NCBI RefSeq assembly: GCF_002941025.1
Contig: NZ_PTJS01000001.1
Span: 7,817,678 to 7,881,677 of the forward strand
DNA: 64,000 nt
Direction of reading: 5' to 3'
DNA from: Streptomyces sp. QL37
GTDB lineage: Bacteria > Actinomycetota > Actinomycetes > Streptomycetales > Streptomycetaceae
Positions within the stretch are counted from its first letter, which is position 1; each line of letters starts with the position of its first letter. The notes beneath the pieces were generated by a model. It worked only from the letters and a program-made list of their open reading frames with translations. It did no database searches and was not told the origin of the DNA. A program made the translations under genes and the position numbers. Below, one piece after another: positions 1 to 64,000 of the stretch.

Positions 1-1241
1 GCGAAGGAACTGGCACCGGCGGCGTCGAGCATGGCCCCGCGCAGGGAGTCGGCGGCCTGCGCGTGCCCGCACCTGCGCAGACCGCGCTCCAGCAGCCAGT
101 TGGTGTTGAACCAGGCGGGACCGCGCCAGTAGCGGGAGGGGTCGAAGGCCTGCCCGGTGATGTCGTACGACGGTGCCATCGGCACCTCGCCGAGGCGGAA
201 GCCGCTGCCCGCCGCCGTGTCGAGCAGCGCGTCCACGACGTCCTGGGGGAGTCCGGGGACCATGAGCGGGACGAGCCCGGCGACGCTGCGCTCGGGAATC
301 AGCTCGCCGCCGACCAGGTCACGGCAGAGGAACATGCCGTCGGCGGGCGACCAGAGCCGCTCCACCAGGGCCGCGGTGAGGCGTGCCGCCCGGGCCTCGT
401 GGCGGGCGGGGTCCGCCCCCGTCTCGGCGGCGATCCGGGCCAGCGCGTGCTCGGAGACGATCAGCAGCGCGTTGACACAGGGGTCCTCGACCGCGAAGGC
501 GTGCCCGCCCGGCACGTCCGCGTAGCCGCTGTCGCGGTAGTCGGCGGCGAGCCGCACATACCGTCCGTAGTCCAGGTCGGTGGGGCGTTCCGAGGCCTGC
601 CCGTGGTCAAGGTCCGCGCGCCGGTAGGAACCGGGGGCGGCAGGCTCGACACGTCCCAACGGGCCGTCCCAGCAAGGGCTGTTGTCCATACCGGGTTCCC
701 ACGGGTGCACCATGGCCGCCAGCCCGCCGCCGCCGAGGTCGCGGGGGCCCGTGAGGTAGTCGTGCCAGGCCACGAGCCGGTCGTAGAGACGGGGCAGGAA
801 ACCGCGGCTGCGCGACGTCTCCGGATCCGCCTGGTGGACGAGCCAGGCCGCCAGCGCGTGCACCGGGGGCTGCACGATGCCGGAGGTCTCGGTGCCGGCC
901 GGGGCACCTGCCGTGGCGCCGGCCGTGGAGGAGCGCCAGAAGTCGGGGCTGGGGAAGTAGGCGTCGAGGGGTACCGCGGGGCTGAACACGATGTGGGGGA
1001 CGCGTCCGTCGGTCCACTGCGCGCCGAGCAGACTCTCCAGCTCGCGCTGGGCCCGGCGCACCGACAGATGGCGCAGACCGATCGCGATGAAGGCCGAGTC
1101 CCAGCTCCACTGATGCGGATACAGACCGCGCGACGGGACGGTGGAGGACCCCGTCCAGTTGGTGAGGAGTACCCGTGCCGCGCCGCGCCGGAGGGCCAGG
1201 CGATCGGCGGCGGGCACGGGGGTTTCGAGCAGCGACGTCAC
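1..1241 (-). CDS. MGH1-like (GH63-type) glycoside hydrolase, C-terminus cut by window edge
   Basis: A long leftward frame begins at a GTG (1241-1239) that overlaps the TGA of the isomerase upstream, so the two are translationally coupled. About 413 residues are visible before the sequence ends. The segments YPHQWSWDSAF, QWTDGRVPHIVF, TSGIVQPPVHA, HPWEPGMDNSPCWD and YWRGPAWFNTNWL match the alpha/alpha-barrel glycosidases related to mannosylglycerate and glucosylglycerate hydrolases (MGH1-like, GH63 clan). No signal peptide is seen, so it should act in the cytoplasm on an imported glycoside. It is the third gene of the leftward operon next to a sugar ABC importer. Exact substrate unknown. Confidence 0.8.
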   Translation of the reverse strand, partial: MTSLLETPVPAADRLALRRGAARVLLTNWTGSSTVPSRGLYPHQWSWDSAFIAIGLRHLSVRRAQRELESLLGAQWTDGRVPHIVFSPAVPLDAYFPSPDFWRSSTAGATAGAPAGTETSGIVQPPVHALAAWLVHQADPETSRSRGFLPRLYDRLVAWHDYLTGPRDLGGGGLAAMVHPWEPGMDNSPCWDGPLGRVEPAAPGSYRRADLDHGQASERPTDLDYGRYVRLAADYRDSGYADVPGGHAFAVEDPCVNALLIVSEHALARIAAETGADPARHEARAARLTAALVERLWSPADGMFLCRDLVGGELIPERSVAGLVPLMVPGLPQDVVDALLDTAAGSGFRLGEVPMAPSYDITGQAFDPSRYWRGPAWFNTNWLLERGLRRCGHAQAADSLRGAMLDAAGASSF

Positions 1242-2038
1242 GCGCCGGACCTCCGGAGGAACGCGGGGACGGAGCGCACGGCCGCGAGCGGGTCGCCGGT
1301 CAGCCTGCACTCGGCGGCGAGGTAGCCGTCGTAGCCGATGCTGTGCAGCGCGCCGATCCAGGCGGGCCAGTCGAGGTGGCCGGCCCCCGGCTGGAAGCGG
1401 TTCGAGTCGCTGACCTGGGCGTGGCCGATGTAGGGGGCCGCCGCCAGGATCGAGGCCGAGGGGTCGGCCTCCTCGATGTTCATGTGATAGCTGTCGATGC
1501 CGATGCGGACGGAGTCCAGGCCCACCGTACGGATCAGGTCGACGGCCTGCTCCAGCCGGTTGACCATGTGGTCCTCGTACCGGTTGAGCGGCTCCAGGTA
1601 GAGGGTGACGCCCTCGCTGCGCGCGTGCTCGCCCAGCTCGGAGAGGCCGGACAGCAGCACCTCGCGGTCCTGCTCCTCGGTGCGCGGCGGCTCGAACGGA
1701 GGGAGCCTGCGCGAGAACATTCCGTACGACGCGGGGGTCTGGACGCCGAGCGCTCCGATCTCGGCGGCGACGGAGAGCTGCGACTTCATCTGCTCCAGGG
1801 CGTCGCGGCGCAGGCCGTCGTCGAACGCGGCGAAGAAGTGCAGCATGTCGACACAGACGGTCGGCATGACCACGCCGTCGGCGAGGGCCTGCTTGAGCTC
1901 GGGCAGGCGGTCGCGGAAGTGGAAGTCCCCCTTCGACCGCAGCTCCACGGCGTCGTAGCCGGCGTCCTGGGCGAAGGCCCACTTCTCCTGGAGTGTGTCG
2001 CCGGGGAGCAGCTGTTCCTGGCAGGCGGTTTTCAGCAT
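1238..2038 (-). CDS. Sugar phosphate isomerase/epimerase (xylose isomerase-like TIM barrel)
   Basis: 266 residues, the usual size for the AP endonuclease 2/xylose isomerase-like TIM-barrel family, which includes hydroxypyruvate isomerase, tagatose epimerase and IolE/IolI types. Candidate metal-binding positions sit in YLEPLNRYEDH, RIGIDSYHMNIEE, GHAQVSDSNR and LAAECRL. It ends in a GTGA overlap with the glycosidase and lies 72 bp after the dehydrogenase gene, so the three are probably one operon. It probably isomerises or epimerises a keto-sugar released after the dehydrogenase and glycosidase steps. The sequence does not decide between isomerase, epimerase and dehydratase. Confidence 0.82.
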   Translation of the reverse strand: MLKTACQEQLLPGDTLQEKWAFAQDAGYDAVELRSKGDFHFRDRLPELKQALADGVVMPTVCVDMLHFFAAFDDGLRRDALEQMKSQLSVAAEIGALGVQTPASYGMFSRRLPPFEPPRTEEQDREVLLSGLSELGEHARSEGVTLYLEPLNRYEDHMVNRLEQAVDLIRTVGLDSVRIGIDSYHMNIEEADPSASILAAAPYIGHAQVSDSNRFQPGAGHLDWPAWIGALHSIGYDGYLAAECRLTGDPLAAVRSVPAFLRRSGA

Positions 2039-2110
2039 GGGTGTGCCTTTCGGCGCCGTCGGAGGGCGCTCGGGAGTTCCGGTGGGTGGGTCGGTCCTGG
2101 CCGCGAGGGC

Positions 2111-3157
2111 TCAGAACTCCAGGACGACCTGGAGGGCGTCGGCGGGCGTCTTGTCGAGCAGTACGTACGCGTCGGCGGCTTCCGCCACCGGCACGACGTG
2201 GCTGACCAGGGACTTCACATCGACCTGGCCTTCGGCGACCAGCGAGAGGAAGGTCTGCTGAAGCCGTTCGACGGTCCAGCGCCCCGCCAGCTGCGGGGGC
2301 ACTCCGCCGATCTGGGAACAGATCAGCTGCACCCGGTTGTGGTGGAACTCGTCGCCGAGGCGCAGACCCGCGCCGTCGCCCTGGTAGAAGCCGGACGCCA
2401 CGACGCGGCCGCCGACGGTGACGGAGCGCACGGCCTCGTGCAGGGCGGGGTACACGCCGCTGATCTCGATCGCGACATCGGCGCCCGCCCCGCCGGTGGC
2501 GGCCCGGATGCTCTCGGCGACGGTGCCGGTACGGGCGTTGAGGGTGTGCCGTGCCCCGTACTCACGGGCCGTCGCGAGCCGGCCGTCGAGCGCGTCGACC
2601 GCGGTGACGCGTGCGCCGTTGAGCTGGGCGAGGCGGGTGGTGAGCAGCCCGATGACGCCCTGGCCGAAGACGGCCACGTCCTCGCCCAGGTGGATGTCGG
2701 CGGCGAGGATCGCGTTGTACGCGATGGCGCCGACCCGGGCGAATGCCCCGGCGAGAGGCTCCAGGCCCGCCGGCAGGGTGTGGCCGACCATGCGCTCGGC
2801 CGGGACGATGCCCTCGCTGCGGTGTCCCCAGATGCCCCAGACCAGATCGCCCGCGACCGGCATACCGGGCGTGCCGACGAGCTCGGGCGAGACCTCGGTG
2901 ACCTCGCCGACCTCGGAGTAGCCCCAGCCGGCCACCGGGTACTCGATCCCGGCAGCCCCGTCACGGAAGATCCGGGCCTCGGCGTCCCAGGTGCGTGTCA
3001 GGTAGGGGTTCGTCCCGCGGTAGGCGGTGAGTTCGGTGCCCGCCGAAATGCCGGAGTAGCGGGTGCGGACCCGCAGGTGCCCCGCGGGGAGCGGAGCGCT
3101 CTCGTGCTCGGCGACTTCGACCTGACGGGGGCCGGTGAACTGGACGACGCGTTCCAC
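2111..3157 (-). CDS. Medium-chain dehydrogenase/reductase (zinc-binding dehydrogenase-like)
   Basis: 348 residues with the MDR fold: an N-terminal GroES-like part and a Rossmann domain with VFGQGVIGLLTTRLAQ and an acidic end VTAVDALDG, suggesting NAD(H). The catalytic zinc cysteine usual in alcohol dehydrogenases (GxCGxD) is replaced by SGISAGTE, as in the non-canonical branch often annotated as zinc-binding alcohol dehydrogenase. The GTG start is preceded by CGGAG about 7 nt upstream. It is the first gene of the leftward operon and probably oxidises a sugar or polyol taken up by the divergent transporter. Confidence 0.82.
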   Translation of the reverse strand: MERVVQFTGPRQVEVAEHESAPLPAGHLRVRTRYSGISAGTELTAYRGTNPYLTRTWDAEARIFRDGAAGIEYPVAGWGYSEVGEVTEVSPELVGTPGMPVAGDLVWGIWGHRSEGIVPAERMVGHTLPAGLEPLAGAFARVGAIAYNAILAADIHLGEDVAVFGQGVIGLLTTRLAQLNGARVTAVDALDGRLATAREYGARHTLNARTGTVAESIRAATGGAGADVAIEISGVYPALHEAVRSVTVGGRVVASGFYQGDGAGLRLGDEFHHNRVQLICSQIGGVPPQLAGRWTVERLQQTFLSLVAEGQVDVKSLVSHVVPVAEAADAYVLLDKTPADALQVVLEF

Positions 3158-3206
3158 GGGGAGCTCCGGTAGCGCTTGGAGGGGTGTTGCTCGCTGACTT
3201 CAGTCG

Positions 3207-3256
3207 AAGATATCTCAGAGTTATGTCTTGTCAATAAGCAAAAGTGATGCTGAGAT
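3207..3256. promoter_or_regulatory. Divergent promoter/operator region of the sugar locus
   Basis: This short AT-rich stretch lies between the leftward dehydrogenase and the rightward binding-protein gene. On the minus strand TTGACA (3234-3229) and TATCTT (3212-3207) are 16 bp apart, a good sigma-70-type promoter for the leftward operon. A 7-bp inverted repeat, ATCTCAG at 3212-3218 and CTGAGAT at 3250-3256, brackets it and overlaps the -10. On the plus strand TTGTCA (3228-3233) could serve as a -35, with a weak -10. The repeat is a reasonable operator for the ROK regulator encoded at 6742-7950 (inference). Confidence 0.55.
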
Positions 3257-3293
3257 GCGTCAGGAAAGTGCGTAAGTGGCGTGAGGACACAGC

Positions 3294-4697
3294 ATGGTGA
3301 TGAAGACCCGACGGTCGAGGGCGACCCTGTTCGGGCTCGCCGCGACCCTGGCCGGGGGCCTCCTGGCCGGCTGCTCCGGCAGCTCCGGCGCGGAGCGGCC
3401 CGACAACAGGATCACGGTGTGGTCGCAGGAGAACCTGCCTCCGCGGATGGCGGCGACCAGGAAGGTCATCAGCCGTTTCGAGAAGGAGAGCGGCGTCGAG
3501 GTCGACCTCGTCGGCGTGGACGAGGCCCAGCTGCCGCAGCTGATCATGTCCGCCGCCGCGGCCGGCAAGCTCCCGGACGTGATCGGGGCGGTCCCGATGG
3601 GCCAGGTCTGGCAGATGTACGGCAACGGCCTGCTCAACACCGAGGTCGCGGACCGCATCGTGAAGGACCTGCGGCCCGACACGTTCAACAGCAACGCGCT
3701 GGAGCTCACCTCCGACCGCGGCACCAGGCTCGGTGTCCCCTCCGACGCCTGGCTCCAGATCCTCGTCTACCGCAAGGACCTGTTCGCGAAGGCCGGGCTC
3801 GACGCCCCGGAGGACTACCCCAGCGCCCTGAAGGCCGCCGCCGCCCTCGACAAGGGCGGCCGGGACGGCATGTCGCTGGCCACCGACCCCTCGGACGTCT
3901 TCACCCAGCAGAGCTTCGAGGACCTCGCCCTGGCCAACGGCTGCCAGCTGGTCGACGAGGCGGGCGACCCCGCTCTCGACTCACCGGCGTGCCGCAACGC
4001 CTTCGCGGCGTACGACGACCTCGCCCGCGAGCACGGAGCGCCCGGCACCCAGAGCGTGGACTCCACCCGCGCCACCTACTTCGCCGGGCAGTCGTCGATG
4101 ATGGTCTGGTCGTCCTTCCTGCTGGACGAGCTCGCGGGCCTGCGGTCCGACGCGCTGCCGAGCTGCCCGGAGTGCAAGAAGGACCCGAAGTTCCTGGCCC
4201 GCAACACCGGCGTCGTCACCTCCCTGAAGGGCCCAGACGGCAAGGAACCCGCCCAGTTCGGCGAGATCACGTCCTGGGCCGTCACCCGGACCGCCGAGAC
4301 GGGCGCCTCCCAGAAGTTCATCGAGTACATGATGGGCAAGGGGTACGCGGACTGGTTCGGCATGGCACCCGAGGGCAAGATCCCCGTCCGTACCGGCACG
4401 GCGGAGAAGCCCGGTTCCTTCGACCAGGCGTGGCGCGCCAGCGTCATGGGCGTCGACCGCCGCGAGTCCATGCAGAAGGCCTACCCCTCCGCGCTCCTCG
4501 ACCGGCTCGTCACCGGCGTCGGCGGCATGAACCGGTGGGGCCTGACCCAGGGGCAGGGCGCCCTCGTCGGCGCCACGAACGGCGAACTCCCCGTCGCCAA
4601 GGCCATCGGCGCGATGACCAGCGGCCAGCTCTCACCCGACGAGGCCGCCGAGGAGGCCAACGACGAAGTGGCCGCCCTCCAGAAGTCCCTCCAGTAG
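3294..4697 (+). CDS. ABC sugar transporter substrate-binding lipoprotein (family 1)
   Basis: 467 residues. The N-terminus has basic residues, a hydrophobic stretch and a lipobox LLAGC with the lipidated cysteine near residue 27, so the mature protein is anchored outside the membrane. The body, for example NRITVWSQENLPPRM and FEKESGVEVDLVGVDEAQLP, is typical of family 1 (MalE/UgpB-like) oligosaccharide-binding proteins. A GAGGA ribosome site lies about 6 nt before the ATG; an in-frame ATG at 3300 is also possible. It is the first gene of the rightward transporter operon, followed after 33 bp by the permeases. No dedicated ATPase follows; Streptomyces commonly uses a shared MsiK-type ATPase encoded elsewhere. 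Confidence 0.9.
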   Translation: MVMKTRRSRATLFGLAATLAGGLLAGCSGSSGAERPDNRITVWSQENLPPRMAATRKVISRFEKESGVEVDLVGVDEAQLPQLIMSAAAAGKLPDVIGAVPMGQVWQMYGNGLLNTEVADRIVKDLRPDTFNSNALELTSDRGTRLGVPSDAWLQILVYRKDLFAKAGLDAPEDYPSALKAAAALDKGGRDGMSLATDPSDVFTQQSFEDLALANGCQLVDEAGDPALDSPACRNAFAAYDDLAREHGAPGTQSVDSTRATYFAGQSSMMVWSSFLLDELAGLRSDALPSCPECKKDPKFLARNTGVVTSLKGPDGKEPAQFGEITSWAVTRTAETGASQKFIEYMMGKGYADWFGMAPEGKIPVRTGTAEKPGSFDQAWRASVMGVDRRESMQKAYPSALLDRLVTGVGGMNRWGLTQGQGALVGATNGELPVAKAIGAMTSGQLSPDEAAEEANDEVAALQKSLQ

Positions 4698-4730
4698 CCG
4701 CCCGCCGCTCCCTCCCGAGGTAACCGACTT

Positions 4731-5711
4731 ATGAGCACAATCACGAGCGGCGCGAAGAAGCGCCGCGTCCCACCGCAGAGTACGAGCAGGCGGGAGAACC
4801 GCGCGGGCCTCGCCTTCGTGACCCCCACCTTCCTGGTGGTCCTCGTCGTGGTGATCCTGCCGATCCTGTGGACCGTCCTGCTCGCCTTCCAGAACGCCAA
4901 GCTGGTCGACATCCAGGAGAACGGCCTCTTCGGCCGCTGGACCCTGGACAACTTCTCCCAGGTCTTCGGCTCGCCCGGCTTCTGGAGCAGCCTCGGCACC
5001 ACGCTCCTCTACACCGTCGGCGCCACCGCCGGCTCCGTCGTCCTCGGGCTGATCGCCGCCCTCGCCCTGCGCAGGCCCTTCCGCGGAAGGGGCGCTCTGC
5101 GCGCCGCCATGCTCCTGCCGTACGTCGCCCCCGTGGTCGCGGTCTCCTTCGTCTGGGAGGTCGCGCTCAGCCCGCAGTACGGCATCGTGAACGAATGGGG
5201 CCGCAAGCTCTTCGGGTGGGACGACCCCATCGCCTTCCTCTCCACCCGGTCCTACGAAGTCGGTGTGCTCGGGGTCCACTTCGACATCCCGCTGGCACTG
5301 CTGACCGTCATCGCGTTCGAGACCTGGCGCTACTTCCCGTTCGCCTTCCTCTTCATGCTCGCCCGCCTCCAGGCGGTTCCGGCCGGCCTGGAGGAGGCGG
5401 CCGAGGTCGACGGGGCCACGCTGTCCCAGCGCTTCCGGCACATCCTGCTGCCGCAGCTGATGCCCGTCATCGCCCTGCTGTCCGTCCTGCGCTTCATCAT
5501 GACGTTCAACAAGTTCGACGACATCTACCTGCTCACCGGCGGCGGTTCCGGCACGGACGTCGTGGCCGTCCGCGTCTACGACTTCCTCACCTCGCGCTTC
5601 GACGTCGGAGCCGCCTCCGCGCAGGCGCTCGTCCTCGCCGTCGTACTCATGGCCCTCCTGGGCGTCTACTTCAAGTTCTTCGGCAAGAAGATGCAGGAGG
5701 AGTCGGCATGA
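4731..5711 (+). CDS. ABC sugar transporter permease (MalF-like)
   Basis: 326 residues, an integral membrane protein with about six hydrophobic helices, starting near residue 32 (LVVLVVVILPILWTVLLAF). The cytoplasmic EAA loop that contacts the ATPase is visible as EAAEVDGATLSQRFRHILLP. Family and order (binding protein, then this, then a MalG-like permease) mark it as the first permease of a carbohydrate uptake CUT1 importer. Its TGA overlaps the next ATG (ATGA), so translation is coupled. Confidence 0.92.
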   Translation: MSTITSGAKKRRVPPQSTSRRENRAGLAFVTPTFLVVLVVVILPILWTVLLAFQNAKLVDIQENGLFGRWTLDNFSQVFGSPGFWSSLGTTLLYTVGATAGSVVLGLIAALALRRPFRGRGALRAAMLLPYVAPVVAVSFVWEVALSPQYGIVNEWGRKLFGWDDPIAFLSTRSYEVGVLGVHFDIPLALLTVIAFETWRYFPFAFLFMLARLQAVPAGLEEAAEVDGATLSQRFRHILLPQLMPVIALLSVLRFIMTFNKFDDIYLLTGGGSGTDVVAVRVYDFLTSRFDVGAASAQALVLAVVLMALLGVYFKFFGKKMQEESA

Positions 5712-6652
5712 CCTCCACACCGACCATGACCCACGAGCCGGCCGAGCGCACGGCCGGCCCGCTGCCCGCGTCGCCACGGCCCCGGCTGACCCGCGCCCAG
5801 TTCGAGGAACGGTTCTTCGGAGTCCTGCGCTGGGTGGTGATCGCCTTCCTCGCGGCGATCACGATCGTGCCCTTCTACTACATGCTGATGCTGTCGGTGA
5901 AACCCATCGACGCACTCCTCCTCGATCCGGGCAACCTCTGGGTCTCGGCGAAGGACTTCACGCTCGACACGTACGAGAGCGTCCTCAAGTCCTCGGAGGA
6001 CGGCGGCCAGGGCTTCCTCGGCATGCTGTTCAACTCGGCGCTCGTCGCCATGGCCACGGTCCTGCTCACGCTGGCCGCCGCGGTACCGGGCGCGTATGCC
6101 GTCAGCCGGCTGAAGTTCTTCGGCAACCGGCAGGTCAGCGCGGTCTTCCTGGCCGTCTATCTGTTCCCGGCCACGCTGCTGGCCGTCCCGCTCTTCGTCA
6201 TGTTCGCGAAGATGGGACTGTCGGGGAGCCTCGTCGGGCTCGCCATCGTCTACATCGCGCAGACCGTGCCCGTCTCGATCTACATGCTGAAGAACTACTT
6301 CGTCACCATCCCGTTCAGCATCGAGGAGGCGGCGGCGATCGACGGGGCGTCACGGCTGCAGACCGTACGCAAGATCATCCTGCCGCTCGCCCTGCCGACC
6401 CTCATGGCCACCGGGCTCTACGTCTTCATGATCGCCTGGAACGAGTTCCTGTTCGCCCTCCTCTTCCTGGCGGCCGACCCCGAACGGTGGACGGTCTCCC
6501 TCGGTCTCCAGCAACTGGCCAACGGCATCGAGGTGTCCAAGACGGTGCTGATGGCCGGGTCGGTCGTCCTCACCATCCCTGTGGTACTCCTGTTCTTCTC
6601 CGCCGAACGGCTCCTCACCGAGGGCCTGACCAGCGGTGCGGACAAGGGCTGA
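5708..6652 (+). CDS. ABC sugar transporter permease (MalG-like)
   Basis: 314 residues from the ATG that overlaps the upstream stop; the open frame extends further upstream but that part is a shadow of the preceding gene. A cytoplasmic N-tail rich in Pro and Thr precedes six membrane segments, starting at about residue 38 (VVIAFLAAITIVPFYYML). The EAA loop EEAAAIDGASRLQTVRKIIL lies before the last two helices. It pairs with the MalF-like permease and the family 1 lipoprotein to form the importer. The substrate is not deducible from the permease. Confidence 0.92.
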   Translation: MTSTPTMTHEPAERTAGPLPASPRPRLTRAQFEERFFGVLRWVVIAFLAAITIVPFYYMLMLSVKPIDALLLDPGNLWVSAKDFTLDTYESVLKSSEDGGQGFLGMLFNSALVAMATVLLTLAAAVPGAYAVSRLKFFGNRQVSAVFLAVYLFPATLLAVPLFVMFAKMGLSGSLVGLAIVYIAQTVPVSIYMLKNYFVTIPFSIEEAAAIDGASRLQTVRKIILPLALPTLMATGLYVFMIAWNEFLFALLFLAADPERWTVSLGLQQLANGIEVSKTVLMAGSVVLTIPVVLLFFSAERLLTEGLTSGADKG

Positions 6653-6741
6653 CGCCGGGAGCCGGGAGGCCGGCGGCGGGGATGGACCGAACGCCCCTCG
6701 GGGCAGGCACGGACGCGACAGACAGGGCGAGGACGGCGGGG

Positions 6742-7950
6742 ATGGCAGGAAACCAGGCCAGCGCGGGGCATCTGCTGCAGCTCATTCGCAGCGGCGAGGC
6801 CACCACGCGCGGCGAGCTCCAGCAGGCGACCGGCCTGTCCCGCTCCACGGTGGGACACCGGCTCGACCTGCTCTTCGGAGCGGGCTGGCTGCGCGACGCC
6901 ACCGGCACCTCCACCGGCGGACGCCCCTCCGCCCGGCTGGAGTTCGACCCGGCGCACGCCGTGGTGCTCGTCGCGGACCTGGAGACCCGGCACGCCCGCG
7001 TCGCCGTGCTCGACCTCTCCGGGACCGTCCTCGCCGAGCACACCGGGGCCCTCGTCATCGCCGACGGGCCCGACCGCGCGCTGGACCAACTGGCGCGCTG
7101 GTTCGCCCCCCTGCTCGCCGAGGCGGGGGTGGGAGCCGAGCGCGTCTGCGGCGTCGGGCTCTCCGTGCCGGGGCCGGTGGACTGGGAGTCGGCCCAGATC
7201 GTGCAGCCGCCGATCATGCCCGGCTGGGACCGCTTCCCCGTACGGGAACGACTGCGCGAGGCCTGGACCGAGCACGTCGGACCGATGCCGGCCACCGGGC
7301 CCCTGCCCGTCTTCGTCGACAACGACGCCAACCTGATGGCTCTGGCCGAACAGAGGGCCGGTCACCCGGACTGCAGCGCCTTCGTCCTGATCAAGGCGTC
7401 CACGGGGATCGGCGCCGGAGTCGTCGTCGGCGGCGAGGTCTACCGGGGCATCGACGGCGGAGCCGGCGACATCGGCCACATCCGCCTGCACGACCGCCCC
7501 GACGCACTGTGCATGTGCGGGTCCTACGGATGCCTCGCCGCCGTCGCCAGCGGCCGGTCGATCGCCGGGCAGCTCACCGCGGCCGGGGTGCCCACCGCCT
7601 CGGGATCCGACGTACGCGAGCATCTCGCCGCGGGCCAGCCGGATGCCGTCAGGCTCGCCCGCGAGGCGGGGCAGCGCGTCGGCGAGGTCCTGGTCACGGT
7701 CGTCACGCTGCTCAACCCCGGCGTGCTGATGCTCAGCGGCGACCTCGCCGGCACCCCGTTCCTCACCGGCGTCCGCGAACTCATCTACCAGCGCGCCATG
7801 CCGCGCACCACCGCCCACCTCCAGGTCGTCACCTCCGAACTGGGCGACCGCGCCGCCCTGGTCGGAGCCGCCCGCATGGTCATCGACCACCTGTACGCAC
7901 CCGAACGCGCCGACGCCCGCCTCGCGGCCCTCGCCCGTACCGGCGCCTGA
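6742..7950 (+). CDS. ROK-family transcriptional regulator
   Basis: About 402 residues from this ATG. An N-terminal winged helix-turn-helix (ATTRGELQQATGLSRSTVGH) is followed by an ROK/sugar-kinase-like domain with DIGHIRLHD and the zinc motif CMCGSYGC. These regulators normally repress nearby sugar genes until a sugar or sugar phosphate binds. It lies in the transporter operon, 89 bp after the last permease, and is the obvious local regulator of the divergent sugar operons. A second in-frame ATG at 6682 is preceded by the same GGCGGGG context; 6742 is preferred for size and its better GAGGA site. Confidence 0.85.
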   Translation: MAGNQASAGHLLQLIRSGEATTRGELQQATGLSRSTVGHRLDLLFGAGWLRDATGTSTGGRPSARLEFDPAHAVVLVADLETRHARVAVLDLSGTVLAEHTGALVIADGPDRALDQLARWFAPLLAEAGVGAERVCGVGLSVPGPVDWESAQIVQPPIMPGWDRFPVRERLREAWTEHVGPMPATGPLPVFVDNDANLMALAEQRAGHPDCSAFVLIKASTGIGAGVVVGGEVYRGIDGGAGDIGHIRLHDRPDALCMCGSYGCLAAVASGRSIAGQLTAAGVPTASGSDVREHLAAGQPDAVRLAREAGQRVGEVLVTVVTLLNPGVLMLSGDLAGTPFLTGVRELIYQRAMPRTTAHLQVVTSELGDRAALVGAARMVIDHLYAPERADARLAALARTGA

Positions 7951-7986
7951 GCACACCGCCCCCACAGCAGAACGACGGAGAGCACC

Positions 7987-8892
7987 ATGTCCACCGCCCC
8001 CCTCCCGGACAGCCGGCCCCATGAACCGGTCCGCGTCGGCCTCGTGGGCGCCGGTCCCTGGGCCCGGGCCATGCACGCCCGCATGCTCGCGGCCGGGCCG
8101 GAGACCTCGCTGGCGGCCGTCTGGGCGCGCCGCCCCGAGGCCGCGGCCGAGGTCGCCGAGCCTTACGGCGCACCGGTCGCCGCCTCCTTCGAGGAGCTCC
8201 TCGACCGCTGCGAGGCGGTCGCGTTCGCCGTGCCGCCCGCAGTGCAGGCCGTCCTCGCCCCCCGTGCCGCGGCCGCGGGCCGCGCCCTTCTGCTGGAGAA
8301 GCCGCTCGGCGCCGATCTCGACGCGGCCCGCGCCGTGGCGGACGCCGTCCGCGACCACGGGGTGGTCTCCCAGCTCGTCCTCACGAAGCGGTACCACCCG
8401 GCCACCCGCGCCTTCCTCGCCGAGGCGGCTGCCCGCGAGGTCACGGGAGCCCGCTCCTGCTATCTGCACGGGGCCTTCCTCGGCGGGGAGTTCGCCACGT
8501 CCTGGCGGCTGGAACACGGCGCGCTGCTCGACCTCGGCCCCCACCTCCTGGACCTCCTCGACAGCGCGGTCGCGCCCATCGTCTCCGTACGGGCGACCGG
8601 GGATCCGCGCCGCTGGGTCGAGCTGACCTGCGAGCACGAGAACGGCGCGGTCAGCCAGGCATCCCTCTCGGGCTGCGTACGGCTCCCGCAGGCCAGGACC
8701 AGGATCGAACTGTTCGGCACGGGGGAGGAGTTGGTGTACGACACGGCCGGCATCGACCACGAGGAATGCTGGCCGGTCCTCCGGCGCGAGTTCGCCACCG
8801 CCGTCAGGACCGGCCGGGGGACCGGCATCGACGCCGCCCACGGCCTGCACATACAGGAACTGCTCGACATGGCCGCGCGTACGGCGGGCTGA
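7987..8892 (+). CDS. Gfo/Idh/MocA-family oxidoreductase
   Basis: 301 residues. The N-terminal Rossmann motif RVGLVGAGPWARAMHARM binds NAD(P), and the family signature EKPLG (LLLEKPLGADLD) follows near residue 105. The C-terminal part is the usual substrate-binding beta-sheet domain. Family members oxidise or reduce sugars and inositols at a ring carbon, often C3. It is the last gene of the rightward sugar operon, 36 bp after the ROK gene, and with the MDR enzyme and isomerase suggests an oxidative route for the imported sugar. A strong hairpin follows. Confidence 0.85.
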   Translation: MSTAPLPDSRPHEPVRVGLVGAGPWARAMHARMLAAGPETSLAAVWARRPEAAAEVAEPYGAPVAASFEELLDRCEAVAFAVPPAVQAVLAPRAAAAGRALLLEKPLGADLDAARAVADAVRDHGVVSQLVLTKRYHPATRAFLAEAAAREVTGARSCYLHGAFLGGEFATSWRLEHGALLDLGPHLLDLLDSAVAPIVSVRATGDPRRWVELTCEHENGAVSQASLSGCVRLPQARTRIELFGTGEELVYDTAGIDHEECWPVLRREFATAVRTGRGTGIDAAHGLHIQELLDMAARTAG

Positions 8893-8904
8893 GCCCGCAG
8901 GACC

Positions 8905-8930
8905 TACCAGCCGCTCCGGAGCGGCTGGTA
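8905..8930 (+). terminator. Perfect palindromic hairpin after the sugar operon
   Basis: A 26-base perfect palindrome with no unpaired centre (arm TACCAGCCGCTCC) begins 13 bases after the oxidoreductase stop. Its G+C richness and position fit an intrinsic terminator of the Streptomyces kind, without a U-tract. Confidence 0.7.
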
Positions 8931-9137
8931 CCGCTGCCCGGTGGCCCCACTGGCGTGAACAGCGCCAGGAGCCGGCCGCCCGTTACTGATGCGGTCCGTC
9001 TGTGTGTGCCCAGGATCGCGTCGAGGCCTTCGGCCTCCCGCCCCTCAGCCACGCTGTCGACCGGTCATGGTGTCGGGACAAGAAGTCCGGGTGGCTCTCG
9101 GGGCGTACGTCGAACTCACCGTGTGCCGGGTCGCGGA

Positions 9138-9168
9138 CCCACGCCCGCCGGCCACCGGCGGGCGTGGG
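9138..9168 (-). terminator. Hairpin terminator of the serine hydrolase gene
   Basis: Fourteen perfectly paired bases (9138-9151 with 9155-9168, arm CCCACGCCCGCCGG) and a three-base loop lie 8 bases past the stop of the leftward serine hydrolase gene. Between this and the hairpin at 8905-8930 I see no convincing gene. Confidence 0.7.
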
Positions 9169-9175
9169 GACGGGC

Positions 9176-10279
9176 TCACCCGCGGTCCCTGCCGCACAGC
9201 GCGGCGTCCACAGCGCCCTGAAGATGCCTCAGGCTCCCGCCCTCGGCCGCCCACGTCGTGGTGTAGACGGTCACGGTGCCCCGGCCGCCCGTGGCCCGGC
9301 CGCCGCCCACCGATCCGCCCGGCAGGTCGCCGCCGTGGCCCCAGTAGACGCCGCCGCAGCTGAGCGGGATCGAGGCGACGCCGTAGCCGTAGCGGCTGCC
9401 CGAGGGGTAGACGTCCCTGCCCCCGATGTCGGTGGTGTCCCGCGTCATCAGGCGCAGCGCCCAGGCGGGCAGGAGCCGGCCCCCGAGCAGGCCGTCCCAG
9501 AAGGCGTTGAGGTCTCCGGGTGTGGAGACCAGCCCGCCGGACGCGCCGAACTCGTACCCGGGAAGGTCCGTCACGTCCACGACGCCTGCCTCCGGGGCCG
9601 CGGGGTGCACGCCGTAGTTGCGGGCGTGCGGGCCACGCAGGGTCAGCTCGCCCGGGGCCGGCCAGTAGGTGTCGTCCAGGTGCAGCGGGCGCAGAATCGT
9701 CCGCTCGACGTAGGTGCGGAAGCCGACACCCGAGGCCTTGTCGATCACCATCCCGAGCACCAGGTAGTTGGTGTTGGAGTAGCCCCAGTCCTCCCCGGGC
9801 CCGAAGACGGGCTCCGCGTCGAGCGCCAGCGCCAGATACTCCTGCGACGTACCCGCCTCGGACCAGTCGACCAGTGCGGAGTACTCCGGCAGGCCGCTGG
9901 TCTGCTTGAGCAACTGACGTACGGTGATGGCGCTTCCGGCGAGCTGGGGCACATAGGCCCCGGCGCGGTCGTCGAGGTGTATCCGCCCGTCCGCGACCAG
10001 GCGCATGACGGCGGTCGCGGTGAACGCCTTGGTGTTGCTGGCCAGCCGGAACCGCCCCTCCGCGCCGGGCATGTGACGGCCGGACACCAGATCCGCGACC
10101 CCCGCGGTCCGGGTGGTCCTGCCGTCGTACGCGAGTGCGCCGGGGACACCGTCCCCGTCGACGAGCAGGTCCAGCTGCCGCCGCACCGGGTCCGACGGAC
10201 GGGCAGCCGCCACGGGGGCGAGGGCCCCGGTCAGTGTGGCGGCGAGCAGGACTGCTGCGGCGAGGTGCTTGCGGTGCAT
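9176..10279 (-). CDS. Secreted serine hydrolase (class C beta-lactamase/D-Ala-D-Ala carboxypeptidase family)
   Basis: 367 residues from the ATG at 10279, which has an AGGGGGAA ribosome site. A Sec signal peptide (basic start, AAAVLLAATLTGALA, cleavage after AAARP or nearby) indicates export. The serine beta-lactamase-like motifs are in order: SNTK (about Ser81/Lys84), YSN (about 167-169) and HGG (about 315). It belongs to the broad AmpC/EstB/DD-peptidase group, so it could be a peptidase on peptidoglycan or an esterase; antibiotic hydrolysis cannot be inferred. It is a single gene closed by its own terminator. Confidence 0.88.
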   Translation of the reverse strand: MHRKHLAAAVLLAATLTGALAPVAAARPSDPVRRQLDLLVDGDGVPGALAYDGRTTRTAGVADLVSGRHMPGAEGRFRLASNTKAFTATAVMRLVADGRIHLDDRAGAYVPQLAGSAITVRQLLKQTSGLPEYSALVDWSEAGTSQEYLALALDAEPVFGPGEDWGYSNTNYLVLGMVIDKASGVGFRTYVERTILRPLHLDDTYWPAPGELTLRGPHARNYGVHPAAPEAGVVDVTDLPGYEFGASGGLVSTPGDLNAFWDGLLGGRLLPAWALRLMTRDTTDIGGRDVYPSGSRYGYGVASIPLSCGGVYWGHGGDLPGGSVGGGRATGGRGTVTVYTTTWAAEGGSLRHLQGAVDAALCGRDRG

Positions 10280-10314
10280 GAAGGTTCCCCCTGAGACGTG
10301 GCCCGGATTCCGCG

Positions 10315-10326
10315 GACCGATCGGTC
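10315..10326. promoter_or_regulatory. 12-bp palindrome upstream of the serine hydrolase gene
   Basis: GACCGATCGGTC is a perfect palindrome 36 bases upstream of the serine hydrolase start, in the 150-bp gap before the phosphatase gene. It could be an operator or a chance feature; no -10/-35 pair is clear around it. Confidence 0.25.
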
Positions 10327-10429
10327 GCTCACCGATGACCCTGCCAGGCGCCCGCCGGAAGATCAGTACGTCCCGGCCCCGGATAGAGGGTGTCCTCAAC
10401 CCCCCTTGCCGGGACGCCCGTCGTATGCG

Positions 10430-12253
10430 TCACGCCGGTTCGGAGGTGTCCCTGACGGGCGCGTCCTCGACGCGGGATCCGGGCGCTCCACGGTTGTCCG
10501 CGGCCGGACTGTGCGCGTGCTGCGCCGGTGCCTCGTCGGTGCCGGCCCCGACGCCCGCCGCCGGGGTGCGCAGGACCAGCAGGGCGACGTCGTCGCCGCT
10601 GGGGTCGATGCGGACCAGCAGTTCGTCGAGGAAGTCCTCCGGGTCGCGACGGGCCAGGGCCGCCGCATGCCGGCGCAGCGTGGCGAGGCCGGCTTCGATG
10701 TCACGGGTGCGACTCTCGACGAGTCCGTCCGTGTACAGCAGCAGTGTCGACCGGGGCGGGAGGTCCACATGGGCGTCGGGCCACCCCAGCCCCATGTGCA
10801 GGGCCGAGCTGAGACCGAGGAGCGGGCCGTGACCGTCTTCGAGGAAGCGGGTGTGCCCGTCGGCCGTGATCAGGAGGGGCGGCGGGTGACCGGCGTTGAC
10901 CCAGTGGAGCTGCCAGGGCCCGCCCTCCTCGCCTTCGATGCGGGCGAAGACGCAGGTGGCCATGGGGGCATCACTCGTATGGGTCATGGCCTCGTCCAGC
11001 CGGCGCATGATCAGGCTGGGTGGTTCCGTCCGGTCCCAGGCCAGGGCGCGCAGCATGTTGCGGACCTCGGCCATGTGGGCGGCGGCCTTGAGATCGTGGC
11101 CGACGACGTCCCCGATGACCATCGTCAGGACGCCGTCGCCGAGGAGGAAGGAGTCGTACCAGTCCCCGCCGATCTCGGCGGCGCTCTCGGCGGGCCGGTA
11201 GCGGGCCGCCATCGTGAGGTGGTCGACCTGCGGCAGGGGGGTGAGGAGCTGGCGCTGCATGGTCTCGGCGACGTGGCGCTGCTGCTCGAACAGTACGGCG
11301 GCTTCCATGACCAGGCCGGCGCGGCGCGCGATGTCGGCCAGTACGAAGACCTCGGCCTCGCTGTAGGAGGAGTCGGGGTCGACCCGCGCCACCGTCAGCG
11401 CGCCGAAGACCTGCCTCCGGGTGTGCAGGGGCACCACGACGGCGCAGCTGCCTCCCAGCCGGTCGAACAGTTCCCGGTGGGCGCGCGCGAGCGGGCTGTC
11501 CGGCCGCTCCGCGAGGGCGCGCGCGTCGAGAATGACGGGCTCGGCGCTCCGCATGGCCTGGACCACGGCTGAACGGGTTGACTCGGGCAGGGGCGGCAGC
11601 GGGCCCTTCAGCGCCTCGGCCGCCCGGTGGTCGCGAGGGGCACGGACGGCGACGCGCTGCATCCCGCCCGCCTGCCTCGCGGTGTGCACGTCGATCGCGG
11701 CCCAGTCACCCATGTCCGGCACGAGCAGGCCGGCCAGCCTGTCCAGCATCTCCGGCGTCTCCAGTGCGGAGATCAGGACCGTCGACACCTCCGCCACCAT
11801 CGTCAGACGGGCGGTCAGCCCCTCCAGGGCCGCGAGATAGGCCGCGGTCTGCTCGGCCGCCTCACGGTGCAGGCTGAAGTCGTGGAAGACGACCACCGAG
11901 CCCTGCGCACGTCCCTCGTGCCGCAACGGAGTGGCCGCCCAGATGATCGGCACCAGGGTGCCGTCCCCGCGCAGGAAGAGTTCCTCGCTGCCCTCGGCGG
12001 GCCGGCCGCTCTCCAGGACGGTCAGCATGACGCACTCGTCCCGCGGGACCGTGGCGCCGTCCGGTCCGCGGTGCAGCAGATCGTGCATGTCATGACCGAG
12101 CATCCGCTCCTGCGGACGGCGGAGGATCTGCTGCGCACGCGGATTGCACGCGGTGAGCCGGCCGGTGTCGTCGGTGACGAAGACCCCTGTCCCCAGGCTG
12201 TCGAACACCGTCCGCATGAAGCCGATCTCCAGCAGCCCGTCCGTGGACCTCAT
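10430..12253 (-). CDS. PAS-GAF-PP2C (SpoIIE-like) serine phosphatase
   Basis: 607 residues from the ATG at 12253, with GCGAGGG upstream; a longer in-frame start at 12403 adds 50 low-complexity residues. The order is a PAS domain (about 10-130, VFDSLGTGVFVTDDTGRL), a GAF domain (about 150-310) and a SpoIIE/PP2C phosphatase domain with GGDWYDSF and VIGDVVGHDLKAA, the aspartates that bind Mn/Mg, ending in GDDVALLVLR. Such proteins dephosphorylate anti-anti-sigma factors and so release alternative sigma factors in response to ligands of the PAS or GAF part. No anti-sigma gene is adjacent, so its partner lies elsewhere. Confidence 0.9.
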   Translation of the reverse strand: MRSTDGLLEIGFMRTVFDSLGTGVFVTDDTGRLTACNPRAQQILRRPQERMLGHDMHDLLHRGPDGATVPRDECVMLTVLESGRPAEGSEELFLRGDGTLVPIIWAATPLRHEGRAQGSVVVFHDFSLHREAAEQTAAYLAALEGLTARLTMVAEVSTVLISALETPEMLDRLAGLLVPDMGDWAAIDVHTARQAGGMQRVAVRAPRDHRAAEALKGPLPPLPESTRSAVVQAMRSAEPVILDARALAERPDSPLARAHRELFDRLGGSCAVVVPLHTRRQVFGALTVARVDPDSSYSEAEVFVLADIARRAGLVMEAAVLFEQQRHVAETMQRQLLTPLPQVDHLTMAARYRPAESAAEIGGDWYDSFLLGDGVLTMVIGDVVGHDLKAAAHMAEVRNMLRALAWDRTEPPSLIMRRLDEAMTHTSDAPMATCVFARIEGEEGGPWQLHWVNAGHPPPLLITADGHTRFLEDGHGPLLGLSSALHMGLGWPDAHVDLPPRSTLLLYTDGLVESRTRDIEAGLATLRRHAAALARRDPEDFLDELLVRIDPSGDDVALLVLRTPAAGVGAGTDEAPAQHAHSPAADNRGAPGSRVEDAPVRDTSEPA

Positions 12254-12454
12254 CGAGCGGCCCTCGCCGTTCCCGGGTGGCCCCCTCGGCCCGTGCCCGA
12301 CGTCCTCGCGCCTTCCGGGCCGCCCGGCGGCGGCGGCCGCACGGGCGGCATCGTGTCCGCCGCCGGAATCACGGTCTGGAAGGTCATGCCGTCCATCATT
12401 CATCCGGCACGCCCGTTCCGCCGCTCGGGAGGAGGCCGCCCCCGCAGCCCCCGG

Positions 12455-13669
12455 CTACCTCTCCAGCACCAGCGCGGAGCCCTGGCCCACGCCGATGCAC
12501 AGTGTCGCCACGCCGGTCCCGGACCCGGCGGCCCTGAGCTGGTGCGCGACGGACCCGGCGAGGCGGGCTCCCGAGGCGCCGAGCGGGTGGCCGATCGCGA
12601 TGGCTCCACCGCGCGGGTTGAGGACGGACGGGTCGAGGTCGGGCCACTCGGCGACGCAGCCCAGGACCTGCGCGGCAAACGCCTCGTTGAGTTCGAGGGC
12701 CGCGAGGTCGGCGAAGCTCCTGCCCGCCCGGTCCAGCGCCCTGTTCACGGCCTCGACGGGGGCGAGCCCGAAGTGGTGCGGTTCGTTGGCCGACACCGCG
12801 GAGGCGGTGATCCGGGCCAGCGGTTCGCGGCCGGTGGCACGCAGGCCTTCCTCGTCCGCCAGCAGCAGGGCCGCCGCGCCGTCGTTCAGAGGGGAGGAGT
12901 TGCCCGCCGTGACGGTGCCGCCCTCCGTACGGAACGACGGGCGGAGCTTGGACATGGCCTCCAGCGAGGCGTCCTCCCTGATGCACTCGTCCCGGTCGAC
13001 GACGACCGGCTCGCCCTTCCGGCGCGGGATCGTCAGGGGCGCGATCTCCCCGTCGAACAGCCCCGCCGCCCGTGCCGCCGACGCCTTCCGGTGGGAGGCG
13101 AGGGCGAATTCGTCCTGCTGCTCCCGGCTGATGGAGTGCCTGTCGGCGATCAGCTCGGCGCTCTCCCCGAGCGGCACCGTCCACTGCGGATCCATCCGGG
13201 GGTTGACCATGCGCCAGCCCAGGGTGGTCGAGTACATCTCGGCGTGCCCGGCGGGGAAGGCGCGGTCGCTCTTGGGCAGCACGTACGGGGCGCGGGTCAT
13301 CGACTCGACGCCGCCGGCCACGACGAGCGAGTGGTCCCCGAGCGCCACGGCACGGGCCGCGTGCACGACTGCTTCGAGGCCCGAGGCGCAGAGCCGGTTG
13401 ACGGTCACACCGGGGACGGAGACCGGCAGACCCGCGAGGAGCGCGGCCATCCTGCCGACGTTGCGGTTCTCCTCACCCGCGCCGTTGGCGTTGCCGAGCA
13501 CCACGTCACCGATGCGCGAGGGGTCGAGCTCCGGGGTGCGGTCGAGCAGCGCGCGGATGGTGTGGGCGGCGAGGTCGTCGGGCCGCACCTGCGCCAGTGC
13601 CCCGTCGTACCTGCCGATCGGGGTGCGGACGGCGTCGACGATGTACACGTCGCGGGGGCGGAAGCTCAT
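12455..13669 (-). CDS. pcaF: Thiolase, probable 3-oxoadipyl-CoA thiolase
   Basis: 404 residues. The ATG (13669-13667) overlaps the TGA of the CoA-transferase beta subunit; an open frame upstream is ignored. Thiolase landmarks are present: nucleophile Cys94 in [10 protein letters not shown], His360 in [10 protein letters not shown] and Cys391 in [27 protein letters not shown] resembles PcaF/PaaJ-type thiolases, which cleave 3-oxoadipyl-CoA to succinyl-CoA and acetyl-CoA. The co-operonic CoA-transferase pair supports the pcaIJF assignment, although acetoacetyl-CoA metabolism by a look-alike set is not excluded. Confidence 0.85.
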
Positions 13670-14313
13670 GACGCGGTCCTCTCGGCCGTACGGACCGGAG
13701 CGGCCGTCCTCTCCAGGACCTCGGCGGCAGTCACCCCGGGTGCGGTCTCCACCAGGACCAGGCCGTCGTCGGTCACGTCGAGCACGGCGAGATCCGTGAT
13801 GATGCGTTGGACGCACGCCTTGCCGGTCAGCGGCAGGGTGCACTCCTCGACGATCTTCGGGCTGCCGTCCTTGGAGGTGTGCGTCATGGTCACGATGACG
13901 CGGCGGGCCCCGTGCACGAGGTCCATGGCCCCGCCGATGCCGGTCACCATCTTCCCCGGCACCGCCCAGTTGGCGAGGTCGCCCCGGGCCGAGACCTCCA
14001 TGGCACCGAGGACGGCGGCGTCGATGTGACCGCCCCGGATCATGCCGAAGGAAAGGGCCGAGTCGAAGAACGAGGCGCCGGGACGCACGGTCACCGTCTC
14101 CTTGCCCGCGTTGATCAGATCGGGGTCGACGTCCTCGTCGTACGGGAAGGCGCCGGTGCCCAGGATGCCGTTCTCGGACTCCAGGACGACGTGCACGCCC
14201 TCGGGCAGGTGGTTCGGGATGAGCGTCGGCAGTCCGATGCCGAGGTTGACGTACTCGCCGTCGCGCAGCTCCGCGGCCGCCCTGGCGGCCATCTCGTTCC
14301 GGTTCCAGGCCAT
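13666..14313 (-). CDS. pcaJ: 3-oxoacid (3-oxoadipate) CoA-transferase, beta subunit
   Basis: 215 residues, normal for a family I CoA-transferase B subunit. [13 protein letters not shown] and LESENGILG are the family signature; the glutamate of ENG (about residue 47) forms the glutamyl-CoA intermediate. It overlaps the alpha-subunit stop region upstream and the thiolase start downstream, giving a tightly coupled three-gene operon. It should transfer CoA from succinyl-CoA to a 3-oxoacid, most likely 3-oxoadipate given the thiolase and the IclR regulator. Confidence 0.87.
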
Positions 14314-15083
14314 CAGTCCTGTGTCTCCCGCTCCGTGATCGTCCGCTTCTCGACCTTCTTGTCCACGGCCTGCTCGGGAGTCAGCGCGACCACCCGCTGC
14401 ACGAAGATGCCGGGCAGATGCACGTGGTCCGGGTCGATCTCGCCCGGTTCGACCAGCTCCTCGACCTCGGCGACGGTGACGCGGCCGGCCATGGCTGCGA
14501 GTGGGTTGAAGTTGCGCGCTGACTTGTTGAAGACCAGATTGCCGTGCCGGTCGCCCTTCGCCGCCCTGACGAGGGCGAAGTCCGTGCGGATGCCGTGCTC
14601 CAGGACGTACTCGGTGCCGTCGAAGTCGCGCACCTCCTTGGCGGGGGAGGCCAGGGCCACCCCGCCGTCCCCGTCGTAGCGCCAGGGGAGCCCGCCGTCG
14701 GCGACCTGCGTGCCCACGCCGGCGGGGGTGTAGAACGCGGGTATCCCCGCCCCGCCGGCCCGGAGGCGCTCGGCGAGGGTGCCCTGGGGGATCAGCTCGA
14801 GCTCCAGCTCACCTCCGAGGTACTGCCGGGCGAACTCCTTGTTCCCGCCGATGTACGAGCCGGTCACCCTGGTGATCCGGCCGGCGGAGAGCAGCACCGC
14901 GAGACCCGAGTCCATCGCTCCGCAGTTGTTGGACACGACACCGAGTCCGCTGACACCGCTCGCGAACAGAGCATCGATCAACACGTTGGGCACACCGCTG
15001 AGACCGAAGCCTCCCACCGCCACCGAAGCGCCGTCCGGCACGTCGGCGACGGCCAGCGCCGCTGACGCGACCACCTTGTCCAT
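14313..15083 (-). CDS. pcaI: 3-oxoacid (3-oxoadipate) CoA-transferase, alpha subunit
   Basis: About 256 residues from the ATG at 15083; another ATG at 15095 is possible, and neither has a strong ribosome site. [19 protein letters not shown] and [15 protein letters not shown] are typical of family I CoA-transferase A subunits. It is the first gene of the leftward IJF operon, with one base of overlap with the beta subunit. The promoter must lie in the short gap holding the perfect inverted repeat at 15109-15132. Confidence 0.86.
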
Positions 15084-15108
15084 GGGACCGTCCATCCAGT
15101 AGTGTTCG

Positions 15109-15132
15109 CATAGTGAAGTTTCCTTCACTATG
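15109..15132. promoter_or_regulatory. Perfect inverted repeat, probable IclR operator
   Basis: CATAGTGAAG (15109-15118) and CTTCACTATG (15123-15132) are exact inverted copies separated by TTTC. The element sits 26 bases before the CoA-transferase start and about 78 bases before the divergent IclR gene, where a shared operator would be expected. It is the most AT-rich part of the gap. Confidence 0.7.
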
Positions 15133-15209
15133 ATGGTGTGAGTCTGCCGCCAGGGCCGGAGCTCTGTCAACGGTCCCGGCACCTGCCGCCCTCACCCGAC
15201 GGAGAACAG

Positions 15210-16880
15210 ATGGCACCGACCAGCACGTCACAGCCGGGCGTGGAGACGCCCCCGGAGGCCGTGACCCCGCTGATGCGCGGCATAGCCGTCCTGCGCCGGC
15301 TGACCGACGCGGACGGGTCCCTCGCCCTCAGCGATCTGGAGCGCGACACCGGGCTCGCCCGCTCGACAGTCGACCGGGTCACGCTCACGCTCGCCCGCAC
15401 GGGATACGTCCGCCTCGACGGCAAGGTCGTCACCCTCGCGCCGCGCCTCATGGAGCTGGGCAACGCCTACCTCTCGTCGGCACGCCTTCCCGGCCTCCTC
15501 GGCGGCCGGGTGGACGACCTCGCGGAGGAGCTCGACGAGTCCGTGTCCCTCGCCGTCCCCGACGGCGGGGGAGTCCGCTTCGTGCACCAGGCCACCCGCC
15601 GGCGCGCGATGTCCCTGCGCTTCCGCATCGGTGACCTGCTCCCGGCCGAACGCACCGCGCCGGGCACCCTGTTCGCCACCCGATGGGGAGCGGAGGAGTG
15701 GAGGACCTGGCGGGAGCGTCGGGCCTCCGACCCGGACGGAGAGGGCTTCCCGTCCCTGCCTCCGCGTCCCCGCCCCGCGGACGACCTGTTCGAGGAGCGG
15801 GTGGAGGCGGCGCGGGCGGACGGCTGGGTGGTGGACGACCAGCTGATCGAGCCGGGCCTCCTCGCCCTGGCCGTGCCCGTCCGCGATCACGCCGGAGGCT
15901 TCGCGTGCGTGCTCAGCGTGGTCAGTCACACCAGCAGGCACACCGGGCGGGGCCTCCGCGAGGACTTCCTGCCCCGGATGCTCGACGCCGCCTCGGCGAT
16001 GGAGCGCCGACTGCGTGACGAGCCCCCGGCGGGCCCCTCCCCGGCCCCGGCCTCCGGGGCCCTCGCCTCCTGGACCGCGGCCTCGAAGCGGGAGCTCGGC
16101 CGGGAGTTCATCGAGTCCCTCGCCCGGGGCCTGACAGTCATCACCGCCTTCGGGGAGAACGGCGCCGCCCTGACGCTCAGCGCCGTCGCGCGCGCGACCG
16201 GTCTCTCACGCGCCTCCGCACGCCGCGCCCTGATCACCCTCGAACACCTCGGGTACGTCACGGCCGACGGCCGTGACCACCGGCTGACACCACGCGTCCT
16301 GGCACTCGGCTACGCACCGCTCTCCCGCACGACCCTGGCACGGATAGCCGACCCCCACCTCGCCGCGCTGGCGGCACGGATCCAGGACTCCGCCTCCCTC
16401 GCCGTCCTCGTCGACGACTCCGTGCAGTACGTGGCGCGCGCCGCCACCCACCGCATCATGAACGTCGACATCACCGTCGGCACACGCTTCCCGGCCTACG
16501 CGACCTCTCTGGGCCGCGCCCTGCTGGCCGGTCTGCCCGCGGGTGAGCTCGGGCCCCTCCTCGACAACGCTGAGCTGCGCCCTCTGGCGCCCCACACCCT
16601 TACCCACCGCACCGAACTCGAAGCCGCGCTGGAGCGCGTGAGCGCCGAGGGATACGCCCTGGTCGACGAGGAACTGGAGGTGGGCCTGCGCTCGATCGCC
16701 GTACCCGTACGGGATCGGGAGGGTGCTGCGGTCGCGTCCATCAACGTCGCCATGCACAGCAGCAGCCGGACGATCGATGAATGCCTGGAGCAGGTGCTGC
16801 CGGAACTGCGCCGCACCGCGGGGGACATCGAGTCCGAACTCCACACCGCGGCCCGCTTCACGGAAGTGCCGGTGATGTGA
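15210..16880 (+). CDS. Double-length IclR-family transcriptional regulator
   Basis: 556 residues from the ATG at 15210 (GGAG 6 nt upstream); an in-frame GTG at 15138 is less likely. Two complete IclR units lie in tandem. Unit one has the helix-turn-helix LALSDLERDTGLARSTVDRV (about 40-60) and an effector domain to about 275. Unit two has LTLSAVARATGLSRASARRA (about 320-340) and an effector domain with ILVDDSV-like and AVPVRDREGA segments to the end. A normal IclR protein is about 260 residues, so this is a genuine fusion. Its position opposite the CoA-transferase/thiolase operon suggests control of beta-ketoadipate catabolism. Confidence 0.88.
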   Translation: MAPTSTSQPGVETPPEAVTPLMRGIAVLRRLTDADGSLALSDLERDTGLARSTVDRVTLTLARTGYVRLDGKVVTLAPRLMELGNAYLSSARLPGLLGGRVDDLAEELDESVSLAVPDGGGVRFVHQATRRRAMSLRFRIGDLLPAERTAPGTLFATRWGAEEWRTWRERRASDPDGEGFPSLPPRPRPADDLFEERVEAARADGWVVDDQLIEPGLLALAVPVRDHAGGFACVLSVVSHTSRHTGRGLREDFLPRMLDAASAMERRLRDEPPAGPSPAPASGALASWTAASKRELGREFIESLARGLTVITAFGENGAALTLSAVARATGLSRASARRALITLEHLGYVTADGRDHRLTPRVLALGYAPLSRTTLARIADPHLAALAARIQDSASLAVLVDDSVQYVARAATHRIMNVDITVGTRFPAYATSLGRALLAGLPAGELGPLLDNAELRPLAPHTLTHRTELEAALERVSAEGYALVDEELEVGLRSIAVPVRDREGAAVASINVAMHSSSRTIDECLEQVLPELRRTAGDIESELHTAARFTEVPVM

Positions 16881-17064
16881 GCCGGGGCGGCCGGGTTCCG
16901 GGCGATCCATCCGCCGGCTCCCCGTCCCGCGGTTCACCTGATCACCGTGTCCTGGACGTGCTCCCGTCCGCGCCGGGCGCCGAGAGGGTGGCAGGGCCCT
17001 GGCGCGAACGCTCCGCCGCTTCGGCCGATCGCCTCGTGGCCACGGAGTCGACGCTCCGCGCGGG

Positions 17065-18207
17065 TCACGCCCCGTGAGAGGTGAACATGTCGATCAGCGG
17101 CTGCGGCGCCCGGTCGTCGAACAGGGTCTCCTGGCCCTGCGCCGACTCCAGTGCGGTCCGCTCGCTCCGGGGGAACAGGATCGCCTCGTAGGCCGACAGC
17201 GCGGCCTCGGTGTCCTCCTGGTGTGCGGCGATGGCCCGCCCCAGGTCGGCGCCGTCGATCATGGCGAGGTTGGCGCCCTCACCCGCGAACGGGGACATCA
17301 GGTGCGCGGCGTCGCCGAGCAGGGTGACACCGGGAACGCGCCGCCAGCTGTGCCCGGTGGGCAGCGCGTGGATGAGCCGGGGGGTCAGACGGCCGTCCGC
17401 CTCGGTGATCAGTCTGCGCAGGCCGGGCGCCCAGGTGGTGAAGTGCGCCAGCAGCGCGGCCTTCGCGGCCTCGGTGTCGGTGAAGTCGATGGTGGACAGC
17501 CGGTCCTCGGCTGCGCGCAACGCCACGTAGACGTGCAGACTTCCGTCCGTCTCGCGGTGGGCGAGGAACCCCTTGTTCTCGCCGAGACCGAAGAACATCC
17601 CGCCCCCGATCAGCTCGGCGCACTCGGGATGGCGGGCATCGGCGTCGTGGAGGTCGAGCTCGACGAAGGAGATGCCGGTGTAGGCGGGCCGGGCGTCGGA
17701 GAGGAGCGGCCGGATCCTCGACCAGGCACCGTCCGCGCCGATGAGCAGGCCCGTGGTGAATGTGGTGCCGTCGGCGAGCGTCACGGTGTGGCGCCCGTCG
17801 CCGAGCGGCTCGGCGCCCGAGACCTTGGCCCCCCAGCGGACAGTGCCTTCAGGAAGCGAGTCGAGCAGCAGATCGCGCAGATCACCCCGGTCGATCTCGG
17901 GCCGGTCACCGTTGCCGTCGTCCTTGTGGTCGAACAGCACGCGGCCCCGCTTGTCGACCACGCGCGCGGCTTCGCCGCCAGGATGCACCCGGGCCCGGAA
18001 CTCCTCGTACAGTCCCGCGGCCCGCAGCGCCGCCTGGCCGGTCTCCCCGTGGATGTCGAGCATGCCGCCCTGGGTGCGGGCATGCCGATCGGCGTCCAGG
18101 TCGAAGACGGCGGACGCGATGCCGTGCACGTGGAGAACCCTGGCGAGAACCAGGCCGCCGATGCCGGCGCCGACGATGGTTACGGGGTGGTGCGGGGTGG
18201 TGTCCAT
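17065..18207 (-). CDS. FAD-dependent monooxygenase (TetX-like group)
   Basis: 380 residues from the ATG at 18207 (GAAGG 7 nt upstream; ATG 18213 also possible). The N-terminal FAD motif VTIVGAGIGGLVLARVL, the middle GADGAWSRIRPLL and the C-terminal GDAAHLMSPFAGEGANLAM identify a class A flavoprotein hydroxylase, close in layout to TetX-type enzymes that hydroxylate small aromatic or polycyclic compounds. It follows the TetR gene by 49 bp on the same strand and is probably induced by the same ligand. Antibiotic inactivation is possible but cannot be shown from sequence. Confidence 0.85.
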   Translation of the reverse strand: MDTTPHHPVTIVGAGIGGLVLARVLHVHGIASAVFDLDADRHARTQGGMLDIHGETGQAALRAAGLYEEFRARVHPGGEAARVVDKRGRVLFDHKDDGNGDRPEIDRGDLRDLLLDSLPEGTVRWGAKVSGAEPLGDGRHTVTLADGTTFTTGLLIGADGAWSRIRPLLSDARPAYTGISFVELDLHDADARHPECAELIGGGMFFGLGENKGFLAHRETDGSLHVYVALRAAEDRLSTIDFTDTEAAKAALLAHFTTWAPGLRRLITEADGRLTPRLIHALPTGHSWRRVPGVTLLGDAAHLMSPFAGEGANLAMIDGADLGRAIAAHQEDTEAALSAYEAILFPRSERTALESAQGQETLFDDRAPQPLIDMFTSHGA

Positions 18208-18256
18208 GGGCATGCCTTCGCTTTCTGTCGTGCGGGTGCGGGAGCTCCTGCCGGGC

Positions 18257-18940
18257 TCAGCGGGGTGTGGTCGCCGTGCCGTTGACGACCGCACGGAAGA
18301 TCCAGGCAAGCCGCTGCTGCGGGGTGCCGGAGGCGAGGTCGCCGCCGAGCGCGGCGATACGCGGATGGGTTCGGGAGGACGCCTGCCGCAGTGTCTCCAC
18401 GAGCGCGTCGTGCTCGGCCTCGGCGTCGGGATCGCCCGCACGCCCGGACTGCTCGGCCGCGGTCGCGGTGGCCACCTGGAGGAGTACGTCCACTCCCCAG
18501 GCGGCCTGCGCGTCGGGTACGTCGCCCTGGTGCAGGATCGCGAGGACCGTCTCGACGAGTGCCAGGTAGTGCGGCCCGGCGGGCCGGGCGAGCAGCGCGG
18601 AATGGGCGAGGCCGGGGTGCTCGAACAGGACGCGCGTGTACGACAGGAGTACCTGCGCCAGCCGGTCGCGCCAGTCGCCGTCGCCGGTGGCCGGGGTGAG
18701 GTCGACCTCGCCCAGGAGCTCCTCGAGGATCGCGGCGTGCAGTTCGGCCGTGCCGGCGACGTACACATACAGCGAAGCGGGGCCGGTGTCGAGCTCCTGG
18801 GCCAGCCTGCGCATGGTGACGCGTTGCAGTCCTTCGGCGGCCATGAGCCGGACGGCGGCGGCGACGATGGTCGCGTGGGTGAGGGCGGGCTTGGCCGGCC
18901 GCTCGCGGCGGCTTCGGGGCTCCGGGGATCGCGGGGTCAC
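18257..18940 (-). CDS. TetR-family regulator (TetR_C-type)
   Basis: 227 residues. The N-terminal helix-turn-helix spans about residues 20-65 (IVAAAVRLMAAEGLQRVTMR, then LAQELDTGPASLYVYV), followed by an all-helical ligand-binding part. The GTG start has AGGAG overlapping it, so the true start or leader arrangement is unsure. Two palindromes lie 13-41 bases upstream and are natural autoregulatory operators. The gene precedes the TetX-like flavoprotein on the same strand, the usual drug-responsive pairing. Confidence 0.86.
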   Translation of the reverse strand: MTPRSPEPRSRRERPAKPALTHATIVAAAVRLMAAEGLQRVTMRRLAQELDTGPASLYVYVAGTAELHAAILEELLGEVDLTPATGDGDWRDRLAQVLLSYTRVLFEHPGLAHSALLARPAGPHYLALVETVLAILHQGDVPDAQAAWGVDVLLQVATATAAEQSGRAGDPDAEAEHDALVETLRQASSRTHPRIAALGGDLASGTPQQRLAWIFRAVVNGTATTPR

Positions 18941-18952
18941 TCCTGAACGGTA

Positions 18953-18981
18953 ACGAACATGTTCGTCACGAACAAGTTCGT
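18953..18981. promoter_or_regulatory. Twin TetR operators
   Basis: ACGAACATGTTCGT (18953-18966) is a perfect 14-bp palindrome, and ACGAACAAGTTCGT (18968-18981) is a second copy with one mismatched central pair, one base further on. They lie just upstream of the TetR start and in the gap shared with the transketolase gene. Confidence 0.75.
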
Positions 18982-19146
18982 CGTGCCTGTCGGGGGCCGG
19001 AGAGGGTAGGCGACCGGTCGGCGGGGCCCCTTCCCGCCGCCACTCCGGGTGCGGAAGGCGGCGGGAAAACAGAGGATGCGAAAGGTGGCGAGCCGCACCG
19101 GCCGGCCCCGTCGTACCGAGAAGCGACGTCCGAGGGAGACAACACC

Positions 19147-21327
19147 ATGGCGCCCGAGCGATCCTCTTCCGGCCTCACGGCATCACGAGACCCCGGCCTC
19201 GCCCGGCCACTGGCCGAGCGGGCGGGGTGGAACGACGTGGACCTGCGCGCGGTGGACACCGTACGGGTGCTCGCCGCCGATGCCGTGCAGAAGACAGGCA
19301 ACGGCCACCCCGGCACGGCGATGAGCCTGGCCCCGCTCGCCTACCTGCTGTTCCAGCAGGTCATGCGGCACGATCCCGCCGACGACCAGTGGCTGGGCAG
19401 GGACCGCTTCGTCCTCTCGTGCGGCCACACCAGCCTCACCCTGTACATCCAGCTCTACCTGGCCGGCTACGGCCTGGAGATGGAGGACCTGAAGGCGCTG
19501 CGGACCTGGGGGTCGGCGACGCCCGGTCACCCGGAGTACCGGCACACCCGCGGCGTCGAGATCACCACGGGTCCGCTGGGCCAGGGAATGGGCGCCTCCG
19601 TCGGCATGGCGATGGCGGGACGCCGGGAGCGGGGCCTGCTCGACCCGGACGCCGCACCGGGCACCAGCCCGTTCGACCACCACGTCTACGTCCTCGCGTC
19701 CGACGGAGACATGATGGAAGGCGTCGCCTCCGAGGCCGCGTCGCTCGCCGGGCACCAGCAGCTGGGCAACCTCATCACCTTCTACGACTCCAACCACATC
19801 TCCATCGAGGACGACACCGACATCTCCTTCAGCGAGGACGTCCCGGCCCGCTTCGCCGCGTACGGCTGGCATGTGCAGACCGTGGACTGGACCCGTACGG
19901 GCGACTACGTCGAGGACGTCGACGCCCTGCTCACCGCGATCGAGGCGGCGAAGGCGGAGCGGTCCCGGCCCTCACTGATCATGCTGCGCACGATCATCGG
20001 GTGGCCCGCGCCGACGAAGAGGAACACCGGCAAGGCGCACGGGGCGGCCCTGGGGGACGACGAGGTCGCCGGCACCAAGCGGCTCCTCGGCTTCGACCCC
20101 GAGGCGTACTTCCCCATCGAGGACGAGGTCCTCGCCCACACCCGGGGTGTGGGCGAGCGGGGCAGGGAAGCCCGGAAGCGCTGGGAGCGGACCTACCAGG
20201 ACTGGCGGTCCGCCGACCCGGAGCGTGCGGCCCTGCTGGACCGGCTGCGGGAGCAGGAGCTCCCGGACGGCTGGACCGAAGCCCTGCCGGACTTCCCGGC
20301 CGACCCCAAGGGCATGGCCACCCGAAAGGCGTCCGGGAAGGTGCTGACCGCCCTCGCACCGGTCCTGCCCGAGCTGTGGGGCGGCTCCGCGGACCTCGCG
20401 GGCAGCAACAACACGACCATGGACGGGGAGCCCTCCTTCATCCCTGCCGACCGGCAGACGGCCGAGTTCTCCGGAGGCCCCTACGGGCGCACCCTGCACT
20501 TCGGCATCCGCGAGCACGCCATGGGTGCGGTGCTCAACGGCATCGCGCTGCAGAGCCTGACCCGCCCCTACGGCGGTACGTTCCTCACGTTCAGCGACTA
20601 CATGCGCCCCGCGGTCCGCCTCGGCGCCCTGATGAAGCTTCCCGCCACGTATGTGTGGACCCACGACTCGATCGGTCTCGGCGAGGACGGCCCCACCCAT
20701 CAGCCCGTCGAACACCTGGCCGCCCTGCGCGCCATCCCCGGACTCGACGTCGTGCGCCCCGGTGACGCCAACGAGACCACCGCCTGCTGGCGGACGATCC
20801 TGGAGCACACCGACCGGCCCGCCGGTCTCGTCCTGACCCGGCAGAACCTGCCGGTGCTCGATCGCGCCGACGGCGTCCACGCGCCCGCCGAGGGAGCCGC
20901 GCGCGGCGCCTACATCCTGGTCGAGGACGCCGGGACCGTCCCCGACGTCATCCTCGTGGCGACCGGGTCGGAGGTGCAGATCGCCCTCGACGGCCGCAAG
21001 TTGCTGGTCGACGAGGGGCTGTCCGTACGCGTGGTCTCGATGCCCTGCCGCGAATGGTTCGCCGAACAGCCGCTGTCCTACCAGGACGAGGTGCTGCCCC
21101 CGGACGTCCGCGCCCGGGTCAGCGTGGAGGCCGCCGTCGGCCAGGGCTGGCGCGAGGTGGTCGGGGACGCCGGCCGGATCGTCAGCCTGGAGCACTACGG
21201 CGCCTCCGCCGACTACCAGCGGCTGTACGACGAGTTCGGCATCACCGCCGAGGCCGTCGCCGCGGCGGCCCGCGCCAGCATCCGCGACGCGGTGGAGCCC
21301 CCCGTGCCGGGCGGGCGCCGGTCCTAG
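19147..21327 (+). CDS. tkt: Transketolase
   Basis: 726 residues, a little longer than the usual 660-700 because of an N-terminal extension of about 30. GNGHPGTAMSLAPLAYLLF, the thiamine diphosphate motif beginning GDMMEG, DSNHISIEDDTD and the C-terminal REHAMGAVLNG and THDSIGLGEDGPTHQPVEHL are all present. It moves two-carbon units between ketoses and aldoses in the pentose phosphate pathway. GGGAG lies 8 nt before the ATG. No transaldolase or other pathway gene is adjacent, so this is a stand-alone copy, divergent from the TetR regulator. Confidence 0.95.
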   Translation: MAPERSSSGLTASRDPGLARPLAERAGWNDVDLRAVDTVRVLAADAVQKTGNGHPGTAMSLAPLAYLLFQQVMRHDPADDQWLGRDRFVLSCGHTSLTLYIQLYLAGYGLEMEDLKALRTWGSATPGHPEYRHTRGVEITTGPLGQGMGASVGMAMAGRRERGLLDPDAAPGTSPFDHHVYVLASDGDMMEGVASEAASLAGHQQLGNLITFYDSNHISIEDDTDISFSEDVPARFAAYGWHVQTVDWTRTGDYVEDVDALLTAIEAAKAERSRPSLIMLRTIIGWPAPTKRNTGKAHGAALGDDEVAGTKRLLGFDPEAYFPIEDEVLAHTRGVGERGREARKRWERTYQDWRSADPERAALLDRLREQELPDGWTEALPDFPADPKGMATRKASGKVLTALAPVLPELWGGSADLAGSNNTTMDGEPSFIPADRQTAEFSGGPYGRTLHFGIREHAMGAVLNGIALQSLTRPYGGTFLTFSDYMRPAVRLGALMKLPATYVWTHDSIGLGEDGPTHQPVEHLAALRAIPGLDVVRPGDANETTACWRTILEHTDRPAGLVLTRQNLPVLDRADGVHAPAEGAARGAYILVEDAGTVPDVILVATGSEVQIALDGRKLLVDEGLSVRVVSMPCREWFAEQPLSYQDEVLPPDVRARVSVEAAVGQGWREVVGDAGRIVSLEHYGASADYQRLYDEFGITAEAVAAAARASIRDAVEPPVPGGRRS

Positions 21328-21384
21328 GGACGAGGGGCCCCGAGGGCTGCCGTCGCGCGCCCGCCAGGAATCACGGGACAGCCC

Positions 21385-24243
21385 TCAGCTCATCTGACGG
21401 CGCACCAGTTCGTGGAGCCGCCCGCCCGTGTCCGCGAGGAGCTCGGCGGGCGGCCCCTCCTGGACGACACGGCCGTCCGCCATGACGATCACGCGGTCGG
21501 CGTCCATCACCGTGGACAGCCGGTGCGCGATCACCACACGGGTGGCCCGCAGAGACCTGGTGCTCTCGATCACGGTGCGCTGGGTCTCGTTGTCCAGCGC
21601 GCTGGTCGCCTCGTCGAAGAACAGGATGCGGGGGCGCCGGACGAGCGCCTGGGCGATCATCAGCCGCTGGCGCTGCCCCCCGGAGACCGAGCCGCCGCCG
21701 GAGATCATCGTCTGCAGCCCCATCGGCATCCGCTTGATGTCCTCCGCCAGCCCCGCCATCGCCGCGGCCTCCCACGCCTCCTCCTGGGTGAAGACCTCGG
21801 CTCCGCAGATGCAGTCCAGGATCGACCCGGACAGCGGCTGGGCGTTCTGCAGGACGACCCCGCACTGACGGCGCACCGCCGCCTGGTCGAGCGCCGTCAG
21901 GTCCTGGCCGTCGTACAGGACACTGCCCGAGACCGGCTTGTCGAAGCCGATGAGCAGCCTCAGCAGGGTCGACTTGCCGCATCCGCTCGGGCCGACGACC
22001 GCGACGAACTCGCCGGGGCGCACGGTCAGCGACACGTCGTCGAGGACGACGGGGCCGTCGTCGGAGTAGCGGAAGGACACACCCCTGGCCTCGATCCCCC
22101 CGGACAGCTCGCCGGGCTGGGTGCTGGCGCCGCGTACCTCGGGTGCCTCGTCGAGCACCGGCTTGATCTGCTCGAACATCGGCAGCACGGCGGCGGCGGA
22201 CACGAAGGCCCCGGTGAGCTGGGTGACGGCCGTCAGCAGCATCGTCACGGACGTGTTGAAGGTCAGGAACTCGGCGGCCGTCAGCGACCCGCGTGCCGGT
22301 CCCGCCAGCAGGACGAAGATGACGAGTGAACACAGAGGCAGATAGACGGCGTTCAGGACCGTCGTCAGATTCTTGATCCGGCCCGCCCGCTTCTGCAGCT
22401 CGCGGCTGCGGGCGAACTCCGCGGCCCACGCCCCGTACGCGAAGCTCTCGGCCGCCGCGACCCGCAACTTGGGCAGCCCCCGCAGCGTCTGGAACGCCTG
22501 GTTGTTCAGCCTGTTGCCCAGCACGACCAGACGGCGCTGCCAACGGAGCTCCCACATGCCCATGGTGAGGAACACCCCGGCGATGACCACCAGCATCGCG
22601 ACGGCGGTGAGCGCCAGCGGCACACTGAACCAGAGCAGCAGGCCCAGATTCATCGCCCCGAGGGTGCCCGCCTGCACCACGACCGGACCGGTGCCGGACA
22701 GCACCCTGCGGATGGAGCTCACCCCCATCGCCGCGCTCGCCAGTTCGCCCGTGGAGCGCTCGGTGAAGAACTTCGTCGGCAGCCGCAGCAGCCGGTCCCA
22801 GACCGCGGGCTGGAGCGTGCTCTCGATCCGCCCCTCCATCCGCAGGATCGTGAGGTTCTGCAGCAGCATGAAGGCCGCCGAGACCACACCGGAGATGATG
22901 ACGGCCAGTGACACCTGCATGATGAGGGCGTTCTGCGCGTTGGGCACGTACACGCCGAGCACCTTGCCGGTGGCGATCGGCACCAGCGCACCCAGCGCCA
23001 CCGTCACCAGCCCCGCCAGCACCAGTCTCCGCAGGTCGCCCCGGGTGCCGAACAGGCCGAACCGCAGCAGCTGCCGCTTGCTCAGCGGCTGCTCCGGCAG
23101 CGGCCGGTAGAACATCACGGCGCGCTCGTCGAACTCCTGCGCGGAGGAGCTGTCGACACGGCTGCGCCGCCCCGTCAGCGGGTTGACCGCCTCGTAGCGG
23201 CCACGACGCCAGAGCAGGGCGACCGGAGCTCCGGACGCGGCCCGACGGCCCACCAGGGGCCCCGAGTTCTCCCGCCACCAGCGTCCGTCCAGCCGCACCG
23301 CCCGGGTGCGGACGCGCGAGGCGACCGCGACCCGCTCCACCGGGTCGATCCGGTTGCTCACCGCCCCGCCCGCCGCGGGCTCACCGAGGACGATCCCGGA
23401 GTCCCGTGCCACCAGGCGGCAGGCGGCGTACACCGCGTCGTCCGAGGCCCCCGTCGCGGGCGAGGAGCCCCTCCGGGACCGGCCGATCGACGTCAGCAGC
23501 GCCTGGTCGGCCTCCTTGCGGACGGCCTCGCCCGCCTTCATGCCGGCCGCGGTCCGGTCCTCGTGCGCTCGCTCCAGCTGTTCGATCCAGCGGTCCAGCG
23601 CCGACAGCAGGCGGTACTGCTGATTGACCATCCCCTGCCACATCGCGGGCTCGACGAGCAGGTCACCCGCCGCCTCGGCGCTGAACGCGGCGCCGTACTG
23701 CACACTGCCCGGCGACACCGGCAGCCACAGGATGTCGTCGTCGCCCACCGCCTCGTCGAAGGTGGTCCGCCCGTCCAACGGGGCCTCGAACAGCACCCGC
23801 CGGCCACGGCCCACGCCGAGCGAGAAGGCGTGCTCCAGCAGACTGAGCGTCGCGTCCCCGGTGTCGTAATGGCTGCGGTACTGGCCCTCGTACGCCCCCG
23901 GGTCGGCGTACTCCGGCCGGTACAGCTCACGCAGCGGGATCCGGCGCAGCACGCACTCCTGGAGCGGCCGCCCGACCAGGGTGTGCTGCGGCCCCTCGAC
24001 CGGACCCAGCACGAGCGTTCCCGGTTCGAGCCGGCCCAGGAAGTGCCAGTGCCCCTGCTCCACCGCGTCCACGGCGAACAGGTCGAGTGCACCGCCCATG
24101 ACGAGCCACAGCACCTGCGGCCCTTCCAAGGACAGGCTTCGCAGCCCGGCGCAGTCGACCGGCTCGCCGAGAGTTCCCAGCGCGCCGATGACCGGGTCCT
24201 GCCCGGGTGCCTCCGTGCCCGCGAGAGGATGAACGGATGCCAC
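21385..24243 (-). CDS. NHLP-type bacteriocin export ABC transporter (permease/ATPase, non-peptidase partner)
   Basis: 952 residues, GTG start with GGGAG upstream, one base after the peptidase-ABC stop. An N-terminal part of about 380 residues lacks a C39 cysteine motif and has a cupin or cyclic-nucleotide-like beginning. A six-helix ABC domain follows (about 400-690), then an ATPase with [28 protein letters not shown] and ILFFDEATSALD. This architecture matches the NHLM/NHLP bacteriocin system transporter that accompanies the peptidase-containing one. The two probably form a heterodimer exporting the precursor encoded at 27405-27632. Confidence 0.88.
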   Translation of the reverse strand: MASVHPLAGTEAPGQDPVIGALGTLGEPVDCAGLRSLSLEGPQVLWLVMGGALDLFAVDAVEQGHWHFLGRLEPGTLVLGPVEGPQHTLVGRPLQECVLRRIPLRELYRPEYADPGAYEGQYRSHYDTGDATLSLLEHAFSLGVGRGRRVLFEAPLDGRTTFDEAVGDDDILWLPVSPGSVQYGAAFSAEAAGDLLVEPAMWQGMVNQQYRLLSALDRWIEQLERAHEDRTAAGMKAGEAVRKEADQALLTSIGRSRRGSSPATGASDDAVYAACRLVARDSGIVLGEPAAGGAVSNRIDPVERVAVASRVRTRAVRLDGRWWRENSGPLVGRRAASGAPVALLWRRGRYEAVNPLTGRRSRVDSSSAQEFDERAVMFYRPLPEQPLSKRQLLRFGLFGTRGDLRRLVLAGLVTVALGALVPIATGKVLGVYVPNAQNALIMQVSLAVIISGVVSAAFMLLQNLTILRMEGRIESTLQPAVWDRLLRLPTKFFTERSTGELASAAMGVSSIRRVLSGTGPVVVQAGTLGAMNLGLLLWFSVPLALTAVAMLVVIAGVFLTMGMWELRWQRRLVVLGNRLNNQAFQTLRGLPKLRVAAAESFAYGAWAAEFARSRELQKRAGRIKNLTTVLNAVYLPLCSLVIFVLLAGPARGSLTAAEFLTFNTSVTMLLTAVTQLTGAFVSAAAVLPMFEQIKPVLDEAPEVRGASTQPGELSGGIEARGVSFRYSDDGPVVLDDVSLTVRPGEFVAVVGPSGCGKSTLLRLLIGFDKPVSGSVLYDGQDLTALDQAAVRRQCGVVLQNAQPLSGSILDCICGAEVFTQEEAWEAAAMAGLAEDIKRMPMGLQTMISGGGSVSGGQRQRLMIAQALVRRPRILFFDEATSALDNETQRTVIESTRSLRATRVVIAHRLSTVMDADRVIVMADGRVVQEGPPAELLADTGGRLHELVRRQMS

Positions 24244-24244
24244 G

Positions 24245-26518
24245 TCAGTGCTCCCTGACCAGATCGGCGTACGGGCCCCCGGCGGCCACCAGGTTCTCGT
24301 GCCGGCCGCGCTCCACGACGGTCCCGTGGTCCAGGACCACGATCTCGTCGCTGTCGCGTACGGTGCTCAGCCGGTGGGCGATCACGACACAGGCACAGCC
24401 GCGCCTCCGCAGGTTGTCGATGATGACCCGCTCCGTCTCGGCGTCCAGCGCGCTGGTGACCTCGTCGAGGACCAGGATGCTGGGGCGGCGCACGAGCGCC
24501 CGGGCGATCTCCAGGCGCTGACGCTGCCCGCCGGAGAAGTTCCGGCCGTCCTGCTCCACCCGGCTGTGGATGCCCCGGGGACGGCGGGCGACGACGTCGT
24601 ACAGGGCGGCGTCCCGGAGGGCCTCGGCCACGGCCTCGTCGGGGACCGAGGGATCCCACAGCGCCACGTTGTCCCGGACCGTCCCCTCGAAGAGGAAGAC
24701 GTCCTGGTCGACGAAGGACACGGACGCGGCCAGCGCCCCCCGGGGTATGTCCTCCAGACGTTGCCCGTCGATGCGGATCGTGCCCTCCCAGGGGCTGTAG
24801 AGACCAGAGATGAGCCGTGAGACGGTCGACTTTCCGCTGCCCGAACCGCCGACGAGCGCCACCTGCTGACCGGGTCCCACGGAGAGCGAGAAACCGGTGA
24901 GCAGCGGCTTGTCGAGCGGGCTGTAGCCGAAGGTGATGTCCTCCAGCGTCACATGGCCCTTGAGGCGGCGGGTGCTCGCCGCCGGCTCACGGCGGGAGTA
25001 CAGCGGGTCGACCGGGAAGTTCTCGACGTCCTTGAGCCGGGCCACGTCGGCCGCGAAGTCCTGGACCCTGCCGGCCACCCCGTTGAGCCGGGTGACCGGA
25101 GCGGTGAAGCGGGTCACCAGAGCCTGGAAGGCGACGAGCAGACCGATCGAGATGTGCCCCTCGACGGCCCGCAGTCCGCCGATCCACAGGATCAGCGCGC
25201 TGTTGAGCGTCGCGAGGGCGGGGGCGACGACGCCCAGCCAGGCGCTCGGCACACCGAGACGCTGCTGCTCCTCCAGCGTCGTGGCGTGCTGCCCTGCCCA
25301 GCGGCGGAAGTAGCCGTTCTCGCCCCCCGTGGCCTTCATCGTCTCGATCAGCTGGAGGCCGGTGTACGAGGTGTTCGTGAGCCGCGCGCTGTCGGCCCGC
25401 AGCTTCTGCGTCCCGACGGCCCGCATCCGTACGACGACGCGCATGGCGACCACGTTGAGCAGCGCGATCCCCACTCCGATCACGGTCAGCTGGGGGTCGT
25501 AGGTCCAGAGCAGGAACGCGTAGAGGAGGACGACGATGCCGTCCACGCCCGCCGCGGTGAGGTCCCGGGCGAGGGTCTCGGCCACGGCGTCGTTCGACTG
25601 GAGGCGCTGGACGAGATCGGCCGGGCTGCGTTGCGAGAAGAAGGTGACGGGCAGCCGGAGCAGATGCCGGAAGAAGCGCGCGCTGCCGAGCGTGGACGCG
25701 ATGACGCGCCCACGCAGCAGATTCGCCTGTTGCAGCCATGTCAGTACGACGGTGAGGGCGACCATGGTGCCCATCGCGGCGAACAGCACGCCCAGCAGCG
25801 AGGTCTGTTCGCCAATCATGAACATGTCGATATAGGTACGGCTCAGGGCCGGGAGCGTCGCTCCGGCCGCCACCAGCAGCAGGCTGGCGAGCAGGGCGAC
25901 CAGCATCGTGCCCGTCGTGCCGCGCAGCCGGGCCGGCAGCGCGGCCATGACTCCGGGCTTCCGTCCGCCGCGCTCGAAGTCCTCGCCGGGTTCGAGGACG
26001 AGGACGACCCCGGTGAAGCTCGTGTCGAAATCCTCGGCGGGCACGAACCGGCGCCCCTTGTCGGGGTCGTTGATGTACACGCCCCGCCGTCCGAGACGGC
26101 GCCCCACGCCGTCGTACACGACGTAGTGGTTGAACTCCCAGAACAGGATGGCGGGCGCCCGGACCTCCGCGAGGGCCGCGGGCTCCATCTGCATGCCCTT
26201 GGCCCGGAGACCGTAACTGCGGGCCGCCTTGAGCACGTTGCTGGCGCGCGAGCCGTCACGCGAGACGCCGCAGGCGATCCGCAGTTCCTCCAGCGGCACA
26301 TGGCGGCCGTAGTGGGCGAGCACCATCGCCAGCGAGGCCGCACCGCACTCCAGCGCCTCCATCTGGAGCACGGTGGGGGTGTGCACGGTCTTCGTCCGCC
26401 CCGGCTTCGGCGCCGGACGCGACCGCCGCCTGCCGCCCGGGGCCCCCTCCGGGCGGTGCCTGCCACGGCCCGGAGGCGGCAGCTGCTGTGCGGCGGGGGA
26501 CGGGTGCGGTGCGGTCAC
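24245..26518 (-). CDS. Peptidase-containing (C39) bacteriocin ABC transporter, NHLP type
   Basis: 757 residues from a GTG that overlaps the TGA of the HlyD-like gene (GTGA). After a basic Pro-rich N-terminal tail comes a C39 peptidase with Cys58 in MEALECGAASLAMVL, His131 in EFNHYVVYDG and Asp151 in NDPDKG. This type of domain cuts leader peptides after a double glycine. Membrane helices follow (about 195-460), then an ATPase with GGSGSGKSTVSRL, FSGGQRQRLEIARAL and ILVLDEVTSALD. It should remove the leader ending in VSGG from the adjacent precursor while exporting it. Confidence 0.92.
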   Translation of the reverse strand: MTAPHPSPAAQQLPPPGRGRHRPEGAPGGRRRSRPAPKPGRTKTVHTPTVLQMEALECGAASLAMVLAHYGRHVPLEELRIACGVSRDGSRASNVLKAARSYGLRAKGMQMEPAALAEVRAPAILFWEFNHYVVYDGVGRRLGRRGVYINDPDKGRRFVPAEDFDTSFTGVVLVLEPGEDFERGGRKPGVMAALPARLRGTTGTMLVALLASLLLVAAGATLPALSRTYIDMFMIGEQTSLLGVLFAAMGTMVALTVVLTWLQQANLLRGRVIASTLGSARFFRHLLRLPVTFFSQRSPADLVQRLQSNDAVAETLARDLTAAGVDGIVVLLYAFLLWTYDPQLTVIGVGIALLNVVAMRVVVRMRAVGTQKLRADSARLTNTSYTGLQLIETMKATGGENGYFRRWAGQHATTLEEQQRLGVPSAWLGVVAPALATLNSALILWIGGLRAVEGHISIGLLVAFQALVTRFTAPVTRLNGVAGRVQDFAADVARLKDVENFPVDPLYSRREPAASTRRLKGHVTLEDITFGYSPLDKPLLTGFSLSVGPGQQVALVGGSGSGKSTVSRLISGLYSPWEGTIRIDGQRLEDIPRGALAASVSFVDQDVFLFEGTVRDNVALWDPSVPDEAVAEALRDAALYDVVARRPRGIHSRVEQDGRNFSGGQRQRLEIARALVRRPSILVLDEVTSALDAETERVIIDNLRRRGCACVVIAHRLSTVRDSDEIVVLDHGTVVERGRHENLVAAGGPYADLVREH

Positions 26519-27321
26519 GGGAGCAGCCAATCGATCGGGCGCTGGTCGGCGAGACGGACGGAGCCGGTGGCGAGGGTCATGGAGCCGATCGCGTACGGAG
26601 GGCCGTCGGCCGAGGACCACCGGTAGCCGGACTTCGTGGAGGCCGAGGGCTCGATCCTCACCAGGACCGCCAACGGCCTGCCGTGCCGGGAGAACTGCTC
26701 GCCGAGCTGGGCGTCGCCGAGGAAGCGGGTGATCTGCTGCTGTGTCTGCGCGGCCCTGCCGACGGCTGCCACCTTGCCGCGCAGCACCCCGTACTGCTGG
26801 GCGGGCACGGACTGGACGGTGAGGTCGACGGAGGCTCCCACCGGGACCGAGGCGGCACTGCTGCCGGATACGTAGAGCAGGGCGACCAGCGGGTCGTCGG
26901 CGCCGTCGATCCGCTCGACGCTCGCCACGTCCGCGCCGGTGGTGACCACGGCGCCGATCGTGGCCGTCACCGAGGTGAGCCGGCCCGCGTCGATCGTGCG
27001 GACGACGCGTTCGCCCTGCGCCGTACGCACCTTGAGCAGGGGGGAGTTCCGGGGCAGGGTCTCACCCTCGTCGGCGAGCACCTCGGTGATCTGTCCGGCG
27101 ACGGGGCTCTGAAGGATGTAACTGCCGCGGGAGTGCGTGAGGATGCCGGGGGCGTCGAGGGTACTGGCGACGGAGCCCGTCACGGCCCAGAAGCAGGCGG
27201 CGGCCATCACGGCGACGGTGACGCAGAGGACGAGCAGGCCCTGCGGGCGGGCGAAGCGCACCGGAAGATCGAGCTGTTCGGGCGACTGCAGCTTGGAAAG
27301 GGCCTGTTGGCGGAACTGCAC
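26515..27321 (-). CDS. HlyD-like membrane fusion protein of the bacteriocin export system
   Basis: 268 residues. A short cytoplasmic tail is followed by one membrane helix (about 28-48, GLLVLCVTVAVMAAACFWAV). The outside part has the lipoyl-like pattern SPVAGQITEVLADEGETLP typical of membrane fusion or accessory proteins of NHLP bacteriocin systems. It probably couples with the two ABC proteins in the leftward operon. A 17-bp hairpin separates it from the precursor gene upstream. Confidence 0.86.
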   Translation of the reverse strand: MQFRQQALSKLQSPEQLDLPVRFARPQGLLVLCVTVAVMAAACFWAVTGSVASTLDAPGILTHSRGSYILQSPVAGQITEVLADEGETLPRNSPLLKVRTAQGERVVRTIDAGRLTSVTATIGAVVTTGADVASVERIDGADDPLVALLYVSGSSAASVPVGASVDLTVQSVPAQQYGVLRGKVAAVGRAAQTQQQITRFLGDAQLGEQFSRHGRPLAVLVRIEPSASTKSGYRWSSADGPPYAIGSMTLATGSVRLADQRPIDWLLP

Positions 27322-27351
27322 GGAACTCTTCCCTCACCTGTCAGCGGTCGG

Positions 27352-27389
27352 CACCGAGCCCCGGAACCGACGGGTTCCGGGGCTCGGTG
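27352..27389 (-). terminator. Strong hairpin between bacteriocin precursor and export genes
   Basis: Seventeen perfectly paired bases (27352-27368 with 27373-27389, arm CACCGAGCCCCGGAACC) and the loop GACG lie 16 bases past the precursor stop and 31 before the HlyD-like start. It can act as a partial terminator or 3' stabiliser, so the short precursor message could be more abundant than the transporter message. Confidence 0.75.
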
Positions 27390-27404
27390 GGGTACTGCCG
27401 TGTC

Positions 27405-27632
27405 TCAGAGACCGGCGGTGAGGCCGGTGGCCAGGCCGGTGACCGCGCCCGTGTTCACGCCGGTGGCGGACTCGACGAGACCGGTGACCGAGCCGACGAC
27501 GCCGGCGACCGGGACGATGCCCTCAACGGTGCCCGTGACGTTGCCGAGCACGCCGCCGACGAGGCCGCCCGAGACGTTGTCGAGGTCGCTGTCGGAGATC
27601 TCGGCGGTCTCGACCTGGGGGGTGTAGTTCAT
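27405..27632 (-). CDS. Double-glycine bacteriocin-like precursor peptide with glycine-zipper core
   Basis: 75 residues. The acidic leader (1-23) ends in ISDSDLDNVSGG, the classical C39 recognition and cleavage motif. The predicted core (24-75, 52 residues) has no cysteine and consists mainly of Gly, Val, Thr, Leu and Ala. Glycines recur every fourth residue at 26, 30, 34, 38 and again at 58, 62, 66, 70, 74, with 47 and 51 between. Such GxxxG spacing packs membrane helices and is common in class IIb and other pore-forming bacteriocins. No modifying enzyme is nearby. A GAAGGG site lies about 11 nt before the ATG. Next upstream of the exporter genes on the same strand, it is their likely cargo. 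Confidence 0.82.
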   Translation of the reverse strand: MNYTPQVETAEISDSDLDNVSGGLVGGVLGNVTGTVEGIVPVAGVVGSVTGLVESATGVNTGAVTGLATGLTAGL

Positions 27633-27663
27633 GATGAGCGCTGCCCTTCGTGTGGAAATTGCC

Positions 27664-27696
27664 TATATACGGAAACCCGTGGTGCGGCTTCCGTAT
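27664..27696 (-). promoter_or_regulatory. Promoter and inverted repeat of the bacteriocin operon
   Basis: TATATA (27669-27664 on the minus strand) is a good -10 placed about 32 bases before the precursor ATG. It overlaps one arm of an 8-bp inverted repeat, ATACGGAA at 27667-27674 and TTCCGTAT at 27689-27696, a plausible operator. No regulator gene lies in the cassette. Confidence 0.5.
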
Positions 27697-28246
27697 GGGC
27701 CAGGATCAAAGCACGCCTGTGCCTCGCACAGCCAATCGAACTGCGGTGGATCTGTGGTTATCGGCCCGCTGGAATCGACTTACGTGCAGAAGTGTCCATT
27801 CCATGGCGGCGAATCCTTCACGAGCTTCACCGGATGAATTCTGTGACGCCGCGACTTCACGCCCCCCAACTGGGGCACTCCCGCCCCAATCACCCCCTGG
27901 GCCGGTCTGGACCTGGTGTTCCGCGCCAGGTCGCGTGATCGGTGTGCGCACGCCGTGTGCAGGTTTCTTCGATTCGGGGGCCCTCCCGATTTCGGGTGCA
28001 GTTGGTGTCGGCAGCCGTGCGGAGTTCGGAAGGTATCGGTATTCACGCGTTTGTAAAAGATGAACAGGTCTCTCTTTTCTCTGTGCCCGGCACATGAATG
28101 AACGGCGCGTTTATGAAGTGTTTTCCGCATCCAGGTGTTCACCGCGTCACGCGACCTCCGGGTATGTGGAGAACCTGTGCTGCCTTTTCTCGCGCCGCAG
28201 GTGGCGTGCGCGTTCCCGGTCGGCCGGGTGAGAGGGCTGGGTCTGA
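27697..28246. other. Long lower-GC intergenic region without a recognisable gene
   Basis: About 550 bases between the bacteriocin promoter and the xyloglucanase control region. G+C is visibly lower than around it and open frames lack Streptomyces codon bias or recognisable motifs. I see no RNA gene. It may be a transferred flank of the bacteriocin cassette. Confidence 0.4.
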
Positions 28247-28259
28247 TTCATCCGATGAA
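28247..28259. promoter_or_regulatory. TTCATC-C-GATGAA inverted repeat upstream of xyloglucanase
   Basis: A 13-base inverted repeat lies 56 bases before the CebR-type box and 129 before the xyloglucanase start. It may be a second operator; the binding protein is unknown. Confidence 0.3.
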
Positions 28260-28315
28260 ACGTCCGCACCACCCTTCTCCAGGGCGACGTGCGGCGCTAC
28301 CATCGGGATGCTCTA

Positions 28316-28329
28316 TGGGAGCGCTCCCA
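28316..28329 (+). promoter_or_regulatory. CebR-type operator (cellulose/cellobiose repressor box)
   Basis: TGGGAGCGCTCCCA is a perfect 14-bp palindrome and is identical to the consensus known for CebR, the LacI-family repressor that Streptomyces releases from DNA on cello-oligosaccharide uptake. It lies 59 bases upstream of the xyloglucanase start, where bound repressor would block transcription. CebR itself is not in the window. Confidence 0.85.
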
Positions 28330-28388
28330 CCTCTGTGTCAGTCCCGTACCGCCGCTGTGCGGCGGTCCAGCTCGGAGAGGACGTTTCC

Positions 28389-31097
28389 GTGCGCTTGAGC
28401 GCCAGACCGATCGCCGCCCTACTGGCGGCACTTGCCCTCGCAGCCGGGTTGTCGGCCGCCGGAACCCCGGCCATGGCACGCTCGGACGAAAGGTCACCCG
28501 CGGCCGAACCATCGGATGTGTCCGTCGCGGCGGACACGTACACATGGAAGAACGCACGGATCGACGGCGGCGGCTTCGTGCCGGGCATCGTCTTCAACCG
28601 GTCCGAGAAGAACCTCGCCTACGCGCGCACCGACATCGGCGGCGCCTACCGCTGGGACCAGGCGGGCAAGCAGTGGACACCGCTGCTGGACTGGGTGGAC
28701 TGGGACCGGTGGGGCTGGTCCGGGGTGGTGAGCCTCGCCTCGGACACGGCCGAACCCGACAACGTGTACGCCGCCGTCGGCACGTACACCAACGACTGGG
28801 ACCCGACGAACGGGGCGGTCCTGCGCTCCTCGGACCGTGGCGCCTCCTGGAAGGCGGCCTCGCTGCCCTTCAAGCTCGGCGGCAACATGCCGGGTCGCGG
28901 GATGGGTGAGCGGCTCGCGGTCGACCCGAACAAGAACTCCGTGCTGTACCTCGGCGCCCCCAGCGGCAACGGGCTCTGGCGGTCCACCGACTCGGGCGTC
29001 ACCTGGTCGGAGGTGACGGCCTTCCCGAACCCCGGCAACTACGCGCAGGACCCGACGGACACCAGCGGGTACGGCAACGACAACCAGGGCATCGTGTGGG
29101 TGACCTTCGACGAGCGCTCCGGCAGCGCGGGCAGCGCCACGCAGGACATCTACGTCGGGGTCGCCGACAAGGAGAACACCGTCTACCGCTCCACGGACGG
29201 CGGCTCCACCTGGTCCAGGATCGCCGGCCAGCCGACCGGATACCTCGCGCACAAGGGCGTGCTCGACTCCTCGACGGGCTACCTCTATCTGACGCTGAGC
29301 GACACGGGCGGCCCGTACGACGGCGGCAAGGGACAGGTCTGGCGGTACGACACGGCGTCCGGCGCCTGGACGGACGTCAGTCCCGTCGCGGAGGCCGACA
29401 CCTATTACGGCTTCAGCGGCATCTCCGTCGACCGGCAGAAGCCCGGAACCCTGATGGCGACCGCCTACAGCTCCTGGTGGCCGGACACCCAGATCTTCCG
29501 TTCCACGGACAGTGGTGCGACATGGACGCAGGCGTGGGACTACACGAGCTATCCGAACCGCTCCAACCGCTACACCCTGGACGTCTCCTCCGTGCCCTGG
29601 CTCAGCTGGGGCGCCAACCCGTCCCCGCCGGAGACCGCGCCCAAGCTGGGCTGGATGACGGAGTCCCTGGAGATCGACCCGTTCGACTCGAACCGGATGA
29701 TGTACGGCACGGGCGCGACGGTGTACGGCACCGAGAACCTCACCTCCTGGGACACCGGCGGCCAGTTCAAGATCACGCCCATGGTCAAGGGGCTGGAGGA
29801 GACGGCCGTCAACGACCTGGCGAGCCCGCCCTCCGGCGCGCCCCTGCTGAGCGCGCTCGGTGACATCGGGGGCTTCCGGCACACGGACCTCGACGCGGTG
29901 CCCGCCATGATGTTCACCTCGCCGAACCTGGACTCGACCACCAGCCTGGACTTCGCGGAGGCGTCCCCCGGCACGGTCGTGCGGGTCGGCAACGCCGACA
30001 CCGCTCCGCACATCGGCTTCTCCACCGACAACGGTGCCAACTGGTTCCAGGGCTCCGAACCCTCCGGTGTCACCGGCGGAGGCACCGTCGCCGCAGCGGC
30101 GGACGGCAGCGGATTCGTCTGGAGCCCGGACGGCGCGGCCGTCCACCGCACGACCGGCTACGGCAACTCGTGGACCGCCTCCACGGGCATCCCGGCAGGG
30201 GCGACGGTCGAGTCGGACCGGAAGAACCCGAAGAAGTTCTACGGATTCAAGGCCGGCACCTTCTACGTGTCGACCGACGGCGGTGCCACGTTCACCGCGA
30301 AGGCGACCGGCCTCCCGGCCGAGGGCAACATCCGCTTCAAGGCGCTGCCCGGCAAGGAGGGCGACATCTGGCTCGCGGGCGGCGCCGCCACGGGCGCGTA
30401 CGGGCTCTGGCGCTCGACCGACTCCGGTACGAGCTTCACCAAGTTCTCCGGGGTCGAACAGGCCGACAGCGTCGGCTTCGGCAAGGCGGCCTCCGGGGCC
30501 TCGTACCAGACCGTCTTCGTCAGCGCGAAGATCGGCGGGGTGCGCGGCATCTTCCGGTCCACGGACGCGGGCGCCAACTGGACGCGGATAAACGACGACT
30601 CACGGCAGTGGGCCTGGACCGGCGCGGCGATCACCGGGGACCCCCGGGTCTACGGCCGTGTGTACGTGTCCACGAACGGCCGGGGTATCCAGGTCGGTGA
30701 GTCCTCCGACACCGGCGGCGGAGGCACGGACCCGGACCCCGATCCGGACCCTGACCCGACCGATCCGCCTGCGGACGCCGACTGCGCGGTGACGTACAAG
30801 GTCACCAACCAGTGGTCCGGCGGCTTCCAGGCCGACGTGACGGTCACCAACACCGGCACCACGGCCTACGACGGCTGGCAGCTGGGCTGGTCCTTCCCGG
30901 GCGGCCAGAAGGTCACCCAGATGTGGAACGCCTCCCACCGGCAGGACGGGACGAAGGTGACCGTGACGAACGTCGGCTGGAACGGCAAGGTGGCACCCGG
31001 TTCCTCGGCCGGCTTCGGCTTCACCGGCACGTCACCGGGCGGCAGCACCGAGCCGGACGCGTTCACGCTGGGCGGTGAGGCCTGCACCGTCGGCTGA
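28389..31097 (+). CDS. Secreted GH74 xyloglucanase with C-terminal CBM2
   Basis: 902 residues from a GTG with GGAGAGGA upstream; the longer open frame includes promoter DNA and is rejected. A signal peptide (about 1-30) precedes a GH74 double beta-propeller: NARIDGGGFVPGIVFN, the catalytic-region ARTDIGGAYRWD (Asp82) and many sialidase-like repeats such as FRSTDAGANWT. An Asp-Pro linker joins it to a CBM2 cellulose-binding domain (about 800-902) bounded by two cysteines (DADCAVTYKV and GEACTVG). It should cut xyloglucan on plant cell walls. The CebR-type box links it to cellulose sensing, and a strong terminator follows. Confidence 0.93.
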   Translation: MRLSARPIAALLAALALAAGLSAAGTPAMARSDERSPAAEPSDVSVAADTYTWKNARIDGGGFVPGIVFNRSEKNLAYARTDIGGAYRWDQAGKQWTPLLDWVDWDRWGWSGVVSLASDTAEPDNVYAAVGTYTNDWDPTNGAVLRSSDRGASWKAASLPFKLGGNMPGRGMGERLAVDPNKNSVLYLGAPSGNGLWRSTDSGVTWSEVTAFPNPGNYAQDPTDTSGYGNDNQGIVWVTFDERSGSAGSATQDIYVGVADKENTVYRSTDGGSTWSRIAGQPTGYLAHKGVLDSSTGYLYLTLSDTGGPYDGGKGQVWRYDTASGAWTDVSPVAEADTYYGFSGISVDRQKPGTLMATAYSSWWPDTQIFRSTDSGATWTQAWDYTSYPNRSNRYTLDVSSVPWLSWGANPSPPETAPKLGWMTESLEIDPFDSNRMMYGTGATVYGTENLTSWDTGGQFKITPMVKGLEETAVNDLASPPSGAPLLSALGDIGGFRHTDLDAVPAMMFTSPNLDSTTSLDFAEASPGTVVRVGNADTAPHIGFSTDNGANWFQGSEPSGVTGGGTVAAAADGSGFVWSPDGAAVHRTTGYGNSWTASTGIPAGATVESDRKNPKKFYGFKAGTFYVSTDGGATFTAKATGLPAEGNIRFKALPGKEGDIWLAGGAATGAYGLWRSTDSGTSFTKFSGVEQADSVGFGKAASGASYQTVFVSAKIGGVRGIFRSTDAGANWTRINDDSRQWAWTGAAITGDPRVYGRVYVSTNGRGIQVGESSDTGGGGTDPDPDPDPDPTDPPADADCAVTYKVTNQWSGGFQADVTVTNTGTTAYDGWQLGWSFPGGQKVTQMWNASHRQDGTKVTVTNVGWNGKVAPGSSAGFGFTGTSPGGSTEPDAFTLGGEACTVG

Positions 31098-31107
31098 CAG
31101 CAGGCGG

Positions 31108-31139
31108 GCCCTGTGCGGGGAGCGCACCCCGCACAGGGC
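31108..31139 (+). terminator. Terminator of the xyloglucanase gene
   Basis: Thirteen perfect pairs (31108-31120 with 31127-31139, arm GCCCTGTGCGGGG) and a six-base loop begin 10 bases past the xyloglucanase stop. Confidence 0.75.
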
Positions 31140-31215
31140 ACGGGCCGCGCCGAATGGACATACCGCCCAGGGCGTGCTGCATTGGAGTGAACGCAGCTCG
31201 CCCTGGGAGGCACCC

Positions 31216-32838
31216 GTGGTCGACGTCGATGTGCTGGTCGCAGGGGCGGGTCCGGTCGGCCTGACAGCCGCGGCCGAGCTGTGCCGCCGAGGGGTGTCGT
31301 GCAGGATCGTCGACCGGCTCCCGGCACGGCTTCCCTATGCCCGGGCCGTGGGCGTCCAGCCCCGGACACTGGAGATCTGGGACCGGATGGGGATGGTCCG
31401 CGAGGCCCTGGAGACAGCCGTCCCGCTGAAGGGGCAACTGACCTACGTCAACGGCGAGGAAGGCCCGCGGATCGATCTCGAACTGCCACCGGAGGCGCCC
31501 TACGGCTTCGCCGCCCTCCCGCAGTACGAGACCGAGCGGCTCCTGGAGGAGCTCCTCCGGCGCAGGGGAGGCGACGTCGTACGAGGCACCGAACTCGTCT
31601 CCTTCGAGCAGGACTCCGACGAGGTGCGGGCCGTTCTCTCCGCACCGTCGGGAGACACCGAGGAACTGACGGCGCGCTACCTCATCGGCTGCGACGGCGC
31701 GCACAGCGCCGTACGAAAAGGGCTGGGTCTGTCCTTCGACGGCGCGGCCCTTCCCGAGGAGTACATGCTGGGAGACGTCGAGGTCGACTGGGACCTGCCG
31801 GCCGGATACGGCATCCGCGCCTCGCACGTCGTCGACGGGCACCCGGACGACCTCCTCGTGTGCATCCCGCTCCCCGGCGACCACCGGTACCGGATGTCGA
31901 TGGCGACCCCGCCCGAACTGTCCCGTGCGGGGCGGAAGGACGCCGACGGCGTCACGCACGGCCTGAGCGGTGCACACGGCCCGGCGCCCGGGATCGAACA
32001 CATCCAGGCGGTGCTGGACCGGCTGTCCCCCCGTCCCACGACCGCCTCCTCGTTGCGCTGGTCCTCGGTGTTCCGCATCAGCCACCGCATCGTCGGCCGG
32101 TACGGCCGGGGGCGGGTCTTCGTGGCGGGGGACGCCGCGCACATCCATCCGCCCACGGGCGCGCAGGGGATGAACACCGGGGTCCAGGACGCCTACAACC
32201 TGGCATGGAAACTCGCCGCCGCCGTACGGGGCCACGCGGCTCCCGGGCTGCTCGAGAGCTACGACGCCGAACGCCGCCCGGTCGGGGAGGAAGTGGTGGC
32301 GCGCACACTGCGCCACGCGCGGAGCGGCATCCAGGCCGACCCGGAGGACCCCGCGACGATGATGCTCCGCGAGGCCCAGCTCCTCGTCGGCTACCGGGGC
32401 AGCGCGATCGTGGGGCCGGACGGCTCCGCGCACGACGGCCCGGCACCGGGTGACCGGGCGCCCGACTGCGGTGGACTCCGGTACGCCCTGGGCGCCTTCC
32501 CCGTCCGGATGTTCAGCCTGCTGCGGGAGCGCGAGCACACCCTGATCCTCTACGCCGGCCACGAGGACCAGCTCGCGTCGTTCGACCAGGTGGCGGGCGC
32601 GGCGGTGCACGCGGCCCACGGCATGCTGAACGCCTGCGCGGTGCTCGCCCCGGAGGTGAGCGCGCCAGCGCTGCGCCTGCCCGCCGTCCACGACAGCCTC
32701 GACGAGTTCCGGCGCACGTACGGCGCGCGGGGCGGCGAGGCGGTCCTCGTACGGCCCGACGGCCATCTCGGACTGCGCGTGGTCCCGGCGGACGGGCCGG
32801 AGCTGCCCGCGTATCTGACAACGCTCCTCGGGACGTGA
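31216..32838 (+). CDS. FAD-dependent aromatic hydroxylase (PheA/TfdB-like, polyketide hydroxylase-type)
   Basis: 540 residues from a GTG with GGGAGG 5 nt upstream. VDVLVAGAGPVGLTAAAELC binds FAD, GCDGAHSAVRKGLGL is the middle DG motif, and GDAAHIHPPTGAQGMNTGVQ is the second FAD/NADPH motif. A C-terminal thioredoxin-like part (about 420-540) is as in phenol hydroxylases and RdmE/PgaE-type polyketide oxygenases. The protein probably hydroxylates an aromatic ring with NAD(P)H. It is a single gene between two terminators, with no polyketide synthase beside it, so a catabolic or detoxifying role is likelier. Confidence 0.88.
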   Translation: MVDVDVLVAGAGPVGLTAAAELCRRGVSCRIVDRLPARLPYARAVGVQPRTLEIWDRMGMVREALETAVPLKGQLTYVNGEEGPRIDLELPPEAPYGFAALPQYETERLLEELLRRRGGDVVRGTELVSFEQDSDEVRAVLSAPSGDTEELTARYLIGCDGAHSAVRKGLGLSFDGAALPEEYMLGDVEVDWDLPAGYGIRASHVVDGHPDDLLVCIPLPGDHRYRMSMATPPELSRAGRKDADGVTHGLSGAHGPAPGIEHIQAVLDRLSPRPTTASSLRWSSVFRISHRIVGRYGRGRVFVAGDAAHIHPPTGAQGMNTGVQDAYNLAWKLAAAVRGHAAPGLLESYDAERRPVGEEVVARTLRHARSGIQADPEDPATMMLREAQLLVGYRGSAIVGPDGSAHDGPAPGDRAPDCGGLRYALGAFPVRMFSLLREREHTLILYAGHEDQLASFDQVAGAAVHAAHGMLNACAVLAPEVSAPALRLPAVHDSLDEFRRTYGARGGEAVLVRPDGHLGLRVVPADGPELPAYLTTLLGT

Positions 32839-32875
32839 CGCGGGGCCCGGCAGGGAGTGACCGCCGGGCCCCGCG
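32839..32875. terminator. Bidirectional terminator between hydroxylase and discoidin protein genes
   Basis: Thirteen perfect pairs (32839-32851 with 32863-32875, arm CGCGGGGCCCGGC) and an 11-base loop sit directly after the hydroxylase stop, between convergent genes. Confidence 0.7.
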
Positions 32876-32881
32876 CCGTCC

Positions 32882-32902
32882 GATGAGCCGACTCCGCTCA
32901 TC
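32882..32902 (-). terminator. Small hairpin after the discoidin protein gene
   Basis: GATGAGC and GCTCATC pair around a seven-base loop, 11 bases past the stop of the leftward gene. It is weaker than the neighbouring terminator and probably secondary. Confidence 0.35.
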
Positions 32903-32912
32903 TCATCCCGTC

Positions 32913-35093
<2,181 letters not shown>

Positions 35094-35136
35094 GGGGTCT
35101 CCTGAGTCGTGGGGCGGGTACACGACGCGCACAGCC

Positions 35137-35150
35137 AGAGAGCGCTCTCT
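35137..35150 (-). promoter_or_regulatory. LacI-type palindromic operator of the discoidin/beta-helix gene
   Basis: AGAGAGCGCTCTCT is a perfect 14-bp palindrome 44 bases upstream of the start codon. It shares the GAGCGCTC core and length with the CebR-type box at 28316 but differs in the outer bases. Flanking CACAGCC (35130-35136) and GGCTGTG (35153-35159) extend the symmetry. A possible -35, TTGACG, lies on the minus strand at 35192-35187. Confidence 0.65.
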
Positions 35151-35335
35151 CCGGCTGTGCGAGATACTCCACCCTGGTTACGGACGCGTCAAGAGATGTG
35201 CAACAGCGTGTATCTCAGGGCCTGTTGCCGACAAGAACTGATGACTGCGACGCGGTGAACGCCCCTCCGGATCGCCCTCCTCCATGACTGACTGTAATAA
35301 CTGACGGGTCGTCGGTTCAGGAAATGACGGCTGGT

Positions 35336-37705
35336 TCAGGAGGCTCCGTACGTCCGTACGTACTCGAAGTCCGCTGTCGCACCCGCCCGGTTGTGGGACA
35401 CCAGGCCGATCCTCAGCTCGCCCCGCACCGGGAGGGTCCAGGTGCCTCCCGGTGACCAGTGGACGCCGTCGCGGCTGGTGGACGCGCGTACCTCGTGCTC
35501 CCCGTGCGCGGTGTCGCGGTGGTACGCCATCCTCAGCCACATCGTGTCGGCAGTGGGCCCTCCGAACATGGGGGCGTTGGCCACCGCCGTCGGCGGGGTG
35601 GTGGTGGGGCGCTCGCCCTCCTTGCCGAACTCGCTGACATCGAGCACGGCGCCGTCGCCGTTGGTGAGCGGCAGAACCGAGTGGACGAGCTTGAACCACC
35701 GGTCGTCGTTCTCGTACAGCACGAGACCGGCCTGCTGGGCCGCCTGGCCGGGGGCGAAGCGCAACTTGGTCTCGACCGTGTAGTTACCCTTCGGCGCGTC
35801 CCGCAGGAGCACGGACGCCGTGTTGGTGCCGAGATGGAGCTCGGCGTTCTGCGTCGGCCAGGAGAGCGCGCCGCCGGACACGGTGACCCCTGCCGCCGGC
35901 CCGCGCACCCACTGCCACGGGGAGGCGGCACCGGTGCCCGGGACCGTGGCCGTGTCGAACTCGTCGCTGTGTTCCCGCAGCAGACGTCCCGGCGGATCGA
36001 CCGTCACCCGCTTCGTCGGGGGCCGGTACAGGGCGGCCGCCCCCACGTTGTCCGCCGCCGCGCCTGCGCCCCGCGCGGCGGCACCCACCGCGCCCTTGCG
36101 CACAGCCGCGGCCGGGAGGTCACGGGACTGGAGGGCCACCGGGTCCCGCAGCCGGTCACCGGTCACCTCGGCCGTCAGCCGGGTGCCGCGCAGTTCCACG
36201 GACACGTTGTTCCAGGTGTCCCAGGAGAATCCGGAGGGCAGCGCGGTGACCTGCTCGCCACGACTCCTGCCGCCGACACGTACGTCGGTGACGAGCGCGC
36301 CGCGCGCCCGGTCGAGCCAGGCCACGATCCGGTTGCCGGGGTCCCGGTAGGCGACGGTGAGCCCCGCCGCTCCATCCGCCGCCGTCACCCTCAGATCCGC
36401 CTCGGCGCGCAGGTCCGCGGGGGCGCGCCCGTCGGCGACGAGATAGGAGGTGCCTGTCCGGGAGGCCCCGGGGGTGTACACGGCGTGGCCGCCCGAGTCC
36501 GGATCGGTCGCGGTGGACCAGCCGGTGGGGGCGTCGCCCTTCGCGCGCCAGCCCGACAGGCCGCCGGTACCGAAGGACCCGCCGGTCGCCCACGAGGTCA
36601 CCGGTGCGGCTGTCGGCCCGTCCGAGGGACCCGCGCCCGCCCGCACGACGGGCCAGCCGTCGATCCAGTCGAGCCGGTCGATGAGCATCGGGCGCCTGGT
36701 CAGCTTCAAGGTGCCGTTCGAGGCCGGGGCGAGATCGGGCGACTCGGCCGGGATGCCGTGGTAGACCAGCCAGTCCTGGCCCGCGAGGTCGGTCTGGAGG
36801 GAGTTGTGGCCGGGCCCGATCCACCGGTTGCCGTTGGCCCCGGCGACCACTCCCGCCTTGCTGGTGAGGGCCATCAGGTCGGTGCCCTCGTCGTCGGTGA
36901 AGGGACCGGTGGGGCTGGTGGAGCGGCCCACCTTCACCTGGTAGCCGCTGTACGCGCCGTCGCAGCAGCCGGCGTCGGAGTAGAACAGGTAGTAGAAGTC
37001 GTCGCGCCGCACGACGAAGCCGCCCTCGACCCGGCGGCCACGGGCCACCTGTGTGACCTCACCCTCCGTCCGGGACAGGTCGGCGTTCAGCTTCGCGACG
37101 CAGATCGTGTCGTAACTGCCCCAGTACAGATAGGGGGTGCCGTCCGTGTCGGTGAACTGCGCCTGGTCGATGTTGCCCGCCGGGCAGCCGCTCGGCGAGG
37201 GCAGCACGGCTCCCCGGTCGGTCCACGGGCCCGTCGGTGTGGTGGACGTGACGAGGCCGACGGTGTTGCGCCCGGGCACGGAGTAGTAGAGGTGGTAGCG
37301 GCCGAGGGCGTAGCGCACCTCGGGCGCCCAGAGCCGTGACCCCTCGTGCCAGGCCGGTTTGTTCCCGGGCGTGAACACCTCGCCCGCGTACTCCCACGTC
37401 ACCATGTCGGCCGAGCGCAGGATGGGCAGCATGCGCTCCCCGTCCTCGCCCTTGCTCTGCATGACCGGGTTCTGGGTGCCGTAGGCGTACCAGAGACCGT
37501 CCTTGCCGCGGATCATCGCGGGGTCGGGGAAGGTGTCGACGGCGCCGCTGGACACCGGGTTGGTGTACGTCGTCCCGGCCGTCGGGCGGTCCTGTGCACC
37601 GTGCGACGGAGCGGAGGCGAGGGTGAGGATCCAGACCAGGGCGGCCGCTCCGGCCGCCCACCGGGGAAGGAGGCGGGTGCGGAGGGTCCTTCGCGTGCGT
37701 CTCAT
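35336..37705 (-). CDS. Secreted GH43-family glycosidase with C-terminal beta-sandwich domains
   Basis: 789 residues, ATG overlapping the sulfatase stop (ATGA). A signal peptide (about 1-37) precedes a five-bladed GH43 propeller with the expected acids: Asp61 in FPDPAMI, Asp180 in GNIDQAQF and Glu227 in RVEGGFVVRR. Two concanavalin-like beta-sandwich regions follow (about 385-545 and 575-789), probably binding or CBM66-like modules. GH43 enzymes act on arabinans, arabinoxylans or galactans. Coupling to a sulfatase hints at a sulfated or complex polysaccharide substrate. Confidence 0.86.
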   Translation of the reverse strand: MRRTRRTLRTRLLPRWAAGAAALVWILTLASAPSHGAQDRPTAGTTYTNPVSSGAVDTFPDPAMIRGKDGLWYAYGTQNPVMQSKGEDGERMLPILRSADMVTWEYAGEVFTPGNKPAWHEGSRLWAPEVRYALGRYHLYYSVPGRNTVGLVTSTTPTGPWTDRGAVLPSPSGCPAGNIDQAQFTDTDGTPYLYWGSYDTICVAKLNADLSRTEGEVTQVARGRRVEGGFVVRRDDFYYLFYSDAGCCDGAYSGYQVKVGRSTSPTGPFTDDEGTDLMALTSKAGVVAGANGNRWIGPGHNSLQTDLAGQDWLVYHGIPAESPDLAPASNGTLKLTRRPMLIDRLDWIDGWPVVRAGAGPSDGPTAAPVTSWATGGSFGTGGLSGWRAKGDAPTGWSTATDPDSGGHAVYTPGASRTGTSYLVADGRAPADLRAEADLRVTAADGAAGLTVAYRDPGNRIVAWLDRARGALVTDVRVGGRSRGEQVTALPSGFSWDTWNNVSVELRGTRLTAEVTGDRLRDPVALQSRDLPAAAVRKGAVGAAARGAGAAADNVGAAALYRPPTKRVTVDPPGRLLREHSDEFDTATVPGTGAASPWQWVRGPAAGVTVSGGALSWPTQNAELHLGTNTASVLLRDAPKGNYTVETKLRFAPGQAAQQAGLVLYENDDRWFKLVHSVLPLTNGDGAVLDVSEFGKEGERPTTTPPTAVANAPMFGGPTADTMWLRMAYHRDTAHGEHEVRASTSRDGVHWSPGGTWTLPVRGELRIGLVSHNRAGATADFEYVRTYGAS

Positions 37706-39213
37706 GGGGTCTCCGTGAGTGTCCCGCCCGGATCCGCCTTCGCGGTCCAGGTCGTGTCGTCCGTCTCGAAGGCGCTGAGGCTGGGGTCGTAGTCGGAGGC
37801 GCCGATGTCGTACATCGACGTCATCCAGTGGTAGAAGTTGTCGCCCCTGTCCCGCAGCAGCTCGTACAGCCGCCGCATCAACCGGGCGCGGACCGCCCCG
37901 AACTCGGGGTGCGTGTACCGGTTGCCGAGCTCGTGCGGGTCCGCTTCCAGGTCGTACAGCTCGTTGACCGACTCCGGATTGACGACGAGCTTGTAGCGTC
38001 CGTCGCGGATCATCCGCTGCGGATAGGGGAAGTGGTGGCCGTGGAACTCCGCGACCAGCTCACCCGGCCAGTCCGGGGTCTCGCCCTTGACCAGCGGGAC
38101 CAGGCTGCGGCTGTCCACGGCCGGGGACGGGTCGCAGCCCGCCAGTTCGAGGAGCGTGGCGGTGCAGTCGGTCAGGCTGACCAGCTCGTCCCTGACCTGC
38201 GGGGCGGCGCCGGGGATCCGGATGATGCCGGGGATGCGGTAGATGTCCTCGTACATCGCCGGACCCTTGTCGTGGAGCCGGTGGGCGCCGGTGAACTCGC
38301 CGTGGTCCGCGGTGAAGAACACGGAGGTGTCCTCGCTGAGCCCCAGCTCGTCCAGGCGGGTGAGGATGCGCCCGATCTGCTCGTCGATGAGGGTCACATA
38401 GCCCCAGTAGACGGCGATCAGCTTGCGGGTCGTCTCGATCGGGATGGTGTCGAAGGCCCAGTGCGCGCTGTAGTTGCGCTGCACCGGTGGCTTGCCCTCG
38501 AAGGTCTCGGCGATGGACGGCGGCAGCTCGACGAGCTCCGGATCGTAGAGGTCGAAGTAGGCGTCCGGGAGCAGATAGGGCAGATGTGGGCCGAAGAAGT
38601 GCGTCGCCAGGAAGAACGGCTCCTCACCGGCCGCGTACCGTTCCAGGTGCTCGATGGCGCGGGTGGCGAGGTAGTGCTCGAACGTCGCCTCCACCGGCTG
38701 GTGCAGCCGGGCGGCCAGCAGATTCCCCGGGTTCCCGCCCGGGGCCGTGCCCCGGATCGGTTCGGAGATGCGGTACGGCGGCAGCCCCCGCTCCTCCAGA
38801 TACGCCAGGTAGTCCGGATGGTCGACGGGGTTGTGCCAGCCCGGCAGGTCCGGGCCCTCGAAACCGTACGAGGCGGCGTTGCGGTGCGTGCCGCCGTGCC
38901 ACTTGCCGATGAGCCCCAGCCGGTAGTCGCGCTCCGCGAGGGCCGCCGGGAAGGTGAAGGCGTCCTCGCGCAGGTCCTCCAGATAACCCACGTTGCGCTC
39001 GTAGTTGGCGAGCAGCCGGTGGCGGAAGGGTGCCTGTCCGGTGAGCAGGCTCGCGCGTGCCGGGGTGCAGATCGCGGTGGGGGTGTAGAAGCGGTCGAAG
39101 CGTGTGCCGGTGGCCGCCAGCCGGTCCAGGTTCGGTGTGGCGACGTGCGGATTGCCGTAACAGCCGAGGGTGTCCACCCGGTGCTGATCGGTCATCAGGA
39201 ACAGCAGGTTCAC
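37702..39213 (-). CDS. Type I sulfatase (formylglycine-dependent)
   Basis: 503 residues from a GTG overlapping the stop of the binding-protein gene (GTGA); the longer open frame upstream is a shadow. LLFLMTDQHRVDTLGCYG gives metal-binding acids near the start. The sulfatase signature CTPAR (Cys49 in ICTPARASLLTG) is the cysteine converted to formylglycine. FTADHGEFTGAHRL and the C-terminal YELLRDRGDNFYHW fit choline-sulfatase or aryl-sulfatase relatives. No signal peptide is seen, so it works inside the cell on an imported sulfate ester, likely delivered by the adjacent SsuABC-like importer. The FGE at 43123-44100 is its probable activator. Confidence 0.9.
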   Translation of the reverse strand: MNLLFLMTDQHRVDTLGCYGNPHVATPNLDRLAATGTRFDRFYTPTAICTPARASLLTGQAPFRHRLLANYERNVGYLEDLREDAFTFPAALAERDYRLGLIGKWHGGTHRNAASYGFEGPDLPGWHNPVDHPDYLAYLEERGLPPYRISEPIRGTAPGGNPGNLLAARLHQPVEATFEHYLATRAIEHLERYAAGEEPFFLATHFFGPHLPYLLPDAYFDLYDPELVELPPSIAETFEGKPPVQRNYSAHWAFDTIPIETTRKLIAVYWGYVTLIDEQIGRILTRLDELGLSEDTSVFFTADHGEFTGAHRLHDKGPAMYEDIYRIPGIIRIPGAAPQVRDELVSLTDCTATLLELAGCDPSPAVDSRSLVPLVKGETPDWPGELVAEFHGHHFPYPQRMIRDGRYKLVVNPESVNELYDLEADPHELGNRYTHPEFGAVRARLMRRLYELLRDRGDNFYHWMTSMYDIGASDYDPSLSAFETDDTTWTAKADPGGTLTETP

Positions 39214-40193
39214 TTCTTGTACGCCTTCGTGTAGAGATCGCCCTCGTAGTACGTGTCCGCAGCCGGGGCCTTCTTGAGCCGGCCCGTGTCCACGAAGAAC
39301 TCGCCGAGCCCGTCCAGCCAGCCGTCCACGGTGCCGTCCTCGGTCCTGGCGACCAGATCGGCCGTCGACAGCGTCTCCACGTTGGCCGCGTCGGCCGCCA
39401 CCTTGTCGCGGTCGATCTTCAGCAGCGAGGCGGCCACGTCGATGGCCTCGTCGGGGTGTGCGGCGCGCCAGTCGTTGGCCTTCTGGAGGACCTTGACGAC
39501 CTTGCTGTTCAGCTTCTCGTCGCTCCTGGTGGGCGCCACGAAGGCCGTGGGGAAGGCCCGGTCCTTGAAGTCCGCCGTGCTGGCGACCTCGTTGAGCTTC
39601 GGCTTCTTCGTCTTGATGGTGTCGATCAGGGGATACCAGAGGCCGGCCCCGTCGATCTGCCCGGACACGAACGCCGAGACGACCGTGGACGGGTCCATCG
39701 GCACCTTCTCGATGTCCTTCTCCGACATCCCTGCCTTCTGCAGGGCTAGATCGAGTGCCATCGCACCGGAGGTGCCCTCCGGCACACCGACCTTCTTGCC
39801 CTTGAGGCCCTCGATGGAGGTGATGCCGGGCTGGGCTATGACCCGGTCGGCGCGGGCGAGCGTGTTGACCGCGACGACCTTGGCCTTGCCGGACGCGGGC
39901 AGCCACATGGCGCCGGGGCCGATGTACCCGAAGTCGAGGTTGTCGGACCCGAGCGCCTGGATCTGGAGCGGTCCGTTGGTGAACGTCTTGTACTCGGGGT
40001 TCAGCCCCTCCTCCTTCCACAGCCCCTGTTTGTCCGCGATGGCCAGCAGGCTGGCGCCGTTGTAGTCGCTGATGTAGCCGAAGCGGACGGTGGAGGCTCC
40101 GTCGGACGACGAGTCACCGGAGCAACCGGTGACGGAGAGTGCCAGGGCGGACACGGCGACGGCCGCCGTCAGGGCGCGCTGAGGTAGACGCAT
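39210..40193 (-). CDS. ABC substrate-binding lipoprotein (NMT1/SsuA/TauA-like)
   Basis: 327 residues. Signal sequence with lipobox SVTGC (Cys24) and a Ser/Asp-rich linker. VRFGYISDYNGASLLAIADK and the NMT1-like two-lobe fold place it with nitrate, taurine, alkanesulfonate and sulfate-ester binding proteins. It is coupled to the sulfatase downstream and follows the ATPase by 54 bp. A sulfonate or sulfate-ester ligand is inferred from that coupling. Confidence 0.88.
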   Translation of the reverse strand: MRLPQRALTAAVAVSALALSVTGCSGDSSSDGASTVRFGYISDYNGASLLAIADKQGLWKEEGLNPEYKTFTNGPLQIQALGSDNLDFGYIGPGAMWLPASGKAKVVAVNTLARADRVIAQPGITSIEGLKGKKVGVPEGTSGAMALDLALQKAGMSEKDIEKVPMDPSTVVSAFVSGQIDGAGLWYPLIDTIKTKKPKLNEVASTADFKDRAFPTAFVAPTRSDEKLNSKVVKVLQKANDWRAAHPDEAIDVAASLLKIDRDKVAADAANVETLSTADLVARTEDGTVDGWLDGLGEFFVDTGRLKKAPAADTYYEGDLYTKAYKK

Positions 40194-40247
40194 GACGCAG
40201 GGTTCCTTAAGGGAGTCCGGGGGAGCGGGTGGTGGACGGGGAAAGGC

Positions 40248-41018
40248 TCAGGCGGCCGGGGCCTGGTGGTAGACGGAGGTCCACACGGCATTGCGGATAC
40301 GGGCGAACTCGGGGGAGAGCCGGATGGCTTCGGTACGCGGATACGGCAGGTCCACATCGATGACGGACTGGATCCGGCCCGGCCTCGCGGCCATCACGAC
40401 GACGCGACGCGCGAGGTACACGGCCTCGTCCACGTCGTGCGTGACGAACAGGACCGTGCGCTTGTCCCGGCTCCAGGTGTCCAGGAGCTGGTCCTGGAGC
40501 TGGACCCGGGTCAGCGCGTCCAGCGCCCCGAAGGGTTCGTCCATCAGCAGCACCCGCGGATCGACGGCGTAGGCACGGGCGATCGCGCAGCGCTGCTTCA
40601 TCCCGCCCGACAGCGTCTTGGGCAGCGCGTCGGCGAAGTCGGTGAGGCCGACCAGGTGGATGGCGCGCTCCGCCCGCCGCTTCCGCTCGGCGGCCGGGAC
40701 GGACGCCAGCTTCAGCCCGAACTCGACGTTGCCGCGCACGGTCAGCCAGGGGAAGAGCGCGTACTGCTGGAAGATCACCCCTCGGTCCGGTCCGGGACCG
40801 TCGACGGGCCGCCCGTCGACGAGGACCTCGCCCGAGGTCGGGACGGCGAGGCCGGCGGCCAGATTGAGCAGGGTGCTCTTGCCGCACCCGGACGGGCCGA
40901 CGACGGTGACGAACTCCTCGTCACCGATGTCCAGCGACACCTCGTCCAGGGCGGTGAAGGTGGTCCTCTTCAGCGGATACGTCCGGGACACGTTCCGGAA
41001 GGAGATCTTGGCGGTCAT
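40248..41018 (-). CDS. ABC transporter ATPase (SsuB/TauB-like)
   Basis: 256 residues with Walker [14 protein letters not shown], signature LSGGMKQR, Walker [13 protein letters not shown] and switch histidine VTHDVDEA. Strongly typical of nitrate/sulfonate/taurine importer ATPases. Start overlaps the permease stop (ATGA). Confidence 0.92.
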
Positions 41019-41845
41019 CGGGTCTCCTGCCAGCGGGTGAGGCGACGTTCGGCGAGCAGCAGCAGCCGGTCCATCAGAAGGCCCAGGAGACCGATGGTGA
41101 TCAGACCGACGAAGATGGTGGGGAGGTCGTAGTAGAGCTGGGCGTTCTGCATCCGGAAGCCGAGCCCCTCCTGCGCGGCGATCAGCTCAGCCGCGACGAG
41201 GGTGCCCCAGGCGGCGCCCAGGCCGATCCGCATCCCGACGAGGATGAACGGCGCGGAGGCGGGGACGACCACCTTCAGGAAGATCGTCCCGTCACGGGCG
41301 CCGAGCACCCGCGCCGCGTCGATGAGCGTCCTGTCGACCCCCACGACGCCCTGGAAGGCCGCGACGACGCTGGACAGGAACGCCGCCAGGAAGATGACGA
41401 ACACCTTGGGCACCTCGCCGATGCCCAGCAGCACGATGGCCAGCGGGATCATGGCCAGCGGAGGCACCGTGCGGAAGAACTGGACGTACGGCTCCAGCAG
41501 CCCGCGGGCCACCGGGTACCAGCCCATCAGGAAGCCCACGGGGACGGCCAGCAGGGTGCCCAGCGCGAAGCCGGTCAGGACCCGGCGCAGGCTGGCCAGC
41601 GAGTCGTCGGCCAGGGTGCCGTCCGCGATCAGCTCGCCCGCCCTGCCCGCCACGGCGGCGGGGCCCGGGAGCGCCTGCACCCCGAGCGAGGCCAGCCAGG
41701 CCCACACGCCGATGCCCGCGGCCAGGGCGATCAGATTCAGGACGAGCGCGGGGACGCGGGCGCCCTTCCGCCGGGGCTCGCGGGCAGGTGCCGCGTCCTC
41801 GATCAAGGGTTCGTCCTGCTTCAGGGGTGTCTCCGTGGAACTCAT
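41015..41845 (-). CDS. ABC transporter permease (SsuC/TauC-like)
   Basis: 276 residues with six predicted membrane segments, beginning about residue 33 ([20 protein letters not shown]), and an EAA-type loop around [20 protein letters not shown]. It pairs with the ATPase and lipoprotein as a sulfonate/taurine-family importer. The start overlaps the ROK regulator stop, so regulator, importer, sulfatase and GH43 may be one transcript. Confidence 0.92.
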
Positions 41846-43044
41846 GTGGCGTCCTCGGGAAGGTCGTCGGCGCCCGGACCCGGGTAGCGGGCGAGCAGAG
41901 GGGATTCGTGGAGGGCGAGGGCGACCCCGCCGAGCGCGCCGCCCGCCTCGCCGAGCCCGGCGGGCAGCAGCGTCACGCGCCCACGGGCCAGCGGCATGAC
42001 ATGCGCGTCCAGTGCCTCCTGCACGGGGGCGAGCAGCGCATCACCGGCCCGGGCCAGCTCACCACCCAGCACGATCACGCCCGGGCCGACCGCGTTGACG
42101 ACCCCCGCGAGCACCGCTCCGGTCCGGGCGCCCGCGGTCCGGAGCACCTCGTGTGCCGCCCGGTCGCCGTTGTCCACCGCTCGCAGGAGGGTCGGGACGT
42201 CGTCCGCGCGTCCGCCCAGGGCGCGGAAGGCGGCGAGTACGGGACCGATCGAAGCGATCGTCTCCAGGCACCCCGTGCCCCCGCACTCGCACGGCCGGCC
42301 TCCGGGGTCGGCCGTGATGTGCCCGAGCTCGCCCGCCAGTCCGTCCACACCCCGGTGGAGCGAACCGTTCACCACGAGGCCGCCGCCCACTCCGTGCGAC
42401 AGCCGCAGGTACAGCACGTCCTGGCTCGCCGCCGCAGCCCCCCAGGTGGACTCCGCGAGGGCCGCGAGCCGGGTGTTGTTGTCCAGCAGGACCGGGGCCC
42501 CGAACCGCTTGCCCAGCAGCCCGGCCAGGTTCGCCAGCGGTTCCTCGGGCGCGCCCGCTGCCGTCCGCACAGGGCCCACGACACCGACCCCGACCGCACC
42601 GGTCGTGCCGAGGGCGGCCAGCCGCAGGGTGCCGCCGGCCAGCGAGGCGACCAGCCGCTCGGCCAGCTCCACCCGCCGCTCCCAGGAGAGCCCGGGAGGA
42701 TGGGCCCGGCTCGCCGATCCGATCACCTCGTGCGCCACGTTGGCGGCGGCCACATGAACGGCGCGGCGGGCGAAATCGATGCCGACGGCCTGGCCGGCCG
42801 CGGGGTTGAGCGTGAGGTGCTCGACCGGGCGGCCACGCCGGCGCGGACCCGGCTCCGCCGCGGCCGCCACGACGGCGCCGCTCGCGACCAGGGTCCCGAC
42901 TATGTCGTACAGCGTGGTACGCGACAGTCCGGCCTGGCGTCCGAGCTCGGCCCGGCTCTGTGGTCCGTGACGGCGCAGCAGACCGAGTACGCGTTCCTCG
43001 TGCCCGCGCCTCAGCCGCGAGAGAGGTCCACCGTGTGAGTGCAT
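41842..43044 (-). CDS. ROK-family regulator of the sulfatase/GH43 operon
   Basis: About 400 residues from the ATG at 43044; ATG 43056 adds four residues and neither has a clear ribosome site. An N-terminal winged helix ([20 protein letters not shown]) precedes the ROK domain with [12 protein letters not shown] and the zinc motif CECGGTGC. It is the first gene of the leftward operon and very probably controls it in response to a sugar. The upstream gap is unusually AT-rich and holds an inverted repeat (43069-43095). A poor -10 (CATGCT) 18 bp from TTGACT would place the RNA start at or near this ATG, so translation might be leaderless (inference). Confidence 0.84.
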
Positions 43045-43068
43045 GGCGCCCAGCATGATGACCGCGCG

Positions 43069-43095
43069 ATTTTTTAGTCAATGACCCGGAAAAAT
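43069..43095. promoter_or_regulatory. AT-rich inverted repeat before the ROK regulator
   Basis: ATTTTT (43069-43074) and AAAAAT (43090-43095) bracket 15 bases containing AGTCAA, which reads TTGACT on the minus strand and could be the -35. Such A/T blocks stand out in this genome and fit an autoregulatory ROK operator. Confidence 0.45.
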
Positions 43096-43122
43096 ATTCA
43101 TGTTGCCGCAATGACGGCGGGT

Positions 43123-44100
43123 TCAGGCCGAGCGCACACAGCGGAAGCCGAGGTTCCCCGTCGTGCTGTCCGGCGTGTTGCGGGTGCGCGCGGCCACCCG
43201 GTACCGGTTGCAGTACGAGCGGTGGCACAGGTAGGAGCCGCCCCGGATCACCTTGGCGTCACCCGCGCCCGGGCCACGCGGGTCGCTCCGGCGGGCCGCC
43301 CGATGGTCGGTGTCCCACCAGTCCTGGCACCACTCCCAGACGTTCCCCGCCATGTTGTACAGGCCGTATCCGTTCGGCTGGTATGCGTCGACCGGTGCGG
43401 TGCCCGCGTAGCCGTCCTCGGCGGTGTTCTTCGTGGGGAAGTGCCCCTGCCAGACGTTGCAGCGGTGCTCCCCGTCCGGGGTCAGCTCGTCACCCCACGG
43501 GAAGCGTGCCTGCACCAGGCCGCCCCGGGCCGCGTACTCCCACTCGGCCTCCGTCGGCAGCCGGGCGTCCGCCCAACGGCAGTACGCGCGCGCGTCGTTC
43601 CAGGAGACGTGCACGACGGGATGGTCCGCGCGGTCCTCGATCCCGCTGCCGGGGCCCTCGGGCGTGTCCCACCGGACGCCCTCCACCCCGCACCACCAGG
43701 GGGCGCCGTCCGGACGGCCGGCGCCGCGCCGGAGCGCGGCCGGCAAGAACCCGGCGAAGACGTACGACCAGCCGAAGCGCTCGGCCTCCGTGACGTGACC
43801 GGTGGCCGAGACGAACTCCGCGAACCGCTCGTTGCTGACCGCGTGGGTGTCGATACGGAAGGCGGACACCCGCACCTCGCGAACCGGACCCTCGCCGTCC
43901 GCCCGGAACCCGTCGGGGTCCTCGGTCCCCATGAGGAACGGTCCGCCCGGGAGCAGCACCATCCCGTCGGCGACGTCCTTCGACGCCGACACCGCGTGGG
44001 AGGCCCGGTCGTGGCCGGGGCGGACGGAGGCGGCCCCGGACGGGCCGTCAGGCCTTCCACGGCCCGGTGAGCAGCAGCCGGCAGGCGCTATGTCGTTCAT
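43123..44100 (-). CDS. Formylglycine-generating enzyme (sulfatase-modifying factor, FGE/SUMF1 family)
   Basis: 325 residues. The first 40 or so are a low-complexity tail. The fold begins at DGMVLLPGGPFLMGT, continues through RLPTEAEWEYAARGG and GLYNMAGNVWEWCQDWW, and ends with GGSYLCHRSYCNRYRVAAR, containing the two copper-binding active-site cysteines (about 292 and 297), then NLGFRC. These are the residues of true aerobic FGEs rather than mere SUMF-like proteins. It oxidises the CxPxR cysteine of sulfatases to formylglycine. The CTPAR sulfatase is encoded 4 kb downstream on the same strand, just past the ROK and transporter genes, and is an evident client. Confidence 0.93.
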   Translation of the reverse strand: MNDIAPAGCCSPGRGRPDGPSGAASVRPGHDRASHAVSASKDVADGMVLLPGGPFLMGTEDPDGFRADGEGPVREVRVSAFRIDTHAVSNERFAEFVSATGHVTEAERFGWSYVFAGFLPAALRRGAGRPDGAPWWCGVEGVRWDTPEGPGSGIEDRADHPVVHVSWNDARAYCRWADARLPTEAEWEYAARGGLVQARFPWGDELTPDGEHRCNVWQGHFPTKNTAEDGYAGTAPVDAYQPNGYGLYNMAGNVWEWCQDWWDTDHRAARRSDPRGPGAGDAKVIRGGSYLCHRSYCNRYRVAARTRNTPDSTTGNLGFRCVRSA

Positions 44101-44357
44101 GCCGTGATCCTACGAGCAGCCCGGAGCCCTCTACACCGATGATCGTCGCCGCCCAAACCTCCTCCCGGCGTGGCGTGCCGTCCAACGGGTGACATCTGGC
44201 TCCCTGTCACACGATGAGCCCACCGCATCCCTCGAATGCGGCCTTCCCGAGTGGTGAGCCTCCGGATTTCAGCTGACGGTGGATCACGTCGCACCCGTGA
44301 TCCGATGAGCCGACAACCAGCCGGCCAGCGCGGGGGTGGCGAAAGGACTGTGTATCC

Positions 44358-44942
44358 ATGCGCTCTGCCCGCACCCTGTTCGCATCGGCCGCCGTCACGG
44401 CGGTCCTCGCGGTCTCCGTTCCCGCCGCATACGCCGTGACCTCGGCGGACGACTGGGACAAGGACAGCGGTTCCTCCGCCAGCAGCAACGACGACCGTGA
44501 GAAGCCGGACTCGTGGAAGCACGACAAGCCCGAGGGCGGCGTCCACGCCGGTGGCGGTGCGCTCGCCGGTCTGTCGGCGGACGACTGGGAGAAGGACAAG
44601 GACAAGGAGTCCGGGTCCGGCAGCAACGACGACCGTGAGAAGCCGGACTCGTGGAAGCACGACAAGCCCGAGGGCGGCGTCCATGCCGGTGGCGGTGCGC
44701 TCGCCGGCGTGTCGGCGGACGACTGGCAGAAGGACAAGGAGTCCGGCTCCGGTTCCGGCTCCGGCGACAGCGAGCAGACCTGGAAGCACGAGAAGCCCGA
44801 GGGCGGCGTCCACACCGGCGGTGGAGCGATGGCGCTCTCCGGCAGCGGCCTGGCCGCCGGTTCGGTGCTGATGCTCGGTGGCCTGGGTGCCGCCGCGTAC
44901 AAGCTGCGCCGCCGCAACGCCTCGGGTGCGGCGGCCGCCTGA
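44358..44942 (+). CDS. Repeat-containing secreted surface protein with C-terminal membrane anchor
   Basis: 194 residues. A signal peptide (about 1-26) is followed by three copies of a 43-46-residue unit (WKHDKPEGGVHAGGGALAG then SADDW and Lys/Asp/Ser-rich spacer), the third shorter. A hydrophobic helix (about 165-182, LAAGSVLMLGGLGAAAYKL) and the basic end RRRN resemble a sortase-type sorting tail, but no LPxTG or LAxTG is visible. AAAGGA lies about 10 nt before the ATG. It is followed at once by a class F sortase gene, a pairing suggesting a shared cell-surface role. I do not recognise a biochemical function. Confidence 0.8.
   Translation: MRSARTLFASAAVTAVLAVSVPAAYAVTSADDWDKDSGSSASSNDDREKPDSWKHDKPEGGVHAGGGALAGLSADDWEKDKDKESGSGSNDDREKPDSWKHDKPEGGVHAGGGALAGVSADDWQKDKESGSGSGSGDSEQTWKHEKPEGGVHTGGGAMALSGSGLAAGSVLMLGGLGAAAYKLRRRNASGAAAA
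44483..44830 (+). repeat. In-gene tandem repeats of the surface protein
   Basis: Nearly identical DNA recurs at 44483 and 44621 (period 138 bp, 46 codons) with only a few silent or conservative changes. A diverged third copy starts near 44762 (next step about 129 bp). The closeness of copies one and two points to recent duplication or gene conversion. Confidence 0.8.
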
Positions 44943-45054
44943 CCGGCGCTCCGCACCGCTGATCGAATCTGTCGTGGCCGCCGCCCTCTCCGGGGCGGTG
45001 GCCGCGCCGATTTCCCCGTACAGCCGCCCGTCCCTCCCGTACGCGAAAGGCAGC

Positions 45055-45750
45055 ATGCGCATGGCCGCCCCGCAGCCGACAGAACCAGCCCCCGCCTCCC
45101 CTGCCCTCGGCCGTTCCCTGCTGTGGCCCGTCGCGGCGGTGGGGCTGGGCTTCCTCCTCGTCTACAACTCCTTCGACGCGTCGGCCGGAGTACCGCCGGC
45201 CCCCGCCGTGGTGTCACTCCCCGCGGCCTCGGCGCCCGCCTCGCCGGCACCGACGGCCTCCGTGTCCTCCGCCCGCCTCGGGCTGCCCCGGTCCGAGCCC
45301 GAACGGATCTCGATCAAGTCGATCGCCGTCGACGCCCCCTTCACGCCGCTGTCGATCGGCCCCTCCGGGCAGCTGGACGCGCCGCCCGCGCACGACGCGA
45401 ATCTCGCGGGCTGGTTCAAGGACGGTGCCACCCCCGGCGAGCGCGGCACCTCGGTGGTCGCCGGGCACGTCGACACCAAGACCGGTCCCGCCGTGTTCCT
45501 GCTGCTCAGCACGCTCAAGGCGGGCAACACCGTGGACATCACCCGCCGGGACGGCACCGTCGCCACGTTCGAGGTCGACTCGGTCGAGACCTTCAGCAAG
45601 GAGGACTTCCCGGACGACCGTGTGTACGCCGACAAAGGCACCGCCCAGCTGCGGCTGATCACCTGCGGCGGTGTCTACGACAAGAAGAAGAAGGACTACG
45701 AGGACAACGTGGTGGTGTTCGCCCACCTCGCCTCCACCAGGAACTCGTGA
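45055..45750 (+). CDS. Class F sortase
   Basis: 231 residues from the ATG at 45055 (AAAGG 4 nt upstream). One N-terminal membrane helix (about 19-37, LLWPVAAVGLGFLLVYNSF), a Pro/Ala/Ser-rich stalk, then a sortase domain with catalytic His about 138 (VVAGHVDTKTGPAVF) and Cys about 204 (LRLITCGGVYD). The TCGG context is typical of actinobacterial class F sortases, which join surface proteins to the wall or act as transpeptidases of unclear specificity. It lies 112 bp after the repeat surface protein. Confidence 0.88.
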   Translation: MRMAAPQPTEPAPASPALGRSLLWPVAAVGLGFLLVYNSFDASAGVPPAPAVVSLPAASAPASPAPTASVSSARLGLPRSEPERISIKSIAVDAPFTPLSIGPSGQLDAPPAHDANLAGWFKDGATPGERGTSVVAGHVDTKTGPAVFLLLSTLKAGNTVDITRRDGTVATFEVDSVETFSKEDFPDDRVYADKGTAQLRLITCGGVYDKKKKDYEDNVVVFAHLASTRNS

Positions 45751-45879
45751 TGTCCGGCCCTTGCCCCTGACGTACGGGTGAGGGCTTGGCGTCCGCGTGC
45801 TTCCCGGACACCCGCGGCCCGGAGCGCGCGGACGAGGAGTCCGCCCGTGACCGGCCGCCCGAGCCCGCCGTCCGTCCCC

Positions 45880-46206
45880 CGGGACGTGCGGCTCGCGGCC
45901 TACCCGAGGGGCTGCCGCGCCCCGAGCGCCGCGTCGTGGAGCAGCCCCTTCCCCGGCCGGGGGCGGGGGAGGCGCTGGTGCGCAACACGGACTTCCAGGC
46001 CCTCCCCGCACTGCGCACCCTCATCGGCGGTGGGGTGGAGGGCGCGCCCTTCTCCGGTCCGAACCCTGAGGAAGCGCTGTTCGGTCCGGCCGTCGGCGAG
46101 GCCGAGCCGCGGCCCGGCACCGCCTGTGGGGGCGACGGTCTCGCACTTCCTCGGCCGGCGGGAGTACGCGGCGGTGCCGTCCTCGACGCGGAGATCGCCC
46201 GGCTGA
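45880..46206 (+). pseudogene. Decayed N-terminal fragment of an NADP-dependent (MDR) oxidoreductase
   Basis: Pieces of one protein appear in alternating frames. RDVRLAAYP starts in one frame, and GLPRPERRVVEQPLPRPGAG, ALVRNTDFQALPALRTLIGG and GVEGAPFSGPNPEEALFGPA continue in another after an apparent one-base loss near 45905. ATVSHFLGRREYAAVP then returns to the first frame near 46125. Together they resemble the start of curcumin/alkenal reductase-like MDR enzymes, with the rest missing. The tail DAEIARLTWFGEQLASRV to 46265 may be a remnant of something else. At least two frameshifts and a truncation mark it as a relic. Confidence 0.7.
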
Positions 46207-46306
46207 CCTGGTTCGGCGAGCAACTGGCCTCGCGGGTCGGGGCGGTGGGCCCGGCGGTCCGCTGACGGCACGGATATTCACTGGCTGAGCCGTCCCGTAC
46301 GGCCCG

Positions 46307-46312
46307 TAAAAT
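46307..46312 (+). promoter_or_regulatory. -10 element for a probably leaderless HEAT-repeat mRNA
   Basis: TAAAAT lies six bases before the GTG of the HEAT-repeat gene, the spacing at which RNA would begin at or next to the start codon. There is no ribosome site. No good -35 is evident. Confidence 0.5.
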
Positions 46313-46318
46313 CCCGGG

Positions 46319-49300
46319 GTGACCACGAGCCCCGCGGACGCGCGGATACAGCAGCGACACACGGACCGCCCGGGGCGTGACGTGGCCGTGGACCTCTGCC
46401 CGGTCTCCGAGCTCGGGCGGCTCGTCGGACACGCGGACCGTCGCACGAGGCATCTGGGGTTCGCCCTCCTCGCCGAGCGGGCGGCCGGGCCCCACCTGCC
46501 GGCCGGTGAAGCGGCCGAGCTGGCGGAACTGCTGCCGCGGGACGTTCCCGAGCCGCCGGACGAGTCGCTCCTCATGGCCGGGCTCCACGGGCGTCTCGGG
46601 AACCACCTCCCGCGGGGGCTGCCCGCCTGGCGTGCGGTCCCGCTGCCGGAGCGGGTGCGGACCGCCTGGCTGCGGGCCGACATCCTCACGGACCCCTCCG
46701 TGCTGCGGCACGAGCCGCCCGGCGAAGCGCTCCACCAGGCGGTCCGCTCCATCGACGCCTGGGACGCCCACCGGCCGGACCGGCTCGTCGCGGAGGTCCT
46801 GGACGCCCATGACACAACCCTGCGTGCGGAGGCGGTCCGGCTGATCCGGCAGGGCCTGCACGCCGGTCTGCTGGCCCCCGGCCCGGCCAGGGACCATCTG
46901 GCGGGGCTGCTCCGCGCCGACCCGGACGGCGCGGCCGTCACGGCCGCCGCACTGGAGGAACTGGCCGAGCCCTGGGCGGCGTCGGACCCTCTTCCCGCCG
47001 CCCTCTTCGCCCCGTACCTCGATCCCGCCCAGCCGGCTGCGGTCGCGGCTCCCGCGCTCACCGCCGCGGCCCGGCACGGGCACGGGGCGCTGCTGTCGCG
47101 TACGGCGGCGGACACCGCCGCGCCTCGAACGGTACGCCGACTCGCCGTGGAACTCCTCGGTGAGCTGGCAGGACGCGGTGACATCGGCGCGCTCCTGGAC
47201 ATCGCGGCCCAGGACCCACTGCTGCTCGGCGGACCCACGATGAGCTGTCTGCAAGGGCTCCACAGACGCGGGCACTTCCCCGACGCGTCGCAGGCACCGG
47301 CCGTCGTCGGCCTGGCGCTGGCCGATCACTCGATCGACCCCCGCACGGTCGCGACGATCCTCTACACCTGCCGCCGCACGGTCCTGGACCTGCTCGTCGA
47401 ACCCCCGGCGGACGACCCGGGCGCGCCGCGCCGGCTCGACCTGCTCGTCGCCCTGGCCGGGCAGGGGACAGGAGACCTGCCGATCGGGGCCGCCGTCACC
47501 CGGCTGCTCCCCTCCGCACGCCTACCCGCGCCGTTCCTCGGAGCCATCCGCGCACTCCGCCACGAGGAGGCCGAGGAGGCCGTCCTCGCGTTGTTGCCCG
47601 ACGTCCCGGCCGCCGCCCTCGACACGCTCGAAGCCATCGGCGGGGACCGCACCGTCGCCGTGCTGACCGAGGCGCTCGGTCCGGACCCCGACGGCCGTGG
47701 AATCGCGCCCTTCCTCCGCCCCGTACGCCACCGGGCGCTCGAACTCCTGTGGCAGCTGAACACCGACCCGGACCTCCGGCGCCAGCTGCTCGCCCGGATC
47801 GACGCCACCGCGCCGCCACCGGCCGTCGCGGCCGACCTCGGAGCCCCCGACGAGCGCGAACTGGCCCTGCTGGCCGCGGGCCCGGAGCCGGCCGACCCGG
47901 TGGCCGCCCTGTGCGCGCTCGCGGCCCGCGGGGGCTCCGCCACCCTGCCCGCTCTCACCGGCCTGCTGCTGAGGGTCGTGTGCGAACTGGCGGCGTCGTG
48001 GGAGACGGTGGAGACGGGCCCGCAGCCGGAACCGGCCCGCGCCGGGGAACCCGTGGTCCCCCAGGAGATCGTGGACGCCGTACGCGGTCTGGGCGGCCGC
48101 CTGCACGCGCGCCGCAGGATCAGGCCGTCCTGCCTGCTCGGAGCCCGGGACGCCCGGGAGGCCGGCGACGCGCTGATGGCCGGAATCGTCCTGGACCTGC
48201 TGGACCGGCCGGACCTGTCCGCCCGTCAGCAGTCCGTCCTCCTGGAGGTCCTGCGGCGCGTACCGTCCGCGGAGACCCGCCCCCGCGTGCACCGGCTGCT
48301 CCGCCACCGCGATCCGCATGTGCGCAAGCAGGTGATCGCGCTCCTGGCCGCGGGCGCGGCGGGTGAGGACGCCCAGGCCCTGTCGGCCACGCTGATCGCT
48401 CTGACCAGGGCCGAGGACATCCAGACCGTGCGGCAGTCGCTGCTGGCCCTCGGCCACGCGGAGGCCCGCTGGGCCTGCCCGGCGATCACCGCGCTCCTGG
48501 AACACCCCACCATGAACATCAGGAAGACCGCCGCGTCGGCCCTCGCGCGCGCCGGGACGCCGGCCGCCGTGCCCGGCCTCCTGCGCGCACTCGGCCGCAA
48601 CGACAACCCGGGGCTGCGCGCCGGACTGGTCGCCGCGCTCCGCGCCGTGCTGGGTGACGCCTGCACGGCCACAGTCCTCGCGGCCGCGGCGCGCACCGGC
48701 GCCCCCCGTGAGCGCACGCTGCTGCTGGGTGCCCTCACCGGCACCCTCACCGCCCGCACGGTGGTCGCCCTGGCCGATCAGGGCTCCCCGCTCGTGCCGG
48801 ATCTGCTCGCCGCGGTGGCGGACGGCCGTATCCGCCTCGGTGCGGGGAGCGCCGCCGACCTCGCGGAGCTCGCCGCCGGGTACGGGATCACACTGTCGGG
48901 CCAGCTGTCCGGAGACGCCGACTCCTGGGCCGCGCGGCTCGTCGACCACGGCTGGAGCGCGCCGGTCGCCCTGCGCCTCGCGGACAGCCCGGACGCTCTG
49001 CGGCCACGGCGCCTGAGGGAGCTGCGGCCGATGCTGGCGGAGTGGCTGTGCCTGGCCCGGTCCGTACCGGAGGCCGCCCGCGACCGGGTCCTCGGCCTCG
49101 TCCTGCGGTTGTGCCCCGCCCCGTGGCCGGCCGACGAGCTGGAGAGGATCGCGGACTCCGTCCAGGTGCTGACGGACGGTCTCGCGGGCGAGCGGGCACA
49201 CCGGCCGGGGCTCCTCGCCCTGCTCCAGGCCGTCGCGCCCCGGCTGCCCTGGCCGGAGCGCATGGCGCTCGCCGGTGCCGTACGCGCCATGACACCCCCT

Positions 49301-50869
49301 CAGCACGTGCAGGCGCTGCGGCTGCTCCGCGCCTGCGATGCCGTGCCGGTCAGAGGGGACCTGGACCGGGCCCTCGCAGCCGCCCGCCTCGACGACGACG
49401 CACAGAAGGCCGAGAACGCCGTACTGCGTGAGGCGTTCGGCGTGCCGGAGCCGCCCACGCCCGGCGAGGAGACGGAACCGTGGCGGTCCGCGCTGCGCCC
49501 GGCTCTCCGCACCCGCCGCGCCCTGGAGGAGTTCCGGCGCCGCGCCCCGTACCCGCCGGACTCCAGGCAGCGCCTCGGCGCCCTCGTCGACGCGTACTCC
49601 GATGCCGCCGACGACGGGGTACGCGCCCTTCTCGTCGACTGGATGACACACCTTCAGCCGCTCGGAACGCCCCCGTGGACGCTCACCGAGACAGCCGGTC
49701 CGGCTTCGGAAGTCGTACGCGACGACCCCGGCCCGCCGCGTTCCGCCGAGCGGCGCACCCGGCTGACGGACATGCTGGACGCGCCCGACCCCCGCCGCAG
49801 ATCCGACGCCGCCCGGCAGCTCCTGGACTGGCCCGAGCCGGAGACGGCACGCGCGGTCCTCGACGCGTACCTCCGAGGGCGTATCGACCTGCCCCCCGGA
49901 GGCAGCCTGGCGCGCGCGCTGGCCACCGTCACTCCCGCGGAGCTGGGCGGTGGAGGGATCATGCCCGCCAGGGTGGCCCGCCTCGCCCCGCACCTGGACC
50001 CCTGGGACCTCGTGCCTCTGATCCCGCTGCTGCTCGGATGGTGGGAGCACGGTCCCGCCGCTCTTCGAACGGAGGCCGCTCACGCCCTGCGGACCGCGCC
50101 CGCCGAAGTCCTGGCGGAACACCTCCTGCCCCGGATCGAGGCAGGGGCCTGGGGGCTCATGGACCTGCTCGCGGGACGGCCGCTGCTGGGCTCCCCGGAC
50201 AGGACGAGGATCCGGGAGCGGCTGCGCGCCGAGGGGCGGGAGGACCTCGCCGGGGCACTCCTCCTGGACGAGGGGCCGGGCTCCGTCCCCGGCACGACCG
50301 CTCCCGCCGGAGCGGTCCCCGTCCCCCGCACGGCGGCTCCCGACGGAGCGGTCCACCGGCCGGGGCGCGGCGAACTGCTGCGCCTGGCCCGGACCGGGGG
50401 CCCGGAGCAGATACGCAGGTCCCTCTCCCGCCTCGCCGAGGAGCACACCGGCCGGGCCCCGGACCCGGACCCCGCCCTGCGGGAGGTCATCGGTGAGCTG
50501 CTGACCCACCCCCGTCCCAAGGTCAGGCTGCACGCCCACCGGATCTCGCGCACCATGCTGGACCGGCAGGCCCACCTGCTCCACACCACCGTCCTGCTCG
50601 ACGACCCGCAGCCGGACATCAGGCGCATGGCCGTCAGGACGCTCTGCCACGCAGCCTGGGAACCCGCCGTGCCCGCGCTGGTCGCCCTGCTCGACCACAC
50701 GCATCCGGCTGTCCGCGGAGAGGCCGCCGAGGGGCTCCTGCTGATGGGCGGAGCCGCGGTCCCCGCTCTGCGGCACGCCGCCGGTCAGGCGCGTCCCGAC
50801 AAGCGCTCCCGCTACACGGGCGTGCTGGAGCGGCTCACCGGATCCGAGGACGCGCCGCCCCTCCGGTGA
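46319..50869 (+). CDS. Giant HEAT-repeat protein of unknown function
   Basis: 1516 residues of almost wholly helical, Leu/Ala/Arg-rich sequence with recurring pairs of helices, for example RLLRHRDPHVRKQVIALLAA, ALLEHPTMNIRKTAASALAR and RKRTLCHAAWEPAVPALVAL-like units near the end. This is HEAT/PBS-lyase-repeat architecture, a long curved scaffold for binding proteins. No catalytic domain, signal peptide or membrane helix is seen. Translation appears leaderless from a GTG. It stands alone in its direction. It may be a docking or regulatory scaffold; nothing more specific can be said. Confidence 0.82.
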   Translation: MTTSPADARIQQRHTDRPGRDVAVDLCPVSELGRLVGHADRRTRHLGFALLAERAAGPHLPAGEAAELAELLPRDVPEPPDESLLMAGLHGRLGNHLPRGLPAWRAVPLPERVRTAWLRADILTDPSVLRHEPPGEALHQAVRSIDAWDAHRPDRLVAEVLDAHDTTLRAEAVRLIRQGLHAGLLAPGPARDHLAGLLRADPDGAAVTAAALEELAEPWAASDPLPAALFAPYLDPAQPAAVAAPALTAAARHGHGALLSRTAADTAAPRTVRRLAVELLGELAGRGDIGALLDIAAQDPLLLGGPTMSCLQGLHRRGHFPDASQAPAVVGLALADHSIDPRTVATILYTCRRTVLDLLVEPPADDPGAPRRLDLLVALAGQGTGDLPIGAAVTRLLPSARLPAPFLGAIRALRHEEAEEAVLALLPDVPAAALDTLEAIGGDRTVAVLTEALGPDPDGRGIAPFLRPVRHRALELLWQLNTDPDLRRQLLARIDATAPPPAVAADLGAPDERELALLAAGPEPADPVAALCALAARGGSATLPALTGLLLRVVCELAASWETVETGPQPEPARAGEPVVPQEIVDAVRGLGGRLHARRRIRPSCLLGARDAREAGDALMAGIVLDLLDRPDLSARQQSVLLEVLRRVPSAETRPRVHRLLRHRDPHVRKQVIALLAAGAAGEDAQALSATLIALTRAEDIQTVRQSLLALGHAEARWACPAITALLEHPTMNIRKTAASALARAGTPAAVPGLLRALGRNDNPGLRAGLVAALRAVLGDACTATVLAAAARTGAPRERTLLLGALTGTLTARTVVALADQGSPLVPDLLAAVADGRIRLGAGSAADLAELAAGYGITLSGQLSGDADSWAARLVDHGWSAPVALRLADSPDALRPRRLRELRPMLAEWLCLARSVPEAARDRVLGLVLRLCPAPWPADELERIADSVQVLTDGLAGERAHRPGLLALLQAVAPRLPWPERMALAGAVRAMTPPQHVQALRLLRACDAVPVRGDLDRALAAARLDDDAQKAENAVLREAFGVPEPPTPGEETEPWRSALRPALRTRRALEEFRRRAPYPPDSRQRLGALVDAYSDAADDGVRALLVDWMTHLQPLGTPPWTLTETAGPASEVVRDDPGPPRSAERRTRLTDMLDAPDPRRRSDAARQLLDWPEPETARAVLDAYLRGRIDLPPGGSLARALATVTPAELGGGGIMPARVARLAPHLDPWDLVPLIPLLLGWWEHGPAALRTEAAHALRTAPAEVLAEHLLPRIEAGAWGLMDLLAGRPLLGSPDRTRIRERLRAEGREDLAGALLLDEGPGSVPGTTAPAGAVPVPRTAAPDGAVHRPGRGELLRLARTGGPEQIRRSLSRLAEEHTGRAPDPDPALREVIGELLTHPRPKVRLHAHRISRTMLDRQAHLLHTTVLLDDPQPDIRRMAVRTLCHAAWEPAVPALVALLDHTHPAVRGEAAEGLLLMGGAAVPALRHAAGQARPDKRSRYTGVLERLTGSEDAPPLR

Positions 50870-50873
50870 CTGC

Positions 50874-51428
50874 TCAGTGGGCGCCCTCCCGCTCGGCCAC
50901 GGCCACCTGGTGCAGCGTGCGGCCGGTGCGGGCCGAGCGTGCGTGGTACGGATCGGGGGTGCCCGCCCTGTCGTGGACGGCCTGCCGGTCGTTGGCCTTG
51001 ATCAGCAGCCAGGCCTCCGGCCCCCGGGTCCCCTCCTCGTCGTCGATCCGGAACCGGGTGAGCGCGAACTCCCCGTGCAGCTTGGCCCCTTCGAGCCGGA
51101 ACGTGGCGTGCCCGCGCTCCAGGGACTCGGCGAACGGGACGGGGTCGCCCGCGAGGTCGTGGCTGGTCGGGGTGTAGGTGCCCTGGTCCCAGACGATCAC
51201 GGTGCCGCTGCCCTGCTCGTCCCGCGGAATGACGCCCTCGAACTCGCGGTACTCCAGGGGGTGGTCCTCCGTAGGCACGGCCAGCCGCTTGTCGCTGGGG
51301 TTGTCCGACGGGCCTCGCGGTACGGCCCAGGACTTCAGGACGCCACCGACCTCGAGGCGGAAATCGAAATGCATGCGCCGGGCGTCGTGGATCTGCACCA
51401 CGAAACGCCGTGTGCTCTGGGTGTCCAC
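50874..51428 (-). CDS. Stand-alone LigD-type 3'-phosphoesterase domain protein
   Basis: 184 residues from a GTG with AAGGA 7 nt upstream. FVVQIHDARRMHFDFRLE carries His14, His20, Asp22 and Arg24 with the same spacing as the metal and phosphate ligands of the LigD phosphoesterase, followed by LKSWAVPRGPS and EYREFEGVIP. LigD normally fuses this module to polymerase and ligase domains for non-homologous end joining; here it is alone. It probably trims 3'-phosphate or ribonucleotide ends of DNA. It converges on the HEAT gene with only 4 bp between stops. Confidence 0.9.
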   Translation of the reverse strand: MDTQSTRRFVVQIHDARRMHFDFRLEVGGVLKSWAVPRGPSDNPSDKRLAVPTEDHPLEYREFEGVIPRDEQGSGTVIVWDQGTYTPTSHDLAGDPVPFAESLERGHATFRLEGAKLHGEFALTRFRIDDEEGTRGPEAWLLIKANDRQAVHDRAGTPDPYHARSARTGRTLHQVAVAEREGAH

Positions 51429-51513
51429 GCCTGATCCTTCCGCCGGGATGCGGTCGGACGGTGCGCGCCTGCCCGGTCGAGGCCGCGCGGGCCCCGCACA
51501 GTCCATGTCTCCA

Positions 51514-51564
51514 CTCTGCCGCTCCCGGCCGCGCGCCGCACGGCGGCGGCCGGGAGCGGCAGAG
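51514..51564 (-). terminator. Long hairpin terminator of the DUF4232 gene
   Basis: Nineteen perfect pairs (51514-51532 with 51546-51564, arm CTCTGCCGCTCCCGGCCGC) enclose a 13-base loop that can itself pair. It begins 5 bases past the stop of the leftward gene. Confidence 0.8.
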
Positions 51565-51569
51565 CCCGG

Positions 51570-52088
51570 TCAGTCGGTGTACCGGTCGAGCGTCGCGTCG
51601 GCGGCCGCGCTCGAGCGGTGCCACCAGGTGGTCACCGGTTCCCAGACCCGCACCCCGTCCGGCGCCCCCAGCGCAGCGGCGTCGAAGGTCCGTCCGCGGT
51701 GCGAGGGATCCCCGGCGACCGTCAGCCGGTCCACCACCCGCAGCTCCGTGGCCGCCGGGTCCAGGGTGCGCACCGCCGCGTAGCCGGATCCGCCCGCCGG
51801 CAGACGGAACGGACCGCTGTCGCCCTCGGGTACCGGCAGGGCCGGGCCGTCGAGGTCGCCGAAGACGACCGTGGGAATGCGGTCGACGACGCAGGCCTGC
51901 CGGCTGTGGTTGGTGACGCTGACGCGCAGCGTCTCGGGCTGGCCGGAGGCCGAGGCGGCCACCTTCAGACCGCTCTCCCGGCAGGTCGGGAGAGCGGGAG
52001 CGGCGGAGGACGCCGACGCGGCGCCGGCCGGAGCCAGCAGGGCGAGGGCCAGGGCGGCGGGAACGGCGATTTCGGTACGGATGCGCAT
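51570..52088 (-). CDS. Secreted DUF4232-like protein
   Basis: 172 residues. Signal peptide (about 1-26) then a small beta-rich domain with two cysteines (PTCRESGLKV and RQACVVDRIP), NHSRQACVV and AAVRTLDP. This arrangement fits DUF4232 proteins, common secreted or lipid-linked actinobacterial proteins of unknown role. No lipobox is evident. AGGGAA lies upstream of the ATG. It is monocistronic with a strong terminator. Confidence 0.75.
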   Translation of the reverse strand: MRIRTEIAVPAALALALLAPAGAASASSAAPALPTCRESGLKVAASASGQPETLRVSVTNHSRQACVVDRIPTVVFGDLDGPALPVPEGDSGPFRLPAGGSGYAAVRTLDPAATELRVVDRLTVAGDPSHRGRTFDAAALGAPDGVRVWEPVTTWWHRSSAAADATLDRYTD

Positions 52089-52149
52089 GAGTTGTCCGTT
52101 CCCTGCCGCGTCGACTTCTACCCGTACCCGCCCGGTCTGGACCAGATCC

Positions 52150-52188
52150 TTGACGGGCCTCGGGCCACTCCCTTAAATCAACTGTTGA
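52150..52188 (+). promoter_or_regulatory. Promoter and palindrome of the GH16 gene
   Basis: TTGACG (52150-52155) and TTAAAT (52173-52178) are 17 bp apart, close to consensus. The palindrome TCAACTGTTGA (52178-52188) lies across the likely RNA start and is a natural operator. It does not resemble the CebR-type box. Confidence 0.55.
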
Positions 52189-52282
52189 AAGATGCCGCCC
52201 GGAGCGAGCGCGCCAAGCGTTCACCTCTCGGCGTACATCTGTCATGCGCATGACTGTCATCCCCCCACCCCGAAAAGAAGTG

Positions 52283-53203
52283 ATGACCGTGCATTCTCCC
52301 CACCACGCCGTGCGCCGCCGCCTTCCGAAGCGGCGCCGTACGACGCTGTACGCGGCGCTCTCCCTGCTCTGCTGCTCCGTGGTCATGACCGCACTTCCCG
52401 CCGGAGCCTCGGCCGCACCCGCCCCCCACACGGCTGCGTCCTCCACGAACTCCCGGACGGCGGCCGTGGCCTTCGCCGACGAGTTCGACGGCCCCGCGGG
52501 CTCCGCCGTCGACGGTGCCAAGTGGCTGACGGAGACCGGCGACAACGTCAGCAACCACGAGCGGCAGTACTACACGGCGGGCAACGACAACGCCGCCCTC
52601 GACGGCCAGGGCAACCTGGTCATCACCGCGCGCAAGGAGAACCCCGGCAACTACCAGTGCTGGTACGGGACCTGCGAGTACACCTCGTCCCGCCTCAACA
52701 CCTCCGGAAAGTTCACCGCGACGTACGGGCACGTCGAGAGCAGGATGAAGATCCCGCGCGGACAGGGCATATGGCCGGCCTTCTGGATGCTCGGGGCCGA
52801 CATCGGCAGCGTCGGCTGGCCCAACAGCGGTGAGATCGACATCATGGAGAACGTCGGCTTCGAACCCGGCACCGTCCACGGCACGCTGCACGGGCCCGGC
52901 TACTCCGGCTCGGGCGGCATCGGCGCCGGCTACACCCTCCCAGGCGGAGCCGCCTTCGCCGACGACTTCCACACCTTCGCGGTGGACTGGGCCCCCGACT
53001 CCATCACCTGGTCCGTCGACGGAACCGTCTACCAGCGCAGGACACCCGCCGACCTCAACGGCAACGCCTGGGTGTTCGACAAGCCGTTCTTCCTCATCCT
53101 CAACCTCGCCGTGGGCGGCTACTGGCCGGGCGACCCCGACGGCAGCACCAGCTTCCCGCAGCAGCTCGTCGTCGACTACGTCCGTGTGACCACGGCCGAC
53201 TGA
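52283..53203 (+). CDS. Secreted GH16 endo-beta-1,3-glucanase (laminarinase-type)
   Basis: 306 residues from the ATG at 52283; earlier ATGs at 52244 and 52250 lack ribosome sites. A long basic signal sequence with RRRLPKRRR precedes a hydrophobic stretch and an Ala cleavage region (about 45). The GH16 active site GEIDIMENVG gives nucleophile Glu184, Asp186 and acid/base Glu189. VESRMKIPRGQGIWPAFWML and WSVDGTVYQRR are also typical. The domain is complete and carries no binding module. It should hydrolyse beta-1,3- or mixed-link glucans from fungal or plant walls. A terminator follows. Confidence 0.92.
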   Translation: MTVHSPHHAVRRRLPKRRRTTLYAALSLLCCSVVMTALPAGASAAPAPHTAASSTNSRTAAVAFADEFDGPAGSAVDGAKWLTETGDNVSNHERQYYTAGNDNAALDGQGNLVITARKENPGNYQCWYGTCEYTSSRLNTSGKFTATYGHVESRMKIPRGQGIWPAFWMLGADIGSVGWPNSGEIDIMENVGFEPGTVHGTLHGPGYSGSGGIGAGYTLPGGAAFADDFHTFAVDWAPDSITWSVDGTVYQRRTPADLNGNAWVFDKPFFLILNLAVGGYWPGDPDGSTSFPQQLVVDYVRVTTAD

Positions 53204-53215
53204 GCGCGGACGCGG

Positions 53216-53252
53216 ACGCGGACCGGCGCCGGCCACCGCCGCCGGTCCGCGT
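53216..53252 (+). terminator. Terminator of the GH16 gene
   Basis: Thirteen perfect pairs (53216-53228 with 53240-53252, arm ACGCGGACCGGCG) and an 11-base loop lie 12 bases past the GH16 stop. Confidence 0.7.
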
Positions 53253-53263
53253 GCGGACGTAGC

Positions 53264-54256
53264 ATGATCCGTATGGAGCAGCGGACACTGAGCAGGACCG
53301 GCCGTGACGTATCGGTCGTAGGACAGGGCACCTGGCAGCTGGGCGGGGACTGGGGCGAGGTGCGGGAGGCCGATGCCTTCGGCGTCCTCGACGCCGCCGT
53401 CGAGTCGGGAGTCACCTTCTTCGACACCGCCGACGTGTACGGCGACGGCCGCAGCGAACAGCTCATCGGCCGCTATCTGAAGGAGCGCCCGGACGCGGAC
53501 GTCCTCGTCGCCACCAAGATGGGCAGGCGGGCCGAACAGCTTCCGGAGAACTACGTCCTGGACAACTTCCGTACCTGGAACGACCGCTCGCGCGCCAACC
53601 TCGGCGTCGACACCCTCGATCTCGTACAACTGCACTGCCCGCCCACGGCGGTCTACTCCTCCGAGGCCGTGTACGACGCCCTCGACACGCTCGTCTCCGA
53701 GCAGCGGATCGCCGCGTACGCGGTGAGCGTGGAGACCTGCGCCGAGGCGCTCACGGCCATCGCCAGGCCCGGAGTCGCAAGCGTCCAGATCATCCTCAAC
53801 CCCTTCCGCCTGAAGCCCCTCGACGAGGTCCTCCCGGCCGCGGCGGAGGCCGGGGTCGGCATCATCGCGCGCGTTCCCCTCGCCTCCGGGCTGCTGTCCG
53901 GCACGTACACCGCGGACACGGTCTTCGCCCCCGAGGACCACCGCACGTACAACCGCCACGGCGAGGCCTTCGACCAGGGCGAGACGTTCTCCGGCATCGA
54001 CTACGCGACGGGCGTGGCCGCCGCGGCGGAGTTCGCCGGGTTCGCTCCCGAAGGCGCCACCCCGGCACAGACGGCGCTGCGCTGGATCATCCAGCAGCCC
54101 GGTGTCACCAGCGTCATCCCCGGTGCGCGGTCGGTGGAGCAGGCCCGGGCCAACGCGTCGGCCGCCGCTCTCCCGGCGCTGCCGCAGCGCACTCTCGACG
54201 CGGTGCGCGACCTGTACGACCGCCGGATCCGCGCCGAGGTCCACGCGCGCTGGTGA
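53264..54256 (+). CDS. Aldo/keto reductase
   Basis: 330 residues, a complete TIM-barrel oxidoreductase. The catalytic set is visible: Asp and Tyr in FFDTADVYGDG, Lys in LVATKMG and His in LVQLHCPP. The NADP-binding end reads VTSVIPGARSVEQARAN. The start could also be the ATG at 53273. The physiological substrate cannot be told; relatives reduce sugars and aldehydes. It converges on the kinase gene. Confidence 0.9.
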   Translation: MIRMEQRTLSRTGRDVSVVGQGTWQLGGDWGEVREADAFGVLDAAVESGVTFFDTADVYGDGRSEQLIGRYLKERPDADVLVATKMGRRAEQLPENYVLDNFRTWNDRSRANLGVDTLDLVQLHCPPTAVYSSEAVYDALDTLVSEQRIAAYAVSVETCAEALTAIARPGVASVQIILNPFRLKPLDEVLPAAAEAGVGIIARVPLASGLLSGTYTADTVFAPEDHRTYNRHGEAFDQGETFSGIDYATGVAAAAEFAGFAPEGATPAQTALRWIIQQPGVTSVIPGARSVEQARANASAAALPALPQRTLDAVRDLYDRRIRAEVHARW

Positions 54257-54265
54257 ACCGGAGGC

Positions 54266-55567
54266 TCAGTCGTCCTCGCCCTCGCCGTCCGGGGCCGGCT
54301 CCACCGCCGGTCCGGTCGGCGCGGGCGATTCGAGCCCCGCGGTCGGCGAGGCGCCGGGATCGGGGGTGTCCGCCGCCCCGGTGTCCGGTGCGAAGAGGAT
54401 CGTGCCCAGGTACACCGCGGCCAGGAAGGCGACCGTACCGGCCACGGCACTCGCCACGCGCGGGCGGCGGCGGATGGCCTCGCTCGTCTTGATCCGGCGC
54501 GTCGTGGCCGGTCTGGCCGCGGATCTGGACGTCCGGGGCGCGGGAGCCGCCCGCCTGCGGCCGCCGCCGGACTGCGGCAGCCGGTACGTCGACGGGCCCC
54601 CGGCGGCCGGGGCGCCCGGGGCCGGAGCGGGAGGGACCTGTGCGGCGGGCCGCGGGGCGGCCGCCGCGTGGTGCGGCAGCGGCTCGGGCCTGCCACGCCA
54701 GGCATCCGTACGGAACCAGTCGGAGACCTGCTGCGCGCTCGGCCGGTCCTCGGGCTGCTTCGCCAGCAGGCCCAGGAGGTACGAGTCGAAGGCGGGGGAG
54801 ATGTCCACCCCTCGCTGCCTGACCGGCACCGGAGGCGTGTCCACGTGCTGGTAGAGCGTCGCGGTCGCCGTGTCGGAGCGGAACGGTGGCTGCCCGGCCA
54901 GCAGTTGGTAGATCACGCAGCCCAGCGAGTACATGTCCGACGCGGAGTCCGCCGTACGCCCGAGGGCACGCTCGGGAGCCAGATAGAGACTCGTACCGAC
55001 GATGTGGCCGGCCGTGGTCAGCGCCGTGGAGGGGTCGTCGACGAACTGGGCGATGCCGAAGTCCCCGATCTTGACGGACCCGTCGGCGTCCAGCATCAGG
55101 TTGCCGGGCTTGATGTCCCGGTGGACGATGCCCTGCCGGTGAGCGGCGGCCAGACCGGCGGCGGCCTGGCCGGCGATGCGGGCGACCTGCTCGGGATGGA
55201 CGGTCTCCTGAGCCTCCAGCAGATCCCCCAGGCTCCTTCCCTCGACCAGTTCCATCACGAGATAGAAGCGGTCCTCCCAGGAACCGAAGTCGAACACGGC
55301 CACCAGATGAGGATGGCTCAGGCGTGCGGCGGTCTGCGCCTCGAGGCGGAAGCGCGCGGTCGACGAGGCATCGGCCTGGTCGCCGAGCAGCAGTTTCACC
55401 GCCACGGCCCGGCCCAGCACTTCGTCCGTGGCGCGCCACACCTCACCCATACCGCCACGGCCGATGGGGGATATCAGCCGGTACCGCCCAGCAACCAGCA
55501 CCTGTGCACACCAATCTCGAATTATGGCCCTCTCCGACTGCCGCGGCGGCGACCTCGTCGGGCTCAT
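54266..55567 (-). CDS. Membrane-anchored serine/threonine protein kinase
   Basis: 433 residues from the ATG at 55567; the frame is open upstream but overlaps the HAD gene. The kinase domain (about 28-290) has IGRGGMGEVW, Lys58 in AVKLLL, IVHRDIKPGNLML (Asp151), GDFG (Asp169) and YLAPERALG. A Pro/Ala-rich linker with Arg clusters leads to one membrane helix (about 370-392). A short acidic outside tail of about 40 residues has no PASTA or other sensor repeats, so how it senses signals is unclear. It probably phosphorylates local cytoplasmic targets. Confidence 0.9.
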   Translation of the reverse strand: MSPTRSPPRQSERAIIRDWCAQVLVAGRYRLISPIGRGGMGEVWRATDEVLGRAVAVKLLLGDQADASSTARFRLEAQTAARLSHPHLVAVFDFGSWEDRFYLVMELVEGRSLGDLLEAQETVHPEQVARIAGQAAAGLAAAHRQGIVHRDIKPGNLMLDADGSVKIGDFGIAQFVDDPSTALTTAGHIVGTSLYLAPERALGRTADSASDMYSLGCVIYQLLAGQPPFRSDTATATLYQHVDTPPVPVRQRGVDISPAFDSYLLGLLAKQPEDRPSAQQVSDWFRTDAWRGRPEPLPHHAAAAPRPAAQVPPAPAPGAPAAGGPSTYRLPQSGGGRRRAAPAPRTSRSAARPATTRRIKTSEAIRRRPRVASAVAGTVAFLAAVYLGTILFAPDTGAADTPDPGASPTAGLESPAPTGPAVEPAPDGEGEDD

Positions 55568-55691
55568 CGCCTCGGTACGGTGCGTCGGGGTGCGCGGCGT
55601 GATCAGGATATCCGCCCCCGGAGGCACCGCTCGCCCGGCCGGAGCACGAGACGCCGGATCCGGCCAATCGGCGGGCCGGACCGGCCTGTTC

Positions 55692-56393
55692 TCATCCCCT
55701 GCGCAGCCAGTCGAGCACGGCGGCAGCGGTGAATTCCGCCTGCCCGCCGGGGAACAGCAACTCCGCCTTCCCGAACTCCGTCCCGTCCGCCGTCGCGTGG
55801 CCGTCGGGAACGGCGACGCACCGCATGCCCGCCGCGTGAGCCGCCCGGACTCCGGGGACGGCGTCCTCCAGGACCACGCACGAGCCGGGCGCCACACCGA
55901 GCCGCCTGGCGGCCTCCAGGAACACGTCGGGCTCCGGCTTGCCGTGCGCCACCTCCTCGGCGGACACGTACAGCGGGAGATACGCCTCCAGCCCCGTGAC
56001 CGCGAGCGAGGCCGCGATCGCCGCCCTGGAGGAGCCCGACGCCACGGCCATCGGCACCCCGTCCGCGTGGAGCCGCTCGACGAGGGCGCGCATCTCGGGG
56101 AAGGCTTCGGTGGATGCCCCGGCGAGCTCGAGGTACAGGGCGTTCTTGCCGGCCAGGAGTTCGTCGACCGGCGCCTCGATCCCGTACTCCTCCCGCAGGA
56201 CGGTGAGAGTCTCCCGGGTGCCGATCCCGATGAATCGGGTGTGGTTCTCCCAGCTGAAGTCCCGCACGCCGTACCTGGCGAGGAGCCGGCGCCCCGCCTC
56301 GTAGTAGTTCGGCTCGCTGTCCACGAGGGTGCCGTCGAGATCGAAGAGGACGGGAGGCGCGGGGAGGGGTGCGGTCTTCATGGCCTCCAGCAT
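55692..56393 (-). CDS. HAD-superfamily phosphatase (beta-phosphoglucomutase-like)
   Basis: 233 residues. Motif I FDLDGTLVDSEP (two aspartates), motif II AVASGSS, motif III GKPEPDVFL and motif IV LEDAVPGVRAA are all intact, with the helical cap between I and II. It is a small-sugar phosphatase or mutase; the DGTLVDSEP context is common to both. An internal ATG at 56381 may be the true start. It lies between the kinase and Lrp/AsnC genes with no obvious pathway partner. Confidence 0.88.
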   Translation of the reverse strand: MLEAMKTAPLPAPPVLFDLDGTLVDSEPNYYEAGRRLLARYGVRDFSWENHTRFIGIGTRETLTVLREEYGIEAPVDELLAGKNALYLELAGASTEAFPEMRALVERLHADGVPMAVASGSSRAAIAASLAVTGLEAYLPLYVSAEEVAHGKPEPDVFLEAARRLGVAPGSCVVLEDAVPGVRAAHAAGMRCVAVPDGHATADGTEFGKAELLFPGGQAEFTAAAVLDWLRRG

Positions 56394-56405
56394 GCCCGAC
56401 GGTGA

Positions 56406-56885
56406 TCAGCCGGGGCCCGCTGCCCGCCCCACCGATTCGACCAGTGGCAGGACCCGGTGTGCCACACGCTCGCGCAGAGCCACGTCGGTCCGTGTCCTGA
56501 CCACACCGGGGAGCTGGATCAGCTGCTGGATCACGTCCTCCAGATGCCCGTTGTCGCGGGCCACGACGCGGGTCAGCAGGTCGCCGCCCCCGGTCGTCGA
56601 GAACGCCTCGATGATCTCCGGGACTGCGGCGAGCGCGTCACCCACCTCGTCCAGGTGCCCCTGGGTCACCTCCAGGTGCACGAAGGCGAGTACCGGGTGG
56701 CCGAGGGCCGCGGGGGAGAGCGCGGGGCCCGTGCCCGTGATCACTCCGTCCCGCTCCAGGCGGTCCATCCGGGCCTGCAGGGTGCCGCGTGCCACGCCGA
56801 GGATGCGCGCGTACTCGCGCACGCTGGTGCGCGGCTGCTCGATGAGCAGCCGAAGGATGCGAGTGTCGAGGGTGTCCACCGCCAT
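56406..56885 (-). CDS. Lrp/AsnC-family transcriptional regulator
   Basis: 159 residues from the ATG at 56885, the standard size. The helix-turn-helix TSVREYARILGVARGTLQAR is followed by an RAM ligand-binding domain (VFVHLEV-like, LTRVVARDNGHLEDVIQQL). The longer open frame upstream is not used. Such regulators respond to amino acids. It diverges from the Gfo/Idh oxidoreductase gene and may control it (inference). Confidence 0.88.
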   Translation of the reverse strand: MAVDTLDTRILRLLIEQPRTSVREYARILGVARGTLQARMDRLERDGVITGTGPALSPAALGHPVLAFVHLEVTQGHLDEVGDALAAVPEIIEAFSTTGGGDLLTRVVARDNGHLEDVIQQLIQLPGVVRTRTDVALRERVAHRVLPLVESVGRAAGPG

Positions 56886-57017
56886 GTCCGGCTGCGCTCC
56901 TCCAGGCTCGGTGATCGGTCGCCCGACTCTACCCAGGGCAGGGCCGCTCCGTACGGCACCGGCGGCGGACGCGCGTCCGGCCCGGGGTCCCCGGGGGGTT
57001 GGGCGCCGCACGATGAT

Positions 57018-57046
57018 TTGACACCTTGAGTGACCGCACACCATTC
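57018..57046 (+). promoter_or_regulatory. Candidate promoter of the Gfo/Idh oxidoreductase gene
   Basis: A perfect -35 TTGACA (57018-57023) precedes a weak -10 (around CATTCC, 57042-57047) about 18 bp on, upstream of GTG 57066. Confidence 0.4.
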
Positions 57047-57065
57047 CTACGGAGGGACAGGAAAC

Positions 57066-58547
57066 GTGGTGACCAAGCACAGCCCGGTGGACCAGAACCC
57101 GACGGCCCCCGCGCCGGCGTCGAGCACCGGCACCCGAGCCGACCCCGGCGTGGTCCCGGAGTTCGCCGCCCCGCCCCCGGACCGCCGCCGGACCCGCTAC
57201 GCGGTGGCCGGCACCGGCCACCGGGCGGGCATGTACGTCACGGCACTGACCGGGGAGCACGCGGACGTCGGCGAGCTGGTGGCGTGGCTGGACCCGAATC
57301 CCGCGAGGATCGACTACTACGACGCGTACGTCGGGCAGGCGCTCGGCTCCGGGGCCCCCGCGGGCCTGCCGCGCTACCGGCCGGAGGACCTGGAGGCCAT
57401 GATCGCCGAGCAGGCCGTCGACTCCGTCGTCATCACGAGTGTCGACCGCACGCACGCCGAACTGGTGGACCGCGCCCTGCGGGCCGGGGCGGACGTGGTG
57501 GTGGAGAAGCCGCTCACGACGGACGCGGCCGGGTGCCGGCTGATCACCGAGGCGGTCGCCGACACCGGCCGGGACGTGGTGATGACCTTCAACTACCGCT
57601 ACGCACCGCGCAACTCATCGCTGCGCCGGCTGATCCGGAGCGGTGCGATCGGGCAGGTGACGGGCGTGCACTTCGAGTGGGCGCTCGACACGATGCACGG
57701 CGCGGACTACTTCCGGCGCTGGCACCGCGACAAGGCCAACTCCGGTGGCCTGCTCGTGCACAAGGCGAGCCATCACTTCGACCTCGTCAACTGGTGGCTG
57801 GACGACGTCCCCGTCCGTGTCTTCGCCTCCGGCGCACTGCGCTTCTACGGCGACAAGAACGCCGCCGAAAGAGGCATGGGCCCGCGTCCGGAACGCGGAA
57901 CAGGCGCGCGGGGGGACGCCTTCTCGCTCGATCTGCGCGACGACCCGCGTCTGGAGGCGCTGTACCTGCGCGCGGAGGAGCACGACGGGTACCTCCGCGA
58001 CCAGGACCCCTTCGCGCCCGGCATCACCATCGAGGACAACCTGTCCGTCCTGGTGGACTACGAAGGCGGAGCGACGCTCAGCTACTCGCTCAACGCGCAC
58101 AGCCCGTGGGAGGGCTACAGGGTCACCGTCAACGGCACGCAGGGCAGGGCGGAACTCCACGTGGTGGAACGCGGCTTCCTCCAGCTCGGCGCGGACGGCG
58201 GCATCGACCTCGATCCGTCCGCCGCGAACGCCGAACTCGCCGACGACGTCCGGCCGACGGGCCACAGGCTGGTCCTGCAGAAACACTGGAGCCGCGCCGA
58301 GGAGGTGCCCGTTCCCGAGGGCATCGGAGGCCACGGCGGCGGCGACGCGATCCTCCTCAAGGACGTCTTCCGGCGCGAGTTGCGCGTAGGGCCGGACCAC
58401 CTGAGCCGGTCCGCCGGGTACCTGGACGGGGTGCGTGCCGTCGCGGTCGGCGCGGCGGCGAACCAGTCACTCGTCACCGGGCTCCCGGTGCTGGTGGAGG
58501 ACCTCGGCCTGGGCGTTCGCCTCGCGGACGGCTCACCCACGGCCTGA
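57066..58547 (+). CDS. Gfo/Idh/MocA-family oxidoreductase, long form
   Basis: 493 residues from GTG 57066 (GGAGGGACAGGA upstream; GTG 57069 is equally possible). A Pro/Thr-rich tail of about 35 precedes the Rossmann motif YAVAGTGHRAGMYVTAL. VVEKPLTTD is the family signature. The substrate domain is larger than usual (HYASHHFDLVNWW-like KASHHFDLVNWWLDD, then a long insert about 260-330), as in GH109-like or secondary sugar-modifying members. It probably acts on a sugar. Its neighbour across the gap is the Lrp/AsnC gene. Confidence 0.85.
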   Translation: MVTKHSPVDQNPTAPAPASSTGTRADPGVVPEFAAPPPDRRRTRYAVAGTGHRAGMYVTALTGEHADVGELVAWLDPNPARIDYYDAYVGQALGSGAPAGLPRYRPEDLEAMIAEQAVDSVVITSVDRTHAELVDRALRAGADVVVEKPLTTDAAGCRLITEAVADTGRDVVMTFNYRYAPRNSSLRRLIRSGAIGQVTGVHFEWALDTMHGADYFRRWHRDKANSGGLLVHKASHHFDLVNWWLDDVPVRVFASGALRFYGDKNAAERGMGPRPERGTGARGDAFSLDLRDDPRLEALYLRAEEHDGYLRDQDPFAPGITIEDNLSVLVDYEGGATLSYSLNAHSPWEGYRVTVNGTQGRAELHVVERGFLQLGADGGIDLDPSAANAELADDVRPTGHRLVLQKHWSRAEEVPVPEGIGGHGGGDAILLKDVFRRELRVGPDHLSRSAGYLDGVRAVAVGAAANQSLVTGLPVLVEDLGLGVRLADGSPTA

Positions 58548-58554
58548 GGGCGTC

Positions 58555-58589
58555 GCCGGGCGGAACGGACGGAACCCGTTCCGCCCGGC
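58555..58589 (+). terminator. Terminator of the Gfo/Idh oxidoreductase gene
   Basis: Fourteen perfect pairs (58555-58568 with 58576-58589, arm GCCGGGCGGAACGG) around a seven-base loop lie 7 bases past the stop. Confidence 0.75.
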
Positions 58590-58614
58590 ACGCGGGTGGG
58601 CCATGACGGAGCGG

Positions 58615-58639
58615 CGGCCCGCTGTCCGGACGCGGGCCG
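58615..58639 (-). terminator. Hairpin after the SDR gene
   Basis: CGGCCCGC and GCGGGCCG pair around nine bases, about 30 bases past the stop of the leftward SDR gene. It probably serves that gene. Confidence 0.45.
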
Positions 58640-58669
58640 TCGGCCGTAGGCCTTCGCGGATGAGGGCTC

Positions 58670-59437
58670 TCAGACCGCGGACCAGCCGTTGTCGACGGGG
58701 AGGACCGCCCCGTTGATGTTGCTCGCCGCGTCCGACGCGAGGAAGAGGATCGCCGCGGCCTGCTCCTCCGCCCGGGCGGGCGACCCGACGTTGCCCATGT
58801 AGGGGGCGAGGGCGGCCGGCCCGTGGGCACCCCGGTCCGCGTCGACCCGGATGTTGGTGATGGTGCCGCCGGGCGCGATGGCGTTGGAGCGGATGCCCTT
58901 GTCGCGGTACATGACGGCCATGGACTTGGTCAGGCCCGCGATGCCGTGCTTGGACGCCGTGTACGCGGCACCCGCGGCGCTGCCCCTCAGGGAGGCCTCG
59001 GAGGCGGTGAAGACGACGGCGCCCTTCCCCGCGGCGAGCATGTGCGGCAGCACGGCTCGCGTGAGGCGGAACGGAGCCGTGAGGTTGATGCCGATGACGC
59101 GCTCCCACTCGTCGTCGCCCGTGTCGGCGGCCGCCGACATGCTGTCCATGATCCCGGCGTTGTTGACCAGGACGTCTATGCCGCCGAACTCCTCCGCCGC
59201 CGTCGCGGCCACGCGGTCGACGACTGCCTGGTCCCGCAGGTCCCCGACCACGGTCACCGCGGTCCCGCCGGCCTGCTCCGCCTCCTCCGCGACGGTTCGG
59301 GCGGCCGCCTCGTCGACGTCGGCGATCACGATGCGCGCCCCCTCCTTCGCGAAGAGCAGTGCGGTGGCCCGGCCGATGCCCGATCCGGCGCCGGTGACGA
59401 TGACGCTGCGGCCCGGGCCGCTGGTGGTGACGCTCAC
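58670..59437 (-). CDS. Short-chain dehydrogenase/reductase
   Basis: 255 residues, GTG start with GAGGAG 6 nt upstream. Classical SDR: TGAGSGIG cofactor loop, NNAGIMDS, and the catalytic YTASK (YxxxK) with a serine before it. The C-terminal ASNINGAVLPVDNGWSAV is typical. Asp after the second strand (IADVDEA) suggests NAD. The TetR gene diverges across a gap with tandem palindromes, so it probably regulates this enzyme in response to its substrate. Confidence 0.9.
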   Translation of the reverse strand: MSVTTSGPGRSVIVTGAGSGIGRATALLFAKEGARIVIADVDEAAARTVAEEAEQAGGTAVTVVGDLRDQAVVDRVAATAAEEFGGIDVLVNNAGIMDSMSAAADTGDDEWERVIGINLTAPFRLTRAVLPHMLAAGKGAVVFTASEASLRGSAAGAAYTASKHGIAGLTKSMAVMYRDKGIRSNAIAPGGTITNIRVDADRGAHGPAALAPYMGNVGSPARAEEQAAAILFLASDAASNINGAVLPVDNGWSAV

Positions 59438-59482
59438 GTGATGCTCCTCGTGCTCGGTGACAGGGGAGGAACGTTACCTTTA

Positions 59483-59515
59483 TGGCGGGCAGTGCCAAAA
59501 TGGCGAGTGGTGCCA
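59483..59515. promoter_or_regulatory. Two tandem TGGC-N7-GCCA operators between SDR and TetR genes
   Basis: Copy one is at 59483-59497 and copy two at 59501-59515, both TGGC-N7-GCCA and 18 bp apart start to start (about two turns, same helix face). They lie in the divergent promoter gap, a normal arrangement for a TetR dimer pair. Confidence 0.7.
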
Positions 59516-59566
59516 GAAAAGATATCGCTACGATGGCCGCAGCCGGAAGGAAGGTGGCCGAAAACC

Positions 59567-60244
59567 GTGGAAACCTCACACGCCGGAGGGGTGCACGACC
59601 CCGCCGCGGACACCGCCGGAACCGGAGCCGGTGGCGGAGCCCGCCTCGGACGCCCACCGCTGACCGAGCGCCGGAAGGCCGCGACCCGGCTGGAGATCGC
59701 CCGCGAAGCCGTACGCCTCTTCGCCGACCGGGGTGTGGCCGCGACCACCGCCGAGGAGATCGCCGCCGCCACCGGGATCTCGCAGCGGACCCTGTGGCGC
59801 TACACCTCGTCCAAGGAACTGTGCGTCCGTCCCCTGCTGACCTACGCGCTGGACTTCGTCATCGCGCTCATGCGTTCGTGGCCGCGCGACCGGCCACTGG
59901 TGGAGGCCGTCGTGGGGACCTCGTCCCCGCGTCAGGACGCGTCGGCGGACACCGACGCGGACGCACTCCGTGACCTGGTCCTGCTCACCCGGACCGAGCC
60001 CGGGCTCCGTGCCGTGTGGCTCCAGGTCCACCACGACGCGGAGCCGGCCTTCGCCGCGGTCATCGCCGAGCGGACGGGCCGCCGGCCGGACGACCTCGAA
60101 CCCCGGGTCCAGGCCACGCTGCTCAACGGCGCGCTCCGGATCGCGGTCGAGCAGTGGGCGTGGAGCGCGGACCCGCAGCCGGCTTCGCTGTCCCGCACCA
60201 TCCACCGCGCGCTGGGCATCGCTCGGTCGGGTCTGTCCCACTGA
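59567..60244 (+). CDS. TetR-family regulator divergent from the SDR gene
   Basis: 225 residues from GTG 59567; the ribosome site is poor (GGAAGG is some distance up), so the start is provisional. The helix-turn-helix is in about residues 35-80 (AREAVRLFADRGVAATTAEE, then IAAATGISQRTLWRYT). The C-terminal ligand domain continues to LGIARSGLSH. Twin operators lie in the gap to the SDR gene, which it likely represses together with itself. Confidence 0.85.
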   Translation: METSHAGGVHDPAADTAGTGAGGGARLGRPPLTERRKAATRLEIAREAVRLFADRGVAATTAEEIAAATGISQRTLWRYTSSKELCVRPLLTYALDFVIALMRSWPRDRPLVEAVVGTSSPRQDASADTDADALRDLVLLTRTEPGLRAVWLQVHHDAEPAFAAVIAERTGRRPDDLEPRVQATLLNGALRIAVEQWAWSADPQPASLSRTIHRALGIARSGLSH

Positions 60245-60298
60245 GCGCGCGGGGGCCGAGGCTCGTGTCCGCTCGCGCGGCCCGTCGTTGACCAGGGC

Positions 60299-60784
60299 AT
60301 GAACCTGCGGCCCATCTCCCTCGCGCTCGTCGCCCTGCTGAGCACGGCCGGGTGCGTCTCCGTCGAGGCCGAAGCGGAAAGGCCCGCGCCCTCCGCTTCC
60401 GTACGCTCCGGAAACGTCCCCGCCGCGCAGGCGTCCACGCCGCCCGCCGCGCCCCCGGCCGTCCACGACGCCCTGGGGAAGGCCGAGGAGGGGACGGATC
60501 GCGCGAGCGGCAAGAAGCGGAAGAAGAAGGACGGGGCGCGTGTGCCGGACCGGCGCGCGGACGCGGTCGGGCCCCCGGCGGGCGTCGCGCCACCGGCAGG
60601 CCAGGAGGCGCGGAACCGGCCGCGACGCGTGGCTCCGGCCCGCCCCGGGCCGCCGCGTCGCGCGGGTGTGCCCCGCCGGGCCCAGCCCCGGCAGACGTAT
60701 GACATGCGCACCGTCTGCGCGACGGGGCGGGGGGTGGCGTCCGCCGACATCGTCGACCTGTGCCGCACCACGTACGGCCGCTGA
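60299..60784 (+). CDS. Small Streptomyces lipoprotein with conserved Cys-containing C-terminus
   Basis: 161 residues. Lipobox LSTAGC places the lipidated cysteine at about 19. A long low-complexity Pro/Arg/Ala/Lys region follows (with KKRKKKD). A short compact C-terminus TYDMRTVCATGRGVASADIV then DLCRTTYGR has two cysteines that could pair; it looks like the only folded part. The function is unknown. The stop lies inside the first copy of a 24-bp tandem duplication. Confidence 0.65.
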   Translation: MNLRPISLALVALLSTAGCVSVEAEAERPAPSASVRSGNVPAAQASTPPAAPPAVHDALGKAEEGTDRASGKKRKKKDGARVPDRRADAVGPPAGVAPPAGQEARNRPRRVAPARPGPPRRAGVPRRAQPRQTYDMRTVCATGRGVASADIVDLCRTTYGR

Positions 60785-60817
60785 CCGCACGTCACGTACG
60801 GCCGCTGACCGCACGTC
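60770..60817 (+). repeat. 24-bp perfect tandem duplication over the lipoprotein stop
   Basis: The 24 bases 60770-60793, starting ACGTACGGCCGCTGACC, are repeated exactly at 60794-60817. The first copy includes the last codons and TGA of the lipoprotein. Confidence 0.85.
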
Positions 60818-61110
60818 GGACGGGGCCCGCGCTCGGGCACCCCACGTCTCCCACGGCTTCGCCCTCGTCCTCGCCGAGGGCGCTGCCCGGCACGGCGGGT
60901 CGGCGAGGGGGAGGTGGAAGCGGTGTAGTCGGCGGGTCTCGTCGATGCGGTCTTCCGGTTGTCGAAGTCGTCGAACGCATCGTCACCGAGCACCGCCTTC
61001 CCCGGTGCCGCACCGGTAGAGGCGACGGGGCCTTCCCTCGGACCCGAGGCCCGTCCGGTCCTGGTATCGGACGGACCGGGCATCGGACGGACCAGGCGAG
61101 CGGCTCCAGA
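60818..61110. other. Gap with no recognisable gene, containing a second short duplication
   Basis: About 290 bases after the 24-bp duplication. Open frames here lack recognisable motifs. A 16-bp direct repeat beginning ATCGGACGGACC occurs in tandem at 61066-61081 and 61082-61097, differing at one base. I see no transposon ends or RNA gene. Confidence 0.5.
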
Positions 61111-61157
61111 GGGAAGGGTACTGAATGCAGGTTAACGAGGAACTCAGTACCCTTCCC
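61111..61157 (-). terminator. Hairpin terminator overlapping the end of the TetR gene
   Basis: Fourteen perfect pairs (61111-61124 with 61144-61157, arm GGGAAGGGTACTGA) around a 19-base loop. On the minus strand the inner edge of one arm is the stop codon of the TetR gene, so the terminator stem includes its last codons. Confidence 0.7.
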
Positions 61158-61881
61158 TGGTTTCCTCCGCCCGCTGAATTCCCTCCAGCCGCTGGATGAT
61201 CTGCCACCGCGGGGTGTTGCTCTTGGTGATCAGTACGAGCGTCTCGCCGGTGTCGCTCCACGTGCGGTGGACGAGGTCGAGGGCCTGGTCCACGGCTGCC
61301 GCCGCGTCGCCCCGGGCCCCGGAGCGCAGCCAGGCGCGCAGTCCGAAGTTGTGCGCGGCGACGACGCTCGCGGCGATCGTGTACGCCCGCACGTCACCGT
61401 CGGGCAGGAGCGCGAACCGTCGTTTGAGATAGGCCGCGAGGGCTCGCTCGTAACGCCGGACCACGGACGTCTCGTGGGTCTTGAGCGCTGCCACCTTGCG
61501 TGTCAGGGCGTACCGCTTCACCGAGAACTCGCTGTTCTCCGCGTACATCCGCATGACGAGCCGGGCGGCGCCGCAGGCGCGGCCGACCGGGTCGGGCTCC
61601 TCGTCGCCTTCCTCCAGGTAGCGGACCATGTCGGCCAGGGCTCGTTCGTGGTCCGGGAAGACGACCTCCTCCTTCGTGGGGAAGTACCTGAAGAAGGATC
61701 GCCTCCCCACGCCGGCGCGGCGCACGATGTCATCGATGGTCGTGCTGTCGTAGCCGTGTTCGGTGAAGAGTTCGAAAGCGGCCGACACGAGGAGCTCCCT
61801 GATGGGCGCTTTCTCCTGGTCGTCCGCGGACGTGGGTGTGCTCGCCCCGCCCTGCCCTGAACCGTCGCGCTGCTCGTTCAT
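61144..61881 (-). CDS. TetR-family regulator of the acyl-CoA dehydrogenase pair
   Basis: 245 residues from ATG 61881; the open frame beyond it is a shadow of the acyl-CoA dehydrogenase gene. The helix-turn-helix runs from about 25 to 75 (LLVSAAFELFTEHGYDSTTI, then VRRAGVGRRSFFRYFPTKEE). A helical effector domain with a Tyr/Arg-rich middle follows. It is divergent from the acyl-CoA dehydrogenase/hydroxyacyl-CoA dehydrogenase operon, so an acyl-CoA or fatty acid effector is likely (inference). Confidence 0.86.
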   Translation of the reverse strand: MNEQRDGSGQGGASTPTSADDQEKAPIRELLVSAAFELFTEHGYDSTTIDDIVRRAGVGRRSFFRYFPTKEEVVFPDHERALADMVRYLEEGDEEPDPVGRACGAARLVMRMYAENSEFSVKRYALTRKVAALKTHETSVVRRYERALAAYLKRRFALLPDGDVRAYTIAASVVAAHNFGLRAWLRSGARGDAAAAVDQALDLVHRTWSDTGETLVLITKSNTPRWQIIQRLEGIQRAEETREGY

Positions 61882-61910
61882 GGTCACGAAACTACAGTCT
61901 CCCACCTCGT

Positions 61911-61949
61911 GTGGCACTCGATATGCATAATGAGGGTACTTAGTGCCAC
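61911..61949. promoter_or_regulatory. GTGGCACT-N23-AGTGCCAC inverted repeat in a divergent promoter
   Basis: Eight-base arms at 61911-61918 and 61942-61949 flank the AT-rich centre, which contains CATAAT (61926-61931), a good -10 for the rightward operon. The arrangement fits a TetR operator. Confidence 0.6.
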
Positions 61950-61963
61950 GCATGGGAGATGTC

Positions 61964-63133
61964 ATGTCAGATTTCGACCTGTACCGTCCGGCCGAGGAGC
62001 ACGAGATGCTCCGTGAGACGATCCGTTCGCTCGCCGAGGCGAAGATCGCCCCGTACGCGGCGGCGGTGGACGAGGAGGCGCGCTTCCCGCAGGAGGCGCT
62101 GGACGCTCTGGTCGCCTCGGATCTGCACGCGGTCCATGTTCCGGAGGAGTACGGCGGCGCGGGCGCGGACGCGCTGGCCACGGTGATCGTGATCGAGGAG
62201 GTGGCCCGGGTCTGCGGGTCGTCCTCGCTGATCCCGGCGGTGAACAAGCTGGGTTCGCTCCCGGTGATCCTGTCCGGTTCGGAGGCGCTGAAGAAGAAGT
62301 ATCTGGGTCCGCTGGCCAAGGGTGAGGCGATGTTCTCGTACGCCCTGTCCGAGCCGGACGCCGGCTCGGACGCGGCGGGCATGAAGACCAAGGCGGTGCG
62401 TGACGGCGACTTCTGGGTCCTGAACGGCGTGAAGCGCTGGATCACCAACGCGGGTGAGTCCGAGTACTACACGGTCATGGCGGTCACCGACCCGACGAAG
62501 CGCTCGAAGGGCATCTCGGCGTTCGTCGTGGAGAAGTCCGACCCGGGTGTCTCCTTCGGCGCCCCGGAGAAGAAGCTCGGCATCAAGGGCTCCCCGACCC
62601 GCGAGGTCTACCTCGACAACGTCCGTATCCCCGCCGACCGCATGATCGGCGAGGAGGGCACCGGTTTCGCCACCGCGATGAAGACGCTGGACCACACCCG
62701 CATCACGATCGCGGCGCAGGCGCTCGGCATCGCCCAGGGTGCCCTGGACTACGCCAAGGGCTACGTCCAGGAGCGCAAGCAGTTCGGCAAGCCGATCGGT
62801 GACTTCCAGGGCGTGCAGTTCATGCTCGCCGACATGGCCATGAAGCTGGAGGCGGCCCGCCAGCTCACCTACTCGGCCGCCGCCAAGTCCGAGCGCCTCG
62901 ACGGTGACCTCACCTTCTTCGGCGCCGCGGCCAAGTGCTTCGCCTCCGACGTCGCGATGGAGGTCACCACCGACGCCGTCCAGCTGCTGGGCGGCTACGG
63001 CTACACGCGTGACTACCCGGTGGAGCGCATGATGCGCGACGCGAAGATCACGCAGATCTACGAGGGCACGAACCAGGTCCAGCGCATCGTCATGGCCCGC
63101 AACCTGCCCGGCACCCACGGGAGTGCTCGATGA
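61964..63133 (+). CDS. Acyl-CoA dehydrogenase
   Basis: 389 residues from ATG 61964 (GGGAG 6 nt upstream). FSYALSEPDAGSDAAGMKT, WITNAGESEYYTVM, DHTRITIAAQALGIAQGALD and YEGTNQVQRIVMAR are the family signatures; the last includes the Glu used as base in many members. FAD-dependent oxidation of an acyl-CoA to 2-enoyl-CoA in beta-oxidation or branched-chain amino acid catabolism. ATGA overlap couples it to the next gene. Codon choice is strongly biased (many GCG/GAG), suggesting good expression. Confidence 0.93.
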   Translation: MSDFDLYRPAEEHEMLRETIRSLAEAKIAPYAAAVDEEARFPQEALDALVASDLHAVHVPEEYGGAGADALATVIVIEEVARVCGSSSLIPAVNKLGSLPVILSGSEALKKKYLGPLAKGEAMFSYALSEPDAGSDAAGMKTKAVRDGDFWVLNGVKRWITNAGESEYYTVMAVTDPTKRSKGISAFVVEKSDPGVSFGAPEKKLGIKGSPTREVYLDNVRIPADRMIGEEGTGFATAMKTLDHTRITIAAQALGIAQGALDYAKGYVQERKQFGKPIGDFQGVQFMLADMAMKLEAARQLTYSAAAKSERLDGDLTFFGAAAKCFASDVAMEVTTDAVQLLGGYGYTRDYPVERMMRDAKITQIYEGTNQVQRIVMARNLPGTHGSAR

Positions 63134-64000
63134 CTGCGACCGACTCGTCCATACGCAGGGTCGGCGTCGTGGGCTGCGGACTGATGGGCTCCGGAATCGC
63201 GGAGGTATGCGCACGGAGCGGCTTGGAAACGCTTGTCCACGAGGTGGATGCCGAGGCGCTGGATCGTGGCCGGACCAGGACCACCCGGTCCCTCGCCCGA
63301 GCTTTCGACCGGGGCAAGCTGACGGCGGAGGAGCACGAGGCCGCAGTGAACGCACTCACGTTCACGACCGACCTGGACGACTTCGCCGATCGGGACCTGG
63401 TGATCGAGGCCGTTCCCGAGGACGAGGCACTCAAGGTGCACGTCTTCGCCACCTTGGACCGGGTCGTTCTCCGGCCGGACGCGCTGTTCGCTTCCAACAC
63501 CTCGTCCATACCCGTCATGAGACTCGGCGCGGCCACTTCCCGCCCGGGCCAGGTGATGGGACTGCACTTCTTCAATCCCGTGCCGGTGCTCGACCTCGTC
63601 GAGCTCGTACCGTCCCTGGTCACCACCGACACGGCGTGGGAGAGAACGCATCACTTCGTCACGAAGGTGCTGGGGCGACATGCCATCGTCTCCCAGGACC
63701 GAGCGGGATTCGTGGTCAACTCCCTGCTGATCCCCTATCTGCTCGCAGCCATCCGTATGTTCGAGTCCGGATTCGCCCTCGCCCAGGACATCGACGAGGG
63801 CATGGTTCGAGGCTGTGCGCACCCGATGGGCCCGCTGGCACTGGCCGACCACATAGGCCTGGACACCACGCTGGCCGTCGCGGAGTGTCTGTACGGCGAG
63901 TTCAAGGAGCCTCTCTACGCGCCGCCACCGCTGCTGTCCCGGATGGTCGAGGCCGGTCAGCTCGGCCGCAAGGCCGGGAAGGGCTTCTACGCCTACCCTG
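63130..64000 (+). CDS. 3-hydroxyacyl-CoA (3-hydroxybutyryl-CoA) dehydrogenase, 3' end beyond window
   Basis: About 290 residues seen, no stop before the window ends, but GRKAGKGFYAYP is the usual C-terminal motif, so only a few residues are missing. The N-terminal Rossmann motif is RRVGVVGCGLMGSGIAEVCA; the catalytic region includes SNTSSIPV and GLHFFNPVPVLDLVELV, with His in the latter; QDRAGFVVNSLLIPYL and PMGPLALADHIGLD follow. It would oxidise the 3-hydroxyacyl-CoA formed after the preceding enzyme and a hydratase encoded elsewhere. Overlaps the acyl-CoA dehydrogenase stop. Confidence 0.9.
   Translation, partial: MTATDSSIRRVGVVGCGLMGSGIAEVCARSGLETLVHEVDAEALDRGRTRTTRSLARAFDRGKLTAEEHEAAVNALTFTTDLDDFADRDLVIEAVPEDEALKVHVFATLDRVVLRPDALFASNTSSIPVMRLGAATSRPGQVMGLHFFNPVPVLDLVELVPSLVTTDTAWERTHHFVTKVLGRHAIVSQDRAGFVVNSLLIPYLLAAIRMFESGFALAQDIDEGMVRGCAHPMGPLALADHIGLDTTLAVAECLYGEFKEPLYAPPPLLSRMVEAGQLGRKAGKGFYAYP

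Follow-up and report, generated by a model that had tools for sequence, protein, structure and literature searches.

A cysteine-free double-glycine peptide and its C39 exporter in Streptomyces: leader-sharing peptides scattered behind a common promoter box

A 75-residue precursor peptide of Streptomyces sp. QL37, encoded next to a complete exporter in the 64,000-nucleotide stretch of DNA analysed here (the window), appears to belong to a set of secreted peptides that are scattered and switched together, and has less the look of an antibiotic. The peptide and exporter genes form one unit; the leader recurs on peptides encoded elsewhere in Streptomyces genomes, a promoter box and upstream repeats are shared among these genes, and leader and exporter occur together from genome to genome. 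The system itself is already known, its gene order being that of SCO0753-SCO0756 of S. coelicolor. The scattered leader set and the promoter box are the new part of this analysis, and we found neither in print in the open-access literature. We regard it as an even proposition that the unit is an exporter serving co-regulated, unmodified secreted peptides that act on the hyphal surface or on aggregation.

The precursor gene (27405..27632, minus strand; 75 aa, ATG start) has a GC3 of 0.96, the typical pattern of a Streptomyces gene. It is not a chance reading frame, since 216 of the 295 Streptomyces genomes analysed have a relative of it and since the peptide and the HlyD gene recur together in all 80 named loci (the best 80 of 476), so that homologous precursors do stand beside the transporters in relatives, a point that the original prediction had proposed to check. 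Read from 27632 to 27405 on the minus strand, the product consists of a 23-residue leader, MNYTPQVETAEISDSDLDNVSGG (27564..27632), followed by a 52-residue core. The original prediction had already placed the precursor here, with a leader ending in VSGG, and our contribution on this point is the strand. The leader, which main and scattered peptides share, ends in NVSGG (residues 19-23), and residues T9, E11, I12, L17, D18, G22 and G23 are invariant across 72 aligned rows; a separate leader alignment took in 26 leaders of all kinds. Cleavage is predicted directly after GG and would release residues 24-75 (27408..27563, minus strand), with a computed plain mass of about 4,663 Da.

The core is hydrophobic and weakly acidic (anionic). 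It contains no Cys, Lys, Arg or aromatic residue and is poor in Ser (2 of 52, with Thr at 8 of 52), which bears out the earlier description of a core without cysteine, aromatics or serine richness. Glycine stands at precursor positions 26, 27, 30, 34 and 38 and again at 58, 62, 66, 70 and 74; the fourfold spacing noticed before over 26-38 and 58-74 is not a product of composition, as eight Gly pairs lie four apart against 2.8 in shuffled cores (P = 0.0006). Across the 72 rows strict glycine is held at position 58 (100%), 66 (93%) and 70 (90%) and in only 18% at position 38; small residues occupy positions 30, 38, 44, 51, 58, 62, 66 and 70 in at least 90% of rows and position 34 in 80%. The two alignments used (A1, 41 rows; A3, 72 rows) were selected, mostly from 75 database matches, with short or odd rows omitted, and the recount of Cys, Lys and Arg therefore took in all 76 proteins and all 80 named loci. 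None of the 80 cores (best 80 of 476 loci) carries Cys, and none carries Lys or Arg. Among the 76 database rows, two have Cys: P0075, which is of the scattered type, and P0066, a fragment of 45 aa whose tail is odd. Lys or Arg is found in P0042 and P0066, within tails that are apparently out of frame. The precursor had no NCBIfam match at E 0.1 and only a weak Gly-zipper match in Pfam (E 0.44). Two AlphaFold models, both weak (pLDDT 61 and 60, pTM 0.27 and 0.24), place helices with low confidence at residues 42-57 and about 61-74. At a dN/dS of 0.71 the core changes more quickly than the leader (0.34) or HlyD (0.36), as estimated from 36 genes in 630 pooled, non-independent pairs; this fits a surface role and also a weapon or a signal.

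Behind the peptide gene, on the same minus strand, follow a HlyD-type adaptor (26515..27321, 268 aa), a C39 peptidase/permease/ATPase (24245..26620) and a second permease/ATPase (21385..24243), so that the claim of a complete exporter holds. All three pass the NCBIfam cut-offs for NHLP (NHLM) export systems, HlyD by a mere 1.2 bits (TIGR03794, 157.4 against a cut-off of 156.2), the C39 protein with 1013.5 bits (TIGR03796; PF03412) and the second ABC protein with 883 bits (TIGR03797). The C39 domain spans approximately residues 82-213, and the true start of this protein is probably downstream of the annotated one. Its closest solved structure is 6mpz, a double-glycine protease domain (E 4.8e-44), with which its intact ECGAAS, NH and DP.KG motifs align; we take these motifs to carry the catalytic residues. 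The second ABC protein is extended at its N-terminus by about 267 residues (23442-24243, minus strand), a part that had no Pfam match at E 0.01. The assignment to NHLP machinery made in the original prediction thus stands for the exporter and not for the precursor: unlike in NHLP systems, the leader is short (23 residues) and gave no nitrile-hydratase- or Nif11-like match in NCBIfam at E 0.1, a collection that we assume to include the NHLP leader models, and no modifying enzyme is linked to the unit.

The unit is flanked by a convergent transketolase gene and by a divergent gene for a sortilin/BNR-repeat protein with a cellulose-binding (CBM2) domain; these flanks recur in seven of the 80 named loci (best 80 of 476). 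All four genes were matched in 75 of these best 80 of 476 loci and the other five are cut by contig ends; genes are partial in L067 (HlyD) and L101. The peptide stop and HlyD are separated by 73-225 bases, the unit showed no immunity-type gene among ORFs of at least 60 aa, and no further gene family of that size lies beside more than 21 of the 80 loci (all in the best 80 of 476), a count that could miss smaller or fast-changing genes.

Within Streptomyces the system is widespread. The 216 peptide-bearing genomes amount to 73% of the species sampled; HlyD is present in 220 of the 295, together with the peptide in 215, and one genome has the peptide alone (a weak match) and five HlyD alone. The latter (G028, G038, G121, G186 and G188 in the full-length search) may possibly carry diverged resident peptides. 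In a class-wide sample the system was found in 30 of 394 genomes, all within one of 137 genera, and a few of the named loci are classified as Actinacidiphila or Kitasatospora. A mobile-element reading was rejected, as tblastn at E 1e-3 gave no match in 72,556 plasmid and 50,697 phage records. Strict vertical inheritance was likewise rejected, on the weak test of a single reference genome: HlyD similarity is uncorrelated with that of RpoB (rho 0.10, n = 70; HlyD E-values compared with RpoB bits). A near-identical HlyD is present in the four genomes closest by RpoB, but 10 of the 13 next nearest are without the system. Because HlyD similarity does not track RpoB and near relatives are patchy, the system appears to be common but gained and lost.

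The counterpart in S. coelicolor has the same order of peptide, HlyD, ABC and ABC genes, a match made by order and description and not by the letters of SCO0753. In line with this, the gene after the unit in L108 is 81% identical to the Ppx/GppA protein of L085, and SCO0757 is an exopolyphosphatase. According to the available portion of PMC6629963, SCO0753 is a hydrophobic peptide of 77 residues that has no Cys, precedes a type I-like secretion operon, is conserved in many species and is, in the authors' view, probably exported. It was the most induced of many changed genes (more than 60-fold; log2 6.3; qPCR 8.1) when a dispersed-growing strain with activated Sco5282 was compared, in the absence of wild type, with the null mutant, where its expression was close to nil. 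The counterpart is thus controlled together with morphology, by a two-component system, and a change of the hyphal surface was proposed by those authors (PMC6629963). That paper, in the part available, reports no leader relatives elsewhere, no box and no distribution. SCO0753 is also up in an aor1 mutant, where it was named as a gene of a bacteriocin cluster (PMC5733086, in the part available), and PMC11043171, as far as its accessible text goes, concerns a different two-component system.

A model built on the leader alone gave 102 matches in 70 of 101 genomes: one match in 45 genomes, two in 20, three in three and four in two. Where a genome has several (25 genomes), they lie on separate contigs or distant from each other, and at least 32 extra leader peptides are therefore not linked to the exporter and are scattered in 25 of the 70 leader-bearing genomes. 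HlyD accompanies the leader in 69 of the 70 (all but G001, a genome that is 79% complete), and only two of 71 genomes with HlyD in the 101-genome set are without a leader match. We retrieved 28 scattered peptides, 20 of the 32 plus eight from other genomes. Their cores all differ from the main core; seven of the 28 have one Cys and seven have one Lys or Arg. The single Cys (in L145, L147, L148, L169, L173, L176 and L179) mostly precedes a SPEG- or STEG-like motif. Neighbouring genes track core type, and clustering of the neighbours gave none that recurs across all scattered core types. In one type (L163, L167, L168, L172 and L174) the next gene, on the same strand, looks sigma-factor-like, as judged from its letters. 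Nine further loci linked to the exporter have a diverged resident peptide that starts with MR and whose leader ends in DAV(S/A)GG.

Main and scattered genes are joined by their upstream sequence. A promoter-like box, GTGCTTTGATCC (27703..27714, minus strand), lies 82 bases before the ATG (median across loci about 100) and is the sole exact copy in the genome; nine further sites with one mismatch were found there, against two for the control. With at least 10 of 12 matches and within 200 bases, the box precedes 79 of 81 main genes, 25 of 28 scattered peptides and five of nine diverged resident peptides, compared with 25 of 4000 random stretches, which were taken out of the 80 named loci themselves and could contain true sites. 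A GATTGG element (27732..27737, minus strand) precedes the box, its ATTGG beginning 22 bases before it, and ATTGG (at least four of five) is found at that distance in 78 of 81 main loci. Taken jointly at relaxed thresholds (box at least 9, ATTGG four of five), the two are present at 80 of 81 main loci, six of nine diverged, 14 of 28 scattered and 20 of 4000 random stretches; the 14 scattered peptides without the pair count against a regulon, as does the low share of diverged resident peptides with the box. Exact boxes number 69 in 47 of the 101 genomes, against one for the reversed control, and 54 of them lie on the same strand no more than 300 bases upstream of a leader match. The other 15, which are not ahead of a leader peptide, also weigh against the regulon and were not counted as its members. 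Six of these share one other conserved context, ctcggagcctg-box-ggaac...gcagtacccaaggagccc without GATTGG (L221, L225, L227, L231, L233 and L235); in three (L228, L230 and L232) the exact box is followed, at a distance of about 250-275 bases, by a conserved gene whose product begins MAQPTAL and is presumably related to 2-oxoglutarate dioxygenases; and six are single cases.

Farther upstream, a long intergenic stretch (27738-28380) between the peptide gene and the divergent CBM2/BNR-repeat gene contains CTGCAC repeats. The proximal copy (27784..27789, minus strand) is at about -75 from the box and the distal one (27957..27962, minus strand) at about -248, positions whose bins hold 61 and 58 sites, respectively, over 81 upstream regions; a third copy (27996..28001, minus strand; about -287) is at an unshared position, with one site in its bin. 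Upstream of main genes the repeats lie for the most part near -250, -210 and -80 relative to the box and nearly always in one orientation (0.05 for the other), with a mean per 450 bases of 2.0, compared with 1.07 upstream of scattered peptides and 0.21 in random stretches. Expression data alone make Sco5283 a candidate regulator at the box.

Combined, these observations can be accommodated in a scheme in which the first ABC protein would cut the precursor behind its GG by means of the C39 domain, and both ABC subunits, together with HlyD, would carry the hydrophobic core outside, where helices with glycine-zipper-like small-residue faces may let it self-associate or sit in or on the hyphal envelope and so alter how hyphae adhere to each other. 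The resident peptide would be one regulon member, with others of the same leader and different cores elsewhere in the genome in approximately a quarter of the sampled species, sharing the promoter type and, we infer, the resident exporter. We propose more tentatively, at somewhat below an even chance, that one exporter, the resident peptide and (in that quarter of species) one to three others under one promoter type form a dispersed regulon in many Streptomyces species, whose unmodified products would supply the vegetative mycelium with a variable secreted coat or matrix, separate from that of chaplins, rodlins and SapB. The nearest functional precedent is that of the cyanobacterial proteins EbfG1-4, which, as described in the accessible parts of the two reports, carry GG motifs, are secreted with the involvement of a C39 transporter (PteB) and are needed for biofilm formation (PMC4997328), EbfG1-3 being amyloid-prone in E. 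coli (PMC9981879). There, small GG-leader proteins and a C39 transporter serve a collective surface trait and not killing; the EbfG genes differ in forming one operon, unlike the scattered Streptomyces peptides, and the likeness is one of description and not of sequence.

Chemistry offers one alternative to unmodified surface peptides. Relatives are named "type A2 lantipeptide" at NCBI and in UniRef, and the core has eight Thr and two Ser that could be dehydrated in trans by a distant RamC- or LanM-like enzyme. The QL37 genome does hold one LanC-like match, a RamC homologue near 3.30 Mb, about 4.5 Mb from the peptide at 7.85 Mb. The remaining evidence runs the other way and makes a peptide modified in trans improbable, with a small chance at best. 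The genome has no LanM (PF13575, E 1e-5) and no YcaO match. Among the 295 Streptomyces genomes, a LanM domain occurs in 83, including 52 of the 216 with the peptide, and shows no positive association with it; 164 of the 216 are without LanM. This is how the search for an enzyme acting in trans came out for the LanM, LanC-like and YcaO classes. A class II lanthipeptide needs core Cys for its thioether rings and a LanM, linked or in the genome; no such Cys is found in the 80 cores (best 80 of 476 loci), and because of this and because LanM is not required, the LANTHIPEPTIDE label was rejected as a class. In the available text of PMC13047742 the lantipeptide label is given merely from a BLAST name. 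No modifying enzyme stands beside the peptide and transporter genes, as had been noted, the next genes being those for the transketolase and the BNR-repeat/CBM2 protein, and we infer that the peptide is unmodified by anything encoded nearby.

Killing and signalling are the other two readings to be weighed against a surface role. Class II bacteriocins are usually cationic. The original prediction took the peptide for a possible unmodified, membrane-active bacteriocin. On this reading the core would insert into membranes of competing actinomycetes via glycine-zipper helices, with the exporter or an unlinked protein conferring immunity, and the GG leader, C39 exporter and hydrophobic core with Gly four apart speak for it. 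The faster evolution of the core, the several cores per genome and the patchiness among near relatives are also what one would expect of a weapon. Against it, no linked immunity gene or other recurring ORF of at least 60 aa was seen and no core has Lys or Arg (both in the best 80 of 476 loci), the gene is retained in 216 of 295 genomes with no plasmid or phage match, and control of the S. coelicolor counterpart goes with that of morphology (PMC6629963, available portion); we consider the bacteriocin reading unlikely and have not kept the name. In the streptococcal Blp and Com regulons one C39 exporter serves several scattered GG peptides with shared promoter repeats, an arrangement that is alike by description, not by sequence, in a different phylum. 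By that analogy one or more cores might act on a two-component system that turns the regulon on and off, and the direct repeats in the promoters shared by scattered GG peptides, together with the two-component control of the S. coelicolor counterpart (PMC6629963, available portion), speak for it. With no gene family beside more than 21 of the 80 loci (best 80 of 476), however, no sensor is regularly linked, nor was a linked pheromone seen in Streptomyces. A hydrophobic core of 52 residues is also large for a pheromone, and we rate a signal as quite unlikely.

How hyphae stick and disperse is an old question in organisms that are grown industrially as clumping mycelium. The family described here, common among the species sampled, served by an exporter of its own, marked by a promoter signature and carried so far under a lantibiotic label, offers a short list of genes to delete; our results also suggest that "lantipeptide" calls at SCO0753-type loci need not mean an antibiotic. 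Elsewhere in the window, a protein of 1516 residues with HEAT repeats is encoded at 46319-50869 (plus strand).
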